A stretch of 64,000 nucleotides of DNA from Thermococcus paralvinellae (GTDB taxonomy: Archaea; Methanobacteriota_B; Thermococci; Thermococcales; Thermococcaceae), in contig NZ_CP006965.1 of the NCBI RefSeq assembly GCF_000517445.1, forward strand, positions 1,588,681 through 1,652,680, in the 5' to 3' direction. A program made the translations under genes and the position numbers. This document shows positions 1-64,000 of this stretch, piece by piece. The notes beneath the pieces are model-generated. The model was not told where the DNA came from, did not search any database, and saw nothing but the letters and a program-made list of their open reading frames with translations. Position 1 is the stretch's first letter, and every line of letters starts with the position of its first letter.

Positions 1-1
1 T

Positions 2-727
2 TTAAAAAGTGTGTATATTAAAAATGGATATGTCTATTTAACCAGAAATCAAGTCATAGAACTCTGGAAGAAATCATTCGAGAGAAATCTTGAAAGAGCC
101 GTAAATTTATTATATGAGCTCAGAGATGAACTTCCACAATATTACCTCCAGCTTTACAACAGATTAAGTGAGATTGCAAGAGAACACTTTAAGAAAAGGT
201 TTGAGAAAGTTGAAAAAGCCAGCGCTCAGCCGTTAAGATTTGACTTGTTCCCTCCATGTATTAAAATGGCCCTCGGAGGAGTTCCTAGTGGATTGAGAAA
301 CTATGCTATAACTGTTCTGTTAACATCATTTCTAAGCTATGCTAGAATATGCCCCAACCCCCCAAGCAAAAATGTAAGAATCAAGGACTGTATAAAGGAT
401 TTGAGTATAATTGAAAAAGAAATCCTGCCAGTGATAATCGAAGCAGGAAACCGCTGCTCTCCCCCGCTTTTTGAAGACCAGCCAAACGAAATCAAAAATA
501 TATGGTACCACCTCGGATTTGGTTATACCTCAAAGCCCAGATTGGAAGACAGCGGCACCTCCACTTGGTATTTCCCACCAAACTGCTCAAAAATTAGGGC
601 AAATGCACCCCAGCTCTGCAAACCAGATAAGGATTGTAAATACATTAAGAACCCTCTCACCTACTATCTGAGAAAGCTATACCTAGAGAACAAGAAAGAG
701 AGTCAAGGAGAGGATAGGAATGAGTGA
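2..727 (+). CDS. priL: DNA primase large subunit, C-terminal part (5' end outside window)
   Basis: Regulatory large subunit of the archaeal/eukaryotic-type DNA primase, which works with PriS to make primers for replication. The frame is open to the left edge with no credible start inside the window, so the GTG at 11 is probably internal and roughly the C-terminal 60% is present. The C-terminal iron-sulfur domain is visible: conserved cysteines in FPPC, ICPNPP, the NCSK stretch and QLCKPDKDC, close to the family pattern of four cluster ligands. It overlaps the start of priS by 8 bases, as expected for a translationally coupled primase pair. Identity is secure from the FeS domain and the neighbour. 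Confidence 0.93.
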
Positions 728-1757
728 GCTTTTCAGGGAAGTTACAAAGAAGGAGAGACAGTTCTACTACACAAAGGAGTGGAGCGCTAAAAAACTCCCA
801 TCATTTATTGTGGAGACTCTTGAAAATAGAGAGTTCGGCTTTGACCATACAGGGGAAGGCCCAAGTGATAGAAAAAATGTATTCCATGACGTTAGGGATT
901 TAGAAGACTACGTTAGAGCAACTGCACCTTATGCAATGTTCTCAAGTGTTGCACTTTATGAAGAACCCAAGGAAATGAGCGGATGGCTTGGGGCAGAACT
1001 TGTTTTTGATATAGATGCCAAAGACTTACCTTTGAGAAGATGTAACCATGAAAGTGGAACTGTTTGTCCAATTTGCCTAGAAGATGCTAAAGAGCTCGCA
1101 AAGGATACACTAATTGTTTTAAAGGAGGATTTTGGATTTGAAGATATTCACATTGTGTACTCCGGTAGGGGATATCATATAAGAGTACTTGATAAATGGG
1201 CTCTTGAACTTGATTCCAAGGCAAGGGAGAAAATTTTAGCATATATATCTTCAGCAGAAGAGATTACATTTGAGGATATTCAAAGCAAGAGGATAATGCT
1301 GTCCTCTGGCTACTTCAGGGTGTTCCGTCTTCGCTTTGGATATTTTATAATGCGTGTTAGATACAATCATCTCAAAAATATTGGATTAAACAAAAAGCAG
1401 ATTGGTCTAATTCTAAACAACAGAGAAAACATCTACCAAGGATTTGTTAGAGAAGCCAGACTTACAGCCTTTCCGCAAGGTATAGGATATAAAACACTCC
1501 TTAGGCTTTTTGCGTTGTCAACCACATTCTCAAAAGCATACTTTGATGGTAGAGTTACTGTTGACGTTAAAAGAATCCTCAGAGTTCCCTCAAGCCTTCA
1601 TTCCAAAGTTGGGTTTATCACAACATATATCGGGGGCAACGAAAAAGAGCTTGAAAAGTTTAATCCCTTTAGAGATGCTGTGCCAAAGTTCAGAAAAGAA
1701 GAGGTCAAACAAGCGTATGAAGAATGGCTCGAGAACAATGAGCTGAAGAGTGAGTAA
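720..1757 (+). CDS. priS: DNA primase small (catalytic) subunit
   Basis: Catalytic subunit of the heterodimeric archaeal primase, 345 residues, the usual family length. The metal-binding acidic motif FDIDAKD lies near residue 106, a zinc knuckle of the form [12 protein letters not shown] follows near residue 115, and the nucleotide-binding motif SGRGYH near residue 150. A further Asp in VTVDVKR near residue 280 fits the third catalytic carboxylate. The ATG at 720 overlaps the end of priL, so both are made from one message. A DMT transporter gene follows after 2 bases and is probably cotranscribed. Confidence 0.96.
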
Positions 1758-1759
1758 AA

Positions 1760-2620
1760 ATGGAAATTTCAGGGAGAGTTAAAATAATCTTCTCAATGCT
1801 AATCTGGGGAAGTGTTGGGATTTTTGCAAGGTTTACAAATCTAAATGGATTAGGGATCGCATTTTTTAGGGTCGCATTAGGGGCTTTAATTTTAGCGCTG
1901 TTGTTTAGTATAAGGGACACATCTTGGTTCCAAAAGGTTAGTGACATCACTAGACAGAATTTCAAATGGGCATTCTTGCTTGGAACTGCACTTGCCCTAA
2001 ACTGGGTGTTTTTATTTACAGCCTTTTTGTACACCTCAATAGCAAGGGCCGTCCTTGTTTATTATTTGGCTCCTGTTTTTGCAGTGCTAATTTCAGCTAA
2101 GTTCCTTAAAGAAAGAATTTCAAAATCTCAAATTTCGCTACTTCTAATAGCCTTTCTAGGCTTGATTATAATAATGAGTGAACAAAAAATAGATTTAACA
2201 AATAGAAACTTTGCTGGGATTGTATTTGCTCTCATAGCAGCATTTTTCTATGCATTAATTCCTAATTTGGGCAGATTTTTAAAGGACGTAAAAAGCGATG
2301 TGCTGACATTTACCCAGCTGAGTATAGCATCTATAATCTTGTTTCCTTTTGTTCTTTTCGGTAAAATATCTGTCGGAAGAATTAATTGGTTTGCCGTTGG
2401 AATTTTAGTAGCTGTGCACACTGTTTTTGCCCTCTTCTTGTATATGGACGGATTAAAAAGCATTAAAGTTAATGAAGCCGCTTTACTCAGCTATCTTGAT
2501 CCTCTAAGTGCAGTGGTTTACGCGTTTTTAATATTCGGAGAATCCCCCACTTTAAGAACAATTATTGGTGGATTCTTAATATTATCAGCATCCCTTTTGG
2601 ATATATTAAAGAGAAGATAG
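1760..2620 (+). CDS. EamA/DMT-family transporter
   Basis: Integral membrane protein of 286 residues with about ten predicted hydrophobic helices in two similar halves, the architecture of the drug/metabolite transporter superfamily (RhaT/EamA). The N-terminal signature LIWGSVGIFARF is typical. The substrate cannot be read from sequence; exporters of amino acids or metabolites are common in the family. It begins 2 bases after priS with the SD-like GAGTGAG in the priS end. Its stop codon touches the 3' end of the RNase P RNA encoded on the other strand, so the two transcripts converge without a spacer. A second member of the family lies at 7952-8800. Confidence 0.85.
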   Translation: MEISGRVKIIFSMLIWGSVGIFARFTNLNGLGIAFFRVALGALILALLFSIRDTSWFQKVSDITRQNFKWAFLLGTALALNWVFLFTAFLYTSIARAVLVYYLAPVFAVLISAKFLKERISKSQISLLLIAFLGLIIIMSEQKIDLTNRNFAGIVFALIAAFFYALIPNLGRFLKDVKSDVLTFTQLSIASIILFPFVLFGKISVGRINWFAVGILVAVHTVFALFLYMDGLKSIKVNEAALLSYLDPLSAVVYAFLIFGESPTLRTIIGGFLILSASLLDILKRR

Positions 2621-2946
2621 GCGAGAGGGCTATAGCCCGCCTTCTGTATTAAGGGAGCATTCGACTAAGCGGCCAACCACGGGACTCACACCGGGAACTC
2701 ATCGTCCCTCTTTCGGCCTTGCACCCCGCGGGACGGCCGTTTCACCGATCCCCCCGAGGTCGTCTGCGGGTTAGCTCGGGAGCTGTCACCAGCCCCCTTC
2801 ACCGCTTTCATTCCCATCCCTCGGAGGACGTGTCGTTTCTGCGCCGTTGCCCTCCCTCTCGGGAGGTGCCTTACGGCACCGCGGCCCCGGTGCGGTGGGC
2901 GGAACTTCCTCGGGCATAAAGCCCGGCAGCCCCCAGCCCTCTCGCC
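2620..2946 (-). ncRNA. rnpB: RNase P RNA
   Basis: Catalytic RNA of ribonuclease P, which matures tRNA 5' ends. On the minus strand the two termini form a perfect 12-bp P1 helix (GGCGAGAGGGCT with AGCCCTCTCGCC). Near the 5' end lies GAGGAAGTTCCGCC, matching conserved region I, and near the 3' end ACAGAAGGCGGGCTATA, matching conserved region V. The length of 327 nt fits archaeal type A RNAs. GC content is far above that of the flanking DNA, as expected for a structured RNA in a hyperthermophile. The 3' end abuts the stop codon of the convergent transporter gene. Confidence 0.96.
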
Positions 2947-2968
2947 TAGAAAAGATTTAGAATAAAGA

Positions 2969-2980
2969 GATTATAAAGAT
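2969..2980 (-). promoter_or_regulatory. TATA promoter of RNase P RNA
   Basis: On the minus strand the box reads CTTTATAATC. Its centre lies about 28 bases before the 5' terminal G of the RNase P RNA at 2946, the normal spacing between a TATA box and an archaeal start site. Confidence 0.7.
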
Positions 2981-3003
2981 TTGGTTATTCTTTTTTGAAG
3001 CTT

Positions 3004-4617
3004 TCATCTCCTTATAAATCCTAACATTTTTGACTTCTTGTATTTACCCAGAGGCGATTTCCTCTTAGGCTTTGGTCTTTCTCTTCTCTTTCTTTTCCTG
3101 GGTTTTCTTATTCTCATAATTGCCACTATTAAGATGATTACAGTTAATGCTGTAACAAAATATAATGCCCATTTCTCTATTTTTTTCATTTCATCCTTTT
3201 TTACGCTTTCTGTTTGAGAAGAAATTGTTTCTTTTGTTGTAATTTTGGCAGAAGTGGAAGTTAATGAGCTTTGTGTTGGGGTTGGTTTCTTAATATAAAT
3301 TGTTCCTTCTCTCACATTTTGCCTATTAAATGCAGAAAGTACAAACTGATACTTCACTTCCCCTTCTGGAAGCTGGAATTCAAGCTGAATTTCATTTCTT
3401 CCAGGAGATAATACTATTTCTCTTAAACCCTTGTAAAGAGTCCCATTTGCTATAGCTATTTTGTAACTTATAGTACCTTCAATTTTCTCCTGATTCTCAT
3501 TCATGATCACGACCACAAACTCGACTCTCCCGTCATTTAACATATGATAAATTACGCTATCTATTCTTGGATACGCTATAACGTAATATGTTGTTGATTT
3601 TTCTCCGACCAATACACCATCATAAGTTACTTTCACAAGAACTTTAACTTCACCGGGAGACGCTGATGGGAGTGTAAAGCGAACTATGTTTGTGCCCTTT
3701 TGAAGTTGAACTGTCTTGGTGTATTTATGAAGCAACTCATTATTTTTATCATACGTCACAAGTGTAACATTGACTTTGATGTCTCGTTCAGAGGTTAACG
3801 TAACATAAACTTCATTTTGAGAATCCTCCATAACTTGGGTGTTTTTTAAAGCCAATGTGGATAACTCAACACCAAATTGAACGTAATATTCCTTTGAAAA
3901 ACTGTAAGTTCCCCCGGGATACTCCAGAAGGTATACAAGTTTGTAGTTCCCGGATGGTAGATTATAAGGAACCGATAGTTCAAATCGAACTACATTATCC
4001 CCTTTTGTCAGATTAACAACTTTTTTCATAAGTAAATACTTCTTTCCGTTTCTCTCAAGATATGCAGAAGCTTTCAAAGGAATTACCTTGTTTTTTAGAT
4101 TTTCAACATGGGAATAAACAACTATTGTTTCTCCATTAAGCACATAATTAGAGCTGAAAGGCCTCTCTTTCACATAAGTTATAGCTTCCTTAAAGATTAA
4201 AGGCTTGTCAAGAACTTTTACTGGAACTTTTGCTGTTATTATATAGATATCTCCGGATTCTAAAAATCCCCAAAAAGTTAAAACAATTTGATAGTTCCCC
4301 GGTTTAACACTTTCATTCACAAAAAGCTTGTAGCTTATTTCTCTGCTTTCTCCAGATGCCCACTTATTGTAAATTGTTCTTTGAAGTTCTAATCTAAATC
4401 CTCCAACTTCATTAAGCTTCTCATCTAAAATTACATACTTACGAAAGCTTACGACCTTAAAATTAAGATCTTGGTCATTTTTTAGGATAAAAGTACCTTC
4501 TGTGTAATCTCCAGCAAGTACTAGAATCTCTCCCTGAGATGAAAAAAATACAAATTGTGCTGATGCAAGAGGTAACAGAAGCAATACTATAGCAATGACA
4601 GTTGCTACTCTTTTCAT
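3004..4617 (-). CDS. Secreted, membrane-anchored beta-rich surface protein (function unknown)
   Basis: About 537 residues. An N-terminal signal peptide (VIAIVLLLLPLASAQ) is followed by about 420 residues of beta-strand-rich sequence that looks like tandem Ig/CARDB-type sandwich domains, for example repeated 'GDNVVRFELSVP' and 'GTNIVRFTLPS' type edges. Next come a Ser/Thr-rich linker, one transmembrane helix (WALYFVTALTVIILIV) and a Lys/Arg-rich cytoplasmic tail. The topology is therefore a bitopic cell-surface protein. The start is taken at the second Met (4617), which has a GGGGGA SD 7 bases upstream. The downstream membrane-protein gene at 4660 lies just upstream in the transcript. It resembles the architecture of the protein at 57293. 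No enzymatic motif was seen. Confidence 0.75.
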   Translation of the reverse strand: MKRVATVIAIVLLLLPLASAQFVFFSSQGEILVLAGDYTEGTFILKNDQDLNFKVVSFRKYVILDEKLNEVGGFRLELQRTIYNKWASGESREISYKLFVNESVKPGNYQIVLTFWGFLESGDIYIITAKVPVKVLDKPLIFKEAITYVKERPFSSNYVLNGETIVVYSHVENLKNKVIPLKASAYLERNGKKYLLMKKVVNLTKGDNVVRFELSVPYNLPSGNYKLVYLLEYPGGTYSFSKEYYVQFGVELSTLALKNTQVMEDSQNEVYVTLTSERDIKVNVTLVTYDKNNELLHKYTKTVQLQKGTNIVRFTLPSASPGEVKVLVKVTYDGVLVGEKSTTYYVIAYPRIDSVIYHMLNDGRVEFVVVIMNENQEKIEGTISYKIAIANGTLYKGLREIVLSPGRNEIQLEFQLPEGEVKYQFVLSAFNRQNVREGTIYIKKPTPTQSSLTSTSAKITTKETISSQTESVKKDEMKKIEKWALYFVTALTVIILIVAIMRIRKPRKRKRRERPKPKRKSPLGKYKKSKMLGFIRR

Positions 4618-4659
4618 CAGCATTCCCCCAAATATTTTTGCATTTAGGCAATATAAACT

Positions 4660-4926
4660 TCATGTTAAGAGAAGAACTACTCCCAATAGTGTAAAGCCAA
4701 AAAAGACTATTAGACTTAGCTTGTAAAGGATAAGCTTTGAAAAATGAGTTCTAACCATGAGAGCGAGTATTGTAAGCATGCTACCATAAAAGACAGCGAA
4801 AATACCAAGAGCTTTCTTTATGTCGATCTTTAAGAGCAGAAGTAATCCGAGAACTGCTCCAGCCAATACAGTTATGTGTGGCACTGTGAACAGATAGTAA
4901 TTAAGCAAAACTCTGTTTTCGTCCAT
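4660..4926 (-). CDS. Small membrane protein (unknown)
   Basis: 88 residues with three hydrophobic segments (about 10-30, 35-55 and 66-87). There are no recognisable motifs. The ATG is preceded by GGAGTGAG. The gene lies between the UPF0216 gene, 6 bases upstream, and the surface protein gene, about 42 bases downstream, all on the minus strand and probably one operon. Its role is unknown; it could be an accessory of the anchored surface protein. Confidence 0.65.
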   Translation of the reverse strand: MDENRVLLNYYLFTVPHITVLAGAVLGLLLLLKIDIKKALGIFAVFYGSMLTILALMVRTHFSKLILYKLSLIVFFGFTLLGVVLLLT

Positions 4927-4932
4927 TGGTTC

Positions 4933-5340
4933 TCACTCCATAATGAATGCATAAGTTGTCGTTGTGGGCAAAGTTTTTCTTATTTTTGACAGCAAGTATC
5001 GAGGGAGAGTAATTTCTTTTTTTTCCTCCAGTATATTGTATATTCCAAGTATTTTTTCAATGACTTTTATCTCAATTTCCCCCCTAACTCTGAAGTACCC
5101 ATGCCATGCAGTCGTTATCTCCAGCACAATTGGAAGATTGAGCTTTTCAAGCTCCCATTCCTCTAGGAGAGACTTCAAGTATTCAAGCTCTTCCCTCTTG
5201 AAATAGTGGAAACTCCCATCTCTAAGCTGTACTTTTGGAGTATCCTCGTTTAAAAGCTTCACTAAGCTCTTTCTCGCTCTAGGTAAGTGGAGGTTAATGC
5301 GTGAAATTTCTTTGTTTATTATTTCATCCGGCTGAGACAT
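4933..5340 (-). CDS. UPF0216 (DUF61) family protein
   Basis: 135 residues. The pattern 'IINKEISRINLHLP', then the basic stretch 'ARKSLVKLLNE' and the 'LRDGSFHYFKREELEYL' type core, match my memory of the archaeal UPF0216/DUF61 family, whose function is unknown. No SD is visible at the ATG, but a T-rich TATA-like element (CTTTTTATC on the minus strand, about 5365-5373) lies about 27 bases upstream, suggesting a leaderless message. It is probably first in the operon with the two membrane or surface genes that follow. Confidence 0.75.
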   Translation of the reverse strand: MSQPDEIINKEISRINLHLPRARKSLVKLLNEDTPKVQLRDGSFHYFKREELEYLKSLLEEWELEKLNLPIVLEITTAWHGYFRVRGEIEIKVIEKILGIYNILEEKKEITLPRYLLSKIRKTLPTTTTYAFIME

Positions 5341-5376
5341 GAATTAAATTAAGATACAGGAAAGATAAAAAGCTTT

Positions 5377-6333
5377 TCACTTCAATGTTCTTAAGAGCTC
5401 TTGAACAGTCCTTCTTACAGCTTCATAACTGTTCATTTTTGGCTTCCATCCTTTGCTTTTGGCTTTTTCAATGCTCAAGCGCATGAATTTCACATCCCCT
5501 TTCCATCCTCTTCCTCCATCAACTCCACCTGTAAAATAGAATTCTGGATTAAGCCCCATCTCTTTGCTAACTATTTCTGCAATTTCTCTAACGGTAATCC
5601 AATCATCACTGCCAAGATTATAAACATCATAAACCTTTTCTTCCTCTATAAACTTTTCAAAAAGGTACAGCATTCCTTCGACTGTATCGCTCACGTGAAG
5701 ATAACTCTTTCTTTGAGTTCCATCTCCAAGAATTTCTAAACGATTTGGGTCTGCCTTCAGTTTATTTATGAAGTCATAAATAACTCCATGATTTGAGCGC
5801 TCTCCTATTATGTTCGCCAATCTAAACACTAGACTCCTTATATCAAAAGTGTGAGCATAGCCACTTATCAAAGCTTCAGCTGCAAGCTTTGCTCCCCCAT
5901 AAACACTTATAGGTTCAAGAGGAGCATAATCTTCCGGAGTTGGAATAATTTTAGCATCTCCATAAACTGTTGATGATGATGTAAAAACTAAATACTTGAC
6001 TTTTTCCTTTTTCATTGCTTCAAGGAGATTATACGTTATTAGAACATTTGTTTCGTATAAAAGTTCTGGACTCTGTGCTCCGATTCTAACTTCTGGATTT
6101 GCTGCTAGGTGAAAGACAACTTCAGCCCCTTTAACTGCCTCTTCAGCGACTTCTAGGTCTCTTAAATCACCCTTAATGAACTCAAAATTTTCACTATTAA
6201 GCCATCTCTCAATATTCTTTAAGTCTCCAGCACTTAAATCGTCAACAACTCTGACATCATAACCTTGCTCCATTAATCTGTCAACTAAGTGAGAACCTAT
6301 GAAGCCCGCTCCCCCTGTGACTAAAACTCTCAT
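5377..6333 (-). CDS. NAD-dependent sugar-nucleotide epimerase/dehydratase (UDP-glucose 4-epimerase family)
   Basis: Extended short-chain dehydrogenase/reductase of about 318 residues. The Rossmann motif TGGAGFIGSH is at the N-terminus, the catalytic Ser/Thr in FTSSSTVYGD near residue 123, and the YxxxK pair in SVYGGAKLAAE near residue 148. A C-terminal substrate domain carries GDGTQRKSYLHVSD. It probably interconverts nucleotide sugars for glycans or glycoproteins; GalE-type epimerase is likely, but other sugar epimerases share these motifs. The start at 6333 is chosen because AGGGTGAC lies just upstream; the GTG at 6342 falls inside that SD. Confidence 0.88.
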   Translation of the reverse strand: MRVLVTGGAGFIGSHLVDRLMEQGYDVRVVDDLSAGDLKNIERWLNSENFEFIKGDLRDLEVAEEAVKGAEVVFHLAANPEVRIGAQSPELLYETNVLITYNLLEAMKKEKVKYLVFTSSSTVYGDAKIIPTPEDYAPLEPISVYGGAKLAAEALISGYAHTFDIRSLVFRLANIIGERSNHGVIYDFINKLKADPNRLEILGDGTQRKSYLHVSDTVEGMLYLFEKFIEEEKVYDVYNLGSDDWITVREIAEIVSKEMGLNPEFYFTGGVDGGRGWKGDVKFMRLSIEKAKSKGWKPKMNSYEAVRRTVQELLRTLK

Positions 6334-6342
6334 TCTTGTCAC

Positions 6343-6632
6343 CCTTCAAATTGTCCAAACATCAAGTATATATTCTTTTTGTAGTCAGGTAATTACAATT
6401 CAAAAAGTTTGTATATGCACCATTGAAAATCTGAATCCTAGTGAGTTACATTTGTTAATTTTGAAATAATACCATAATAACTTTAAACATATTTTTGTGT
6501 TTTGTCATGACGATAAAGCCATTTTAGAAGTTTGTCAAAATGCCAACTGTTCAAGCAAAAACTTTATATTGTAAATATTGTTCAGAATAAAAGCGTTTAT
6601 GTTGAACATTAGAACAACAAATGGTGGTTAAA
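6343..6632. promoter_or_regulatory. Divergent promoter region between epimerase gene and glnA, with TGTTCA motifs
   Basis: AT-rich spacer between two outward-facing genes. The likely glnA TATA box is ACTTTATATT at 6560-6569. The hexamer TGTTCA occurs at 6548-6553 and 6579-6584, either side of that box and 31 bp apart. Its inverse lies in ATGTTGAACAT at 6599-6609, an interrupted palindrome close to the expected start site. This arrangement would suit a dimeric regulator controlling glnA. Nothing else was recognised here. Confidence 0.5.
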
Positions 6633-7955
6633 ATGAACGAGATAAAAAGTATGCCAACAACAGAGAGAAAGAAAATAAAGTTCCTCCAGCTCATTTTCGT
6701 TGACATAAACGGTGTTCCAAAAGGTATGGAAGTTCCAATAGAAAGATATGAGGAAGCAATAAGTGATGGCATCTCCTTTGATGGTTCATCTATCCCCGGA
6801 TTTCAGGAAATAGAAGACAGCGACTTAATCTTTAAAGCAGACCCTTCGACATATGCAGAAGTTCCATGGGATGGAATAGCAAGAGTTTATGGGTTCATAT
6901 ACAAAGATGATAAACCATACCATGCGGACCCAAGAGGAATCCTAAAGAGCATAACCCAAGAACTTGCAAAGAAAGGGTTAAGAATCTACATTGGATCTGA
7001 ACCGGAGTTTTATCTTTTTAAGAAAAACGGAACATGGGAACTTCAATTACCAGATGTGGGTGGATATTTCGACCTAGTAAACTTAGACAAAGCCAAAGAC
7101 GTCAAAAGAGAAATCGCACTTTACATGCCATATTTTGGCTTAACCCCAGAAGTTTTACACCATGAAGTTGGCGCTGGACAGCACGAAATAGACTTTAAGT
7201 TTTCAGATGCGCTAGGAACTGCAGATAACATTGTAAGCTTTAAGTATATTGTTAAGGCCGTTGCCGAGAGTTATGGGCTATATGCAACATTTATGCCAAA
7301 GCCGATTTATGGAATGCCAGGTAATGGAATGCACCTTCATATAAGCCTATGGAAAGATGAAGAGAATTTATTTGTTGGAGAGGATGGACTAAGTGAAACA
7401 GCGCTATATTTCATTGGTGGCATATTAAAGCACTCAAAGGCCTTAGCAGCGTTAACAAACCCAACAGTAAACAGCTATAAACGTTTAGTTCCAGGATATG
7501 AGGCACCAGTTTATGTGAGCTGGGGATACAGGAATAGGAGTGCATTGATTAGAGTTCCATCATATAAAGGAAAAGGCGCAAGAATTGAATACCGCTGTCC
7601 CGACCCAAGTGCAAATCCATACCTAGCATTTGCGGCAATAATTAAAGCTGGACTGGATGGGATAAAGCACAAAGTTGAGCCGTTCGCATATGTTGAAGAA
7701 AACGTCTATGAGATGGACGAAGAGAAGAGGAATAAACTCGATATCGAAACTCTACCCTCAAGCTTGAGAGAGGCTTTAGATGAGCTTGAGAAGGATAAGG
7801 TCGTTAAAGATGCCCTTGGAAAAGCTTACAGGAACTTCAAAGAGTACAAGGAAAGAGAGTGGGAAGAGTACACTGAATATCTCGAAAAGAAAGACATTCC
7901 ACTGGAAACTAAAAAAGTCACAGAGTGGGAACTTGAGAGATACTTCTATATTTAG
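6633..7955 (+). CDS. glnA: Glutamine synthetase, type I
   Basis: ATP-dependent synthesis of glutamine from glutamate and ammonia, the main ammonium-assimilating step. It has 440 residues, the usual GSI-alpha length. The beta-grasp domain begins with FVDINGVPKG, then FDGSSIPGF, the SEPEFYLF metal-site motif, the GMHLHISLW motif with active-site His, NRSALIRVP, and EYRCPDPSANPYL. The start at 6633 follows GGTGGT with suitable spacing, better than the upstream ATG at 6621. There is no adenylylation-site region of the GSI-beta type that I could recognise. The gene converges with the transporter gene at 7952, overlapping by 4 bases. Confidence 0.96.
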   Translation: MNEIKSMPTTERKKIKFLQLIFVDINGVPKGMEVPIERYEEAISDGISFDGSSIPGFQEIEDSDLIFKADPSTYAEVPWDGIARVYGFIYKDDKPYHADPRGILKSITQELAKKGLRIYIGSEPEFYLFKKNGTWELQLPDVGGYFDLVNLDKAKDVKREIALYMPYFGLTPEVLHHEVGAGQHEIDFKFSDALGTADNIVSFKYIVKAVAESYGLYATFMPKPIYGMPGNGMHLHISLWKDEENLFVGEDGLSETALYFIGGILKHSKALAALTNPTVNSYKRLVPGYEAPVYVSWGYRNRSALIRVPSYKGKGARIEYRCPDPSANPYLAFAAIIKAGLDGIKHKVEPFAYVEENVYEMDEEKRNKLDIETLPSSLREALDELEKDKVVKDALGKAYRNFKEYKEREWEEYTEYLEKKDIPLETKKVTEWELERYFYI

Positions 7956-8800
7956 CCTCTTTTCTCAATTATTTCATCTAGGTGAACAAGCATCGAGCCT
8001 CCAATTATTAAAGCTGCCCCAAACAGCTGTTTTAAGGTTAGGGTCTCGTTGAAAATTAGATATGCCAAAACCAGAGCCACAACTGGTTCTATTGTTGCTA
8101 TGATTGAGGCTTTGCTTACTTCAACTTCTTTAAGAGCTGTATTGTATAAAATATACGCTAGGAACGTCGGGAAAAAAGCGAGTGCAAAGAGATAAGAAAC
8201 AGCATTTAATGGAACTCCAAAATCTGAAAATGGTAGTAGAAACAAAGCTCCAAACCCAATAGTGTACAGCAAGGCTTCTTCTGGCCTTTCATTCCTAACT
8301 GCTATTTTACCTAAAATGCCATATAAGGCATAAGTAAATCCAGACAAAAGTCCTAATGCTACTGCAAGAGCACTTACCTCTTCATTATTGGGATTTACAA
8401 CAAACAGCACTCCAACGACCGCCATTATCAACGCTGTTGATTTTATTAAAGTTATCCTTTCCTTGAAAATGAAGTATCCCAGTATTGTAGAGTGTATCGG
8501 GGCAGTATATAGAAGCAAAACTGCCAAAGACACTGAGGATATTTTCACAGTATAAAAATACAGCACATAAAACAAGAAAATGCTAAAAAATCCATAAAAT
8601 GCATAAAACGGCAGGCGCTCTTTTTTAATTTTTAGACCTTTTGAGAAATTGTAAACCAAGAGGAGAAAAAACGCAATCAGCACACGATAAAATACCACTG
8701 TAAAAGTATCTAGATTAAACTGATACAGCAATTTGGCAAATATTCCAAGGGTGCCCCACATGCTAGCAGCTAAAAAAACTAAAAGATGCCCCTTTTTCAA
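7952..8800 (-). CDS. EamA/DMT-family transporter
   Basis: 282 residues and about ten hydrophobic helices in two EamA repeats. MWGTLGIFAKL near the N-terminus and IEPVVALVLAYLIFNETLT in the second half are family signatures. The start is a TTG at 8800, with GAGGTGAG five bases upstream; that SD overlaps the stop codon of nadE, so translation is coupled. The substrate is unknown. Its 3' end overlaps the glnA stop on the opposite strand. Confidence 0.83.
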   Translation of the reverse strand: MKKGHLLVFLAASMWGTLGIFAKLLYQFNLDTFTVVFYRVLIAFFLLLVYNFSKGLKIKKERLPFYAFYGFFSIFLFYVLYFYTVKISSVSLAVLLLYTAPIHSTILGYFIFKERITLIKSTALIMAVVGVLFVVNPNNEEVSALAVALGLLSGFTYALYGILGKIAVRNERPEEALLYTIGFGALFLLPFSDFGVPLNAVSYLFALAFFPTFLAYILYNTALKEVEVSKASIIATIEPVVALVLAYLIFNETLTLKQLFGAALIIGGSMLVHLDEIIEKRG

Positions 8801-8809
8801 ACTCTCACC

Positions 8810-9574
8810 TCAAATCTCCGGTCCTGTTGGTAGTTTTCTTTTGTGTTTGCTCTTCTGTACTAGGTTTTCAACGTATTCAACCTTTTCAAGCGGAATACCC
8901 ACTTCTTCGGCAATTTTCTCCTTGGGCATTTTCAAGTCAACTAATCTGTAAAGAATCTCGTCCAAGAGTTTGTAACTTATGCCAAGCTCGTTTTCATCAG
9001 TTTGTCCAATCCAAAGCCCAGCAGTGGGCTTCTTCTTAATAATCCTTTCTGGAACGCCCAACCTCTTGGCAATCTCCCAAACTTCCGTCTTGTAAAGGTT
9101 TATCAATGGGGCATAATCACTCGCACCATCACCCCACTTAGTATAATAACCCGTTAAAAGCTCACTCTTATTGCTTGTCCCCAAGACGAGGAAGTTATAC
9201 TGGTTTGCATGAGCGTATAGAAGAATCATTCTTGCCCTAACCATTATATTGCCTTTGGTAATTTTGTCTGGTTCAAAATCAAGGCTTTCCTCAAAAGCAT
9301 CAACAATTGGCTTGATGTTGATGATTTTGTAGTTAATTCCAAGAGTCTCACAAACTAATTTCGCATCTTCTACATCTTGATTCTCGTAGTATGGCATTAT
9401 CAAGCCAAGAACTTTCTCCCTCCCCAAAGCCTTCACTGCCAAAAAAGCTGTTGTTGCACTATCAACACCACCACTAATTCCAATCACAACACCATTCACA
9501 TTCGCCTCATCAACCCTCTCCCGAATAAAAGAGACAATTTTCTCGATAACTTTCCCATAATCTAGAGTCCTCAT
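8810..9574 (-). CDS. nadE: NH3-dependent NAD+ synthetase
   Basis: Final step of NAD biosynthesis: amidation of deamido-NAD+ using ATP and ammonia. About 254 residues with the PP-loop SGGVDSATT near residue 32, the [22 protein letters not shown] substrate/Mg site at about 130-151, and [14 protein letters not shown] near residue 185. There is no glutaminase domain, so free ammonia is the expected donor. The start at 9574 follows AAGGTGAT; the GTG at 9583 is inside the SD. It sits between a small membrane protein gene and a transporter gene in one minus-strand run. Confidence 0.95.
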
Positions 9575-9579
9575 AAAAA

Positions 9580-10068
9580 TCACCTTCTCCTTTTCCTTGC
9601 TTCTTTCACAGCACCCTCCATGAATCTAATATACCCATACATGCTTAAGGCGCCTCCTACAATCATGAAAACGAAAGCCAAAAGTGATAAGAGAGAGTAT
9701 GGATAATCAACACCATAAACCCTATACGAATAGCTCACATTGCCACTCTTAACACTTATCTCAGGCTGAGAAGTTGGATTTAAATTAACAGACTGATTCC
9801 TGAGAATGTAAGAATTAATTTTTCCCTTTTGAATAACAATAACACTTGCATTTTGAGATGAAAGGATTAAAGTTCTGTTTGTAATGAAATACTTGTTTTC
9901 AAAGTTTTCATCCCCAATAATATGATGTCCTATGCCTAGAGTTCCCTCAGAAGAATATGATTTCTCAACACTATACATTGATACGAAAGATAGCAGAAGA
10001 GCGAGTGCCAAAAACATCAACCCACCTTTTATTAGTGGATAATTAAGAGCTTTTCTAAATGTTGTCAT
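9580..10068 (-). CDS. Membrane protein with external loop (unknown)
   Basis: 162 residues. One hydrophobic helix is at about 15-33 and another at about 123-148, enclosing about 90 residues of polar, beta-prone sequence with several NxS/T sites that is probably outside the cell. A basic tail (KEARKRRR) ends the protein. The end overlaps the start region of nadE. No family was recognised. Confidence 0.65.
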
Positions 10069-10106
10069 GGTATCACATCCAAAGGATAGAAATAAAAGAA
10101 GGAAAA

Positions 10107-11114
10107 TCAGATTTTACCAGCTAACCAGCACTCGACCCAGTGGTTGTGTTCATACTCAACCAATTGTGGATGTTTGACATCACAGAGTCCTTTCTCCATG
10201 TAGATACATCTTGGGTGGAATCTGCATCCTGGTGGAATATTGACAGCGCTTGGAACTTCACCCTTGATTGGTAATTCTTTAATGATGTTTCTTCTCTCTG
10301 GAATTGGCTCTGGGACTGCAGCCAAGAGAGCCCTAGTATATGGATGTATTGGATTATCAATAACTACTTTAGCTGGACCCATTTCAACTATTCTTCCCAA
10401 GTACATAACTGCTATCCAGTCGGCGAAGTATCTTGCTGTTGAAAGGTCGTGGGTAATGTAGAGGTATGTAACACCCATCTTCTCCTTGAGTTCTTTCATC
10501 AACTCAAGTATTTCTGCTCTAATTGAAACGTCAAGCATCGAAACAGGCTCATCTGCAACGATAAATGTTGGATTTAAGATGAGTGCTCTTGCAATAGCAA
10601 CTCTCTGTCTCTGACCACCTGAAAGCATGTGTGGGTGTCTTCCAACATAATCTTCTGGTGGGACAATCTTAACCATCTCTAATGCCTTGTGAATCAACTC
10701 TTCTCTTTCTGCTCTTGTCTCACCTATTCCGTGAATTAAGAGAGGTTCCTCAAGAACGTCGTATATTCTGAATCTCGGGTTCATTGATGAGAAAGGATCT
10801 TGGAATATCATCTGAACTTTTCTTCTGTATGCCTTGATTTCTTCTTGGGTTTTAAGGTCAGTAACATCTTTCCCTTCCAGATATATTCTACCATCCGTAG
10901 GCTCAAGGAGCTTCATGACGAGCTTTCCTGTTGTTGTCTTACCACAGCCGCTCTCACCAACTAGAGCAAAGACCTCTTGCTTGTGCACTTCAAAGCTAAC
11001 TCCGTCCACAGCTCTAACGAACTTTGGAGGTTCTCCCCTCAAAGCTCCTAATAAACCTCTCTTAACTGGGAAATACTTCTTAAGATTTTCAACTTTTAAA
11101 ATTGGCTCAGCCAT
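10107..11114 (-). CDS. Peptide ABC transporter ATP-binding protein (DppF/OppF type)
   Basis: 335 residues. It contains Walker A GESGCGKTT near residue 53, the Q-loop region MIFQDPFSSMNP, signature LSGGQRQRVAIARAL, Walker B FIVADEPVSMLD and the switch His in ITHDLST. The C-terminal oligopeptide-transporter extension is present (HPYTRALLAAVPEP, then GCRFHPRC with a Cys cluster that may bind an iron-sulfur centre or zinc). It is last in the minus-strand order DppB-DppC-DppD-DppF and powers uptake with its partner at 11125. Confidence 0.93.
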   Translation of the reverse strand: MAEPILKVENLKKYFPVKRGLLGALRGEPPKFVRAVDGVSFEVHKQEVFALVGESGCGKTTTGKLVMKLLEPTDGRIYLEGKDVTDLKTQEEIKAYRRKVQMIFQDPFSSMNPRFRIYDVLEEPLLIHGIGETRAEREELIHKALEMVKIVPPEDYVGRHPHMLSGGQRQRVAIARALILNPTFIVADEPVSMLDVSIRAEILELMKELKEKMGVTYLYITHDLSTARYFADWIAVMYLGRIVEMGPAKVVIDNPIHPYTRALLAAVPEPIPERRNIIKELPIKGEVPSAVNIPPGCRFHPRCIYMEKGLCDVKHPQLVEYEHNHWVECWLAGKI

Positions 11115-11124
11115 CTTTCATCCC

Positions 11125-12084
11125 TCACAACAGCCAGCATGCTGCGTAGTGGTCTTTATCAATCTCCTTCAGCTCTGGCTCCTGCTCTCTACATACCTGC
11201 ATTGCATATGGACATCTTGGATGGAATCTACAACCGCTTGGTGGTTTAATGAGGTTCGGTGGTTGTCCCGGGATGAATTCAAGCTTTTCAACATCTTCAT
11301 GTAATCTTGGGATTGCCGCAAGGAGCTTTTGTGTGTATGGGTGAGCTGGCTCATAGTAAATCTTCTGACTGTCACCAATCTCGATTATCTTTCCAGCATA
11401 CATAACTGCTACTCTGTCACTAATCTCTGCAAGAATGCTCAAGTCGTGTGTAATGAATATCATTGAGAGCCCAAGCTCTTTCTTGAGCTTCTTCATCAAG
11501 TTAATGATCTGCGCTTGAACAACGACATCAAGAGCTGTTGTTGGCTCATCAGCAATAACAACATCTGGCTCAAGTATTAATGCTGTTGCAATGACAACTC
11601 TCTGTTTCATTCCACCACTCAATTCATGTGGATACCTGTAGACAATCTCCGGAGAAAGACCAACTAGCTCAAGGTATTTCATTGCTCTGTCTAAAGCTTC
11701 TTCTTTTTCCATACCTCTGTGATAAATAAGAGGCTCAATCATCTGGTAACCAATTGTGTAAACTGGGTTCAAAGCGTTCATTGCACCTTGGAATATCATT
11801 GAAATTTTTTGCCATCTGATTTCCTTTCTCAAAACATCTTCTGGAAGTCCAACGATCTCTCTGCCATCAATTTTAACACTACCGCCAACTATCTTTCCTG
11901 GGGGAGTTGGCATTCCCATTAAAGTAAAACCAAGGGAGGACTTGCCACATCCACTCTCTCCGGCAAGTCCCAAGACTTCTCCCTTTTTAAGTTCAAAGCT
12001 GACGTTGTCTACAGCTCTGACGACACCTCTGGATGTGAAGTAATACATCTTAAGATCTTTAACTTCAAGGACAGTTCTAGCCAT
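11125..12084 (-). CDS. Peptide ABC transporter ATP-binding protein (DppD/OppD type)
   Basis: 319 residues. Walker A GESGCGKSS near residue 41, Q-loop MIFQGAMNALNP, signature LSGGMKQRVVIATAL, Walker B VVIADEPTTALD and ITHDLSI are all present. It ends in the oligopeptide/dipeptide extension (HPYTQKLLAAIP, GCRFHPRCPYAMQVC). GAGGTG precedes the ATG. It is separated by 10 bases from both neighbours, so the transporter genes form one transcript. Confidence 0.93.
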   Translation of the reverse strand: MARTVLEVKDLKMYYFTSRGVVRAVDNVSFELKKGEVLGLAGESGCGKSSLGFTLMGMPTPPGKIVGGSVKIDGREIVGLPEDVLRKEIRWQKISMIFQGAMNALNPVYTIGYQMIEPLIYHRGMEKEEALDRAMKYLELVGLSPEIVYRYPHELSGGMKQRVVIATALILEPDVVIADEPTTALDVVVQAQIINLMKKLKKELGLSMIFITHDLSILAEISDRVAVMYAGKIIEIGDSQKIYYEPAHPYTQKLLAAIPRLHEDVEKLEFIPGQPPNLIKPPSGCRFHPRCPYAMQVCREQEPELKEIDKDHYAACWLL

Positions 12085-12094
12085 TTTTCACACC

Positions 12095-13537
12095 TCACAA
12101 CCTCTTGAGTCTTGGGTTTAACACTCTATCCAATGCTACACCAATAAGCACGAATGTCAATGCAACTAATGAAATTGCTAATCCTGGTGGGATAACCCAC
12201 CACCAGTATCCGTTAATTGTTGCGCTGTTTGTCTGGGCATCATAGAGGATTTGTCCCCACGTAACTGCTGTTGGATCACCAAGTCCAAGGAAGCTGAGTG
12301 ATGCCTCAGTAAGAACTGCACCAGGAACGCTCAGAGCCATGACAGCGAATGCATATGGCATGATCTGTGGCATGATGTGTTTGAAGATAATTCTTCCAGT
12401 TCCAGCACCCAGCGCTTTTGCCGCTTCCACATAAGTTTGCTCTTTAATCTGAAGTGCCATACTTCTGGCAACCTTAGCAATTCCTGTCCAACCGAACATT
12501 ACCAACAGGAAGACTATTGTCCACAGTGTAACGTGTCCCTTGAATGCTGCACCTAAGAGGATAAGGATTGGTAACGTTGGTATTGAAGCCACGAACTCGT
12601 TTACTCTCTGCATGAACTCATCTTTCCAGCCACCAAGGTATGCACTTGTAACACCGTAAGCAATTCCAATTAAAACGCTCAGGACTGCAACTGATACACC
12701 AACCACAAGGGAAACCCTTGTTCCCCAGATGAGTCCCGCCCAGAGGTCTCTTCCTTTATAGTCTGTTCCCATAAGCCCATATGTTCTTCCAGTTAGAATA
12801 ACTTGGATTGGCTTTAAGTCAAGCTTATCCCCCTCATTGAATGTAAATATTTCAACTTGGAACTTGTAGTCTCCATGAAGTGGTTGTGGATTTACAAGTA
12901 TCCCTGGTTCAGCTTTTGCAAATATAATCGCCATGACATCCATTGTACTCTTTATCGTCTCCACCCTGCCCTGGAGGTTCTTTGGATCCTCAAACTGTGA
13001 GGCCCAGTTGAACACATTGTTCCTAACTGTACCCATCTTTGCAATTTGATAGATTGAACCTTCCACTAAATCGGCACTCAAGAGTTCAATTTTTTGGCCA
13101 TCGGGTCTGAAAACAGTAATAACTATCTGAGCTGGTGAATTCAAATCAGCAAGCTTAATATTAATGTTCTTTATTATCAAGTCTTTTGGAGGCAAATCAT
13201 ATCTGTTGTTGTAGTCAAATTCAAATGCATAATATCTTATTCCCCCTCCTAAATCCTCCCCCTCATTTATAATTTTTACATCCTTGTAAGTTAGAACTTC
13301 ATGAGCTGCAAGTTTCTTAGTTGTAAAGTAGTTATACCAAACTGGAGGAACATTAGTAGGATTGCCCTCCCAGTATGTGGTCCACTTCTTTGGAATGTCT
13401 GGTTCGGTAAGATATGGTGCAGCTAAAGCCGTGAAAACTAAGAGAACGAGTAAGAATATTCCAAGCAATCCACCCTTTTGTCTTTTGAATTCAAACCAAA
13501 AGTCTTTAAGGCTCTCTTTTACATCAACCCATCTCAT
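12095..13537 (-). CDS. Peptide ABC transporter permease (DppC type) with a large extracellular insert
   Basis: 480 residues, well above the roughly 300 usual for DppC. A first transmembrane helix (GGLLGIFLLVLLVFTALAA, about 21-39) is followed by about 215 residues of soluble, beta-rich sequence. The normal permease core then starts at LMGTDYKGRDLWAGL near residue 255. The EAAxxxG-type coupling motif EAAKALGAG is present near residue 380, and the C-terminal helices end with VLIGVALDRVLNPR. The insert faces outside by topology and may contact the surface binding protein. GAGGTGAGG precedes the ATG. Confidence 0.9.
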   Translation of the reverse strand: MRWVDVKESLKDFWFEFKRQKGGLLGIFLLVLLVFTALAAPYLTEPDIPKKWTTYWEGNPTNVPPVWYNYFTTKKLAAHEVLTYKDVKIINEGEDLGGGIRYYAFEFDYNNRYDLPPKDLIIKNINIKLADLNSPAQIVITVFRPDGQKIELLSADLVEGSIYQIAKMGTVRNNVFNWASQFEDPKNLQGRVETIKSTMDVMAIIFAKAEPGILVNPQPLHGDYKFQVEIFTFNEGDKLDLKPIQVILTGRTYGLMGTDYKGRDLWAGLIWGTRVSLVVGVSVAVLSVLIGIAYGVTSAYLGGWKDEFMQRVNEFVASIPTLPILILLGAAFKGHVTLWTIVFLLVMFGWTGIAKVARSMALQIKEQTYVEAAKALGAGTGRIIFKHIMPQIMPYAFAVMALSVPGAVLTEASLSFLGLGDPTAVTWGQILYDAQTNSATINGYWWWVIPPGLAISLVALTFVLIGVALDRVLNPRLKRL

Positions 13538-13547
13538 TTACCTCACC

Positions 13548-14609
13548 TCATGTTTGCTGAGATGCACCAACTTTGACTCTTGGGTCAAGGTAACCATAAG
13601 CTAAGTCTGCAAGTATCATGCTTATCAGATACAGAGCAACTGTAACGAATGTAACACCCATAAGGAGTCTTGTCTCGTTTTGCTGCAAAGCAGTCCAGTA
13701 GAGTCTTCCCATTCCTGGCCAGTTGAAGACACCCTCTGTAATTATTGCACCACCTAATGAACCAAGCAAACTGAAGATTGTCATTGTAATGATTGGCGGA
13801 GCAGCTGCTCTCAAAGCGTGACCATAAATAACTTTTCTTTCTGGAACACCTTTAGCTCTTGCAGCCATGATAAAGTCTTCCTGCATTGTACCGATCATGA
13901 TATTTCTTGTTGTCCACGCCCAACCACCAAAGAGAACGAACACGATTGTTCCAACTGGAAGCACCATGTGATACAGAATGTCAGTATAATACGCAAATCC
14001 TTCTTTAGGCGGAGTGGATGTCATACCACCACTTGGGAACCAACCTAATTTGAATGAGAATATTAGAATTGCAATCATTCCAAACCACCACATTGGTATA
14101 CTGCTCGTAAGCATTGCGATGATAGAAACTGCTCTGTCCAATGCACTTCCTGCAACTTGCGCTGCTTTAACACCTAAGAGGAGACCAATTAAAATAACAA
14201 TTATTTGGGCTGTTGTGAAAAGTAAAACTGTTCTTGGAATTGCCGCAGCAATGATCTTTTTCACATTTGTTTCACCGAATATTGGAGTCTTTGTATTTCC
14301 AAAGTTTAGTAATAAAGTATCCTTAGTTCTCTCCAAAACTCTAACCCAGAATGGTTTATCTAATCCATATGCATGAATTAATCTATTATACTCCCTTTGA
14401 TACCATTCCTGAAGTTTTTCTGGCTCAGCAGCCAAAGCCTTTTGCAGTTCAGGATTTGCTCTTAGTTTCATATTTATCTGCTCTTGTATGCTTGATTTCA
14501 AGTCTTCCTCCGCGACCTTTGTAAACAGAACTGAAACAAGTAGCGTTACTAATGCCAGCACTAAAAGTGCATTCAGTAGTCTAATTGCCAAATAACGACC
14601 ATATCCCAA
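13548..14609 (-). CDS. Peptide ABC transporter permease (DppB type)
   Basis: 353 residues with about six transmembrane helices. The N-terminal helix (LLNALLVLALVTLLVSVLF) is followed by about 100 residues of external loop, then the binding-protein-dependent transport core with RAKGVPERKVIYGHALRAAA as the coupling region and a C-terminal LADLAYGYLDPRVK. The start is a TTG at 14609 downstream of GGAGGTGTGAGG; the ATG nearby is out of frame. First gene of the permease/ATPase transcript. Confidence 0.92.
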   Translation of the reverse strand: MGYGRYLAIRLLNALLVLALVTLLVSVLFTKVAEEDLKSSIQEQINMKLRANPELQKALAAEPEKLQEWYQREYNRLIHAYGLDKPFWVRVLERTKDTLLLNFGNTKTPIFGETNVKKIIAAAIPRTVLLFTTAQIIVILIGLLLGVKAAQVAGSALDRAVSIIAMLTSSIPMWWFGMIAILIFSFKLGWFPSGGMTSTPPKEGFAYYTDILYHMVLPVGTIVFVLFGGWAWTTRNIMIGTMQEDFIMAARAKGVPERKVIYGHALRAAAPPIITMTIFSLLGSLGGAIITEGVFNWPGMGRLYWTALQQNETRLLMGVTFVTVALYLISMILADLAYGYLDPRVKVGASQQT

Positions 14610-14683
14610 ACCTCACACCTCCCTGTTCACATGTGTTCATTCGAGATATTTCTCATTCATCAACATTTTCAATCTTGTAAAAC

Positions 14684-14697
14684 TTTTATATATTTTT
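14684..14697 (-). promoter_or_regulatory. TATA promoter of the permease/ATPase genes
   Basis: The minus strand carries AATATATAAAAG about 80 bases before the DppB-type start codon. A 245-base gap separates this point from the binding-protein gene, and T-rich minus-strand sequence at 14815-14850 could terminate that gene. The permeases therefore probably have their own promoter. Two TGTTCA hexamers lie in the leader (14624-14629 and 14634-14639). Confidence 0.55.
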
Positions 14698-14853
14698 CTA
14701 TAACAATCGACTGACCAACATAGTTTAGGTCAAAAACGTTCAGTAGTAATCTGGAAATATAAGAACCGTAATATATACCCACAGCAGCTTTGGCTTAGAA
14801 TCACAAGTTGCAGAACAAAATTAAATTTAATGAAGAAAAGAAGGAAAGAAAAT

Positions 14854-17628
14854 TCACTTTCTTCTTCTCAAGAGCAGTGGAATCAATGCAAGTCCAAGGA
14901 GAGCTGCTGGACCACAGACCCCAGTCTTGGTTGGTGAAGTTTCGCTTGTTGTTGGTGAGCTTGTTGTTGGGCTTGGTGATGAGGTTGTTGGTGATGGGCT
15001 TGGTGAGCTTGTTGTTGGTGATGTGACTTGCTTCTTGATTACAACGACTGTCTTCTTCTCTGTGAATGAAGTGACTCCCTCAATGAGTCCACCCTTGACG
15101 TAGATGTCATATCTTCCTGCCTCCCAGTTTGCTGTCTTTGCTCCTGGAACTACAAGTTCAAATACTCCAGCCTTTGTAAGTTTAGCTTTTTCTGGACCAA
15201 AGACAATGTTACCTTTTTCATCTCTTACCTCAATGTACACGAATCCTCTGTCCGCTGGCTGTGTTCCTTCTGTTGGATACTCAACGACCATATTAGCCTT
15301 GACTTCGATCTTCAAGTCATCTCCTGTGAAGACTCTTGTTGGAACATTAATGCCAGCAAGTTCAAGCTTTGCAAGGATAAGCTTCTGCTTCCAGTAGTCT
15401 GGACCGAATGGATATGTTGGGTCTCTGAATGCTTTAAGCTCGACGAAGATTTTGTCTGGATCGTATCTTTCGATATAGAATGGACCGTTGCTAACTACAG
15501 CGTGACCGTGAGCGTCAATCCACTTGATGAGTGCGTCATAGCCTGGTGTTGGGTCTTTGACATCGTCAGCAATTGCAGCTGGAACAGCCTTCTTGGCCTT
15601 GAGTGCCTCAAGGACCTTCTTCAAGTCTGCAACGTGATCCTTGATGAGTAAGTCGAGTTGTGCAACACCCTCTGCCTCTTCACTGAATGAGTACTTCTGT
15701 GAAGCCCCATATTCCTGTCCCTTTGCAACAAGCTCACCCATTGCATAAAGGAGCTGCCATGGAAGTGATGGCCAGACAGCATTGTTTGCAGCAATCACGT
15801 CATCAGCTACTGGGTGGATGAAGTCAGTGTAGACTTCAATAGTGTCCTCATCAACGAACCTGTAACCCTTGATTTGTGCCAAAGTCTCAGCTGCTGAAGC
15901 GACCTTCTCATCGTAGTATGGATCGTTGTCTCCATCTTTGTGTGCCCACTCATAAGTGAATGCAATTGAGTACTTGAAGTCGGCCATTGTCATTGGTTGT
16001 CCATCATGCCAGTTGCTCAACTTACAGTCGTATGTGACCTTGGCCTTAGCCTCTTCACCAGCGTGAGCAGCAACCCACTTGTCAAGTGTTGAGTTGTAGA
16101 TGACAGCATCATCTGGAACCTTAACTGGTCCTCTCTCAACTTTGAACTCACACCTAACTGGTATATAAGTACCTGTTGAGAGGTCAGTGTAAACTGGAGT
16201 ATCCCTAACTACTCTCCAGATTGCACTTGCATAAACGTCGTCAATACCACCAATTGGGTTGAATGCGCTCATGAAGAGTGCACCAGTTGCTGAGAATTCA
16301 GCAACGTTAAGAACCTTATCTGGAGTCTCAGCTGTAATCAAGCTCCATCTTGTCCATAGACCGCTTGAAACGTCTCTTGCAATTGACTTAACTCTGTTCT
16401 TGTTAACTGGGAAGTACTCCCAACACTCTGCTACGAAGACCTTCTGTGAGTCCATTATACCAAGACCCATTGAGATCTTCTGGAGGTCCCAGTATTGGTC
16501 AACGTTACCCTCTTCAAGAACATACTTCTTGCCGTTAACTTCAACGTTGTTGAGGACGAGTAACTTAGTAACCTCCTCGACTGTCCAGTCATAAATCTCC
16601 TTAAGCTTGTCACCAACATAGTACTTGAGACCAAGCTTCTCAACTGCCTCATCTGGACCGCCAATGTAGTCAATGAAGTCTTTAACTGTGAGTGTTGGTT
16701 TCATCTCCCATCCGACTGGGGCTGGAAGCCATCCATACCATGAAGCATACCACCAAGCAGTGTAGTCATCTGGCCACTTAAGGTTAGCCATACTAACCCA
16801 ACCAGCAGTGTAGAGGTTCCACTCATAGTTCTTTGGATCGCTTAAGTAGACTGTTGATGAAGCCTTTCTTCTGTCCCAGAGAAGTCTCTCAACCTTGAAG
16901 TGGAAGAACTTCTCAATTAAGTCTGCAACATAGAGACCCTCATCCTTTCTTTCATCCTCAATTCTAATGATGAACTTGACTGTGACAGGCTCACCATCGA
17001 AGTACCACCACTGCTTGCCCTCTGCATCTGTCTTGAGCTCAAGCTTGTGGCCTTGCTTTGCTAACTCATCAGCAGCCTTCTTCATAGCCTCTTCAACCAT
17101 CTTTTGAGCCTTGGCAACATCAGCTGTGGCTGAAATACCAAGGGCTTTGTAAACTGGCTCGAAGTATGGGTTTGCACCTGTGCTTGGTCTAATACCACCA
17201 AGCATTGGAGCACCGCTACCTTGGAGGATATTTTGAACAACATATTGTCTGCTGATCAACCAGTTCATTGCAAATCTAACTTCCCTAATTGCAAATGGGT
17301 TGAAATACTTCTTGTCACCAACTGTGACAAGATATGGGTTATCGTCATCGTGAACTGGGTTCATTTCAATGTCGTAGTAACTACTTGCGGTCTTTATCAG
17401 TCTCAAGTTGTTTAAAACATCTTGTGGAAGATCCTTGAATGAACCACCTGATACTGACCAGAGGAATATGTCCAAGTCCCCCTTTGCAACATCAGTAATA
17501 CCAGTTTCCTGGTTAGTCCTAATTGAGATATAGATTATGTCAGGAGCTGGTCCCTGTTCTGCTGCGGCTAGTGGACTTAAAAGCATTGCAAAAACAAACA
17601 ATAAGGCCAAAATTCCAGACCTCTTCAT
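14854..17628 (-). CDS. Surface peptide-binding protein of the ABC transporter, CGP-CTERM anchored
   Basis: 924 residues of the bacterial extracellular solute-binding protein family 5 (DppA/OppA). A signal peptide (GILALLFVFAMLLSPLAAA) starts it. The ligand-binding domain holds motifs such as FAIREVRFAMNWLISRQ and the late 'SNGPFYIERYDP'. A beta-sandwich domain near residues 775-870, a Ser/Thr/Pro repeat linker and a C-terminal CGPAALLGLALIPLLLRRRK follow; the last is the CGP-CTERM sorting tail known from Thermococcales. It captures peptides or related solutes at the cell surface for the permease genes just downstream. GGAGGA precedes the ATG. The protein is longer than most family members because of the extra C-terminal domain and linker. 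Confidence 0.93.
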   Translation of the reverse strand: MKRSGILALLFVFAMLLSPLAAAEQGPAPDIIYISIRTNQETGITDVAKGDLDIFLWSVSGGSFKDLPQDVLNNLRLIKTASSYYDIEMNPVHDDDNPYLVTVGDKKYFNPFAIREVRFAMNWLISRQYVVQNILQGSGAPMLGGIRPSTGANPYFEPVYKALGISATADVAKAQKMVEEAMKKAADELAKQGHKLELKTDAEGKQWWYFDGEPVTVKFIIRIEDERKDEGLYVADLIEKFFHFKVERLLWDRRKASSTVYLSDPKNYEWNLYTAGWVSMANLKWPDDYTAWWYASWYGWLPAPVGWEMKPTLTVKDFIDYIGGPDEAVEKLGLKYYVGDKLKEIYDWTVEEVTKLLVLNNVEVNGKKYVLEEGNVDQYWDLQKISMGLGIMDSQKVFVAECWEYFPVNKNRVKSIARDVSSGLWTRWSLITAETPDKVLNVAEFSATGALFMSAFNPIGGIDDVYASAIWRVVRDTPVYTDLSTGTYIPVRCEFKVERGPVKVPDDAVIYNSTLDKWVAAHAGEEAKAKVTYDCKLSNWHDGQPMTMADFKYSIAFTYEWAHKDGDNDPYYDEKVASAAETLAQIKGYRFVDEDTIEVYTDFIHPVADDVIAANNAVWPSLPWQLLYAMGELVAKGQEYGASQKYSFSEEAEGVAQLDLLIKDHVADLKKVLEALKAKKAVPAAIADDVKDPTPGYDALIKWIDAHGHAVVSNGPFYIERYDPDKIFVELKAFRDPTYPFGPDYWKQKLILAKLELAGINVPTRVFTGDDLKIEVKANMVVEYPTEGTQPADRGFVYIEVRDEKGNIVFGPEKAKLTKAGVFELVVPGAKTANWEAGRYDIYVKGGLIEGVTSFTEKKTVVVIKKQVTSPTTSSPSPSPTTSSPSPTTSSPTTSETSPTKTGVCGPAALLGLALIPLLLRRRK

Positions 17629-17654
17629 GGTTTAGTCCTCCTTCATTTTTTTAA

Positions 17655-17683
17655 ACACTACTGCATTCCTTAGTGTATAAAGG
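17655..17683 (-). promoter_or_regulatory. Promoter and possible operator of the binding-protein gene
   Basis: On the minus strand a TATA-like CCTTTATACAC lies about 50 bases before the start codon. The inverted repeat ACACTA-N10-TAGTGT at 17655-17676 overlaps its downstream edge, where a bound repressor would block start-site access. Confidence 0.5.
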
Positions 17684-17979
17684 CATAAGATTATACATAC
17701 AATCCCTATTTAAGAGTTACGTTTTTGTAAAACTTTGGCAACATTTATTGGAAGTTTATGAACTGTTAGACCAAACACAAGTATAACAGCCATTAATTTC
17801 AACAATGCGACATAATGTATTTATAGAACAAAAAATACAGCACAATTTACTCAAATTTTCCAAAATATGCTTTGAAAAATTCTGAAGAAAGCCCAGAAAA
17901 TCATTTGAAACCTTGTTTTATAAGGATTATGGCAAAAAACTTAAAAAGATTTGACATTTGATGCTCAAGCGGACGTTTT
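17684..17979. other. AT-rich gap, no gene seen
   Basis: Spacer between the binding-protein promoter and the pyrC relic. All frames are broken. A plus-strand ACTTAAAAAG at about 17939-17948 could be the old TATA box of the pyrC relic, whose ATG is at 17980. Nothing else was recognised. Confidence 0.5.
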
Positions 17980-18363
17980 ATGCGTGAGTTAGTTCTGAAG
18001 GGCAAGTTCTTTATTGAAAATCAAGTTGTAAATGGATACATTGGAGTTGATAATGGTAAAATCGCAGAATTTTCGAAAAGTTCTCTTAGGGTAGAAAAAT
18101 AATCGAAGTGAAAATTCCAATTGTTCCAAGTGGCCATGTTTCTCACATTTTGTAATGAAAAAGAAGATGGTGCAACTGGATTACCTGGATTGGAAACTGA
18201 ATTATCACTTCTCCTGATGGCGTACAACAAGGACATGATTCCTCTTTGGGATATAATTGGAAAGACCTCCCCAAACCCAGCTAAAATTTTTGGAGTAAAG
18301 AACAAAGGTTTCGAAGTTGGGAAAGACGCTGATTTAATAGTCGTGAAATTAAAAGAAGAGTGA
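17980..18363 (+). pseudogene. pyrC: Dihydroorotase pseudogene with large internal deletion
   Basis: Two ends of a dihydroorotase (third step of pyrimidine synthesis) are joined with the middle missing. From 17980 the frame reads MRELVLKGKFFIENQ, then NGYIGVDNGKIAEFS, a typical amidohydrolase N-terminus. It meets a stop near 18103, but a frame shift continues as KIIEVKIPIVPSG. After more stops the frame from about 18145 reads EKEDGATGLPGLETELSLLL, then IGKTSPNPAKIFGVKNKG, then KDADLIVVKL, the C-terminal barrel end and beta domain of PyrC. The metal-binding HxH, the carboxylated Lys and the later His residues are absent. About 300 of some 420 residues are gone, so the product cannot be active. 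Confidence 0.82.
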
Positions 18364-18657
18364 AAAGTTAACCTGAAGAGTTTTATACACGAGCAGAATG
18401 GAGCTCATTTAAAGGGTGGAACTGAAAAAAGGTTAAAATAACTCTGTTTAAGGTAAAGTGTTGTTATAAAAGACAATGAAAATTGTAAGAAAGTCATATG
18501 AAGAGAATTGTTATTGAGAGACGGATCTGTGTTTTATGGAGAACAGCTCAAGAACACAGAGCTTGGAAAATTCAAGAGACTGCCAGATGGGATGATTGCC
18601 AAGCTAACTATTTTTGTCCAATTAACTTTTTAACACCATCACAAAATCTCTTTTAAG
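18364..18657 (+). other. Gene-free stretch with possible coding debris
   Basis: No intact gene. A plus-strand frame at roughly 18470-18630 is open except for one stop and reads RELLLRDGSVFYGEQLKNTE, then LGKFKRLPDGMIAKLT, which has protein-like composition but which I do not recognise. It may be more of the decayed region that began with pyrC. ACTTTTTAAC at about 18627-18636 could be the TATA box of the radical SAM gene. Confidence 0.35.
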
Positions 18658-18666
18658 GTGAGAAAA

Positions 18667-19602
18667 GTGAAATACACTTGGGAAGAATTCGCGAGAAAAA
18701 TGGGGATTGAAGTCGAGAGACTGGAGAATAAAGAAGCTAGAGAGCTAAAGAAGTTTGTCAATGAGCTGATAGCTCCAACTCACTGTCAGTTCTGTCAAGG
18801 GCTTGATTTAAGCATTGAAAACCCAGTCCATCATCCTTCTTACGAGCTGACTCCAGCATGCAACCATGACTGCATTTTCTGCTATTCAAATGTGGCTGTA
18901 AAATTGGGAAAAGCACCAAAGCCCGGTTACTATGGCTGGGAAAATCCAAAGGCAATAACAATTTCCCAATATGGAGAACCTTTGCTTTCACCAAGGATTG
19001 TTGAGGTCAATAAGATGCTCCGTAAAAGATTTCCAGAGGCCAGGTTGGACTTACAGACAAACGGAAGCCTTTTAACAGAGGAGCTCTGGCAAAAGCTTGA
19101 TTTTGATTTAGTTATGATAAGCTTGGATGCAGCGAGCAGAAAAAAGCACAAGATGATTACGAATGCAGACACTTTTGATAAAGTTGTGAATGCGCTCAAA
19201 ATAGTTGGCGCTGATAAAAGCGTTCGTTCAATTGTGAGGACAATCTTTATGCCAGGAATAAATGATGAAGATATTCCAAAGATTGCAGAGCTTGCTGCTT
19301 CACTAGGAATTGACGAGATGATGCTCCAGCCCCTAACAATTCATAAACTCAATGAAGAGCGGCTTAGAAGAGCAGGATTGGATTTTGAGAGAGCCGAGAG
19401 TATCAGAGAGTTACTCAAGGTAGCAATAGAAGCTAAAAAATACATAGATGTGAGAATAAGCGGCTGTTTGCTAGTTCAGCTCAAGAGAATGGATGCCCTA
19501 ACGCTCTATAACGTTTACAAAGTTTCAAGAGAAGTCGCACCTTTGGTTAAAAGAAAGAAGCTTGATGAAATTGAAAAAGTAATACATAAGTTGGCTCTCT
19601 GA
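18667..19602 (+). CDS. Radical SAM protein (substrate unknown)
   Basis: About 311 residues. The radical SAM cluster motif CNHDCIFC is near residue 62, followed by a GEPLLSP (GGEP-like) SAM-contact motif and LDLQTNGSLL. A second Cys pair (HCQFCQG, about residues 38-42) precedes the core, and one Cys (SGCLLVQ) follows near residue 280, possibly for another metal site. The barrel looks MoaA/COG0731-like. The start is taken as the GTG at 18667, six bases after AGGTGA; the GTG at 18658 lies inside that SD. It is followed closely by a membrane protein gene. The reaction cannot be assigned. Confidence 0.82.
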   Translation: MKYTWEEFARKMGIEVERLENKEARELKKFVNELIAPTHCQFCQGLDLSIENPVHHPSYELTPACNHDCIFCYSNVAVKLGKAPKPGYYGWENPKAITISQYGEPLLSPRIVEVNKMLRKRFPEARLDLQTNGSLLTEELWQKLDFDLVMISLDAASRKKHKMITNADTFDKVVNALKIVGADKSVRSIVRTIFMPGINDEDIPKIAELAASLGIDEMMLQPLTIHKLNEERLRRAGLDFERAESIRELLKVAIEAKKYIDVRISGCLLVQLKRMDALTLYNVYKVSREVAPLVKRKKLDEIEKVIHKLAL

Positions 19603-19614
19603 GTGGTGATGATT

Positions 19615-20295
19615 ATGGATTTAGCCCGCTTGTTTGTATACATCCTTTTGATACCATTTATTCTAATGAACATAATGATTTCAGCAACTGGATTCTTCTT
19701 TTCAACTGCTGGAAAGCTTATAGCAAAACTCTTCAAACCCCAAATTCCCAAAAATGAAAAAAGAGGTTATGAAATTCTCTTTACAACTGCATGGTTATTG
19801 GCTGGAATCTATGCTCTGAAAAGGCTTGAAAATACAAATATGCTTTTAGCGGCTTTAACGTTCCTGACATTTAGAAATGGAGCAACTATAACCAAAAGGT
19901 TCATCTATGGTATCCATGACGCTAAAATAGTTAAAAAAAGCACAAAAGATAGAAAGCTCACAGGCTTGGTAAGCAAGGCAGTGGTACTTGGCATATTAGC
20001 TGAGGTTTTATTTTTGTTTATCTGGGCCCTCTCTTACAATGCCATAACAGCAGGAATGACAACTCTTCTAAGGGTAGAACTTAATAGGCTTGTACTGTAT
20101 CTATGGATTGCTGGAGCAGTTTTTGGAGCGGCATTTGGAGCATTTATCTCACACAACAATCGCGGAATTCTTTTGCAGAATGAGATTGCACTTATGCTTT
20201 TGTTCACTGGAAAGCGAAGTCTCGAGGTCTCTGTAAAGCTGAAAAATAAAGCAGGAAAGAAAACCAAGCACATTTTTCAACAGCTTAGAAGATAA
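19615..20295 (+). CDS. Membrane protein (unknown)
   Basis: About 226 residues. Hydrophobic helices are at about 5-30, 55-72, a weaker one near 75-90, 120-145 and 158-178, with a basic C-terminus (KLKNKAGKKTKH). GGTGAT at 19605-19610 sets the ATG at 19615. The gene follows the radical SAM gene by a few bases, so the two are probably cotranscribed. No family was recognised. Confidence 0.68.
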   Translation: MDLARLFVYILLIPFILMNIMISATGFFFSTAGKLIAKLFKPQIPKNEKRGYEILFTTAWLLAGIYALKRLENTNMLLAALTFLTFRNGATITKRFIYGIHDAKIVKKSTKDRKLTGLVSKAVVLGILAEVLFLFIWALSYNAITAGMTTLLRVELNRLVLYLWIAGAVFGAAFGAFISHNNRGILLQNEIALMLLFTGKRSLEVSVKLKNKAGKKTKHIFQQLRR

Positions 20296-20305
20296 CCTTT
20301 TAAAC
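20296..20305 (+). promoter_or_regulatory. TATA box of a probable leaderless gene
   Basis: CCTTTTAAAC lies about 25 bases before the ATG at 20326 and no SD is present, so transcription probably begins at the start codon itself. Confidence 0.6.
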
Positions 20306-20325
20306 TCCTATTCCTTCTTCCTATC

Positions 20326-21150
20326 ATGCTCACATGCTCACTCTGCATAAACAACGAAAAAACTTCAAAAATTGAAATTATTGCTGGAAAACCCATCTGC
20401 AAAGAATGCTTAGTTTATCTCAAGCACAAGCCAGATAGGGGTAAAATTAGGGCTGAGTTAGATAAGCTTATGAAGAGTGTTGATAAAGCAATTGTGGCTT
20501 TTTCTGGCGGAAAAGACAGCACAGTTGCGCTTTATTTAGCCAAAGATGTTTACAAGGTTCCAGAGCTTGAAGCAGTTATGATTGACCACGGCTTTATGGC
20601 AAAGGAAGCAATTGAAAATGCTAAAAGGATAGCAGAATATCTGGATGTGCAATTTACAATTCTGCGATATGACTATTCAGACATCTTCCGTGAAGCTCTC
20701 TTAAAGGCCCAATCTCCATGTAGGAGATGCTCAAAGAGGACCATGGAAAAGCTGAGAAAGTATGCACTGAAGAAAGAGGTTAAATACATAATCACGGGTC
20801 ATGAATTACCTTTCGGCCATCATCCCTACCGCTTAATGTCTGACGGGATAGTTCAGATTAGACTTTTGAGCCTGATGAGCGAAAGTGAGAGATTTGAAAT
20901 TCTGAAAAAGCTACCTTTTGAGTTTCCCAAGTTAGCTGGATATACAACGAACTGCCTCATCTTAGGTCCAGCCTTGGAGAGGTACTATGAAAAACATGGC
21001 TTCAGCTTTGAGCATAGGAGAATAGCAGCTTTGGTTAGGTATGGGCTTTTAGACAAAGAGAAAGCTTTGGAAAAAGTGAAAAAGCCAGAGATTCCAGAAG
21101 AGGTAAAGAGAGAGGTTTATGAGCGTTTAAACTTGAAGGAGCCGCTTTAA
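20326..21150 (+). CDS. PP-loop ATPase of the TtuA/Ncs6 tRNA-thiolation family
   Basis: 274 residues. An N-terminal zinc ribbon (CSLC ... CKEC) precedes the PP-loop SGGKDSTVAL near residue 64. MIDHGF follows, then the catalytic CxxC of PCRRCSKRT near residue 133 and TGHELPFGHHPYR. These are features of enzymes that adenylate a tRNA base and replace oxygen by sulfur. It lacks an obvious C-terminal zinc ribbon of full TtuA, so it may be a paralogue with another substrate. Its 3' end overlaps the convergent alanyl-tRNA editing gene by 24 bases. Confidence 0.8.
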   Translation: MLTCSLCINNEKTSKIEIIAGKPICKECLVYLKHKPDRGKIRAELDKLMKSVDKAIVAFSGGKDSTVALYLAKDVYKVPELEAVMIDHGFMAKEAIENAKRIAEYLDVQFTILRYDYSDIFREALLKAQSPCRRCSKRTMEKLRKYALKKEVKYIITGHELPFGHHPYRLMSDGIVQIRLLSLMSESERFEILKKLPFEFPKLAGYTTNCLILGPALERYYEKHGFSFEHRRIAALVRYGLLDKEKALEKVKKPEIPEEVKREVYERLNLKEPL

Positions 21151-22353
21151 TTTTTCCTTAGCAATTTCAAGCACTTTCTCCGGCTCAACTCTAAATCCTC
21201 CACCTTTAGCTAAAACTTTACTGCCCCCTCCACCGCCGCCCGTCTCCTTGAGGACTTCTGTCAAAAGCTCCCGCATTGAAATACCCTCAACTTCCCTGTT
21301 CTTTGCAAATATCACATAGTTCCTCCCAACAACTAAAGCAATCGTATTTGGATTCTTATCTACCAAATAAACCACAAAAGCTTGGGCATCTTTCATATCA
21401 AGCTCCTCAACCGTGCTAACGATTTTAATTCCCTCAACTTCTTCAGATTCGTTTAAAAGTGCTTTAGCCTTCCACTCCCACAGCTCTAGTCTTAAAGCCT
21501 TCTTCTCCTCTTCAAGCTTCTCAATCTCGTTTTTAAGGTCTTTAACCCTCTCAACTAGGGGCCTGTTTTTATTTGGCATCTCATCTAAACTCTTCCAGTA
21601 ATCCTCCAAAAGTTCATTCAAATACCTCAAAGCTCTATTCCCACAGACAAACTCAATGCGCCAAATATTTTTGCTCTTCTTGTAGAAGTTCACAACTTTA
21701 ATAAAGCCGACCTCTCCCGTGCTTTTTACATGAGTTCCTCCACAAGGGATTACATCAACGCCTGGAATTCTAACAATCCTTATTGGGGGCTTGACCTTAT
21801 CAGAAAGGTCTTTTCGGAGCTGATTTCTTAAATCCTCCGGCAGTTCATTGTAAAACTCAATTTCAACAGGTAAGTCTTTGCTAACAATTTCATTGGCCCT
21901 AATTTCAGCCTTTAAAATATGTTCCCAAGTCAGCTTTCCATCAAAATCAATTTCAATCTTGTTGTAGTTTTCAAAAATTTGGAAGCCTGTCGTGTTGCTG
22001 TCATACAAATCTTTTAGAACTGCTGAGAGAATGTGCTGACCCGTATGCTGCTTCATGTTTTCGTATCTCCACTCCCAGTCAAGCTCAAGCTCAACTTCTT
22101 CTCCAGCCTTTGGTTCCCTGCCTTTTAAAGTTCCCTCGTGCCAGATCTCATCTTTGCCATAGACCTTTTCTACTTTAATTTCAAAGCCCTCTCCTCTGAT
22201 AATTCCCCTATCACTCGGCTGACCGCCGCCTTCTGGATAAAAAATTGTTCTGTCGAGCTTGAGCTTGATTCTATCCCCCTTAAATTCAAGAGCGTCAACT
22301 CTTGCTTTTGCTTCCTTGAGATAAGCGTCATCATAAAAGAGCTTAGTTGTCAT
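21127..22353 (-). CDS. Alanyl-tRNA editing protein, long AlaX form
   Basis: Free-standing editing enzyme that hydrolyses mischarged tRNA-Ala (Ser or Gly). About 408 residues. [12 protein letters not shown] marks the start of the editing domain; the zinc ligands are in HTGQHILSA and CGGTHV. A coiled region (about 240-275) is followed by a DHHA1-type end with a GGGGGGSK glycine run. The ATG at 22353 is set by AGGTGATTAC upstream; the longer reading to 22416 has an unlikely hydrophobic lead. The class is AlaX-L, which keeps the C-terminal domain also found in AlaRS (41463). Confidence 0.92.
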   Translation of the reverse strand: MTTKLFYDDAYLKEAKARVDALEFKGDRIKLKLDRTIFYPEGGGQPSDRGIIRGEGFEIKVEKVYGKDEIWHEGTLKGREPKAGEEVELELDWEWRYENMKQHTGQHILSAVLKDLYDSNTTGFQIFENYNKIEIDFDGKLTWEHILKAEIRANEIVSKDLPVEIEFYNELPEDLRNQLRKDLSDKVKPPIRIVRIPGVDVIPCGGTHVKSTGEVGFIKVVNFYKKSKNIWRIEFVCGNRALRYLNELLEDYWKSLDEMPNKNRPLVERVKDLKNEIEKLEEEKKALRLELWEWKAKALLNESEEVEGIKIVSTVEELDMKDAQAFVVYLVDKNPNTIALVVGRNYVIFAKNREVEGISMRELLTEVLKETGGGGGGSKVLAKGGGFRVEPEKVLEIAKEKLKRLLQV

Positions 22354-22412
22354 GTAATCACCTAACAGAAAATAGAAAACGGGCAATATAAAAATGTTAT
22401 CAGACGCAAAGC

Positions 22413-23060
22413 TCACTCAGCCTCAGCTCTTGCTTCAAGGATTGCTTTAACCCTCTTAAGCCTGAAGAAGTTCTCTCTCTCCATCTCATCCAAGTGTTGA
22501 CTAATGAACTTCACAGTGTTCTTCATTCTCGGAATTATGATGTACTCAAGAGCATTTACTCTCCTCTTCGTCTTCTCAATTTCCTTCGCTAATCTTTTGA
22601 GAGTCTCTTCCACTTCAGCTAAGCGAACCGCTAACTCCAAAACTTCTTCAAACTTCTCCGCTGCTAAATCAACTCTTGGAGAGCTTGCAACAAATGTGTA
22701 TCCTCTTTCGTCTGGCTTTCTCTTGAAGGATTCTGCCTCAATCAGCGGCACTGAAACTCCCATGATGTTTCTCTTCCTTATCTCAACTTCCTTGTTTGGT
22801 TTAACACCGAGAGCAATTTCCTTAAGTCTGAGTAAACCAACATCAATCTCAGCTAAGCGTAAGGTTTCAAAGGCTTCTTCTATCTTTTGGTTAAGCTCTC
22901 TCCTCAAGTTCAACGCTTCCTCATAAATTGTAAAAAACTCCATAATTAGGGCATCTTGCTTCTCCTTGAGGAGCTTATGTCCCTTCTCTGCAAGCTTAAT
23001 GCGCCTTTTTAGTTTGAGCAACTCCATACGGGTTGGCTTGACTTTAAGTATCCCTGACAT
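22413..23060 (-). CDS. atpD: A-type ATP synthase subunit D
   Basis: Central rotor stalk subunit, 215 residues. It shows the two long coiled-coil helices typical of V/A-type subunit D at each end ([20 protein letters not shown] and the C-terminal '[18 protein letters not shown]'). GGGGTGA precedes the ATG. It is the last gene of the nine-gene operon, 28 bases after atpB. Confidence 0.95.
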
Positions 23061-23088
23061 CTTGGTTCACCCCGAGAAAATAATAGAA

Positions 23089-24477
23089 TCAAGAGGAACG
23101 CCTGTACTTTGGATGATACTTCTTGATGTACTTTGGCTCAATTCTCTTAAGCTCACTTTCTGGAAGCATTGCAAGTAATTCCCAACCAAGGTCAAGTGTT
23201 TCCTCAATGCTTCTGTCTTCATCGTATGCCTGGGCAACAAATTCCCTTTCAAATCTGTCTGCAAATGCTAAGTACTTTCTATCGGTCTCAGATAATGCTT
23301 CTTCACCAACGACAGCCACTAAATCTCTTAGGCTTCTACCTTCAGCGTAAGCTGCATAGAGCTGCTGTGAAAGCTGTGGATGATCTTCTCTTGTTCTTCC
23401 CTTACCGATACCATCCTTCATCAATCTGCTCAATGATGGCAGAACGTCAATTGGTGGGTAGATACCTTTTCTGTGCAGGTCTCTGCTGAGAACTATCTGT
23501 CCTTCTGTAATATAACCCGTTAAGTCTGGAATTGGGTGAGTTATATCGTCGTCGGGCATTGTGAGAATTGGCATCTGGGTAATGCTTCCCTTCTTTCCTC
23601 TAACTCTACCTGCTCTTTCGTAAATTGTTGCTAAGTCAGTGTAGAGGTAACCTGGATAACCTCTTCTCCCTGGAACCTCTTCTCTTGCTGCTGAAATTTC
23701 ACGCAGAGCCTCACAGTAGTTGGTCATGTCTGTAAGGATTACCAAAACCTGCATGTCATAGTCGAAAGCTAAATATTCGGCAACTGTAAGGGCCATTCTT
23801 GGAGTAATTATACGCTCGATAGCTGGGTCATCTGCTAAGTTGAGGAACAACACAGCTCTCTCAATTGCACCTGTCTCTTCAAAGCTCTTTTTGAAGAAGT
23901 TAGCTTCCTCATATGTGATACCCATTGCAGCGAAGACGACAGCGAACTGCTCCTCCTCACCTAAAACCTTTGCCTGCCTTGCTATCTGGGCAGCTAATTT
24001 GTTGTGTGGTAAACCGCTACCGCTGAAGATTGGCAACTTTTGACCTCTAACGAGTGTGTTCATTCCGTCTATAGCAGAAACACCTGTTTGAATGAAGTCT
24101 CTTGGATAAGCTCTCGCGACTGGATTGAGAGGAGCACCGTGAACGTCTCTCCTATCCTCTGGAATTATCTCTGGACCTCCATCAATGGGCTTACCAATAC
24201 CGTTGAATATTCTACCGAGCATGTCCATTGAAACTGGGACTTTCAGCGTTTCGCCAGTGAACCTTACGCGGGTTGTCTTAACGTCCAAATCTCTTGTTCC
24301 CTCGAAAACCTGAACAATTGCCATATCTTCCCTTGCTTCCAGCACTTGACCTTTTCTCTTTTCCCCGCTCTCTGTCTCTATCTCAACGACTTCACCGTAA
24401 GCTACTCCTTTAACTCCCTGAACAATCATGAGAGGACCGTAAATCTTGCTAATTGTTGAGTACTCCTTTCCTGACAT
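23089..24477 (-). CDS. atpB: A-type ATP synthase subunit B
   Basis: Non-catalytic head subunit, about 462 residues. It keeps the three-domain layout of subunit A but has no P-loop; [19 protein letters not shown] occupies that position, as in V/A-type B subunits. [20 protein letters not shown] is also characteristic. The start is the ATG at 24477, preceded by GGAGCGTGAT; the GTG at 24486 overlaps that signal and the atpA end. Confidence 0.97.
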
Positions 24478-24482
24478 CTTAA

Positions 24483-26240
24483 TCACGCTCCATATTTCTT
24501 AAAGAGTTCTCCAAACTGCTCTTTTGTCTCATCTATAAGCTTGGCAATCTCATCAACGTTAGGTTCAAACTTCATTCTACCGATTTTCTCTCTTACTGGA
24601 AGCTTTGCAATCTCTTCAACCGGTATTCCTCTGTCAATTGCCTGCATGGTGTAGTCGTAGAAGTTGAGTATAACGCGCATCATTGTAACCTGCTTCTTTG
24701 GTGGACAGTAGGTATCAACCTCATGAAAGGCATCCTGCTGGAGGTAATCCTCCCTGAGCATCCTTGCAACCAGTAAAATGGCTCTCTCCCTGTCTGGCAG
24801 AGCATCTGGACCTACAATTCTGACAATCTCCTGAAGTTCAGCCTCCTTCTGGAGGAGCTTCATTGCAGTGTCTCTCATCTCTTTCCACTCTGGGTCAACA
24901 TTCTGGTGCCACCAGTCTTTGATCGAGTCAACATAAAGTGAGTAGCTCATAAGCCAGTTGATTGCTGGGAAGTGTCTTCTTCTAGCTAAGTCAGCATCCA
25001 GTGCCCAGAAGACTTTGACAACTCTCAATGTGTTCTGGACTACTGGCTCTGAAAAGTCACCGCCAGGTGGTGAGACAGCTCCGATAACCGAAACGCTTCC
25101 AACCCTGTAGTCGCTTCCCAGTGTGACAACTCTACCTGCTCTCTCATAAAATTCAGCAATTTTTGAGGCTAAATATGCTGGATAACCCTCCTCACCAGGC
25201 ATTTCTTCCAATCTACCGGAGATTTCTCTCAAAGCCTCAGCCCATCTTGAAGTTGAGTCTGCCATCAAAGCAACGTCATAACCCATGTCTCTGAAGTACT
25301 CTGCGATTGTAATTCCAGTGTAAATTGAAGCCTCTCTAGCTGCGACAGGCATGTTTGAAGTGTTTGCAATTAAAACCGTTCTTTCCATCAATGGCTTTCC
25401 ACTTCTTGGGTCTTTGAGCTTTGGAAACTCTTCAAGAACATCTGTCATCTCGTTACCTCTCTCACCACAACCGATATAAACTACAACCTGAGCATCACTC
25501 CACTTTGCTAGCTGGTGCTGTGTAACGGTCTTACCTGAACCGAAAGGACCAGGAATTGCCGCAGTTCCACCCTTGGCTTGTGGGAAGAATGTGTCAATTG
25601 TTCTCTGACCAGTAATGAGCGGAACCTCTGGAGGAAGCTTTTCTTTGTAGGGCCTCTTCTTTCTGACGGGCCACTTCTGGTACATCTTAAGCTCCTTAAT
25701 CTCTCCACCAGGTGTCTTCACCTTTGCAATAACTTCCTCAATCGTATACTCTCCTTCCTCAGCAATCTCAACAATCTCTCCTTCAATCCCAGGAGGAACC
25801 ATTATTTTGTGGACGATTAAGCTCGTCTCTGGAACTTCACCGATAATATCTCCACCAACTACTTTATCACCAACCTTAACTCTTGGAGTGAAGTGCCACT
25901 TCTTGTCCCTTGGTAAGGCTGGAGCTGTCAAACCTCTTGCAATGAAATCACCACTTTTCTCTCTAAGAACTTCAAGTGGTCTCTGAATACCATCATAAAT
26001 CGAAGTCAGCAAACCAGGGCCAAGTTCAACACTAAGTGAAGCTCCCGTTCCAATAACGGGTTCTCCAGGTTTAAGGCCTGCAGTTTCCTCATAAACCTGA
26101 ATGACAGCTTTATCGCCCTCTAAACGAATGATTTCTCCTATCAGGCCAAGTTCACCAACTCTAACTACCTCATACATCCTTGCTCCTCTCATGTCATCAG
26201 CAACGACCAGAGGTCCGGTAACTCTAATTATCCTTCCCAT
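24483..26240 (-). CDS. atpA: A-type ATP synthase catalytic subunit A
   Basis: Catalytic head subunit that binds and turns over ATP. About 585 residues with the Walker A motif GPFGSGKT near residue 231, the non-homologous insert domain of V/A-type A subunits (about 110-200), the catalytic Glu in GCGERGNEM, and [20 protein letters not shown]. There is no intein, although this gene carries one in some archaea. The ATG at 26240 follows GAGGTGA; the GTG at 26249 is inside the SD. Confidence 0.97.
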
Positions 26241-26245
26241 TTTCT

Positions 26246-26554
26246 TCACCTCTTTAGCTCAACACCAATTGCTTTTCTTACAATTTCCCTCAGCTGTTCT
26301 TCACCAAAGACTGAACCAAACTTATCGGGAATTTGAAGGATGATTGGAAACGTCACATCGGGAATTCCAATTCTCTGAGCCAAGCGCTCAGTAATCAATA
26401 CTATACCGACATCTTCCCTCTCTATAAGCTCTTTCAACTTATTCTTCGCTCTTTCATTTTCTAGTGGAGTTTCTTCAAAAGAATAAACTTCATGAACTCC
26501 AGCAAGCTTAAAACCCAATGCAGTGTCTCTATCACCCATTAAAACTATCTTCAT
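26246..26554 (-). CDS. atpF: A-type ATP synthase subunit F
   Basis: Small rotor-associated subunit, 102 residues, with the N-terminal Rossmann-like fold ([20 protein letters not shown]) and the IPDKFGSV region near the C-terminus. It overlaps atpC by 4 bases and ends just before the atpA start, placing it between C and A as in other Thermococcales. Confidence 0.94.
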
Positions 26555-27663
26555 GGCAGTTCACCCACAATAGCTTTTATGTCCTCTGGCTTGATTCTGT
26601 CTTCAATAAGCTTTGCTATTGCCTTGAGCTTTCTTATTTCGCTCTCCTTTGCGAGGATGTAGTTTAGCGGAATTGCAACGCTTAATGGGTAGAATCTTGT
26701 CAATTCGTTGATTTTCCTCTTTATGTATCTTTCAAATGCTTTGTTAAATGAGTCCAAGTCGCCACTCTCAAGACCTTCCCTTACCTCCCTGAGAACTTCA
26801 TTATATTTCGTTGAATCAAGCTCAGCCAATGCCATACTAAGGTCTTCAACGTGCATTAGAGTATCCAGAGTTCTTTGGTTTAAGCTACCTCCCGGAATTA
26901 GGAAAGGCCTTATTTTATCAGCACCCAAACCATGAAGCTTTGCTCTCAAAATTGTCATCAAGTTTATCTTGTCAATTTTGAGCTTAACGAATTCCTCAAA
27001 GATTTTTCTCTCTTCATCTTTTCTTGACTGTGCATATCTCAGCAACTTTGCATAATGCATTTTGTAAAGCTCTGTTTCAAACTCTTCGATAGTAATTTCT
27101 TTTAGGAGAAGTCTCTGATAAATTTCCTCATATTCTGTTCCCTCAAGGATGACAAGGATTTCCTCCATGGTTTTGGCTTCAGCCATTGCTTTAATTCTCT
27201 CGACCATGGTTCCAAGCTCTGCTATGTAATCCCTTGCAACCTCACCATAGAGCTTGGCCTTAACAATAACGGCTATATTTCTAATGTCCCACTCTTCAAG
27301 GAGGAACCTAAAGAAGGGATTAACTCTTTTAGGCAAAATCTTAAACATTAAATTGTAAGTATCTGCAAGGGCCTCATCAAATGCCCTATCAATTGTTTCA
27401 ACAGTATATACCGAGAGCCTACCCAAATAGGGCTTATAGTCGCTATCTTCAAGGTTCATTACAAAATTGTTCAGGGTTTTTGATTCTGCGAGCTCACTAA
27501 AACGCTGCTCAGTAAATAGTCTTGCCTCCATAGCCCTAATCCTTGCATTTGGATAGGAATATGGAGTGTATTTGTAGATAATTGAGCCTGTTTTGTAGGT
27601 TATCCACGTAAAGATAACGGCAAGTGTTGTGTCCAAGATGCCAGTTATTGTGCTGATCTCCAC
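26551..27663 (-). CDS. atpC: A-type ATP synthase subunit C
   Basis: Funnel-shaped subunit (V-type d homologue) linking the rotor ring to the D/F stalk, 370 residues and almost all helical, with three similar helical repeats. Conserved '[13 protein letters not shown]' and '[16 protein letters not shown]' type segments support the call. The start is a GTG at 27663 downstream of GGGTGATGG. Confidence 0.93.
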
Positions 27664-27669
27664 TTTCCA

Positions 27670-28281
27670 TCACCCAAAGAGCAATTTAGCAATTCTTGAC
27701 CTAAGCTCACTTTCTAAACGCTCAATTCTAGCCTCAAATGTGTTGTCAACTCTGATTGTCCTATCAGCATTCTCAACCAAAACTCCACCTATGGTTTCAA
27801 TTTTGTCTCCAAGTTCAATGCTTATTTCTATGCCTGCCTTCTCATTCAAAAATGTCTTAATCTCGTCGATTTTCTCAGCTATTAACTGCAAAGTTGCTTC
27901 GTTTGAGCTAACTCTAATCTTATCTTCGCCAAGTTCCTTAACAGCCTGAAGCATTAGGTTCTTGACAATCTCAAAGTACTCATCCTTTGGAAGGGCTACC
28001 AGTCTCTCTTTGAGGCTCTTAAGAACTTCGTTCATCAACTCCTCTTGAAGAGCCAGCCTTTTCTTTCTAATTTCGAGCTTAGCATTCGCTATAATCCTCT
28101 GCTTTTCTATTTCAGCTTGTGTTTGTGCTTTTCTCAAAATCCACTCTGCTTTAGCTCTAGCTCTTTTTTCCGCTTCTGCTTTAATTTCCTCAGCTTGCTT
28201 CTCTGCTTCGCTTAAAATATACTTTATCTTCTGCTCTGCCTCTCTGTTTATTTCCTCGATGATCAGCTTTGCTCCTTCCAT
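27670..28281 (-). CDS. atpE: A-type ATP synthase subunit E
   Basis: Peripheral stalk subunit, 203 residues. A long N-terminal coiled coil rich in Ala, Glu and Lys (about 1-90) pairs with subunit H. The C-terminal globular domain contains GGVLVENADRTIRVDNTFEAR, conserved in V/A-type E subunits. It is between atpK and atpC in the operon. Confidence 0.95.
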   Translation of the reverse strand: MEGAKLIIEEINREAEQKIKYILSEAEKQAEEIKAEAEKRARAKAEWILRKAQTQAEIEKQRIIANAKLEIRKKRLALQEELMNEVLKSLKERLVALPKDEYFEIVKNLMLQAVKELGEDKIRVSSNEATLQLIAEKIDEIKTFLNEKAGIEISIELGDKIETIGGVLVENADRTIRVDNTFEARIERLESELRSRIAKLLFG

Positions 28282-28313
28282 TGCTCTGCCTCCCTAAAGG
28301 AAAGTTAAAGGGC

Positions 28314-28802
<489 letters not shown>

Positions 28803-28817
28803 TCAACACCTCCTATC

Positions 28818-30788
28818 TCAAATTTCAAGTTCTGAAACTTGCCTTCTTGATTTGAAAGGTTCAAACCTTTTGCCTTCTCCAGAGTAGAATGTTCCGAAAA
28901 ATTCAACATAGTGCAAACGAAGAGCGTGAACGAAAGCACCTAAAGCGTTTATTGCGGTTGAGAATATCTGGCCACCGATGAAAACGACCAGACCAACAGC
29001 AATGCCGAGAGAAACTGGACCTATCTTCAGACCCCATATCATCTGAACAATTATGTTGATGACCATGGCAATTCCTGATGTTGCCAAAGCTAACGCCATT
29101 AATCTTGCATAGCTGAGCCAGTTTCCGACAAAGCCGAAGAAGTCAGAGATTATCATTAATATTGCCAAAGCTCCGTTTCTAAGCTCACTGAGAACAAACA
29201 ACACCAGTCCAATGCCAAATAATGCTTCAGCTGCAATTAATGGAACTATTCCTGCCAAGGAAAGTGCAAATAATGCCGTACCAAGGATTATAAACATCCA
29301 AGTGAGTTGATCGAGTACTGCATCTTTTATTTCACCGTTTTTGATTTTGACCATGAAGCCCACTGTGTATCCTATGAACAAGTGCATGAGACCTATTGCT
29401 AAAGAAATTTCAAGGACCATTAATGCATCTCTCATTGCATCGAGTTTGCGCCATACATGGAATCCTGCAAGGTCAAGAGCGTTTCCAAAGTAACTACCAA
29501 AGAATATTCCCATGAGCATAGTGAAGAAGGAACTCCAAAGCAGGATATTTGCAAATTTCCAGGTTCCATCTTGGAGATGCTTGTGGCCTTTGACTAACAA
29601 CGCGGCTATTATTCCTATTAACAGACCATACATAAAGTCCGTGAGCATAAAACCGAAGAAGAAGGAATATGTAAAGGCTAAAATCGGTGTTGGATCAATT
29701 TCATTGTACTTCGGAACTCCGAACATCTCTGTGAGCATCTCAAAAGGTGCTATAAGCTTTGGATTTTTGAGTTTGATTGGAATGTTATCAAGCTCTTCTT
29801 TAGTTGGCTCCTTGATGTTGATATAAACTTTTCCTTCTGTAACTCTCTTTATGCCTTCCACGACCCTTGGAACGTCTTTCCTTGGAAGCCAGCCAAGCAA
29901 AGCAAATGTCATGTTGGTTCTGGCAAGATGACTAAGAATGTTTGCTTTGTCTCTTTCATTTTCCATTAGTTCCTGATAGAAAACTATATCGTCATAGTAC
30001 TTTCTCGCAAGCTCTTTTGCTTCTTTCTCTGCCTCTGCTAACTCTTTCTCTTTTTCAACTAACTGATGTTTGTATTCCCTTATGGCCTCTCCCGGAGTAC
30101 CTTTTCCTTCTGGAACCTCTATACGCTCAAAAGCATACTTAGCTAACACTGGGTTTGCTCTATCATAATCCTTCTTGAGGATCGCAAACACAACCAAATA
30201 CCTAGCTTTAAACTCCTTTGAAATGTAAGCAACTTTGCCTTCAAGGGTTTTCGTCAATTCTTCTATCAGCGGAGAATACTTATCTCTATCAACAAAGCCA
30301 ACAACGATTTCAATCCTCTCGGTAGATCTCAGATATGAGACATCAATGTTCAAAGCGGATAAAAGCTCAAGAACTGCTATATTGTTCTTTATTCTCTCTA
30401 TCTCAGTGTTAATCGAGCTTATCTTGCCCTCAACTTGCTTGATTTGAGGCTCAACTTCCTCTAAAAACTTTTCAACTTCTTTCACAAGGTCTTCAATGCT
30501 CCTGTACTTGTATTTCCTCTTTGATATCATCGGCGGAAAGAAGAATTCCTTAATACCGCCTTTTTTCTCTTCCCTGTATCCTTTGAGAAACTCAACTAGA
30601 CGAGATATTCCAATGCTGTAAGAAGTTGCTTTACGATAAAACTCATTGGGGACATCTTTTTGAGCGATTCTAACATCAAGTTCCCTTATTTCCACCACAC
30701 CTTCTTCATGAAGGTACGTCAAAAGCCTATCCTTATACCTATTAATGCTTATAAGTTCAATTTTAACCATCTCTTCGGGCTTAAACAT
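28818..30788 (-). CDS. atpI: A-type ATP synthase subunit I (membrane stator)
   Basis: Stator subunit (a homologue), 656 residues. The N-terminal half is cytoplasmic and coiled (about 1-340); the C-terminal half has about seven to eight transmembrane helices. Motifs include FGFMLTDFMYG and SDFFGFVGNWLSYARLMALAL, whose Arg is the essential ion-channel residue of the family, then LHYVEFFGTFYSGEG. A G-rich SD is overlapped by the end of atpH. Confidence 0.96.
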   Translation of the reverse strand: MFKPEEMVKIELISINRYKDRLLTYLHEEGVVEIRELDVRIAQKDVPNEFYRKATSYSIGISRLVEFLKGYREEKKGGIKEFFFPPMISKRKYKYRSIEDLVKEVEKFLEEVEPQIKQVEGKISSINTEIERIKNNIAVLELLSALNIDVSYLRSTERIEIVVGFVDRDKYSPLIEELTKTLEGKVAYISKEFKARYLVVFAILKKDYDRANPVLAKYAFERIEVPEGKGTPGEAIREYKHQLVEKEKELAEAEKEAKELARKYYDDIVFYQELMENERDKANILSHLARTNMTFALLGWLPRKDVPRVVEGIKRVTEGKVYINIKEPTKEELDNIPIKLKNPKLIAPFEMLTEMFGVPKYNEIDPTPILAFTYSFFFGFMLTDFMYGLLIGIIAALLVKGHKHLQDGTWKFANILLWSSFFTMLMGIFFGSYFGNALDLAGFHVWRKLDAMRDALMVLEISLAIGLMHLFIGYTVGFMVKIKNGEIKDAVLDQLTWMFIILGTALFALSLAGIVPLIAAEALFGIGLVLFVLSELRNGALAILMIISDFFGFVGNWLSYARLMALALATSGIAMVINIIVQMIWGLKIGPVSLGIAVGLVVFIGGQIFSTAINALGAFVHALRLHYVEFFGTFYSGEGKRFEPFKSRRQVSELEI

Positions 30789-30789
30789 T

Positions 30790-31101
30790 TCAGCCCCCTC
30801 TTATGAGTTTTATACTCTCATCAATGGCTTTTTCGAAATTTTCAGTAGCTTTAACTTTGAGCTCTTCAAGCTCCTTAGTTCCCTTCTCAATAAGCCTATT
30901 AGCTTCAATTTCTCCCTCTCTCTTTTTCTTTTCAATGATCTCTCTTGCTTTCTCTTCAGCCTCAGCAATTATTTTGCTCTCCAGATCTCTTGCTTCTTCC
31001 TTTGCTTTTTGAACAATGAGCTTTGCCTCCTCCTTTGCTTTTTCAATTCTCTCCTCTGCTTTCTTTTCAGCTTCAACGATTTGCTTAATTACTTCCTCCA
31101 T
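30790..31101 (-). CDS. atpH: A-type ATP synthase subunit H
   Basis: Peripheral stalk subunit that forms a coiled coil with subunit E, about 103 residues, almost entirely Ala/Glu/Lys heptads. The true start is taken at 31101 (MEEVIKQIVEAEKK) with GGGAGATGAT upstream; the extra N-terminal 13 residues of a longer reading do not fit. It is the first gene of the operon H-I-K-E-C-F-A-B-D. Confidence 0.92.
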   Translation of the reverse strand: MEEVIKQIVEAEKKAEERIEKAKEEAKLIVQKAKEEARDLESKIIAEAEEKAREIIEKKKREGEIEANRLIEKGTKELEELKVKATENFEKAIDESIKLIRGG

Positions 31102-31158
31102 GAGCATCATCTCCCGATGATGGGTGAAAATGAGGTTCATTTTTGGCTAGTCTAATTG

Positions 31159-31168
31159 GTTTAAATAG
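31159..31168 (-). promoter_or_regulatory. TATA promoter of the ATP synthase operon
   Basis: The minus strand has CTATTTAAAC about 60 bases before the atpH start. A start site about 26 bases downstream would give a leader of some 35-40 bases, enough to contain the SD. Confidence 0.6.
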
Positions 31169-31229
31169 TTTATGCTCGTAGGATATGACAATATGCCGAA
31201 AAAAGAAAGGAAAATTTAAGAATAATACT

Positions 31230-31916
31230 CTATTCCTCACTCTTTTTCTTTTCAAGAAGAGATTTGATATCTTTAAGAGCACTATTTTTGGCAAATATAA
31301 TGATTTGTCCCTTTTTTGGAAGCTTAGTGTCACCAGATGGGATAATTAGATTGCCTTTCTCATCGTAAATTGCCACTATAAGGGAATCTTTTGGAAGGCC
31401 AAGGTCTTTCACAACTTTTTCAGCAACTTCACTATTTTCATCAATTCGGAATTGGACAATTTCCGCCCCTTCCTTTGGGAATAAAACTCTATCGAATCCT
31501 GGAGTGACTATGCTCCTGAAAATGTAGTTCGCTGCTATCTCCTCTGGGCTTATAACAAAGTCAAAGTACCTCTTTAAATCCTCTACTTTCTCAAAGACTT
31601 CCTTATTCTTTGGATTGCTGACTCTCAAAATTGTGGTAACTTTTGGATTCAAATGCTTTGCTAAAATACAAGCAAGGAGATTTGCATCATCTCTTCCAGT
31701 TAAAGCCGCAAACGCATCAGCTTGCTTTATATTCGCCTCCTCAAGGGTTTTTTGGTTAGTTGCATCACCTTCAATAACGAGACCATTGATTAAAAGAGAG
31801 AGCTCTTTGGCTCTCTCTTTGTCCATTTCAATTATTGTAACATCATGACCTTCTGCCTCGAGCATTTTTGCAACTAAATATCCAACTCTGCCTGCCCCCA
31901 TTATTACAACGAACAT
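31230..31916 (-). CDS. trkA: TrkA-type NAD-binding potassium-channel/transport regulator
   Basis: About 228 residues. The TrkA-N (RCK) Rossmann domain begins with VVIMGAGRVGYLVAK and contains the Asp/Glu ligand region IIEMDKERA, GDATNQKTL and ALTGRDDANLLA. A TrkA-C domain covers about 140-218. It gates potassium uptake in response to nucleotide. The ATG at 31916 follows GAGGTGAC. The gene overlaps the secD end, so it sits in the secF-secD transcript. The Trk/Ktr membrane partner is not in this window. Confidence 0.88.
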   Translation of the reverse strand: MFVVIMGAGRVGYLVAKMLEAEGHDVTIIEMDKERAKELSLLINGLVIEGDATNQKTLEEANIKQADAFAALTGRDDANLLACILAKHLNPKVTTILRVSNPKNKEVFEKVEDLKRYFDFVISPEEIAANYIFRSIVTPGFDRVLFPKEGAEIVQFRIDENSEVAEKVVKDLGLPKDSLIVAIYDEKGNLIIPSGDTKLPKKGQIIIFAKNSALKDIKSLLEKKKSEE

Positions 31917-31921
31917 CCAAG

Positions 31922-33445
31922 TCACCTCTTCTCCCCTATGAGGAATTTTGCTATCTCAGCATAGGCAGGCCTTGTAATTGAAATTCCAATTATGACACCG
32001 AGGATTGTTGTGAATGCAAATCCTCTCAGCCCTCCAACGAAGAACTTGAAGAGAAAGCTCATTGCAACAACTGTTGTCGTTGCTGATGCCAAGATAACAA
32101 AGAATGCCCTTCCCATTCTCTTAAGTATGCTGCTCCTTTTCACAATTTTTTCTCTCTTGCTCCTTCCTAAAAGCTCATCAGTGATGACTATCTGCTGGTC
32201 AACTCCCGTTCCTATTGCTGCTATGATTCCCGCAATACTTGGCAAATCCAAGTTCCACTTAATTAATGCAGCAATTCCGAGGATTATGATGACTTCACTT
32301 AGACTTGTAAATGTTACAGGTATCGCAATCCTAAGCTTTCTGTAGTGGAACCAAATTACTAGACCAACGACAATTAGAGCTGCTATCCCCGCTATTAGAA
32401 CTTGCCTCTTAAAGTTCTCTCCGAGCTCTGGCGAAATGTATTGGGAACCTTCAACATAAACTTTGACAGGCAAAGACCCACTGCTCAAAACGACCGCTAT
32501 AACTTGTGCCTCTTGCTGGGCAATGTATTGATTTGGAGCAGTTCCAGTTATTCTTACATCGGTTTGAGGAATTCCCTGAGCAAGCCCAGAACCAAGTGAA
32601 TATGGACCATACAATCCTAAAGCTCTTGTTATTAGGCTCTTTAGGTCTTCACCTTGCTGTGGCTCAAAATATCTAACTGTTATCCCTTTTGCTTCAAGCT
32701 GGTCTCTTAGGTTTTTATCAACACTAACTAAAACAACAAGTTTCTTATCCTTGGCAAGATTTACTATCTCGTCAATGCTTTGGTTTGTATATGCAATTGT
32801 ATCAATGTTGAACGCTTTCTTAATCCTCTCAGTTAAGGGCATTGCATCTGGGGCTTCTCCTTTAAAGTCAGTAATCATTAAATTATAGCCCTCTTGAGGA
32901 ACTACGAAGAGAGAATTCACAGGTGGGTCGAGGAACATGTCAACAGGGTAGCCTGCTTTGTCTTTAGCTAACTGAGCAAACTTCTCTGCCGCTTGTTTTG
33001 AGATTCTAAATGGAACAGACCATTCATAATATGTGCCCTTAGGCTCGATTTGTATCGGGAACACCTGAACAATGTCTTCACCAGTTGCAAAAATTACCCC
33101 TTCAAATTCCGCATAGAATACACCCTGTCTTTCAATAGTTTCTTTCACGCTTCTTGCTTCTTCTTCTGTAACACCAGCGACTTTAACAATTATGTATTGA
33201 TCACCCCAAGGCTCGACTTTAATATCTTTAACACCAAGCTGATTCAATCTTTTTTCTAGGGAAACCTTTACTTGCTCCATTGTATTTTGATCAACTGGAT
33301 GTTCAAGCTTGACAGTAATAGCAGTTCCACCGCTTATGTCAAGACCAAAAGTTAAGCCGTAAGTGAGCAATGATGCAATTGAACCAATGATAAAGATTGT
33401 GAGCAATAAGACTCTCCAATTAAAAAGAAGCTTTTTCCAGTTCAT
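31922..33445 (-). CDS. secD: Protein translocase subunit SecD
   Basis: Membrane component that helps draw secreted proteins through the Sec channel using the ion gradient. 507 residues, one N-terminal helix, the D1 motif [11 protein letters not shown], a large external P1 domain, then five C-terminal helices with [14 protein letters not shown] (D4-type motif) and [14 protein letters not shown]. It overlaps secF by 4 bases. The archaeal order secF-secD is kept. Confidence 0.96.
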
Positions 33446-34371
33446 TTCCTACCCCCCTTTTTCTTCTTAGAAGCTTTTGATGACATGGATGTTTTTTTAG
33501 AGGTTTTACTTTTCTCTCTTTCTTCTTTCTTTGCTATGAACCATCTTAAGACACCAGCATTCAAAATCCATGTGTTCATGAAATCCGCCAGCAAACCAAA
33601 GATTAGGACTATCGCAATTTCATCAATAACCTTAGCTGTCGAGAACAACCAAAGCGAAGCCAAAGCTCCCAAGGTTGTTGTGCTCATTGTAAAACCAGTT
33701 GACACTGCAGAGAAATATGCCTCCTCAACAGTATCTTCCTTTCTCTTAAGAAGCTTTGTAGTCAGAAGGATGTTACTATCAACCGAGTAACCTATAAGCA
33801 TTAACAGAGCTGCAATCGTCGCTTGGCTTAACTCGATGCCGAAGATGCTCATTAAGGCCAAAGCTATCACCATGTCCGAGAAAGCTGAGAATATAACTGT
33901 AAATGACGGAACTGGGACTCTGAAGAACAGAAAGACAACAACTGCCATTCCAAGGAATGCTAAGGAAATTGCTTTTATTCCTTGTTCCCTTGCCATTGCT
34001 CCAAAAGTGGGTCGAACTTCAGATATTGCATACTTTGCATCTGGGAAGCGTTGCTTGAGAGCTTCCCTTATTTTTTCAGGATCAACATCCGCCGGTGCGT
34101 AAACATTTATTCCACTGCTCTCTTTTCCAATTCCTGTGAATTTCTCTACTCTAACATCTATATTAAGCTGTTGAGAAAGATATTTAGCAACCTCATCAGG
34201 ATTTGCATCCACGCCGTAGGCAGTTACAACCACTCCACCCTTGAGGTCAATTCCAAGCTGGGGGAAATGAACTGCCAGAATTAAGAGCGATACAAAGAAA
34301 ACTATCAAGGGGTAAATTATCATTTTTTTAGTCTCAATTTCTGTGAGCTTTTTAAGTTTGTCTTTGATCAT
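33442..34371 (-). CDS. secF: Protein translocase subunit SecF
   Basis: Partner of SecD, about 309 residues with six helices. Contains [12 protein letters not shown] (D1 motif), a shorter external domain, then [21 protein letters not shown] with the family's membrane-embedded Asp. A Lys/Ser-rich cytoplasmic tail ends the protein. The ATG at 34371 follows GAGGTGG; the longer GTG start falls in the SD. Confidence 0.95.
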
Positions 34372-34523
34372 TCTTTCCACCTCTAAGCAATTTTAAAGGT
34401 GTTCAATTAAACTCTTTTCCATTATTTCGGCGAAAGTATTTTAAAAGTATGTGGTATTTAAGTTTGCCTTCGAGCACTCAATTTTAAAAGGTAAAAGCTT
34501 AAAGGTTATGATAGGTGAGGATC

Positions 34524-34940
34524 ATGGACACCATAGGATATCATTATGTGGTCGAAGCTTCAGGCTGTGATCCTGAGATTCTGAGTGATGCTAACAAAAT
34601 AAGAGAGATCTTCCTCAAAGCTGCAGAAGCTGGAAATATGGAAGTTAAAGCAAGCTACTTTTTCAAATTCTCTCCAACAGGTGTCAGCGGCATGGTTATT
34701 GTTGCAGAATCACACATATCAATCCACACATGGCCCGAGAAAGGCTATGCCGCCATAGACGTTTACACTTGTGGAGAAAAAGCTGACCCAGAAAAGGCAG
34801 TTGATTACATCCTTGATGCAATAAAAGCAGAGTACGCCCACGTCTCAGAAGTCAAGAGGGGCATTGAAGAGGAAGACAACACATTTACACACATGATTCT
34901 GACATGGGAAGAAAAGCTTGATAGGAAAAACAAAGGATAA
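34524..34940 (+). CDS. speD: S-adenosylmethionine decarboxylase proenzyme
   Basis: Makes decarboxylated SAM, the aminopropyl donor for polyamines, which thermophiles need in quantity. 138 residues, class 1b. The self-cleavage site is E-S in VAESHISIHTWPE near residue 65; the Ser becomes the pyruvoyl cofactor. His and Cys (YTCGEKA) of the active site follow. The start at 34524 has AGGTGAGG just before it. A likely TATA box, ATTTTAAAAG, lies near 34480-34489. Confidence 0.95.
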   Translation: MDTIGYHYVVEASGCDPEILSDANKIREIFLKAAEAGNMEVKASYFFKFSPTGVSGMVIVAESHISIHTWPEKGYAAIDVYTCGEKADPEKAVDYILDAIKAEYAHVSEVKRGIEEEDNTFTHMILTWEEKLDRKNKG

Positions 34941-34944
34941 GAAG

Positions 34945-35895
34945 TCACTCTAAGAGCTTTTCAATCTCTTCTTTTAGTCTTTCAATCTTTTCTTTGAGTT
35001 CTTCAAACTTAATCTTATACGGCTCAAGCTCATCAACTCTCTTTTTGAGTTCTTCATTTTCCCTGCTTAGCTCTTCAACTTTTTTCTCAAGCTCCTCCTT
35101 TTCTCCCCTGAGTTCATCAGCTAGGTGTTTTAACTCCTCTACCTTCTTTTCGAGTTCCTCTTTTGCTAATGTTAGCTCCTTGACAACTTTTTCTAACTTT
35201 TCTACTTCCTCTTCCTTGGCTTTAAGCTTCTCTTCAAGTTCCTTGATTTTAGTCTCGTCAACTTTCTTCGCTTGCAACTCCATAAGCTTAATTTTTGTCT
35301 CACTCAGCTCCTTTTCCAGCTCTTTCTTTTCCTTTTTAACTTTCTCAAGCTCTGCCTTTGTCTCCTCAAGCTCTTTCTTTAATTTTTCAATTTCTTCTCT
35401 TGCCTTCTCTAAGCTCTCAAGCTCCACTGTCTGCTTCATCTTCTCAAGCTCTTCCTTAACCCTCTCGTACTCAAGCTTAAGCTTCTCGTATTCTTTCATC
35501 AGCTTTTCATACTCTTCCTTAGCTATTACTTCTTTAAGCCCACCTCTCTCAATCATTTCAATTGTCTTAATGAGCTCGTCGAGCTTTCCTTGCTTGATTA
35601 ATTCATATGTCTCTCTAACTAACTGTCCAGCTTTGCTTTCACCCTTGAGGTGCTTCCTAATTGTTTGTTCAGTCCTTCCTAATTCTCTTGCAATCTCGCT
35701 AACCGTCATTCCAGCCTTTTCTCTTGCAATAGCACCTGCGGCAACTGCTAAGCTGTCAACCCATGTCAATCTTTCGGCTGGGTCTTTAATGAGTTCAATT
35801 ACCTCTGGCCTGAAAAGCGTTGCAAATAGGAGAACGCTCTCAAGCTGATGAATCTCTTGTCTTCCAAGGGGGTTGAGTGGAACCTCAATTGTCAT
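34945..35895 (-). CDS. Helix-turn-helix protein with long coiled coil (unknown)
   Basis: About 316 residues. Residues 1-60 form a small helical domain, then a helix-turn-helix of the form MTVSEIARELGRTEQTIRKHLKG (about 60-83). After about 30 more residues the remainder (about 115-316) is an uninterrupted Glu/Lys/Leu coiled coil some 200 residues long. It looks like a DNA-binding head on a rod. The start at 35895 uses AGGAGGTGATGG. It is directly downstream of the KaiC-like ATPase gene, 13 bases apart, suggesting a two-protein unit. The regulatory target is unknown. A long opposite-strand frame is only a shadow of the repetitive coil. Confidence 0.72.
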   Translation of the reverse strand: MTIEVPLNPLGRQEIHQLESVLLFATLFRPEVIELIKDPAERLTWVDSLAVAAGAIAREKAGMTVSEIARELGRTEQTIRKHLKGESKAGQLVRETYELIKQGKLDELIKTIEMIERGGLKEVIAKEEYEKLMKEYEKLKLEYERVKEELEKMKQTVELESLEKAREEIEKLKKELEETKAELEKVKKEKKELEKELSETKIKLMELQAKKVDETKIKELEEKLKAKEEEVEKLEKVVKELTLAKEELEKKVEELKHLADELRGEKEELEKKVEELSRENEELKKRVDELEPYKIKFEELKEKIERLKEEIEKLLE

Positions 35896-35908
35896 TTCCA
35901 TCACCTCC

Positions 35909-36652
35909 TCACAACTCTAAAACTCTACCTCTCTTCAGCACTTTGTCGTGATAAACAATTATCCCCTTGTCAGTAATGTCAAATGGGTGTCTCCTCATTG
36001 AGTGTGATGTCCCTCTCATCTTCCAGACGATTAAGGAACGCTTGAGCTCACCATCAATCTCATCAAGGTCGAGCCTTATGATGCCATCAACACCATGTTC
36101 AACTCCCGGTCCACCGAATCCCCTCTCCCCAACACTGATCTGGCTCACAAAGATTGATGTACATCCTGTTCCGGCTAAAACTCTCTTGAGCTGTAAGATT
36201 ATACTTCTCGCCATGGCGGGCTTGTTTATGTAGAGTGTTGTAACTGAGTCAACAACAACTCTCTTCGCTCCAATATCTTTAATTGCCTGCCTTAAAACGT
36301 CAATGAACTCCCTCAAATCTGTTAAGTCGTGGACGATGTACTTTTCATATTCTTTTGACTTCCCAATTCCAGCTGTGAAGGCATCAACCATTGCAAACAT
36401 ACCTTCCTCCTCATATTTTTTAACATCCCAACCAAATTGGGCCATGTTCTGCCTCACTTGGACTGGATGCTCCTCTAAAGCAACATATATGCCCGGTTCA
36501 CCCATTTGGAGGCCGTTCCATAAGAACTGCTGACTGAAAATTGTCTTACCAGTTCCCGGCCCACCGCTTAGTAAAACGACATTCCTCTCTGGTATACCCC
36601 CGTGAAGTATCTCATCCATCCCCGGAATTCCCGTCTTAACCCGCTTAACCAT
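35909..36652 (-). CDS. KaiC/RadA-like single-domain ATPase
   Basis: About 247 residues. Walker [11 protein letters not shown] near residue 31, the catalytic Glu pair in [13 protein letters not shown], Walker [13 protein letters not shown] and a C-terminal [15 protein letters not shown] are typical of one KaiC-type domain of the RecA superfamily. Archaeal proteins of this sort lack the cyanobacterial clock context. The start at 36652 is set by GGAGGTGGTGGGG. It probably works with the downstream HTH/coiled-coil protein, perhaps as a signalling ATPase. Confidence 0.85.
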
Positions 36653-36754
36653 CCCCACCACCTCCATCATCAAAATTAGATTATTTTAACATAATTAGAA
36701 AAAGCCCTGATTTTAATTACCGAAAGATACTATAAATGTAGAGGTATATAAAAG

Positions 36755-37267
36755 TTACGCTTTTCTGTGCCGCCGTATAAACTCGCCAACATCTGTAATG
36801 TTCTTGATGAACGCTCTCTCACTGTTGGACTGAATTCTGCCAATTCCCAAAATCACTCCATTCTCATCGAAGAGAACAAGCTTTTTTGTACCTTCCCAGT
36901 TGTATTCTTTAATGCCTCTTTTTGGAACATCTTTGCCCGTTGTGAAAAGGAAAGCAGCCTTTGGCTTCAAGATGGTATAGTTCTTTTTAATATTAACGAA
37001 GTAGAAGAACTCAATGTTCGGATAGAATTTTTCCACTAAATTTTCATCAACTTTTATCGTTCCAACAAAAGTCCCAAAGGAATAGGGCTTGAGCTTTAGA
37101 TTTTCAATCTCTCTCCAAACTTCCTCGTTCACAGCATAAACATCTCTGAATTTGCCCTCAACAACTGCAAAAAAGCTGTGCTTAAGTTCGCCATACTTTT
37201 CTGCTTCTCTCAAAATTAAGTCAAACTCCCATGAAGAAACTCTTCGATATCTAATCTTCTGCCCCAT
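36755..37267 (-). CDS. Probable PUA-domain protein
   Basis: About 170 residues. The N-terminal part ([21 protein letters not shown]) and central beta-rich part look like a pre-PUA domain. The C-terminal half, with [19 protein letters not shown] and [16 protein letters not shown], looks like a PUA RNA-binding fold. This would fit the COG3270-type proteins found next to or within NOL1/NOP2-like systems, but the assignment is by pattern only. Start at 37267 after GAGTGA. A monocistronic unit is likely. Confidence 0.55.
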
Positions 37268-37306
37268 TTTCACTCAAAATTAACTAACACAATGTCCCTT
37301 AAAAGG

Positions 37307-37891
37307 TTAGCTCGAGGTTGTGGTATTTGGAGGAGGCACCTGTTCCGGATAAGCCACAATTATCGTGGCATTCTTGGGCATGTTCTCCTCCATCTTCACA
37401 TGAACATAGTAGTCACTCACCAGCCACTGGGCAGAAAAGGCGCTGAGAAAAGCTGAAGCACTTAGGAGAGTAATCGCTATGACGGAGGGAGCAGGATGCA
37501 CAGAGACTCCCTTTCCTTTCAGAAAGATTATTAGCCCCACCAGAGAAGACGATGCCCATGTCCCGAGAACAGCGAACAGTACGGGAGTCTCCACAGGGGT
37601 TCTCATGAAATAAAGAAGTGCCCAGAGCGATCCAAGTAAGCCAAATACAAAGTAAACTCCTCCAAACTTTTTTGCTCTTTTGAAATTCGTAGCAATCCCC
37701 AAGTAGTAAAGCGAAATTGTCCCCAAAGCAAAGTAACCGAGTATAAGAAATGGTACAGCCCATGCAACATGACGATAGGCAGAACTTGGAACGATGCTGA
37801 AAAACATAACTGGCACAAAACCGTAGAACGCAAGGTTAACCACAGCCTGAACCATAAAACATGCCAACAGGATACCGGACTTCCATCTCAT
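37307..37891 (-). CDS. Membrane protein (unknown), probably leaderless
   Basis: 194 residues with about six hydrophobic helices and a short external C-terminal end rich in Pro/Thr. No motif identifies a substrate or partner. There is no SD before the ATG; AAATATAACA on the minus strand (37911-37920) lies about 25 bases upstream, so the message is probably leaderless. Confidence 0.68.
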   Translation of the reverse strand: MRWKSGILLACFMVQAVVNLAFYGFVPVMFFSIVPSSAYRHVAWAVPFLILGYFALGTISLYYLGIATNFKRAKKFGGVYFVFGLLGSLWALLYFMRTPVETPVLFAVLGTWASSSLVGLIIFLKGKGVSVHPAPSVIAITLLSASAFLSAFSAQWLVSDYYVHVKMEENMPKNATIIVAYPEQVPPPNTTTSS

Positions 37892-37918
37892 AATTAAAAT
37901 TATGACGTAGTGTTATAT

Positions 37919-38428
37919 TTACTTTTCGGCTTCGTCTAAAATCCTACTCAGCCCATCCAAATCAGTCTTATCAAACTCCTCCCTGAATTTCAAACCAAGC
38001 TCGGCTATCTCTTCTCTTGTGATGATTTCTTTTCCTTCCCCTATTCCTGGACAGCTTTCATCATAATACAGCCAGAGCTTTTCTCCTTTGTATTCAAAAG
38101 ACTCTTCCCCTTCAACGCCCAGAGGTTTGTGAGAGACCATAAATGGGTAAATCTGACAGACTAATGGATTGTAGTCATGGATTTTGCATTTGCCCGTCTC
38201 TGGGTCATGAAAGACGCAACCCAAATCCCACTCCCTGTAAGCCAAGACAAACCTGATTTTCCCGTTTTCAGCTGTGAAGAGAACGAAATCTTGAGGATCA
38301 TGGTCATGCTCGGCTATCCTTTTGATGTCGTAAAGTGTGAGGTAGATAAACCTCCCACGGCAGCAATCTATACAGAATTTGCACTCAAATTTAACATCAC
38401 TTTTGAGAGGTTTGGGTTTGAATCTCAT
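37919..38428 (-). CDS. YkgJ-family Cys-cluster (zinc/iron-binding) protein
   Basis: 169 residues. CKFCIDCCRGRF near residue 16 and a later CVFHDPETGKC, then CQIYP, form the Cys pattern of the YkgJ/FliB-like family thought to bind zinc or iron. The biochemical role is unclear. GAGGTGAG precedes the ATG; the SD lies 10 bases after the Elp3 stop, so the gene is probably translated from the Elp3 message. Confidence 0.78.
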   Translation of the reverse strand: MRFKPKPLKSDVKFECKFCIDCCRGRFIYLTLYDIKRIAEHDHDPQDFVLFTAENGKIRFVLAYREWDLGCVFHDPETGKCKIHDYNPLVCQIYPFMVSHKPLGVEGEESFEYKGEKLWLYYDESCPGIGEGKEIITREEIAELGLKFREEFDKTDLDGLSRILDEAEK

Positions 38429-38437
38429 TGACTCACC

Positions 38438-40207
38438 TCAGGTATTCAAATGTGCATCAAACTCTTTGCTCTTTCCAAAGTCAGCATAGCTTTTATCCAG
38501 GCGCTTGCTCACATAAGGACCGTCTTTTCTATAACCGAACTTTCTGTAATATTCTCTAACACCAACGCCGCTGATGACAAGCATCTTCTTGACATCAAAC
38601 TCCTCTCTCGCTATTCTCTCCGCCTCTGCCAAAAGCTCCCTTCCATATCCTCTGTGTTGCCACTCGTATTTAGGTTTGCCTCCAATTGGCACCAGCGGAC
38701 CGTAAACGTGAAGCTCTCTAACAATTGCTGATGGTACTCTGTTGATTTCTTTACGGTGAGCTTTTTCGCTTGGAATCCTCAACCTAAGGAAGCCTATGAG
38801 AATGTCATTCTTAACATCCTCAAAGCTGAGGAAAATTTCTCTGCCCTCGCTTGCCTCATAGTCCTCTCTCAAAAGCTTTATATGCTCAACTTCTGGCTGA
38901 ATTCCAAACTTCTGCATCACATGACCGACTTCTCTGAATCTAATCTCTCTTGGCCTTATGCCTCTCTTGATGAGCTCGTTGAAGACGAGCTGTCCTAAGT
39001 TGGAGTGCTTAACCCCAGCAGCAATTAGAGGAACGGGGATGTCTCTTTGGATTCTCATAACGCGAACCCACTTTGGAATTATCTTGTAAACCTCAACAAG
39101 GAGCTCAACTGCTTCTTCAGTAGTGTATGGCCTATACTTGCCTTCTTTGTACCACTTGTACAGGATTGTATCCTCCGTTACAAGCGTCGGATAAATCTTC
39201 AGCATATCTGGTTTAAAGCGAGAATCTTCAAAGATTATCTGGAAGGCCTTTAAATCTCTCTCAAAGTTGCTTCCCGGCAACCCGGGCATCATATGGTAGT
39301 TTATTTTAAGTCCAGCATCCTTCAAAAGCTGAGTCGCTCTAACAACGTCTTCAACAGTATGCCCTCTCTTAACTCTCTCATATATGAAGTTGAAAACAGT
39401 TTGAACACCAAGCTCTACTCTTGTAGTACCAAAGGCGAGCATTCTATCAATGTGTCTCTCAAAAGACCAATCTGGACGAGTTTCAATAGTCAAGCCGACC
39501 ATTCTGACCTTTGCCTTCTCATTCTTTCTCTGCTCGTCTTCGAGGTAATAGTACTTTTTCTTATGAGTTCTCTCCCAAGCGGCTTTAAACTTCGGGTCTT
39601 CATCAAATACCGAGTAGTCTTTTTTAACTAAAACCCTAATCAGCTTTTCCTCAAGGTTCTCTATGTCCTTAAAGTAAGGAAAGTCATTCATTGCCTTAAA
39701 TGCATTTTTTATGAACCATTCTTGATAATCCAAGTCCATTGCTGGAAATGTTCCGCCTTGAATAATCACTTCAACCTTATCAATGTCATGTCCTATGTCA
39801 TAGAGTTGCTTTAAACGGCGGAGCATGATTATGTAAGGGTGATAAGCACTTTGAATTGCTCTCAAAGCTGACGGTTCTTTTCCAGTGTAGCTCTGCGGCG
39901 AACCTTCAGTAGGGCCTCCAGGACAATAAATGCATCTGCCATGAGGACATGGAAAAGGCTTTGTCATCATTGCAACAACTGCAACACCGCTTATTGTTCT
40001 CGTGGGCTTCTTCTTAAGGAAATCTTTGAACTTCTCCCTATCCTCCTTGGTCATAACTCTCAAGATGTCAGCGTTACCGGGAAGCTTGCTCAAATGATAT
40101 TTTCTCGCAACTCTAACCTTAACCTTGTTTAATTCCTCTCTGCTTTTAATCTCACCCGAAATTATCATCTGAGCGATTTCCTCGCAGGCTTTTCTGTAAG
40201 CATCCAT
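38438..40207 (-). CDS. elp3: Elp3-like tRNA uridine C5-carboxymethyl enzyme
   Basis: About 589 residues. A radical SAM domain carries CPHGRCIYCPGG near residue 92, GGTFPAMDLDYQEWFI and EGSPQSYTGKEPSA. The C-terminal GNAT acetyltransferase domain (about 440-585) contains WQHRGYGRELLAEAERIA, an acetyl-CoA binding pattern. It modifies wobble uridines in tRNA; archaea use it without the other Elongator subunits. The start at 40207 follows GAGGTGTGAGG. Confidence 0.95.
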   Translation of the reverse strand: MDAYRKACEEIAQMIISGEIKSREELNKVKVRVARKYHLSKLPGNADILRVMTKEDREKFKDFLKKKPTRTISGVAVVAMMTKPFPCPHGRCIYCPGGPTEGSPQSYTGKEPSALRAIQSAYHPYIIMLRRLKQLYDIGHDIDKVEVIIQGGTFPAMDLDYQEWFIKNAFKAMNDFPYFKDIENLEEKLIRVLVKKDYSVFDEDPKFKAAWERTHKKKYYYLEDEQRKNEKAKVRMVGLTIETRPDWSFERHIDRMLAFGTTRVELGVQTVFNFIYERVKRGHTVEDVVRATQLLKDAGLKINYHMMPGLPGSNFERDLKAFQIIFEDSRFKPDMLKIYPTLVTEDTILYKWYKEGKYRPYTTEEAVELLVEVYKIIPKWVRVMRIQRDIPVPLIAAGVKHSNLGQLVFNELIKRGIRPREIRFREVGHVMQKFGIQPEVEHIKLLREDYEASEGREIFLSFEDVKNDILIGFLRLRIPSEKAHRKEINRVPSAIVRELHVYGPLVPIGGKPKYEWQHRGYGRELLAEAERIAREEFDVKKMLVISGVGVREYYRKFGYRKDGPYVSKRLDKSYADFGKSKEFDAHLNT

Positions 40208-40315
40208 TATCCTCACACCTCTAAAGTCTCACCCTTTGGTTTAAGGAAAGCGAGTTAGCTTAAAAAGGTTGTCAGTTTATATCCACTTAGTAAATAATTT
40301 GGCTGGTGAATGAAA

Positions 40316-41074
40316 ATGGCGAGCAGAGACGAGATTGTAAGCTTTCTCGATGAGTATTTGAACATAAAAGCCTTCCCGGACAAATCAAAAAACGGTCTCC
40401 AGGTTGAAGGGAAGAGCGAAGTTAACACAATAGCCTTTGCCGTCGATGCATGCTTAGATACTTTTGTAAAAGCAAAAGCATTCAAGGCTGACATGATAAT
40501 AGTCCATCACGGCATAGTCTGGGGAGGAGTTGATTATATAACGGGACTCATTCAGAAGAGGCTCAAGTTCCTCCTCGAGAATGATATAAACCTCTACGTT
40601 GCCCATGTTCCCTTAGATGCCCACCCAGAAGTTGGAAACAACGCCCAACTTTTAAAGCTCCTCGATTTAGAGCCTAAAGAGCCTTTCGGAGACTATGGAG
40701 GTGTTACAATCGGATTTATCGGCGAATTTGAAGAGCCAAAGCCTCTGCCGCTGATAGCTCAAATTTTGGTGGAAAAACTAAAAATTGACTATGTGAAGAG
40801 CTATGAGTTCGGAAGGCAGGAAATCAAAAGGGTAGGAGTCATAAGCGGAGCTGGAGGATTTGCAATTGAAGAAGCTGTGAAAAAGAATGTTGATTTGTTC
40901 ATAACGGGCGAGTTCACTCATGGAAACTACAGAACAGCTGAAGACCTAAGGCTGAGTGTTCTCGCAGCTGGACATTATGCAACAGAAACTTTAGGTGTTA
41001 AGGCACTAATGCCCCTCCTAAGAGAAAAGTTTGAAGTTAAGACAGTCTTCATTGATAATCCTACTGGTCTTTGA
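40316..41074 (+). CDS. NIF3-like dinuclear metal-centre protein
   Basis: About 252 residues of the NIF3/YbgI family. Metal ligands appear in VHHGIVWGG near residue 61, AHVPLDAHPEVGNN near residue 97 and the C-terminal ITGEFTHGNYR and AGHYATETLGV. Some members act as GTP cyclohydrolase-like or phosphoesterase-type hydrolases; the substrate here is not known. The start at 40316 is set by GGTGA at 40305. It overlaps the convergent gene at 41061 by 14 bases. Confidence 0.85.
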   Translation: MASRDEIVSFLDEYLNIKAFPDKSKNGLQVEGKSEVNTIAFAVDACLDTFVKAKAFKADMIIVHHGIVWGGVDYITGLIQKRLKFLLENDINLYVAHVPLDAHPEVGNNAQLLKLLDLEPKEPFGDYGGVTIGFIGEFEEPKPLPLIAQILVEKLKIDYVKSYEFGRQEIKRVGVISGAGGFAIEEAVKKNVDLFITGEFTHGNYRTAEDLRLSVLAAGHYATETLGVKALMPLLREKFEVKTVFIDNPTGL

Positions 41075-41450
41075 CTTTTAAACTTTCTTTTAATGTTGAG
41101 AGAAAGCCATCAGGCTTAACAAGAATTAGTTCAACCCCTAATTCATCTTTAACATATTCTTCAACCCAGCTTCTACTTAAAGGGTCATTGTTAAAAGGAT
41201 AAACTATCACAAGCCTATTAAATCCAGCTCTTTTAGCTTTCACAGCATTGTATAGGATGCGCTGCTTTATCCACTTATAGGAGTTTTCGAATTCGACTGC
41301 TAGGACTTTTCCATCCTCCTTGAGAATTACCAAGTCAATCCTGCTTCCATCTTTACTTCGAAACTCTCTAACTGCTCTGAACCCATGGAGAGCACAGAGT
41401 TCCTCAGCTTCTTTTAGAAGAGATTTAACTTTAATTTCTAAAACCTCCAA
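41061..41450 (-). CDS. Possible PD-(D/E)XK-like nuclease-fold protein, start uncertain
   Basis: 129 residues in the longest reading. SKDGSRIDLVILKEDGKVLAVEFENSY has an Asp and a Glu-x-Glu spaced as in restriction-endonuclease-like folds, and alternating strand/helix patterns follow. The apparent start is a TTG at 41450, which overlaps a strong GGAGGT. The codon at ideal distance from that SD is AUU at 41435-41433, and there is no ATG or GTG nearby. The gene begins 13 bases after the AlaRS stop. The function is unproven. Confidence 0.55.
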   Translation of the reverse strand: MEVLEIKVKSLLKEAEELCALHGFRAVREFRSKDGSRIDLVILKEDGKVLAVEFENSYKWIKQRILYNAVKAKRAGFNRLVIVYPFNNDPLSRSWVEEYVKDELGVELILVKPDGFLSTLKESLKVKDQ

Positions 41451-41462
41451 AATAAAGATAAA

Positions 41463-44198
41463 TCAAGAGGAGAGCCTCTTCTTAAGCCCCTCCAAAGCTT
41501 CTCTTGCCTTTCTTACATCCTTTATCTTTCCTTGGGCTAAGTCCTTCTTTCCTCCACCGCCACCACCAGCGATTGAAGTTATAACCCTTATAAGCTCGCC
41601 AGCTTTGAAGTCAAGAACATCGCCAACTGCAACGACCACAGCGTTCGTGTCTTCGCTTATAATTGCAATCACTCTATTGGGTTTCTTTAACTTAAGTGCT
41701 GCTTCTCTTAAGTGGTCTAAGTCCCCCTCAACAATATCTCCGATGAACTCAATTTCGCCAATCTTCTCAACTTTGCTCTCAAGCTCGTAAACGAGAAGCT
41801 TAGCCAATTCTTTCTTGAGCTTTTCAACCTCTTTCCTAGCCTGCTTCCATTCCTCAAAGAACTTCTCAGCTGTTTCCGGCAGCTTTTCAGGCGGAACTCT
41901 GAAGACTTCACTCGTCTTCTTTATTATGTCCCTCTCCTTCTGCCACTCTTTTATCGCAGCTTCACCGCATGCGAAGATAATTCTTTCAACCCCATCTTGA
42001 ATCCTCTCAGTTCTAAGTATCTTTATTGGACCGACTAAGCCAGTACTTGGCAAGTGAGTTCCACCACATGCCTGAACATCCCAATCTTCAATCTTAAGAA
42101 CCCTAATGACTCTTCCCGGCACAACTCCACCTTGATAAAGCCTAAAGCCGTACTTCTGTTCTGCCTCTGTTCTCGGTAACCATTCCCAAGTGACTTTTCT
42201 GTCCTCCATGACAACCTTATTAGCAAGCCTCTCTATTTCCTTCAGCTCCTCTTCACTAATGCGCTTGTAGTGAGAAATATCCAACCTCGCCCAATCTGTG
42301 CTCAGCTGTGAACCGGCTTGCCAGACGTGCCTGCCAAGAACCCTCACCAAAGCTCCCATCAGAACGTGGGTTCCAGTATGGTGTCTCATATGCTGGATTC
42401 TTCTCTCCCAGTCGATTTTTCCGTGAACTGTCATTCCTTCTTTAAACTTCTCTGGCTCCTTAACTCTGTGGAGTATCACCTTTCCAACTTTCTGAACCTC
42501 AAAGACTTCGACACCGTTAAGCTCACCAGTGTCATACGGCTGGCCTCCACCCTCTGGATAGAATGCCGTTTTATCAAGAACGACCCACTCATCAATGACC
42601 TTGAGAACTTTAGCATCAAACTCCTTCATGAACGGGTCTTCATAGTAAAGCGTTCTCGTATCTGGCAAATCCCTCACAAGCTCAAAATCAACGATTTGCT
42701 CCTCTTTTTCCTCTTTTGCCGTCTTTTCTGCTTCCTTTGCTACTAAGCTATAGAAGTTGTCGGGTATGTGAACCTTTATACCCTCTTTCTCTGCTATCTC
42801 CTTAACAATCTCTGGCGTTAAGCCGTGGCTCTCGTAGAACAGTATGAGCTTCTCCAGTGGAATTTCGTCTTTGCCTTCTTTCCTAAGCTTCTTAATTTCT
42901 CTTCTGACCAAATCGGAGCCTCTCTTAAGGGTTTCTTGATATCTCTTCTCTTCCACGTTAATCATGTCCAAAATGACATCTTTCATCTCCTTGAACTCTG
43001 GGAATGTTTTGTGAAGGGCTTTTATGTGCATGGCAACGATTTCGCTGAGCGGAATCTCCAAGCCAAGCTCTCTTAAATGCCTGATGCTCTTTCTTATCAA
43101 CAAACGAGCAAGGTAACCAGCTTTAACGTTTGAAGGAACAACTCCATCAGCCAGCATGAAAGTTAAGGCCTTTGTGTGGTCAGCTATTGCATAGATAAGC
43201 TCGTAGGGTCTTATAAGCCTTTCAAGTTCCTCAACGCTTATCCCAACTCTGCTCGCAACTTCTCTTCTCAAAACTTTGAGGTCACCCATGTCCTCGATGT
43301 CAAACATTCCAGCCAGCCTTGAATTTTCCATTAAAATCCTGTCGTCAATTTTCTCAATGCCAGCCATTCTCTTGAGGGGTTCAATGACATAACCTAAGAC
43401 AGCATCGTAAGCCGTTGGAGTACCTTGACTCATCCAAACCAATCTTTCAAGACCGTAACCTGTATCAACGACCTTAGTATCCATTGGAACATATCTATCG
43501 CCTTTGATGATTACAACTTGGTCATCCGGAGTTCCAGGAGGTGCTAGCTTATACTGCATAAACACAAGAGTAGCAACCTCTAAACCTCTATAAAGGACTT
43601 CAAAAGCTGGTCCAGCGTTTCCTCCACCTGCCCATGGGTTCTCTTTGAAAGTTATGTCTTCAGGCTTCATCTTCAGATCCTTGGTGAAGAACTTGAAAGC
43701 AAGTTCGACAGTCTCATCCATCCAGTATACCGGCTTGCCTGGATAGTTGAAGGCATGATGTGCCATCATCTCAAATATCGTAAAGTGTCTCCCGGTTATT
43801 CCAACGTTATCAATGTCTGTGAACCTTATTGAAGGCTGGGAAATTGTGAGCGGATTTGCTGGAGGATCAGCTTCTCCGCTGATGACCCAAGGTTGGAAGT
43901 CCATAATGCTTGCCCCAACAAGGAGAACATCATCTCTCCATCTAGGCAGAACTGGATATCTCTTAACCCTTCCGTGCCCATGTCTCTCGAAAAAGCTCAA
44001 GAATGCCTCTCTCATTTCATCAAGCGTGTATTTCTTTGGAATGCCCGGCTTTCCTATGAACTGATACTCATCACACGGAGGATCTCCACAGGTCTCTCTG
44101 TCTGGATCGAGCGTCCAGAAAGGTTTTCCACAGACTTTACAGGTCTTCCTTATCCATCCTTCCTCTTTAAACATCCTCGTTGTCATATCCATTGACAT
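41463..44198 (-). CDS. alaS: Alanyl-tRNA synthetase
   Basis: Charges tRNA-Ala and edits errors. About 911 residues. An archaea-type N-terminal Cys-rich extension ([13 protein letters not shown] ... CGDPPC) precedes the class II core. Editing-domain motifs RHHTGTHVL and CGGTH and a C-terminal DHHA1 domain with the [13 protein letters not shown] glycine run follow. The start at 44198 follows GGGTGAT; the GTG at 44207 is inside the SD. The C-Ala region shares this domain with the editing protein at 21127. Confidence 0.96.
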
Positions 44199-44466
44199 TT
44201 TAATCACCCTTCCAAAATTAACAATAAAAAGTACTCACCTTAAAAACAACAGAAAAGTGGAGTTATATTAAGTTTACTCATTTCTGTTCTCAATTATTAT
44301 GATAATTAGGAACTTCATATTTTTGAACATCTCTGTGAGTTGTTTGGTTTTCAATGATGAGCTTATAAATCTTTATCCTAACTCTTAGCTGGGTATTAAG
44401 TTCTATTATTCCAATTTCCTCAACAAATTCTTTGCATAATCCCTTCTTTTAAGGCATGAATAAAAT

Positions 44467-44524
44467 CGGTCAGACCCGCGAAACTTCATCACTAATTCAG
44501 GGGGCTCCAGACTCATCATTCCTT
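44467..44524 (-). ncRNA. C/D box guide RNA with two guides
   Basis: All four boxes match consensus on the minus strand: C box ATGATGA (44519-44513), a 12-nt guide GTCTGGAGCCCC, D' box CTGA (44500-44497), linker ATTA, C' box GTGATGA (44492-44486), a 12-nt guide AGTTTCGCGGGT, and D box CTGA (44473-44470). Guide lengths and spacing are those of archaeal 2'-O-methylation guides. By the N+5 rule the guides point to a C in GGGGCUCCAGAC and a G in ACCCGCGAAACU. A TATA box lies at the right distance upstream. Targets were not searched. Confidence 0.87.
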
Positions 44525-44549
44525 GTATCCTCCATTTGTGTGATTGTCC

Positions 44550-44560
44550 TTATATATTAA
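44550..44560 (-). promoter_or_regulatory. TATA promoter of the C/D box RNA
   Basis: TTAATATATAAGG on the minus strand ends about 30 bases before the C box, so transcription would begin about 5-10 bases before the RNA's first box. Confidence 0.65.
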
Positions 44561-44722
44561 CTTTGTTCCTCGTTTCATTTTTCACATAATTAAAAATTAA
44601 AATAAAACTTGCCATATACAAAGCAATGTAAAAATTACTTGAGTTAAACTTCAACAATTAGCCAAAATCCTTAAATATTTTGCCGATACTAATATAGTTC
44701 CGTAAAGTACATTAGTGCAGTA

Positions 44723-44746
44723 ATACTCTACTTTATAGTACAGTAT
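44723..44746 (+). promoter_or_regulatory. 24-bp palindromic operator over the symporter promoter
   Basis: The arms are ATACTCTACT and AGTACAGTAT around TTAT; they are complementary at every position but one. The centre CTTTATAGT is also a plausible TATA box, about 50 bases before the ATG. A related half-site, AGTGCAGTAAT, lies just upstream at 44714-44724. An alternative TATA box is CTTAAATATT near 44670. Binding here would block transcription; an Lrp-type regulator is a guess. Confidence 0.6.
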
Positions 44747-44783
44747 AGTTCAGAAGAAACCTAAATAGTTTGGAGGTGTCTAT

Positions 44784-46331
44784 ATGGGAGCCATAATGGA
44801 ATTTATTAATTGGCTGGATGGCATGGTTTGGGGTCCTCCCATAATGATTTTGCTTGTTGGTACAGGGCTCTTCCTCACTATAGTCCTAAAGGGAATTCAG
44901 TTTCGCAGACTTGGATGGTCAATTAGATTTACCCTCTTTGAGGGGAGAAAAAAGCAAGGTGAAGGTGACATTACACCATTCCAAGCATTAATGGCAACTA
45001 TAGCTGGAACAGTAGGTATTGGAAACATAGCCGGTGTCGCAACTGCAATTCACCTTGGTGGTCCTGGAGCACTGTTCTGGATGTGGGTTACAGCATTGGT
45101 CGGTATGGCAACCAGATACTCAGAGGGTCTCTTGGGTGTTGCATTCAGAAGCAAGCTGCCAGATGGGACAATGATAGGTGGAACTTTCAACTTCCTTGAG
45201 AGAGGTCTTGCAGAAGAAAAAATATCACCAACAGCAAGATATCTTGCCGCAGGATTTACATTGCTATTTGCGATCTTCATTGGCTACGAAGCTCTTAGAC
45301 TAGGTGGAGGTCTCAAGATTTTAGCAATAATAATTGCACTGCTCTTTGCACTGTTGGCACTAGCCCTCTTGAATGAAAACTCACTTCCAAAGCTTGGAAA
45401 GACCCTTGCAATATTATTTGCACTATTTGCTGCAATCTCAGCATTTGGTATTGGTAACATGACACAGGCAAACTCACTGGCATTGGGAATGAAGGTTGCA
45501 TTTAACGTTCCAGAATGGGCAAGTGGAGCATTCTTCGCGTTCCTGACGTTCATAGTTATCGTTGGTGGAATTAAGAGAATTGGTGAGGTTGCAGAGGCTT
45601 TAGTTCCATTTATGGCAATAATCTACTTCCTCTTCGCAATTGGAGTCTGGATTAAGTTTGCGGGACAATTGCCAAGTGCAATTGCTCTAATCTTCAAGGA
45701 CGCATTCACTGGAAGCGCAGTGGCTGGTGGTGCAGTTGGTACAACCATAAGGTGGGGTGTGGCAAGAGGTCTGTTCTCCAACGAGGCTGGACTTGGTACG
45801 GCAACACTTGCCCACGCAGCTGCAAGAACAGATCACCCATCAAGACAGGCTCACGTTGCCATGCTTGGACCGTTCATTGACACGCTCATTATCTGTTCAC
45901 TTACCGGAATTTCAATCGTAGCAACAGGTGCTTGGCAAACGGACAAGACAAGTACAGCATTGACACAGGAAGCATTTGCAAGAGCCTTTGGACACATCGG
46001 TGAGATAATGGTTGTTATCGGTGTCATACTCTTCGCATATTCAACAGTCTTAGCATGGTCATTCTACGGAAGGCAGAACATCATGTATCTAGCTAAGTGG
46101 ATTGAAGGCGATCCAGAGAAGTTCGCAAAGCTTTATCCAAAACTTCACCTAGTATACAACCTGCTCTTCGTTGTGTTCATATACATCGGTGCAACAACAG
46201 TCCTAGAAAACGTCTGGACATTCTCGGATATGATGAACGGTCTGATGGCAATACCAAACTTAATCGGTCTAATACTGCTTTACACAGTCATTAAGAGGTA
46301 TACCGACGAGTTCGTCACAGCGAATCCATGA
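44784..46331 (+). CDS. AGCS-family sodium:alanine (or glycine) symporter
   Basis: 515 residues with about eleven transmembrane helices. GTVGIGNIAGVATAIHLGGPGALFWMW near residue 72 is the family signature, and FSNEAGLGTATLAHAAA near residue 332 is a substrate/Na+ region. It imports alanine, glycine or possibly their D-forms with Na+. GGAGGTG precedes the ATG by 6 bases. T-rich sequence follows the stop at 46338-46372 and may terminate some transcripts. The class III PLP enzyme gene comes next, suggesting joint amino acid use. Confidence 0.93.
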   Translation: MGAIMEFINWLDGMVWGPPIMILLVGTGLFLTIVLKGIQFRRLGWSIRFTLFEGRKKQGEGDITPFQALMATIAGTVGIGNIAGVATAIHLGGPGALFWMWVTALVGMATRYSEGLLGVAFRSKLPDGTMIGGTFNFLERGLAEEKISPTARYLAAGFTLLFAIFIGYEALRLGGGLKILAIIIALLFALLALALLNENSLPKLGKTLAILFALFAAISAFGIGNMTQANSLALGMKVAFNVPEWASGAFFAFLTFIVIVGGIKRIGEVAEALVPFMAIIYFLFAIGVWIKFAGQLPSAIALIFKDAFTGSAVAGGAVGTTIRWGVARGLFSNEAGLGTATLAHAAARTDHPSRQAHVAMLGPFIDTLIICSLTGISIVATGAWQTDKTSTALTQEAFARAFGHIGEIMVVIGVILFAYSTVLAWSFYGRQNIMYLAKWIEGDPEKFAKLYPKLHLVYNLLFVVFIYIGATTVLENVWTFSDMMNGLMAIPNLIGLILLYTVIKRYTDEFVTANP

Positions 46332-46416
46332 ACTTAGTTTTCCATTTTTCTTCTTTTTGATTTTTAGTTTTAACCCAGAAAAGCTTGGATTGGAAATACA
46401 AATTTGAGGTGATTTT

Positions 46417-47799
46417 ATGACTTTTAATGAATTTCCAAAGATAGTTGTTAAACCTCCGGGACCAAAGGCAAAAGAGCTGATTGAGAGGGAAAAGAAGGTT
46501 ATCTCTTCTGGCCTCGGTGTTAAACTTTTTCCCGTTGTACCAGAGAGAGGACATGGAGCATTAATAGAGGATGTTGATGGGAATGTTTTCATTGACTTCT
46601 TAGCTGGAGCCGCTGCAGCTTCAACAGGCTATGCTCATCCCAAGCTTGTAAATGAAGTTCAAGAGCAGGTAGCAAAGATTCAGCACTCCATGATAGGCTA
46701 TACTTACAGCAAAAGAGCTATTGAAGTTGCCGAAATTTTAGCAGAAAAAGCTCCAATTGAAAATCCAAAGATACTCTTTGGCCTGAGCGGGAGTGACGCA
46801 ATGGATTTGACTATGAAGGTTGCCCGCTTTGCCACAAGGAAGCCATGGTTCATAGCATTCATTGGAGCTTATCATGGGCAAACTTATGGAGCCACATCAA
46901 TAGCCGCATTCCAGAGCTCCCAGAAGAGGGGATTCTCACCTCTAGTACCTAATGTCGTGTGGATTCCATATCCCAATCCATATCGTAACATTTGGGGAAT
47001 TAATGGGTATGAAGAGCCCGATGAACTAATAAACCACTTTTTGGATTATCTTGAGAACTACGTTTTAGCCCATGTAGTTCCTCCAGATGAAGTTGCTGTT
47101 CTAATAGCGGAGCCAATTCAAGGCGATGCCGGGATAGTTGTTCCACCGGAGAACTTTTTCAAAGAGCTGAAGAAAGTTTTAGATGAACACGGCATTCTCT
47201 TGGCGATGGATGAAGTTCAAACGGGCATCGGAAGGACTGGAAAATGGTTTGCAACAGAGTGGTTTAAGATAAAGCCTGACTTCATTTCCTTTGGAAAGGG
47301 AGTTGCCAGTGGAATGGGGCTGAGCGGAGTTATAGGGAAGGCTGAGCTAATGGATATGACAAGCGGTTCTGCTTTGCTCACACCAGCAGCAAATCCAGTG
47401 ATTTCAGCGGCAGCCTATGCTACGTTGAAAATAATTGAGGAAGAAAAGGTTATTGAGAACGCTCAAAAGGTTGGAGCATTCATAATGAAACGCTTAAAAG
47501 AGATGCAGGAAAAGTATGATGTTATTGGCGACGTTAGAGGAAAAGGACTGATGATTGGCGTTGAAATCGTTAAGCCAGATGACAAACCAGACCCGGAGCT
47601 AACTGGGAAGATATGCTGGAGAGCCTTTGAACTCGGCTTAATTCTGCCGAGCTATGGAATGTTTGGAAATGTCATCAGAATTACACCTCCACTAGTTATA
47701 ACCGAAGGAGTAGCAGAGAAAGGATTAGAGATTATGGAGCAAGCTTTGAAAGATGCATTGGCCGGAAAAGTTACTCACAAAGTTGTTACTTGGCACTGA
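46417..47799 (+). CDS. Class III PLP enzyme: aminotransferase or amino acid racemase
   Basis: 460 residues of the 4-aminobutyrate/ornithine aminotransferase fold type I group. The PLP Lys is in FISFGKGVASG near residue 291, with GAYHGQTYG, the Asp in LLAMDEVQTGIGRTGKW, and RGKGLMIGVE. In Pyrococcus several close relatives have been shown to be amino acid racemases (broad-range or Ala/Ser types) rather than transaminases. The position after an alanine-type symporter favours an enzyme acting on alanine or serine. GAGGTGAT precedes the ATG. The exact reaction cannot be read from sequence. Confidence 0.85.
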   Translation: MTFNEFPKIVVKPPGPKAKELIEREKKVISSGLGVKLFPVVPERGHGALIEDVDGNVFIDFLAGAAAASTGYAHPKLVNEVQEQVAKIQHSMIGYTYSKRAIEVAEILAEKAPIENPKILFGLSGSDAMDLTMKVARFATRKPWFIAFIGAYHGQTYGATSIAAFQSSQKRGFSPLVPNVVWIPYPNPYRNIWGINGYEEPDELINHFLDYLENYVLAHVVPPDEVAVLIAEPIQGDAGIVVPPENFFKELKKVLDEHGILLAMDEVQTGIGRTGKWFATEWFKIKPDFISFGKGVASGMGLSGVIGKAELMDMTSGSALLTPAANPVISAAAYATLKIIEEEKVIENAQKVGAFIMKRLKEMQEKYDVIGDVRGKGLMIGVEIVKPDDKPDPELTGKICWRAFELGLILPSYGMFGNVIRITPPLVITEGVAEKGLEIMEQALKDALAGKVTHKVVTWH

Positions 47800-47846
47800 A
47801 GCGATTTCTTTTTAAGCTTTCTTCCTTCTATTTTTAAGGTGAAACC

Positions 47847-48668
47847 ATGAGAAAGACTGCATTGTTGCTGATTTTTATCATCTTTTCAGCTGGGTGTTTG
47901 GGAGGACAAAAATATACAAGCACAACGGTTACAGAGACTGTTAAAGAAACCGTGACCGAAACTACAACCAAAACTGTAAGAGAAACAACAACTGAGACAG
48001 AGACAAAAACTATGACCGAGACCTTCACACCTATTGAAAAACTCAAACAGCTTAATTCTACTATAAAAGAGTTGAATCAAACTGTTGTTCGGTTGAATCA
48101 AAGCTTAACTTCTTGCCTCTCAATATTAAGCTCCCAAAACGAGACAATAATAGAGCAGAAGGAAAAGATAAACCAGCTTGAAAGTGCTTATTTATCCTGT
48201 TTGCTTCAGAAAAGCACACAACAAAACTCTGAGTTTAGAGTGCTTTTTGGCAGAGAATATTATTACGAGGTCTTGAAGACAATAGAGGAAGCAAACGAAA
48301 GCATATACATAGCTATGTTCCTCATGAAATACGATGCAGGCGACTCCTTTGACTGGGCTAATGACTTAAGTAGGGCATTGGTTAGGGCAAAGAAGAGAGG
48401 ACTTAACATTTATGTTGTTTTAGAAAATTCCGTTGAGATTAATCAAGCTGCTTACAGCTATTTAAGAACTAATGGCATTAAAGTTCGCTTTGATTCTCCA
48501 GACAGAACTCTTCACGCAAAGATTGTCGTCATTGATGGAAAAGTTGCATTCATTGGAAGCCATAACTGGAGCGAGAGCGGTCTTTACTGGAATAATGAAG
48601 TCAGCGTTGAGATCAAATCCAAAGAAGTTGCTCAAGAAGTGATAAGCTACATAATGAGCATCCAATAA
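47847..48668 (+). CDS. Secreted lipoprotein-like phospholipase D-family nuclease
   Basis: 273 residues. A signal with the lipobox-like SAGCLGG is followed by a Thr/Glu-rich low-complexity linker (about 28-65), a coiled-coil stretch (about 68-115), and one PLD domain with the HKD motif LHAKIVVIDGKVAFIGSHNWS near residue 223. A single HKD suggests a dimer like the Nuc endonuclease. Outside location implies use of external nucleic acid or phospholipid; which one is unknown. AAGGTGA precedes the ATG. Confidence 0.82.
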   Translation: MRKTALLLIFIIFSAGCLGGQKYTSTTVTETVKETVTETTTKTVRETTTETETKTMTETFTPIEKLKQLNSTIKELNQTVVRLNQSLTSCLSILSSQNETIIEQKEKINQLESAYLSCLLQKSTQQNSEFRVLFGREYYYEVLKTIEEANESIYIAMFLMKYDAGDSFDWANDLSRALVRAKKRGLNIYVVLENSVEINQAAYSYLRTNGIKVRFDSPDRTLHAKIVVIDGKVAFIGSHNWSESGLYWNNEVSVEIKSKEVAQEVISYIMSIQ

Positions 48669-48710
48669 ACCTTTAAACTTTTCATTTAAACTTTTATTCA
48701 GGTGAAAAGC

Positions 48711-48830
48711 ATGGGGCTTAAAGAATTCTTTGCAGAATGGAAGAGAAGATGTCCATTCATAAGAGCAATTGAAAAATGGCGCTTTGAAAGGAAGAAAAAC
48801 AAGTTTGAAATTAAAAGGAAGAACACTTGA
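48711..48830 (+). CDS. 39-residue basic microprotein (unknown)
   Basis: A short frame starts MGLKEFFAEWKRRCPF and ends in a Lys/Arg-rich helix (RRK/KKN pattern, IKRKNT end). It has a good SD (GGTGA at 48701-48705) with 5-base spacing, and TTTAAACTTTT about 20 bases before that could be its TATA box. The stop at 48830 fits neatly before the convergent gene end at 48833. Composition suggests one amphipathic basic helix. No family was recognised, so expression needs proof. Confidence 0.55.
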   Translation: MGLKEFFAEWKRRCPFIRAIEKWRFERKKNKFEIKRKNT

Positions 48831-48832
48831 AG

Positions 48833-49150
48833 TCACGAGTTTTGGGAATACGCTATAGCAAACTTAATACCCACGAACAAGGGAGTTATTAGGAAAAGAG
48901 CGGCATTTTTAAGCTGAGCATTCAGGAGGTAGTAAAATTCAATTCCAAGAGACAGTAAAAGCAACAGCAAAAACATTCCGTAAATTTCTGCCTTCTTAAC
49001 GTCGTAGAGATGCAGACCAAAGATGAGAAAAGCTGAAAAGAGAATTGGATTAACTGGAGTTGGCGGATAAAATCCGGGATACAGTAGAGTTGCCATTATC
49101 CCTACTGCTCCAGTAAAGATATAGAGGAAGGCAAAAATTTTCCTGTTCAT
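48833..49150 (-). CDS. Small membrane protein (unknown)
   Basis: 105 residues with three to four hydrophobic helices. No SD is visible. The ATG lies only 10 bases after the D box of the C/D RNA that joins this gene to hisS, so it is probably read from the hisS transcript. No family was recognised. Confidence 0.6.
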   Translation of the reverse strand: MNRKIFAFLYIFTGAVGIMATLLYPGFYPPTPVNPILFSAFLIFGLHLYDVKKAEIYGMFLLLLLLSLGIEFYYLLNAQLKNAALFLITPLFVGIKFAIAYSQNS

Positions 49151-49157
49151 GTTAATC

Positions 49158-49213
49158 CCGTCAGCTAGTCAGTCCTCTCATCACCTGTCAGCAACGGGTT
49201 TAATCATCACCCA
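49158..49213 (-). ncRNA. C/D box guide RNA overlapping the hisS stop codon
   Basis: On the minus strand: C box GTGATGA (49210-49204), a 12-nt guide TTAAACCCGTTG, D' box CTGA (49191-49188), linker CAG, C' box GTGATGA (49184-49178), a 13-nt guide GAGGACTGACTAG, and D box CTGA (49164-49161). The TGA stop of hisS (49209-49207) is part of the C box. By the N+5 rule the guides point to a G in CAACGGGUUUAA and a U in CUAGUCAGUCCUC. No separate promoter is evident, so it may be cut from the hisS message. An internal CTGA within the second guide gives some uncertainty about that guide's end. Confidence 0.85.
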
Positions 49214-50520
49214 AGCATTTCCTTAACTTCCTCAACTATCTTTTCAATTGCAACGCTCTTCTGTTCTCCAGTTGCCATATCCCTAATCGTGACTTTTCCT
49301 TCAGCCAAATCCCTCTTTCCAAGTATTATAACAACGGGTATTTCAAGCTTATCAGCATACTCCAAAGCTTTCCTCAGCTTTCTGCCCTGCAGATCATACT
49401 CCGCTTTTATTCCAGCTTTCCTAAGGGCTTGGGTTATCTCTATCGCCTTAGCCCTGACTTCAAACTCCTTTCCAATATAAATCACAAAGACATCTGGGCT
49501 TAACCTAAAGCTGGGCAAAAGACCTTTGCTTTCTAAGATTGGGATCAACCTTTCAATTCCAATAGCGAATCCTGTGGCTGGTGTTGGTTTTCCACCGAAG
49601 ACCTCTATTAAGTTGTCATACCTCCCACCGCCCCCGATGGAACCTATTCCCAGCTCGTTAGGAGCTATCGCTTCAAATACAATGCTCGTGTAATAGTCAA
49701 AGCCTCTTGCGATTCCAAAGTCAATTAAAGCGTAATCATAAACACCATAAGCCTTTAGGAGTTCAAATAACTCCTCAATCTTTTTAAGCTCTTCTTTAGC
49801 CTTATCACTCTTGAAAAGCTCATAAGCCTTTGGCAAAATCTCGTCAGGCTTTCCTTTAAGCTCAATCAAAAAGAGAACTTTGTCAATAGCATCATCGCTC
49901 AGTCCAAAGTCCTTGAGTGAAGCAATAAAATCTTCTCTGCTCATCTTGTCTTTCTTATCAATCAAGCGCATTAAGCCAATATCATCTTCAACGCCTAACA
50001 TTTTAGCAAACTCATCTAAAAGAACTCTATCACCTATATTAACGGTGAACTCCTTAAGATCTGTTGCAAGATAGCTCTCAATCATTAGGGCTATTACCTC
50101 GGCATCAGCCTCGATGTTCGCTGAACCTATCAGCTCAACGCCAGCCTGCCAGAACTCCCTCAAGCGGCCGCTTTGAGGTTCTTCATAGCGAAACATGTTA
50201 GTTATGTAGTACCACTTCACAGGCTTTGGAGCATTCTGGAATTTATTAACAAATAAGCGAGCTACGCTTGAGGTCAGATCAGGTCTCAAAGAGATGTCTC
50301 TTCCACCTTTGTCCTTAAATGCATAGAGCTGCTTCACAACTTCCTCTCCGCTCCTAAGCTGAAAGAGTTTGGTGTACTCAAAGGTTGGGGTGAGGATTTC
50401 TTTAAAGCCATAAACCTCAAAGACCTCTCTTATTCTCTCAAACACCCATCTCCTTTTAGCCATGTCCTCTGGAAGCAAATCTCTCGTTCCTTTTACCCTC
50501 TCAATTCTCTCCTTTACCAT
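49207..50520 (-). CDS. hisS: Histidyl-tRNA synthetase
   Basis: 437 residues. Class II motifs: KGTRDLLPEDMAKRRWV at the start, motif 2 in FRYEEPQSGRLREFWQAGVELIG, the histidine-binding GIARGFDYYTSIVFE near residue 268, motif 3 in GFAIGIERL, and a C-terminal anticodon-binding domain (about 335-437). AAGGTGATAAA precedes the ATG. The stop codon lies in the C box of a guide RNA. Confidence 0.96.
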   Translation of the reverse strand: MVKERIERVKGTRDLLPEDMAKRRWVFERIREVFEVYGFKEILTPTFEYTKLFQLRSGEEVVKQLYAFKDKGGRDISLRPDLTSSVARLFVNKFQNAPKPVKWYYITNMFRYEEPQSGRLREFWQAGVELIGSANIEADAEVIALMIESYLATDLKEFTVNIGDRVLLDEFAKMLGVEDDIGLMRLIDKKDKMSREDFIASLKDFGLSDDAIDKVLFLIELKGKPDEILPKAYELFKSDKAKEELKKIEELFELLKAYGVYDYALIDFGIARGFDYYTSIVFEAIAPNELGIGSIGGGGRYDNLIEVFGGKPTPATGFAIGIERLIPILESKGLLPSFRLSPDVFVIYIGKEFEVRAKAIEITQALRKAGIKAEYDLQGRKLRKALEYADKLEIPVVIILGKRDLAEGKVTIRDMATGEQKSVAIEKIVEEVKEMLG

Positions 50521-50572
50521 TTTATCACCTTCCTGCCATTAAGAATGCAAAAAACCTTAAAAGTTATTTGCT

Positions 50573-51187
50573 TCAGGCAGTTGAGCTTTGAAGCAGTCTG
50601 AGGAAAATCCCACCAACGCCTTCAACCATCATTTGTGCACCAATTGCCATCGTAAAGAGACCTATTATCCTAATGAAAACACCCAAGGTCGTTTTATTGA
50701 TGTTCTGAATCATGTAGAGCGTTACAAACATCAGCAGAGCAGTTAGCAAAATCGCTATTGAGATAGCCGAGGCAGAGATCTTTATCCCATACTCAGCTGT
50801 CAGGGTAATTGCAGTTGTTATTGCAGCAGGTCCTGCTATAAGAGGAGTTGCAACCGGAACGGCAGCCAAGGCTAAGATGTTCTTCTCCTTCTTGAGCGTT
50901 ACCATACCACCGCCTTCCAGTGCCTCAAGACCTATTTTAAACAGAACAAATCCTCCAGCAATCTTCAAGGCATTCAAATCAATGTGAAAAATATCCTGCA
51001 GAATTATTTTACCAGCTACGGCAAAGATTATGAGCAGGATAAAACCGATTAAGTTTGCTCTAATGATGAGCTGCTTTATGTCTTCTATATGAAAGTCCTC
51101 CCTAAGTAAGCTAACCAAGAGTATCTTATCGCTCGGATCAATCATGATTAGCATCAGCAGTGAAGCGCTAAGGATTTCTCCAATCAT
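50573..51187 (-). CDS. MarC-family membrane protein
   Basis: About 204 residues with six hydrophobic helices. Segments such as [14 protein letters not shown] and [20 protein letters not shown] are typical of MarC (UPF0056). The function is uncertain; the old link to antibiotic resistance is not supported. The start at 51187 follows GGTTGAT. A TATA box (ACTTTATAAG, minus, about 51215-51224) lies just before it. The longer reading to 51247 would have an unlikely start. Confidence 0.83.
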
Positions 51188-51231
51188 TGGCATCAACCTT
51201 TTGAACGATGGACAGCTTATAAAGTTATGCG

Positions 51232-51280
51232 ATGATGACACCGGCACTGGATGATTGGTGATTAGCGCTCGGTTGGCTGA
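51232..51280 (+). ncRNA. Candidate C/D box guide RNA with weak inner boxes
   Basis: Plus strand: C box ATGATGA (51232-51238), a 12-nt span CACCGGCACTGG, weak D' ATGA (51251-51254), linker TTG, weak C' GTGATTA (51258-51264), a 12-nt guide GCGCTCGGTTGG, and D box CTGA (51277-51280). Geometry is the same as the two stronger RNAs. It lies over the 3' end of a methyltransferase gene on the other strand. The nearest TATA-like sequence is a little too close, so the 5' end may be processed. A chance match is possible. Confidence 0.5.
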
Positions 51281-51888
51281 GCCCTCTCAAAACGGTATAT
51301 GTCAACCTTTATCCTCTCCAACCTCTTTCGATGAAAGAAGAACTGAGCCGGAATTTCAAAGTCAACTGTTAGTCGGTGTGTTATTATAAAGCCATTATCC
51401 CTCACAAAAGCCTCAATGAATTTCCTAACTTCAGGCTTTGCCAGATGTATTGAGTAAATAACTTTACTTATCTCAAAAGCCTTGAGGAGAAAAGGTCTGT
51501 CTGCTTTTGGATTTTGAGAGCCAAATGGTGGATTCATAATGACAGTATTAACCCGCTTATCAAAAAAGCTCACATCGGACAAAATTAGCTCAACACAGGT
51601 TTCTACACCCAAAGCCTTTACATTTTCTTCTGCTATTCTCAAAGCATTCTCATCTATCTCAACAGCATAGACCTTTTCTGCACCTAGGAGACAAGCCCCT
51701 ATACTTAAAACTCCAGTGCCAGCGCCTAAATCAGCTATAACTTTGTCTTCAACGTCGTCCAAAGAATAAGCTAACCATAAAAGCTCAGCTGCAACATTTC
51801 CAGGTGTTCTATACTGCTCCAGCTCTGATTTAGGATTTTCAAACCCCCTGAGTTTTGATAGAATCATTGCGAGATGTTTCTTCTTCAT
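51262..51888 (-). CDS. Predicted RNA/DNA methyltransferase (METTL5-like)
   Basis: 208 residues. SAM motif [13 protein letters not shown] near residue 51 and the NPPF catalytic motif ([12 protein letters not shown]) near residue 116 mark an N6-adenine or similar RNA methyltransferase of the COG2263 group. The human relative METTL5 methylates 18S rRNA, so rRNA is a likely target here. GGGGTT precedes the ATG. It follows the small membrane protein gene in the Dph2 run. Confidence 0.82.
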
Positions 51889-51890
51889 GA

Positions 51891-52268
51891 TTAACCCCTC
51901 ATGTAGCGAAGTAACTCCTCAAAGCGCATCTCAAACCTGAAGCCCGGAATATTATACATTGTGCCAATTGTCGTTAAGATAAACATCACAACAACAAGGG
52001 CTATTATAAAGCCAAACTCCGCTGTTAAAGCTGATACTATCGCTTCCCTTGAGTTTAAACCTGTGATAATCAGCATAATGAAAAGGAAGAAAAAGCCGAG
52101 GAAGATATCAATGTAAAGAGAAATAAAAACACCAAATATTGAAATGGTTAGGAGCAGAAGCTTTCTTGGCTTCTCGTACGTAAAAACCTCTATAGCAGTC
52201 TTCAAGAAGCTGTAGTAAATGAAAATTAGCAAAACGTGAAGGGTTGAGTCCAATATAAGTCTAAGCAT
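51891..52268 (-). CDS. Small membrane protein (unknown)
   Basis: 125 residues with about four hydrophobic helices and a charged C-terminal end (MRFEELLRYMRG). AGGTGA precedes the ATG. It sits between dph2 and the methyltransferase gene with only a few bases on either side, so it belongs to their transcript. No family was recognised. Confidence 0.65.
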   Translation of the reverse strand: MLRLILDSTLHVLLIFIYYSFLKTAIEVFTYEKPRKLLLLTISIFGVFISLYIDIFLGFFFLFIMLIITGLNSREAIVSALTAEFGFIIALVVVMFILTTIGTMYNIPGFRFEMRFEELLRYMRG

Positions 52269-52272
52269 CTTT

Positions 52273-53313
52273 TCACCTCTTTGGAAGCTTTAAGCTTATT
52301 CCCAAAGGCTCATCCTTCCCTCTTTTCCCTCCAAGAATTTCATCAAACTCATACCCTTCTCTCAAGCCGAGCAACAGTTTGACCTCTGGAGGAGTTAGCA
52401 CAGGCTTTCTCCACCTCTCTGCATCGTCTATTGGAACCCTCGGACAGGCAACAACAACGTAAGCATCAAAATCAAAGCCATCCAAAGCTTCTGGACTTAT
52501 GTAGTTCATTGCTATCAGCTGGGCTTCTCTCCCATGCTCTTTCAAAAGTTTCATTATTCTCTTAGCTTCCCCCAAGCGCAGTTGTCCCTTCTTTGTGCTT
52601 ATTATTATGCCAAATTTCTTAGCATCATAAGCCCTAGCAATCATCCCCCACCTTTTTCTCACAATCTTTTCTACTTCCTTGTCCATCCAAGCGAAGTCTC
52701 CACTGTAAGGGTTGATAGCTAAAGTTGGCTTTTTTGTGGCTAAAGCAACGCCAATTGGGTGAAAATAGCCAGCGCCAATGAATAAAATCCCATCAACCTC
52801 TTCTCCAACCTTTGCCGTTGTAAAGTTGCACCCCAAAACCTGTCCAGAGAATGAAACTCTGTTATCTCCTTCACCAATAAAAACTTGAAAGCCCTTCTCT
52901 TCTAAAAATGCTTTTGCTCTTTCCAAATCCCTTATGTGCTGAACTGTGGTTACAAGAGCAATTTTCTTGCCAAGCTTTTTGATTTCATCGAGGTTTTTCT
53001 CAAGGACTTTCACAACATCAACTTTGGCAAAAGCTGGTACAAATATAGTTGGGACTTCCAGGTTAAGCTGCATGTAAGAATGACCTAAGTGAATCAGAAC
53101 ATCACAGCCGAGCATCTTAGCTTCTTTATCTGCTAAATCGCAAGCTCCATAATTTATATCACCACTTATTATTACTTCAATCCCATTTTTCTCTAAAAAT
53201 TCGGCCAAAGCCTGTGCTTCTCTCTTTAACCCCTCTGGAGTTTGAATAAGGACTTTTTTAGCAATTAGTTCTCTAAGATTCTGTAGTATTTCCTCAAAGG
53301 GTATCTCGTGCAT
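52273..53313 (-). CDS. dph2: Diphthamide biosynthesis enzyme Dph2
   Basis: First step of diphthamide formation on elongation factor 2: radical transfer of an aminocarboxypropyl group from SAM to a His. About 346 residues. The three cluster Cys are in GDINYGACDLADKEA, GQVLGCNFT and VVVACPRVPIDD, one in each of the three domains. The start at 53313 follows GGTGATGGA; the longer reading is not supported. Confidence 0.93.
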   Translation of the reverse strand: MHEIPFEEILQNLRELIAKKVLIQTPEGLKREAQALAEFLEKNGIEVIISGDINYGACDLADKEAKMLGCDVLIHLGHSYMQLNLEVPTIFVPAFAKVDVVKVLEKNLDEIKKLGKKIALVTTVQHIRDLERAKAFLEEKGFQVFIGEGDNRVSFSGQVLGCNFTTAKVGEEVDGILFIGAGYFHPIGVALATKKPTLAINPYSGDFAWMDKEVEKIVRKRWGMIARAYDAKKFGIIISTKKGQLRLGEAKRIMKLLKEHGREAQLIAMNYISPEALDGFDFDAYVVVACPRVPIDDAERWRKPVLTPPEVKLLLGLREGYEFDEILGGKRGKDEPLGISLKLPKR

Positions 53314-53442
53314 TCCATCACCGGAGTATAGTTTGGGGGATTCCTTTATATCTGCATCGGATGTTTGCAAAATAGTTCAACAGTTTGACATCTTAACATG
53401 ATATTGTGGCAAATCACAAAAATTATTAATGTGCTTTAATGT

Positions 53443-53452
53443 ATATTTATAG
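53443..53452 (+). promoter_or_regulatory. Probable TATA box of the secreted papain-like gene
   Basis: ATATTTATAG about 30 bases before the ATG; the spacer contains the GGGGGTG SD at 53466-53472. The start site must fall very near the SD, so CTTTAATG a little upstream is an alternative box. Confidence 0.45.
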
Positions 53453-53478
53453 ACACTAACTTTCCTGGGGGTGCCATA

Positions 53479-54060
53479 ATGAGGAAAAGTGCTATAATAT
53501 TAGCCATGCTTATGGTATTTACTATGATAGGAAGTCCAGTTTCAGCATCAAGTCTTGGAAGCGGTACCTATTACCACCCATACCCAACCGGAGTAATCCC
53601 CGGCGACATTGTCATTGGTCACAATCCAACCAGTGATCTAATTATTCCAGGATACTGGACACACACTGGAATGATAGCGTACTATGACTACTCGCTTGGA
53701 GAGTGGATAGTAGTCGAAGCAACGTTTGACGGGGTTGTACTTCATACTCTATCAGAATTCCTAGCTAGATACGACACAGTTGCAGTCCTTAGAGTAAACA
53801 CAAACGATTATGTAAGGCAGAACGCTGTCCAGTTTGCTCTTGCTCAGCTTGGAAAGCCATATGACTATGCATGGTACACAAAACAAGTTTATGGAGATTC
53901 TTACTACTGTTCAGAGCTTGTATGGGCATCATATATCGCAGCTGGTGGTCCAGACATTGACGCTAATCCAGGATGGAGCTGGACATACGCATACGGAGTT
54001 GCTCCACAGGAAGTTTATGACGACAGTGATACCTATGTAATTTACTACCACTCTGCCTGA
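53479..54060 (+). CDS. Secreted YiiX/NlpC-P60-like papain-fold hydrolase
   Basis: 193 residues. A signal peptide (IILAMLMVFTMIGSPVSA) is followed by a domain with the His in GYWTHTGMIAYY near residue 62 and the Cys in DSYYCSELVWASY near residue 139. This His-before-Cys order is the permuted NlpC/P60 (YiiX/YebB, DUF830-like) arrangement. 'PGDIVIGH' near residue 41 also fits. Archaea lack murein, so the substrate must be something else, such as a peptide, amide or lipid ester. GGGGGTG precedes the ATG. Confidence 0.8.
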   Translation: MRKSAIILAMLMVFTMIGSPVSASSLGSGTYYHPYPTGVIPGDIVIGHNPTSDLIIPGYWTHTGMIAYYDYSLGEWIVVEATFDGVVLHTLSEFLARYDTVAVLRVNTNDYVRQNAVQFALAQLGKPYDYAWYTKQVYGDSYYCSELVWASYIAAGGPDIDANPGWSWTYAYGVAPQEVYDDSDTYVIYYHSA

Positions 54061-54095
54061 TCTCTTTCTTATTTTCCTGCCTCGTATGCACCAAA

Positions 54096-54105
54096 ATATT
54101 TATAA
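54096..54105 (+). promoter_or_regulatory. TATA promoter of the protease/PadR/SdpI-like genes
   Basis: ATATTTATAA lies about 56 bases before the ATG at 54156. T-rich sequence just before it (54061-54076) may terminate the previous gene. Confidence 0.55.
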
Positions 54106-54155
54106 CAAACTTTTCTCTATTATACATCGAAGTCCGAGGTATTGGTGATGGAAAA

Positions 54156-55256
54156 ATGAGAAAGGTTGTGTTAGTTTTTATCGTAACAATGCTCGCTCTC
54201 AATGTCCTTGCTCAACAACCCTATGATGAGATCGCAAAAGCAGTTTTTGAAAGCCTAAAAACTGGAAGCTACTCAATTCTCGAGCCATATTTGGACGAAA
54301 GGATGAAAGAGGCCTTTAATGAAAAAGCCTTCAATGCTTTAAGAGAGCAGATGATTTCAAAATATGGCAATCTCGAAAGCTTTGAATTTGTTGAAGAAGG
54401 AAAAACAGAAAAATTCATTCTAAGGCATTATCGTTTTGAATTCGAAAAAGCTGATGTTACACTAAAGCTTGTTTTTAGAGAAGCCAATGGTGAATACAAG
54501 CTTTCTGGACTCTGGATTCAGAAAGTTATCTGGAAGGAAAAAGGGATTACCCTTCCACTGGCAGTCGGTTTACCTATTTTGGGTGGAATTTTAGCTCTGT
54601 TAACATTCTACACTGCTGGATTCAAAAAAATCAAAGGAGCAGAATTAATTTTAGGCGTCTTTTTGGTTGCAATAACACTTTTCATTCAGCCAATAATTCA
54701 GCAAGCTCCATTCTTGGCTCTGGGAATTAAATCAAATGATGATGTAGTCGCCAAGGGATTCAGTTTCATCGTTATCACAGCGATTTGGCTTGGATTTGTT
54801 GCCGGATTCTTCCAAGAGGGATTGAAGTATGCCTTTGTGAGAAACAAGACACTTAAAGAAGCACTCTTTGTTGGAATCGGATTTGGACTTGGTGAAGCAG
54901 TTTTAATGCCGTTGCTTCAAGTAGTCCAAAGCTTTATTCTAGGAGGTTTACCTCCAATCCAGCTAAGGCAGGCACTGCTAGGATTATTTGAAAGATACAT
55001 AGCAACACTTTTCCATGCGGGAACTACTGTAATATTAGCGTACGCTTATAAGAATGGATTTGGAAGGAAAGCGTTAGTTATCCTAAGCGTTGTTCACGGC
55101 GTTATTGATGCATTTGCCGCATACTATCAGCTCACGAGCTCCCGGATAAGCTTAATAACAACCTATGGGGTTATCATGGTGACAACATTTGTACTGCTAT
55201 GGTATTGTATTCCAAAAGCGAAATTAGAGAGGGAGGAAGAAAAGGTTGTTTGGTGA
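54156..55256 (+). CDS. DUF3887 domain fused to YhfC/PrsW-like intramembrane protease
   Basis: 366 residues. A signal peptide (VVLVFIVTMLALNVLAQ) leads to an external domain of about 100 residues that looks like DUF3887 (SILEPYLDERMKEAF, GEYKLSGLWIQKV). About seven transmembrane helices follow with motifs FFQEGLKYAFV, LFHAGTTVILAY and SVVHGVIDAFA. These Glu/Lys and His positions match glutamic-type intramembrane proteases of the YhfC/CPBP group. It should cut within membranes, perhaps releasing a signal or maturing a peptide. It overlaps the PadR gene by 11 bases. Confidence 0.8.
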   Translation: MRKVVLVFIVTMLALNVLAQQPYDEIAKAVFESLKTGSYSILEPYLDERMKEAFNEKAFNALREQMISKYGNLESFEFVEEGKTEKFILRHYRFEFEKADVTLKLVFREANGEYKLSGLWIQKVIWKEKGITLPLAVGLPILGGILALLTFYTAGFKKIKGAELILGVFLVAITLFIQPIIQQAPFLALGIKSNDDVVAKGFSFIVITAIWLGFVAGFFQEGLKYAFVRNKTLKEALFVGIGFGLGEAVLMPLLQVVQSFILGGLPPIQLRQALLGLFERYIATLFHAGTTVILAYAYKNGFGRKALVILSVVHGVIDAFAAYYQLTSSRISLITTYGVIMVTTFVLLWYCIPKAKLEREEEKVVW

Positions 55257-55617
55257 TCCGAAAGAGAAAGCCCTAAAAAAGCTGAGAAAGGAGCTTAGGG
55301 CTGGCACTTACTCCTTTATCATTCTATCTATCCTTGAGGATAAAGGGGATATGCACGGTTATGCAATCAGGAAGGAGTTTGAAAAATTGAGCGATGGAAA
55401 GATTGTGCCAAGTGAGGGGACTCTCTATGACCTACTCAAGAGTTTGGAGAAATACAAGCTAATTGAAGGTTTTTGGGCTGAGGTTGGGGGAAGGGCCAGG
55501 AAATATTACCGGATAACTCCCCTTGGAAAGAAGGTTCTTGGAGAGCTTAGAAAGGAGGTAGAATTTGTTAATCGCATTATGAAAAAGCTGATGGGTGATG
55601 AATTTGGATGGAATTGA
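55246..55617 (+). CDS. PadR-family transcriptional regulator
   Basis: 123 residues. A winged helix runs through MHGYAIRKEFEKLSDGKIVPSEGTLYDLLKSLEKYKLI and the wing in AEVGGRARKYYRITPLGKKVL, diagnostic of PadR. A short C-terminal helix serves dimerisation. The start is a TTG at 55246 behind GGGAGGAAG, coupled to the protease gene. It probably controls this operon. Confidence 0.88.
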   Translation: MFGDPKEKALKKLRKELRAGTYSFIILSILEDKGDMHGYAIRKEFEKLSDGKIVPSEGTLYDLLKSLEKYKLIEGFWAEVGGRARKYYRITPLGKKVLGELRKEVEFVNRIMKKLMGDEFGWN

Positions 55618-56428
55618 GATAATGAACATGATGTTTGAAATGTTCCTTGCTGTCACGATGTTTATAGCCGGCCTGCTGACTTATCTCTTCAGAAACGAGC
55701 CAAACAAAGCAATAGGCTTTCGCTTTGGTTACACTTTTGCATCCAAAGAGGCATGGGTAAAGGTAAACACCTTCGGCGGAAAAGCTTTCATAGCTTTTGG
55801 TATTCTGCTTTTCATTCTGAGCCTTAAAATCCATAATATACTCATTTTTACCATAATAGCAGTGGCAGGGATTTTGCTGATAACTGCTGTAGGATATAAG
55901 ATGGCCAAGGAAATCGTTGAGAAGGAAAGTATCATAGAGCCAGCAATTGGAGAGCCAAAGCCTATTGAAGGAATAGATGTGAAGCCATATCTTCTGATTC
56001 AGATAAGTATTTTAGCTCTCAGCCTTGGATTCTTAGCATTCAGCTGGAATAAGCTCCCTGATACAGTTGCAATTCACTTCAACATAGCAGGCGAACCTGA
56101 CAACTTCGCCCAGAAGACACTCGGAGTCTTTCTGTTTCCTTTGGCAATGTCTCTGCTTCCAATTGCTCTTACCTACTTGGCCAAAGACCCCATGATAATA
56201 AGAGTAGCTCCAAAAACAAGCAAAAAAGCACTGAAAGTCTTTGCTGAAATGATGACACTTGTTGAAGTGATGCTGGTGTGGGCAAATGTCTACATAATCC
56301 TATACAACGCATACGGCTTTCACTCGAATACATTACTCTCCACAACTATTTTTAGTGGAATCGCACTATTGTTTATTGAAACTTTCAGACTGCTACTTGC
56401 TGCTGGAACTCTCGAACAGGAAAAATAA
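55598..56428 (+). CDS. SdpI/DUF1648-family membrane protein
   Basis: About 276 residues with about seven helices. An SdpI-like part (NKAIGFRFGYTFASKEAWVKVN) is near residue 38 and a DUF1648 part (LPDTVAIHFNIAGEPDNFA) near residue 155. In Bacillus, SdpI gives immunity to the SdpC toxin and acts as a signal receptor with its repressor. The ATG at 55598 is chosen, but 55622 is also possible. It overlaps the PadR gene, so the three genes form a unit. Confidence 0.8.
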   Translation: MNLDGIEIMNMMFEMFLAVTMFIAGLLTYLFRNEPNKAIGFRFGYTFASKEAWVKVNTFGGKAFIAFGILLFILSLKIHNILIFTIIAVAGILLITAVGYKMAKEIVEKESIIEPAIGEPKPIEGIDVKPYLLIQISILALSLGFLAFSWNKLPDTVAIHFNIAGEPDNFAQKTLGVFLFPLAMSLLPIALTYLAKDPMIIRVAPKTSKKALKVFAEMMTLVEVMLVWANVYIILYNAYGFHSNTLLSTTIFSGIALLFIETFRLLLAAGTLEQEK

Positions 56429-56439
56429 ATGAAAGAGGA

Positions 56440-57234
56440 TTAGACAAAATAATACTTAGGCCGTCTGTCCTTGAAAATATCGTTGTAGTCATTTATTTTT
56501 TTATTCCTTGCTTCTTCTATGTTTATATCCACAACTCCCACTTCTTCTTTGTCTTCGCTAGCTCTAAGCAAGATCTCAGCCTTTGGCGAATTGATTTGGC
56601 TCATTCCAATGAACTTGAGCCCTCTCTCTTCTCCGATCCTGTTAGCTGTAATTGAAAAAACTCTGTTTTCTAAGCTCCTAATCGGCATTGCCCTTGGAGC
56701 ATAAGGCATCACAAGATTCGCTGGATGAGCAACTATGTCGGCACCTTTTAACGCTAAAGTTCGCATAGCTTCTGGGAAGAACCAGTCAAAGCAAATCATT
56801 ATACCTACTTTTGCCATTCCTATGTTGAATACATGGAATCCCAAATTTCCTGGCTCAAAGAACAGCTTTTCTCTGTAGAATAGGTGGATCTTGCGGTATT
56901 TCCCTATGTATCCCCACCCAATTGGTCCTACGAGAACAGCAGAATTGTAAAGTTTACCTTTTTCATCTTTTTCCGCAGTCCCCGCAACAATAAACATTTC
57001 ATGCTCTTTTGCCTGCTCAATTAAGAACTGTGTCGTCTCTCCATCAGGTATTTGTTGTGCAATTTCTTCCACTTCTTCCTTACTTTTAAAGTTGTAACCA
57101 GTGTCAAAGAGTTCAGGAAGAACAACCAACTGAGCCTCTTGCCTTGCTGCTTCTTTTAGAAGCTTCTCAGCTTTGCTTAAATTAGCGTTTAGATCTAAAA
57201 GTTTAGGTTCCATTTGAATAAACCCTACTTTCAT
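56440..57234 (-). CDS. Nitrilase-superfamily carbon-nitrogen hydrolase
   Basis: 264 residues. The Glu-Lys-Cys triad lies in LPELFDTGY (about 41), KYRKIHLF (about 113) and GIMICFDWFFPEA (about 146). A close relative from Pyrococcus abyssi is an aliphatic nitrilase acting on small dinitriles; amidase action is also possible. GGTGATT precedes the ATG. Confidence 0.9.
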   Translation of the reverse strand: MKVGFIQMEPKLLDLNANLSKAEKLLKEAARQEAQLVVLPELFDTGYNFKSKEEVEEIAQQIPDGETTQFLIEQAKEHEMFIVAGTAEKDEKGKLYNSAVLVGPIGWGYIGKYRKIHLFYREKLFFEPGNLGFHVFNIGMAKVGIMICFDWFFPEAMRTLALKGADIVAHPANLVMPYAPRAMPIRSLENRVFSITANRIGEERGLKFIGMSQINSPKAEILLRASEDKEEVGVVDINIEEARNKKINDYNDIFKDRRPKYYFV

Positions 57235-57292
57235 AGCTAATCACCGGCAAAGAATTAATAAGCATTGAACCTAAATAAGATTGGTGGTGAAA

Positions 57293-59161
57293 GTGAGAAA
57301 AATCGTGATTCTCTTCACATTATTCTTGTTATTCTCTATTCCAGTGAGTGCCCAAAACGAGGGCAAAATTTTTGTATGGCTTAAAATTGGAGAAAGCGCT
57401 ACTATTGGTACTTATACCATAAAAGTTGTTGATATTGACAAAGATTTTACAAGAGTTCTGATTCAAGTATATAGATATGGTATGCTTTACAGAATGGGAA
57501 CAATTTCTCTCAATGAAGGGCTGATGGTTGATGATATCCAAATCTATTTGCAAGACTCGTTTAAGTCTGAGATTTATCCAGCAGTTCTTCTTGAGATTGA
57601 TGTTCCATATTTCAAAGCTGGAGAAACTCTAGTTCTCAAGAACAAGCAGATTGAAGTTATTAAAGCTAATGAAAGTTATGCAGAGCTTAATTTAGGATAC
57701 ACGAATGTAACTCTTTCCAAAGAGAGAACATACTACAGGGACAAAAACTTTGAAATAAAGCTGAATCCCCTCGATTATCTGTTCAGAGAGTACATATACA
57801 AAGACCAAAGCGGAGATATTATATACAAAGGTATTAGCAATGGAAAAGCTCTTCTAGTCGTTAAGAACGAAACATACGAGCTTTCTAAAGGCGAAAAAAT
57901 ATATGTAGATGACGTAACGTTATTAACTTTGCTTGAATTTGATGAAAATCGTGCATTAGTTCGTTTGGATTTAGTAAATGCAACGTATTTAACAATTAAG
58001 GAACTGCCCTATTTTGAAGGATTTATTGCTGAACATGAGAAGGTCAGACTCTCAAAGCTCTATGAACTTGAAGTTTCAGACTTCATTGATGAGAACCAAG
58101 TTGAAGTAACTCTTTACAAAGCGGGAAACATAGTTGAGAAAAAAGTTTTAAGCTCTGATAATCCCTATATGGTATACTACCCATTAGCAATAAAGTTCAA
58201 ATACGGATTTGAAGGTGTTGAAAATAATCTTGCATATTTTGTTGTATTTGCAGACGAAGAAGCTTTGAAAAAAGAAGAAGCAAACCTTACAATCCCGATA
58301 TTAGACATCAAAGTCAATCTTCCAGAGGAAGTTCATCTTGGAGAGAATGTACCGCTCAACTTAGCTGTAAAGAATGTCGGAGATGCTCCTGCTAAAAACC
58401 TGGAGATATTGATATTCACAGATGATATGAAACATAAGAAGTTTGAGCCCCTATTTTCTCCAAACGCCACTATTACTGACAACTCCACGATCACAATTGA
58501 AAAGAAAAACCAGACTATAACAATTGAAGTTCTCTACGACTATAATGGAGAAGCATACCGCAGGATTATTAGGCACAGATTTAAGGTCTTAGAACCCGAG
58601 ATTACTTTTTCTGCAAAACTTAATACTCCAGATAACGCAACGTTGGGAGTTCCATTTAACATCACGATAGCCTATAAAGCGAATACAAGTTATCCAGGCT
58701 CTTTCATTTTGACAATAACGGGAGAAGGAGTTACTTATTTATCATCTCCGACAATGATAACAGAGAGTCCCTCAGAAGGGACTTTTACAGTAGAAATAGT
58801 TCCAGTAAAAACTGGAAACCTAACATTGAAGCTTGAGAGCTCATTTCCAAAGAAACAGCTCCTCGATACTGCTATGATTTCCGTTTACCAATCTAAAAAA
58901 GTTCAGATAGTCGAAAAAATTGTTGAAAAATACATAAACTGTGAAAACATAACTCAGAACATCACAACACCAGTTACACCCACAATCCAGTGTCCAAATG
59001 AGACAAAGATCGTTTATGCACCAGTAGAAAAAATAGTTGAAAAGGAAGTGCTTCCAATTGATAAAGCAAGCCTAATAGCGATAATCTCACTCCTTTTGGG
59101 CATTGTTATTGGCTCATTGCTTTTAGGGGAAAAGCTTAAAAATATACTTGAGAGAGCTTAG
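57293..59161 (+). CDS. Secreted, membrane-anchored beta-rich surface protein (unknown)
   Basis: About 622 residues. A signal peptide (IVILFTLFLLFSIPVSAQ), several beta-sandwich domains, one of CARDB type near residue 345-430 (LNLAVKNVGDAPAKNLEIL), an EKIVEK-rich linker with two Cys, and a C-terminal transmembrane helix (LIAIISLLLGIVIGSLLLG). Several NxS/T sites suggest glycosylation. The start is a GTG at 57293 after GGTGGTGA. The layout resembles the protein at 3004, without its basic tail. No enzymatic motif was seen. Confidence 0.72.
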   Translation: MRKIVILFTLFLLFSIPVSAQNEGKIFVWLKIGESATIGTYTIKVVDIDKDFTRVLIQVYRYGMLYRMGTISLNEGLMVDDIQIYLQDSFKSEIYPAVLLEIDVPYFKAGETLVLKNKQIEVIKANESYAELNLGYTNVTLSKERTYYRDKNFEIKLNPLDYLFREYIYKDQSGDIIYKGISNGKALLVVKNETYELSKGEKIYVDDVTLLTLLEFDENRALVRLDLVNATYLTIKELPYFEGFIAEHEKVRLSKLYELEVSDFIDENQVEVTLYKAGNIVEKKVLSSDNPYMVYYPLAIKFKYGFEGVENNLAYFVVFADEEALKKEEANLTIPILDIKVNLPEEVHLGENVPLNLAVKNVGDAPAKNLEILIFTDDMKHKKFEPLFSPNATITDNSTITIEKKNQTITIEVLYDYNGEAYRRIIRHRFKVLEPEITFSAKLNTPDNATLGVPFNITIAYKANTSYPGSFILTITGEGVTYLSSPTMITESPSEGTFTVEIVPVKTGNLTLKLESSFPKKQLLDTAMISVYQSKKVQIVEKIVEKYINCENITQNITTPVTPTIQCPNETKIVYAPVEKIVEKEVLPIDKASLIAIISLLLGIVIGSLLLGEKLKNILERA

Positions 59162-59188
59162 AGCGGAGCGATCATAGGAGGGATCATC

Positions 59189-59302
59189 ATGAAGAGGAGA
59201 CCAAGGAAGTGGAAAAAGAAGGGCAGGATGAGGTGGAAGTGGATCAAGAAGAGGATTAGGAGACTCAAGAGGCAGAGAAAGAAGGAAAGAGGATTAATCT
59301 GA
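59189..59302 (+). CDS. rpl41e: Ribosomal protein eL41
   Basis: 37 residues, almost wholly Arg and Lys with Trp: [16 protein letters not shown], then [16 protein letters not shown] and a short ERGLI end. This is the smallest large-subunit protein, a single helix bridging the subunits. AGGAGGGA lies at 59177-59184, 5 bases before the ATG. It is too short for most gene finders and is commonly missed. Confidence 0.93.
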
Positions 59303-59350
59303 TACCTTCAGTTCTTTTCTATCCCTTTCATTATCTGGAGGTTCTCCAAC

Positions 59351-60001
59351 TTGGATGTTGAAAGAATCTTTGAGAATCTTTCTATTGAACTTGAAACATC
59401 AAGAGGAAAAGTTTTGATGTTTGCTGACCCACACATAGCTTTTGAACTTTCAAGGGGATTAAGGATAAGAACAAAATTTGAAAAAAAGCTTGCTGAGTTT
59501 GTAAAGCTCAAAAATCCTGATGTTGTAATAATTTTAGGCGACGTCAAAGAACCTCTTGGAATCAATACCTTTACAAGAAAGCTTCTCATAGAGTTCTTCT
59601 CTGAGCTTAGAGACTTTGAGATAATAATAACAAGAGGAAATCATGATGGAAAAATTGAAGAAGCTTTGAGGAATTTTGAAAACGTTAAAGTAGTTGGATA
59701 TCACGTAATAGATAATCTCCTTTTCCTTCACGGCCATCAAAATCTCCCAGATATAAAATTTGAAAAAGCTTTTCTCGGACACATTCATCCAGCAATTACA
59801 ATAAAATTTGGGAGTATTGCAAAAAAAGTAAAATGTTTTTTGAGAATCGAAAATTTCCTAATTCTCCCTACGATAAACCCCCACATAGAGGGATTTAACG
59901 TAAAAGAAGGAATTAGGATGATCCCATTCTTGAAAAATAGTAAAGAAGGAAATGTATATTTACCGGATGGAACCTACATTGGTAGAATAAATTTCATTTA
60001 G
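59351..60001 (+). CDS. Metallophosphoesterase (calcineurin-like)
   Basis: 216 residues. Motifs in order: FADPHIAFE, ILGDVKEP, TRGNHDGKIE, LFLHGHQN and LGHIHPAI, the dimetal site of the phosphoesterase superfamily. The substrate is unknown; some archaeal relatives act on nucleic acid ends. The start is a TTG at 59351 with GGAGGT 8 bases upstream. It follows the eL41 gene. Confidence 0.85.
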   Translation: MDVERIFENLSIELETSRGKVLMFADPHIAFELSRGLRIRTKFEKKLAEFVKLKNPDVVIILGDVKEPLGINTFTRKLLIEFFSELRDFEIIITRGNHDGKIEEALRNFENVKVVGYHVIDNLLFLHGHQNLPDIKFEKAFLGHIHPAITIKFGSIAKKVKCFLRIENFLILPTINPHIEGFNVKEGIRMIPFLKNSKEGNVYLPDGTYIGRINFI

Positions 60002-60057
60002 AACCGCAATCTTTATGAAGTTTGGATATGAAGATAAATTTGCAGAGGTGTGAGAAA

Positions 60058-60396
60058 ATGAGTGAAATACATGAAAAGCTTGAAAGCTTGTTAAGGTCAT
60101 TGGGTGTTAAAAAAACTGAAATCAGAATTTATCGATTACTTCTGGAGAAAAAAGTCCCCATGAGAATTACAGAGATTCAAAGAGAGTTAGGCATAAGCGA
60201 GAGAAGTGTGAGAGAACATGTACTGAACTTATACAGAAAAGGACTCCTGAAGAGAGAGCTAATCCAGAAAGGATGGCTTGGTTACGTTTACACTGCAACA
60301 TCACCAACAGAACTCCTTGAAAAGCTGAAAGAGAACATTGTTAAAAAAATAAACGAGCTAGAAAAAGAATTGAAAGAGAAGGAGAAGGAAATCTAA
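60058..60396 (+). CDS. Winged-helix transcriptional regulator
   Basis: About 112 residues. A TrmB/MarR-like winged helix (IYRLLLEKKVPMRITEIQRE, then LGISERSVREHVLNLYRKG) is followed by a short coiled coil (NIVKKINELEKELKEKEK). The ATG at 60058 has GAGGTG 7 bases upstream; the longer reading has no support. It converges with the M28 peptidase gene by 4 bases. The target is unknown. Confidence 0.78.
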   Translation: MSEIHEKLESLLRSLGVKKTEIRIYRLLLEKKVPMRITEIQRELGISERSVREHVLNLYRKGLLKRELIQKGWLGYVYTATSPTELLEKLKENIVKKINELEKELKEKEKEI

Positions 60397-62075
60397 TAAC
60401 TAACGAATCCCACCTTTTTCAAAATTTTGAAAGCTTCATTGAGCTTTTCTTTGTCAATTTTTCCAAATTCCTCTTCTAGAGCTTTAAACGCCTCTTCCTC
60501 TGGTAAGATTTCTCCCAACATTAGAAGCTCATGCAGATGGATTGAGAACTTTTTGTTTTCCATAAACTTCTCAAGCTCTTCTGCTGCCTTTTCATCAAAC
60601 TCCCTAATTGTTCTAACTGAGACTAAGCCTTTTTTCTTCCACTTTATCCAAGCCTCAAATTCAAAATCATGACCTATGTCAATTCCCAAGAACTTTCCAT
60701 CCCTCGCAAGACCTTTCATAACAAGCTTTTCCGCAACCTCAATTTCTCTATCCATGCTAAGTTCTCCAAGGTACTTCATCGCATATCCTCTTGCAAACCT
60801 CTGGAACTCCTCTTTCTCAGCTTTCGCTAGCGCTAATGCAGTGGCTAAAACTGCTTTTCCAATTACTTCGAGGGAGTCTTTGCTTATCTTTTCTATGCTG
60901 TCCTCGCTTGAGTGATAAAACTTGTCAGGCCAAGTTATTGGCATAACTCCAGGAACTCCAAAGAAGTTGAAGATGTCGTGGTCGCTTCCCATCTGATAAG
61001 AGTAGCTTTTAACTTTCAGCTTGGGCATTCCCTCGCCACCAAAGCTCTCACCTTGTGAGTTCGCCAGATTGAGGTAGTACTCCAAAAGCCCACTTACAAT
61101 TGAGAACCTTGATAGTGGTGTCCTTACAATCATTATGGTTGAAGAGGAGCGATCTTCACTTCCACCAACCATATCGAGGTTTATCACCACATAATAGTTC
61201 TCAAGCTCAGCGAACTTTTCAATGAATGCTTGTGTCCCATGATATTCGGGAATCCATAAGAATGCAAAGCCAAATCTGAAATCTTCTATGTATTTTTCTT
61301 TCAATACCTTTGCCAGCTCTATGAGCATTGCTGAACCGCTTGCGTTGTCATTTGCCCCTGGCTTTGGATGACAGATGTGAGCTGTGAAGAGAATATACGG
61401 TGGCTTTCCAATTTTTGCATAAACCATTGGTAAAATCTGTTTATCCTTGATCTCTGCTTGAACTTTTATTTTAGCTTTTACGCTCTCTCCCTTCTTTAAC
61501 TTACCAATTATTTTATTCGCAATCCCTTCACTCACAGCAACCGCTGGAATCTTTGCCCACTCTAAATCCTTCTTTGAAAGAAACAATCCCATATAGGGAA
61601 AAGCTTTGCCTGTTCCTTTGCGATAGGCTATAAAACCAATGGCACCGTTTTTGTTAGCTCTTTCATAATTTTTCTTCCATTTCTTGTCAATTAAGACTAT
61701 TTTTCCCTCTGCTTTCTCCCAGTCCTCTTCTCTTTCAATGTAAATTATCTCTCCTTCAGCTTCTCCGCTTGGAGAATGTGCCATTACAACGAGAGGAATT
61801 TCCTTAGTTGTAAATTTTTGGTCAAAAATCTCAATTTCACCATAAATTAAGTCCCATGCAATTGGAGATCTCAATGTTAGATGCCAAGTTTCTCCATCAT
61901 AGACATCTTCCAAAAGCTGAGCGTCAATTCCAGCTTTTTTGAGCTCTCCGAGAATATACTCCGCCGCATCAACAATTTCTTTTGAACCTTGAATTCTGTG
62001 GAACTGGGATATATTCATTATATGTCTTAAAATTTCGTCCACATTTATTTTTGCTTCTTTAAGAAACTCCCTCAT
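60393..62075 (-). CDS. M28-family zinc aminopeptidase with PA domain
   Basis: 560 residues. The zinc site is spread over FTAHICHPKPGANDNASG (His, Asp), WIPEYHGTQAF (Glu), VINLDMVGG (Asp) and MGSDHDIFNFFG (His), as in family M28. A PA-type insert (about 100-200) and a helical C-terminal region (about 440-560) flank the core. It has no signal peptide, so it works in the cytoplasm on peptides, fitting the peptide importer in this window. Confidence 0.87.
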   Translation of the reverse strand: MREFLKEAKINVDEILRHIMNISQFHRIQGSKEIVDAAEYILGELKKAGIDAQLLEDVYDGETWHLTLRSPIAWDLIYGEIEIFDQKFTTKEIPLVVMAHSPSGEAEGEIIYIEREEDWEKAEGKIVLIDKKWKKNYERANKNGAIGFIAYRKGTGKAFPYMGLFLSKKDLEWAKIPAVAVSEGIANKIIGKLKKGESVKAKIKVQAEIKDKQILPMVYAKIGKPPYILFTAHICHPKPGANDNASGSAMLIELAKVLKEKYIEDFRFGFAFLWIPEYHGTQAFIEKFAELENYYVVINLDMVGGSEDRSSSTIMIVRTPLSRFSIVSGLLEYYLNLANSQGESFGGEGMPKLKVKSYSYQMGSDHDIFNFFGVPGVMPITWPDKFYHSSEDSIEKISKDSLEVIGKAVLATALALAKAEKEEFQRFARGYAMKYLGELSMDREIEVAEKLVMKGLARDGKFLGIDIGHDFEFEAWIKWKKKGLVSVRTIREFDEKAAEELEKFMENKKFSIHLHELLMLGEILPEEEAFKALEEEFGKIDKEKLNEAFKILKKVGFVSY

Positions 62076-62132
62076 AATACCACCAAAAGAAATTTGGAAA
62101 GAACTATTTAAGTTACTCGTTTAATTGTAGCG

Positions 62133-63197
62133 TTAGCCCCAAGTAATATGTCTGTTAACTAAGAACCTAACGATGAACGAAAACCCAATTCCGATTAAGT
62201 TCGCTATTAGATAATGCATGCCAAGATAAACAAGGGCTCCAAATATTACCCACTGGACAACAGCTCCAGTTAAAGCGGCCAAGTGGAAGCTGAAGAGCCT
62301 CTTGTAAATAGGTTTGTTCTTCAAATCTTTAAACGTCCACAAATCATTCCATGTGAAATTGTTAAGAATCGCAAGCTCAGTCGCAAGAATGTTAGCAAGC
62401 ATTAAATTAGTAATACCTCCACCGAGAATATTTGCAAAAAGCCACAAGAAAAACTGATTTACAACTATTCCACTCATTCCCACAATTGAAAACTTAATCA
62501 AACGGTCAATCTCGCCCTCCCACTTCATTAAACGATAGAGATGCCTCAAATAGTTGAAAATCTGCTTTTGGCTCAACTTACTCTCCCCACTCTTTCTTAA
62601 GCCAAATGTGTACGGAACCTCAACGACCTTGCTGTATTTCCCCTTTATGAGAACCTCAAGGAGAATTTTAAAGCCCACTGGGTTCAGCTCAACATTTTCA
62701 ACAACCTCTCTTCTGAGGGCAAAGAATCCACTCACCGGGTCTTTTATGTTCCTAATTTTTGGCAACGCAACACGACCGATCATTATTGCACCTTTTGAGA
62801 TTAACTTCCTCCACCAGTACCAGTTCTCAACCTTTCCACCCTTTACATAGCGGGAACCAATTGCAATGTCAGCTCCACTCTCAATTGCCTCAATGAGCCT
62901 TGGAATTACCTCCGGAGGATGCTGCAAATCAGCATCCATAACAACAAAAATATCGCCCTTAGCCTCTTTAAACCCCCTAATCACGGCAGAAGACAATCCT
63001 TTCTCCTCTGTCCTTCTAATCACTCTAACTGGGTATTTTTGCGCTAATTCCTGTGCTTTTTCCCACGTTTTATCTGGAGAATCATCATCAACGATTATAA
63101 TTTCAAACTCATAACCTTTCAATGCTTTGCTTATTCTACTCACGAGCTCCTCAAGATTTTCCCGCTCGTTGTACGTTGGTACTATAATTGAGATCAT
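62133..63197 (-). CDS. Dolichyl-phosphate mannose synthase-like GT2 glycosyltransferase with GtrA domain
   Basis: 354 residues. GT2 domain with IIVPTYNERENLEELVSR, IIVDDDSPDKTW, DADLQHPPEVIPRL (metal-binding) and DPVSGFFALRREVV, followed by a GtrA-like region of four helices (about 230-352). It adds mannose (or a related sugar) to dolichyl phosphate for protein glycosylation and S-layer glycans. The crystallised Pyrococcus furiosus enzyme has this layout. The gene is divergent from the tRNA. Confidence 0.93.
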   Translation of the reverse strand: MISIIVPTYNERENLEELVSRISKALKGYEFEIIIVDDDSPDKTWEKAQELAQKYPVRVIRRTEEKGLSSAVIRGFKEAKGDIFVVMDADLQHPPEVIPRLIEAIESGADIAIGSRYVKGGKVENWYWWRKLISKGAIMIGRVALPKIRNIKDPVSGFFALRREVVENVELNPVGFKILLEVLIKGKYSKVVEVPYTFGLRKSGESKLSQKQIFNYLRHLYRLMKWEGEIDRLIKFSIVGMSGIVVNQFFLWLFANILGGGITNLMLANILATELAILNNFTWNDLWTFKDLKNKPIYKRLFSFHLAALTGAVVQWVIFGALVYLGMHYLIANLIGIGFSFIVRFLVNRHITWG

Positions 63198-63237
63198 GGC
63201 AATCCCTTCCTAATTTTTCATCTTTTTACTGCGAAAT

Positions 63238-63246
63238 CTTTATAAC
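63238..63246 (+). promoter_or_regulatory. TATA promoter of tRNA-Pro
   Basis: TCTTTATAAC lies about 29 bases before the first tRNA base, the usual archaeal spacing. Confidence 0.6.
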
Positions 63247-63270
63247 AATTTCCTTGAAGTTCATTCTCGA

Positions 63271-63348
63271 GGGGCCGTGGGGTAGCTTGGCCTATCCTTC
63301 CGGCTTCGGGAGCCGGGGACCCGGGTTCAAATCCCGGCGGCCCCACCA
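63271..63348 (+). tRNA. tRNA-Pro (anticodon CGG)
   Basis: The acceptor GGGGCCG pairs with CGGCCCC, the anticodon stem CCGGC with GCCGG, and the loop TTCGGGA gives anticodon CGG. GGTTCAAAT is the T loop. The discriminator is A and the CCA end is encoded (63346-63348). There is no intron. It reads proline codon CCG. Confidence 0.95.
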
Positions 63349-63776
63349 TCTTAAGTTTTCTGATAAGTTCTGGCGGTTCTTCATCAAAGAAAACTCATCT
63401 CGCCATTTGATTGAAAATTTAGACTTGTTAATGGCTAAGGCGTTCATAGCATTGACTACTGAAGGTCGAAAGACCATTATAAATTTCGTCGTGACTTATA
63501 CAATGGCTTAGATTACTTTAACTTGAAGGTTAGCATTCTTAAGTCTCTATACGATGAACAATAGCACGAACACTTTCTTAACAATAACTCTTCTCACTAT
63601 AATATATGGATACTTTACATTATCGTAGATTTTCTAAAATATTTTTTGGAAAATTAGCGAAAGTTTGTAAGTCTTACAAAATATAACTGTGGAATATTCT
63701 AATGGTTTTACAATAACAATTACATACGTAAAATATTTTAGGAGTTAGTGTGAAGGCATTACTTGGAGGGTCCCAC
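63349..63776. other. AT-rich gap between tRNA-Pro and DUF257 gene
   Basis: About 430 bases with no gene I can support. Open stretches cover both strands near 63350-63480 but have no known family. One minus-strand frame from 63477 runs into the antisense of the tRNA; it is discussed as a possible integration scar. ACGTAAAATATTTT near 63728-63740 may hold the promoter of the next gene. Confidence 0.5.
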
Positions 63777-64000
63777 ATGAAGGGAGTTATTGATAGAATT
63801 TGGAGTAGTCTTAAGTTTGGGGAGACTGTTTTAATAGAGCATGACCCACACACTAGTCCAGCGTTAGGAGTTTATCATTTGGTAAAATGGGCTAAAGAAA
63901 AAGGCTACAATGTGCTTGTAGATGATATTTTGGACACCCTCTACGTGTATAAGGCCCATCTAAAGTTAGCTGGACTTGATCCGGATATTTTAAGTGATGT
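63777..64000 (+). CDS. DUF257 family protein, N-terminal part (3' end outside window)
   Basis: 74 codons visible. 'SSLKFGETVLIEHDPHTSP' and 'VLVDDILDTLYVYKAHLKLAG' match the DUF257 family, which is almost restricted to Thermococcales. The fold looks like a RecA-type or Rossmann-like core without a clear P-loop. GGAGGG at 63765-63770 precedes the ATG by 6 bases. The function is unknown and the gene runs off the right edge. Confidence 0.75.
   Translation, partial: MKGVIDRIWSSLKFGETVLIEHDPHTSPALGVYHLVKWAKEKGYNVLVDDILDTLYVYKAHLKLAGLDPDILSD

Follow-up and report, generated by a model that had tools for sequence, protein, structure and literature searches.

The 3′ end of hisS raises the question of whether the small RNA that shares the stop codon of this gene is a conventional rRNA modification guide or an element that ties hisS to the gene behind it. 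Analysis of the window, the whole 64-kb stretch of DNA that contains the locus, indicates that it is very probably an archaeal box C/D sRNA of the conventional double-guide kind that happens to lie next to a membrane gene. The relevant features are the following:

49207..50520, minus strand: hisS, histidyl-tRNA synthetase, 437 aa (Pfam PF13393, PF03129)
49207..49209, minus strand: hisS stop codon TGA, inside the C box
49161..49210, minus strand: box C/D sRNA, from C box to D box, 50 nt, full motif
49204..49210, minus strand: C box GTGATGA, the first TGA of which is the hisS stop
49192..49203, minus strand: D′ guide TTAAACCCGTTG, 12 nt, predicted target 23S G1515, alternative G2943
49188..49191, minus strand: D′ box CTGA, invariant in alignment A1
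49178..49184, minus strand: C′ box GTGATGA, its TGATGA invariant in alignment A1
49165..49177, minus strand: D guide GAGGACTGACTAG, 13 nt, predicted target 23S U1470
49161..49164, minus strand: D box CTGA, invariant in alignment A1
49151..49160, minus strand: 10-nt linker from the D box to the next start codon
48833..49150, minus strand: ORF for a predicted membrane protein of 105 aa, a lineage-specific neighbour (ATG at 49150-49148)

Read on the minus strand, the end of hisS (...ATG CTT GGG TGA) continues into TGATTAAACCCGTTGCTGACAGGTGATGAGAGGACTGACTAGCTGA and then CGGGATTAAC, which is followed by the ATG of the membrane ORF. All four boxes (C, D′, C′ and D) are perfect, the D′ and C′ boxes are separated by a 3-nt spacer (CAG), and the guide spacers of 12 and 13 nt are those of a canonical archaeal C/D sRNA. 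The strict C-D′-C′-D pattern occurs twice in the window, at the hisS end and in the Rfam-recognised sR23, and in none of 150 first-order Markov simulations of the window. The generic Rfam model RF00095 matches positions 49158-49214 with 37.7 bits (E 3.7e-6), under its gathering score of 45 bits. We found no conserved terminal stem flanking the C and D boxes and no plasmid match, and a crude consensus count over the 60 nt preceding the sRNA gave no strong TATA-like box. The genome encodes the core proteins of the sRNP, with matches over the cut-off for fibrillarin (PF01269), Nop (PF01798) and the L7Ae family (PF01248). The host gene was assigned from its tRNA-synt_His (1e-64) and HGTP_anticodon (5e-22) domains. 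Two further non-coding RNAs lie on the minus strand of the window: the intergenic sR23 C/D sRNA (44468-44521), above the Rfam gathering score, and the archaeal RNase P RNA (RF00373, 2621-2945).

The overlap with the stop codon was followed in hisS 3′ ends from 87 genomes of the order Thermococcales. Genomes are grouped by the genus labels of the classification tool (g1–g6), with g1 (6 genomes) the genus group of the window and g5 (10 genomes) its sister genus; the sR5 and RF00095 matches and the group sizes suggest that g3 is Pyrococcus-type and g4 Thermococcus-type. Every box was intact in all 16 g1 and g5 genomes with a hisS 3′ end, and the C box read RTGATGA in 13 of the 13 distinct aligned sequences, whereas the linker, spacer and downstream DNA varied. 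TGATGA stood at the hisS stop in each of these 16 genomes and in none of the 69 others with a readable hisS end, among which TAA, TAG and TGA stops all occur. Thus, the C box fixes the hisS stop as TGA where the sRNA is present. A preliminary description of the locus had proposed a guide RNA with the hisS stop inside its C box, and the motif, its conservation and the 23S complementarities described below bear this out. Its span (49150-49213) was right to within a few bases, and the D box does end 10 nt before the ATG of the membrane ORF (linker at 49160-49151). Nor had any of the close relatives that keep the hisS stop lost a box, the outcome that would have spoken against that description.

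Both guides have a single match in the 16S and 23S rRNA of the same genome. The D guide forms 12 contiguous pairs (two of them G-U) with 23S 1466-1477, and for the D′ guide, positions 2-11 match 23S 1512-1521 through 10 Watson-Crick pairs. Placing the modified nucleotide by the fifth-nucleotide rule, in local 23S numbering, gives Um1470 (D guide) and Gm1515 (D′ guide) as the methylation sites predicted from sequence, 45 nt apart; E. coli 1344 and 1387 are their approximate counterparts in a simple pairwise alignment. A match of this kind turned up for about 1.4% of the shuffled guides, and 0 of 3000 shuffled guide pairs had two matches within 100 nt. The target sequences are identical in every Thermococcales 23S sampled, except for one base in G004. 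That both guides match unique 23S sites 45 nt apart therefore points to a double-guide 2′-O-methylation sRNA, and targets less than 100 nt apart are the published norm for double guides (PMC4644070; PMC7994747).

A sequence model of the family found the guide pair in 63 of 94 genomes (some of the matches partial), with no second full-length copy in the genome of the window. In g3 and g4 the pair sits at a different locus, in the cases examined mostly adjoining and convergent with a GATase gene (PF00117; GuaA-like by its N-terminal sequence); G004, G006 and G008 have only the other neighbour of this locus in common. The copy in G004, an orthologue with the same guide pair, reaches 50.9 bits with RF00095 (snoPyro_CD), above the gathering score. 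The hisS-end sRNA has the box architecture, size and spacing of snoPyro_CD and differs from it in lying at hisS and not at the GATase-associated Pyrococcus/Thermococcus locus. In several g4 genomes, the guide pair and the end of an OsmC-family gene overlap, the TAA stop falling within a guide and the C box GATGATGAG coding for Asp-Asp-Glu. Just behind the hisS genes of g3 (L157, L158, L163-L165) lies another C/D sRNA, sR5 (RF01304), which unlike the hisS-end sRNA of the window has other guides and another target, and does not overlap the stop. Because sR5 is found elsewhere in the other genus groups, its position behind g3 hisS represents a separate arrival. The hisS end has, then, received two different, unrelated guides, and the distribution of the guide pair between the hisS and the GATase and OsmC loci, together with sR5, shows that guide genes change host gene within the order. 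A hisS protein tree with a very distant outgroup did not resolve the root and so gave no direction for the relocation between hisS and the other locus.

The packing of a stop codon into a C box is already known in archaea. According to the results of Tripp et al. 2017 as given in PMC7994747, for 25% of archaeal C/D genes the stop codon of the upstream gene lies inside the sRNA, and in almost half of that set it falls in the C box. The 3′-overlap class described there has a UGA in the C box, no obvious promoter and presumed processing from a longer transcript. The hisS-end sRNA shares the UGA, may by the crude TATA count lack a promoter of its own, and would likewise be processed from a longer transcript; the host stop lies within the sRNA in 16 of the 16 overlap-bearing genomes of g1 and g5. 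With respect to the class as portrayed in that source, nothing essential differs, and the hisS host and its lineage provide further examples. The hisS case is a clean additional example. As no promoter is evident, the sRNA is probably excised from the hisS transcript, an organisation and processing model that the same source already describes. The RNA would be transcribed as part of the hisS messenger and carved from it, with nucleases removing the flanking RNA and the sRNP shielding the 50-nt body. Binding of L7Ae, Nop5 and fibrillarin would then direct 2′-O-methylation of 23S U1470 by the D guide and of G1515 by the D′ guide. The hisS TGA doubles as part of the C box, an economical overlap that holds the stop codon as TGA.

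The preliminary description went further, proposing that the RNA links hisS to the next gene and that its maturation could affect the expression of both. On this account, sRNP assembly or excision of the guide would cut the messenger between hisS and the membrane gene and so couple guide supply to the expression of both genes. The layout of the window invites the idea, for only 60 nt separate hisS from the next ATG, all of it sRNA and 10-nt linker, and this junction folds better than shuffled sequences (z −2.87). Such a link requires the next gene to matter, however, and the comparison with relatives speaks against it. The 105-aa ORF matches no Pfam family, and homologues 74-87% identical to it occur in G047 as well as in the other five g1 genomes. 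G047 has the membrane gene behind hisS and no sRNA there, whereas the 10 g5 genomes with a hisS end all retain the sRNA and have no co-directional gene behind it. Even within g1, the membrane gene of G091 starts about 1.15 kb downstream of hisS with another ORF, of 268 aa, separating it from the sRNA (191-998 nt past the hisS coding end; L085). Furthermore, PMC7994747 relates reporter experiments by Tripp et al. 2017 in which 3′ overlaps were either neutral for the host gene or slightly negative. With a neighbour that is not conserved and published tests of this kind, the proposed effect of maturation on both genes is unsupported, and we consider a regulatory overlap unlikely. A narrower proposal keeps the guide and adds a role in cis, in which the 10-nt leader of the membrane gene serves as a pairing partner of the D′ guide and competition between sRNP assembly and hairpin formation would set the expression of that gene. 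The D′ guide can indeed pair with the linker TGACGGGATTAA in G000 and G092 (score 9.0, reached by 11 of 18280 22-nt windows). The pairing is uncommon, yet it is absent from the other four g1 genomes (G087, G089, G090 and G091), and we therefore treat it as a curiosity; a cis-regulatory role of this sort is very doubtful. The proximity of the membrane gene to the sRNA is incidental.

For T. kodakarensis, it has been suggested that some of the snoRNAs predicted close to transcript 5′ ends are k-turn regulatory elements (PMC4247193), and by analogy the hisS-end motif could, instead of guiding methylation, bind L7Ae as a 3′ UTR or riboswitch-like element. Such an element would have no need of conserved guides complementary to rRNA, whereas each guide has one unique 23S match, the two sites being close together, and both are conserved across gene contexts. 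The conservation and target evidence led us to reject a k-turn without guide function, which we regard as highly improbable. As TGA is frequent both in the boxes and among stop codons, a fortuitous pattern in the hisS 3′ end also deserves mention; its absence from all 150 simulations, its conservation in 16 of 16 genomes, the copies at unrelated loci and the 23S targets refute this explanation, the probability of which is practically nil. Against these alternatives, the conventional double-guide sRNA adds to the archaeal repertoire a well-supported guide with predicted 23S sites and illustrates how a guide gene switches hosts, the overlapped stop being a TGA within the C box at hisS and a TAA within a guide at OsmC. 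What is new is modest: the change of sRNA host gene within the order, the presence of sR5 at Pyrococcus-type hisS ends and a shift of the D′ guide in g5.

The D′ guide match to G1515 is kept in g1, g3 and g4. In all 10 g5 genomes, positions 2 and 11 of the D′ guide are C instead of U; only 8 pairs are then left at G1515, and in most of these genomes the altered guide makes 10 Watson-Crick pairs at G2943. The sequence GACGGGUUUG is present at 23S 2943 in g1, g2 and g5, and is replaced by GACCCG in g3 and g4. The 23S stem at 2929-2948 (own numbering) shows matched changes between genera, CGCCCG...GACGGG in g1, g2 and g5 versus CTCGGG...GACCCG in g3 and g4, and through these changes the guide target is gone in the latter two groups. 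A retargeting of the hisS-end guide in g5 towards a different 23S site is thus plausible from the complementarities. Additional guide changes in G079 and G083 have no rRNA counterparts, and the covariation for g5 retargeting is to that extent incomplete. The two-base shift, towards a 23S site present in only some of the genera, offers a testable case of guide retargeting. In g1 and g6, an exact guide of the 2943 type (CAAACCCGUCG) is carried by a second C/D-like RNA, for which we found no full-length match in g5. This RNA (CCAGATGAGGATTCAAACCCGTCGCTGATTGGTGATGAGAGGGGACCTCGCCGATGG) lies outside the window, at G000:C1:637916-637972 (L285 1501-1557), and is conserved over its full length in g1 and g6. 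Its D box, CCGA, shares bases with the start codon (ATG) of a metallophosphoesterase gene, which places it in the rare 5′-overlap class. At the same start-codon position in g3 there is an RNA that agrees with it in the D guide and differs in the D′ guide, and the g3 23S lacks the D′ target.
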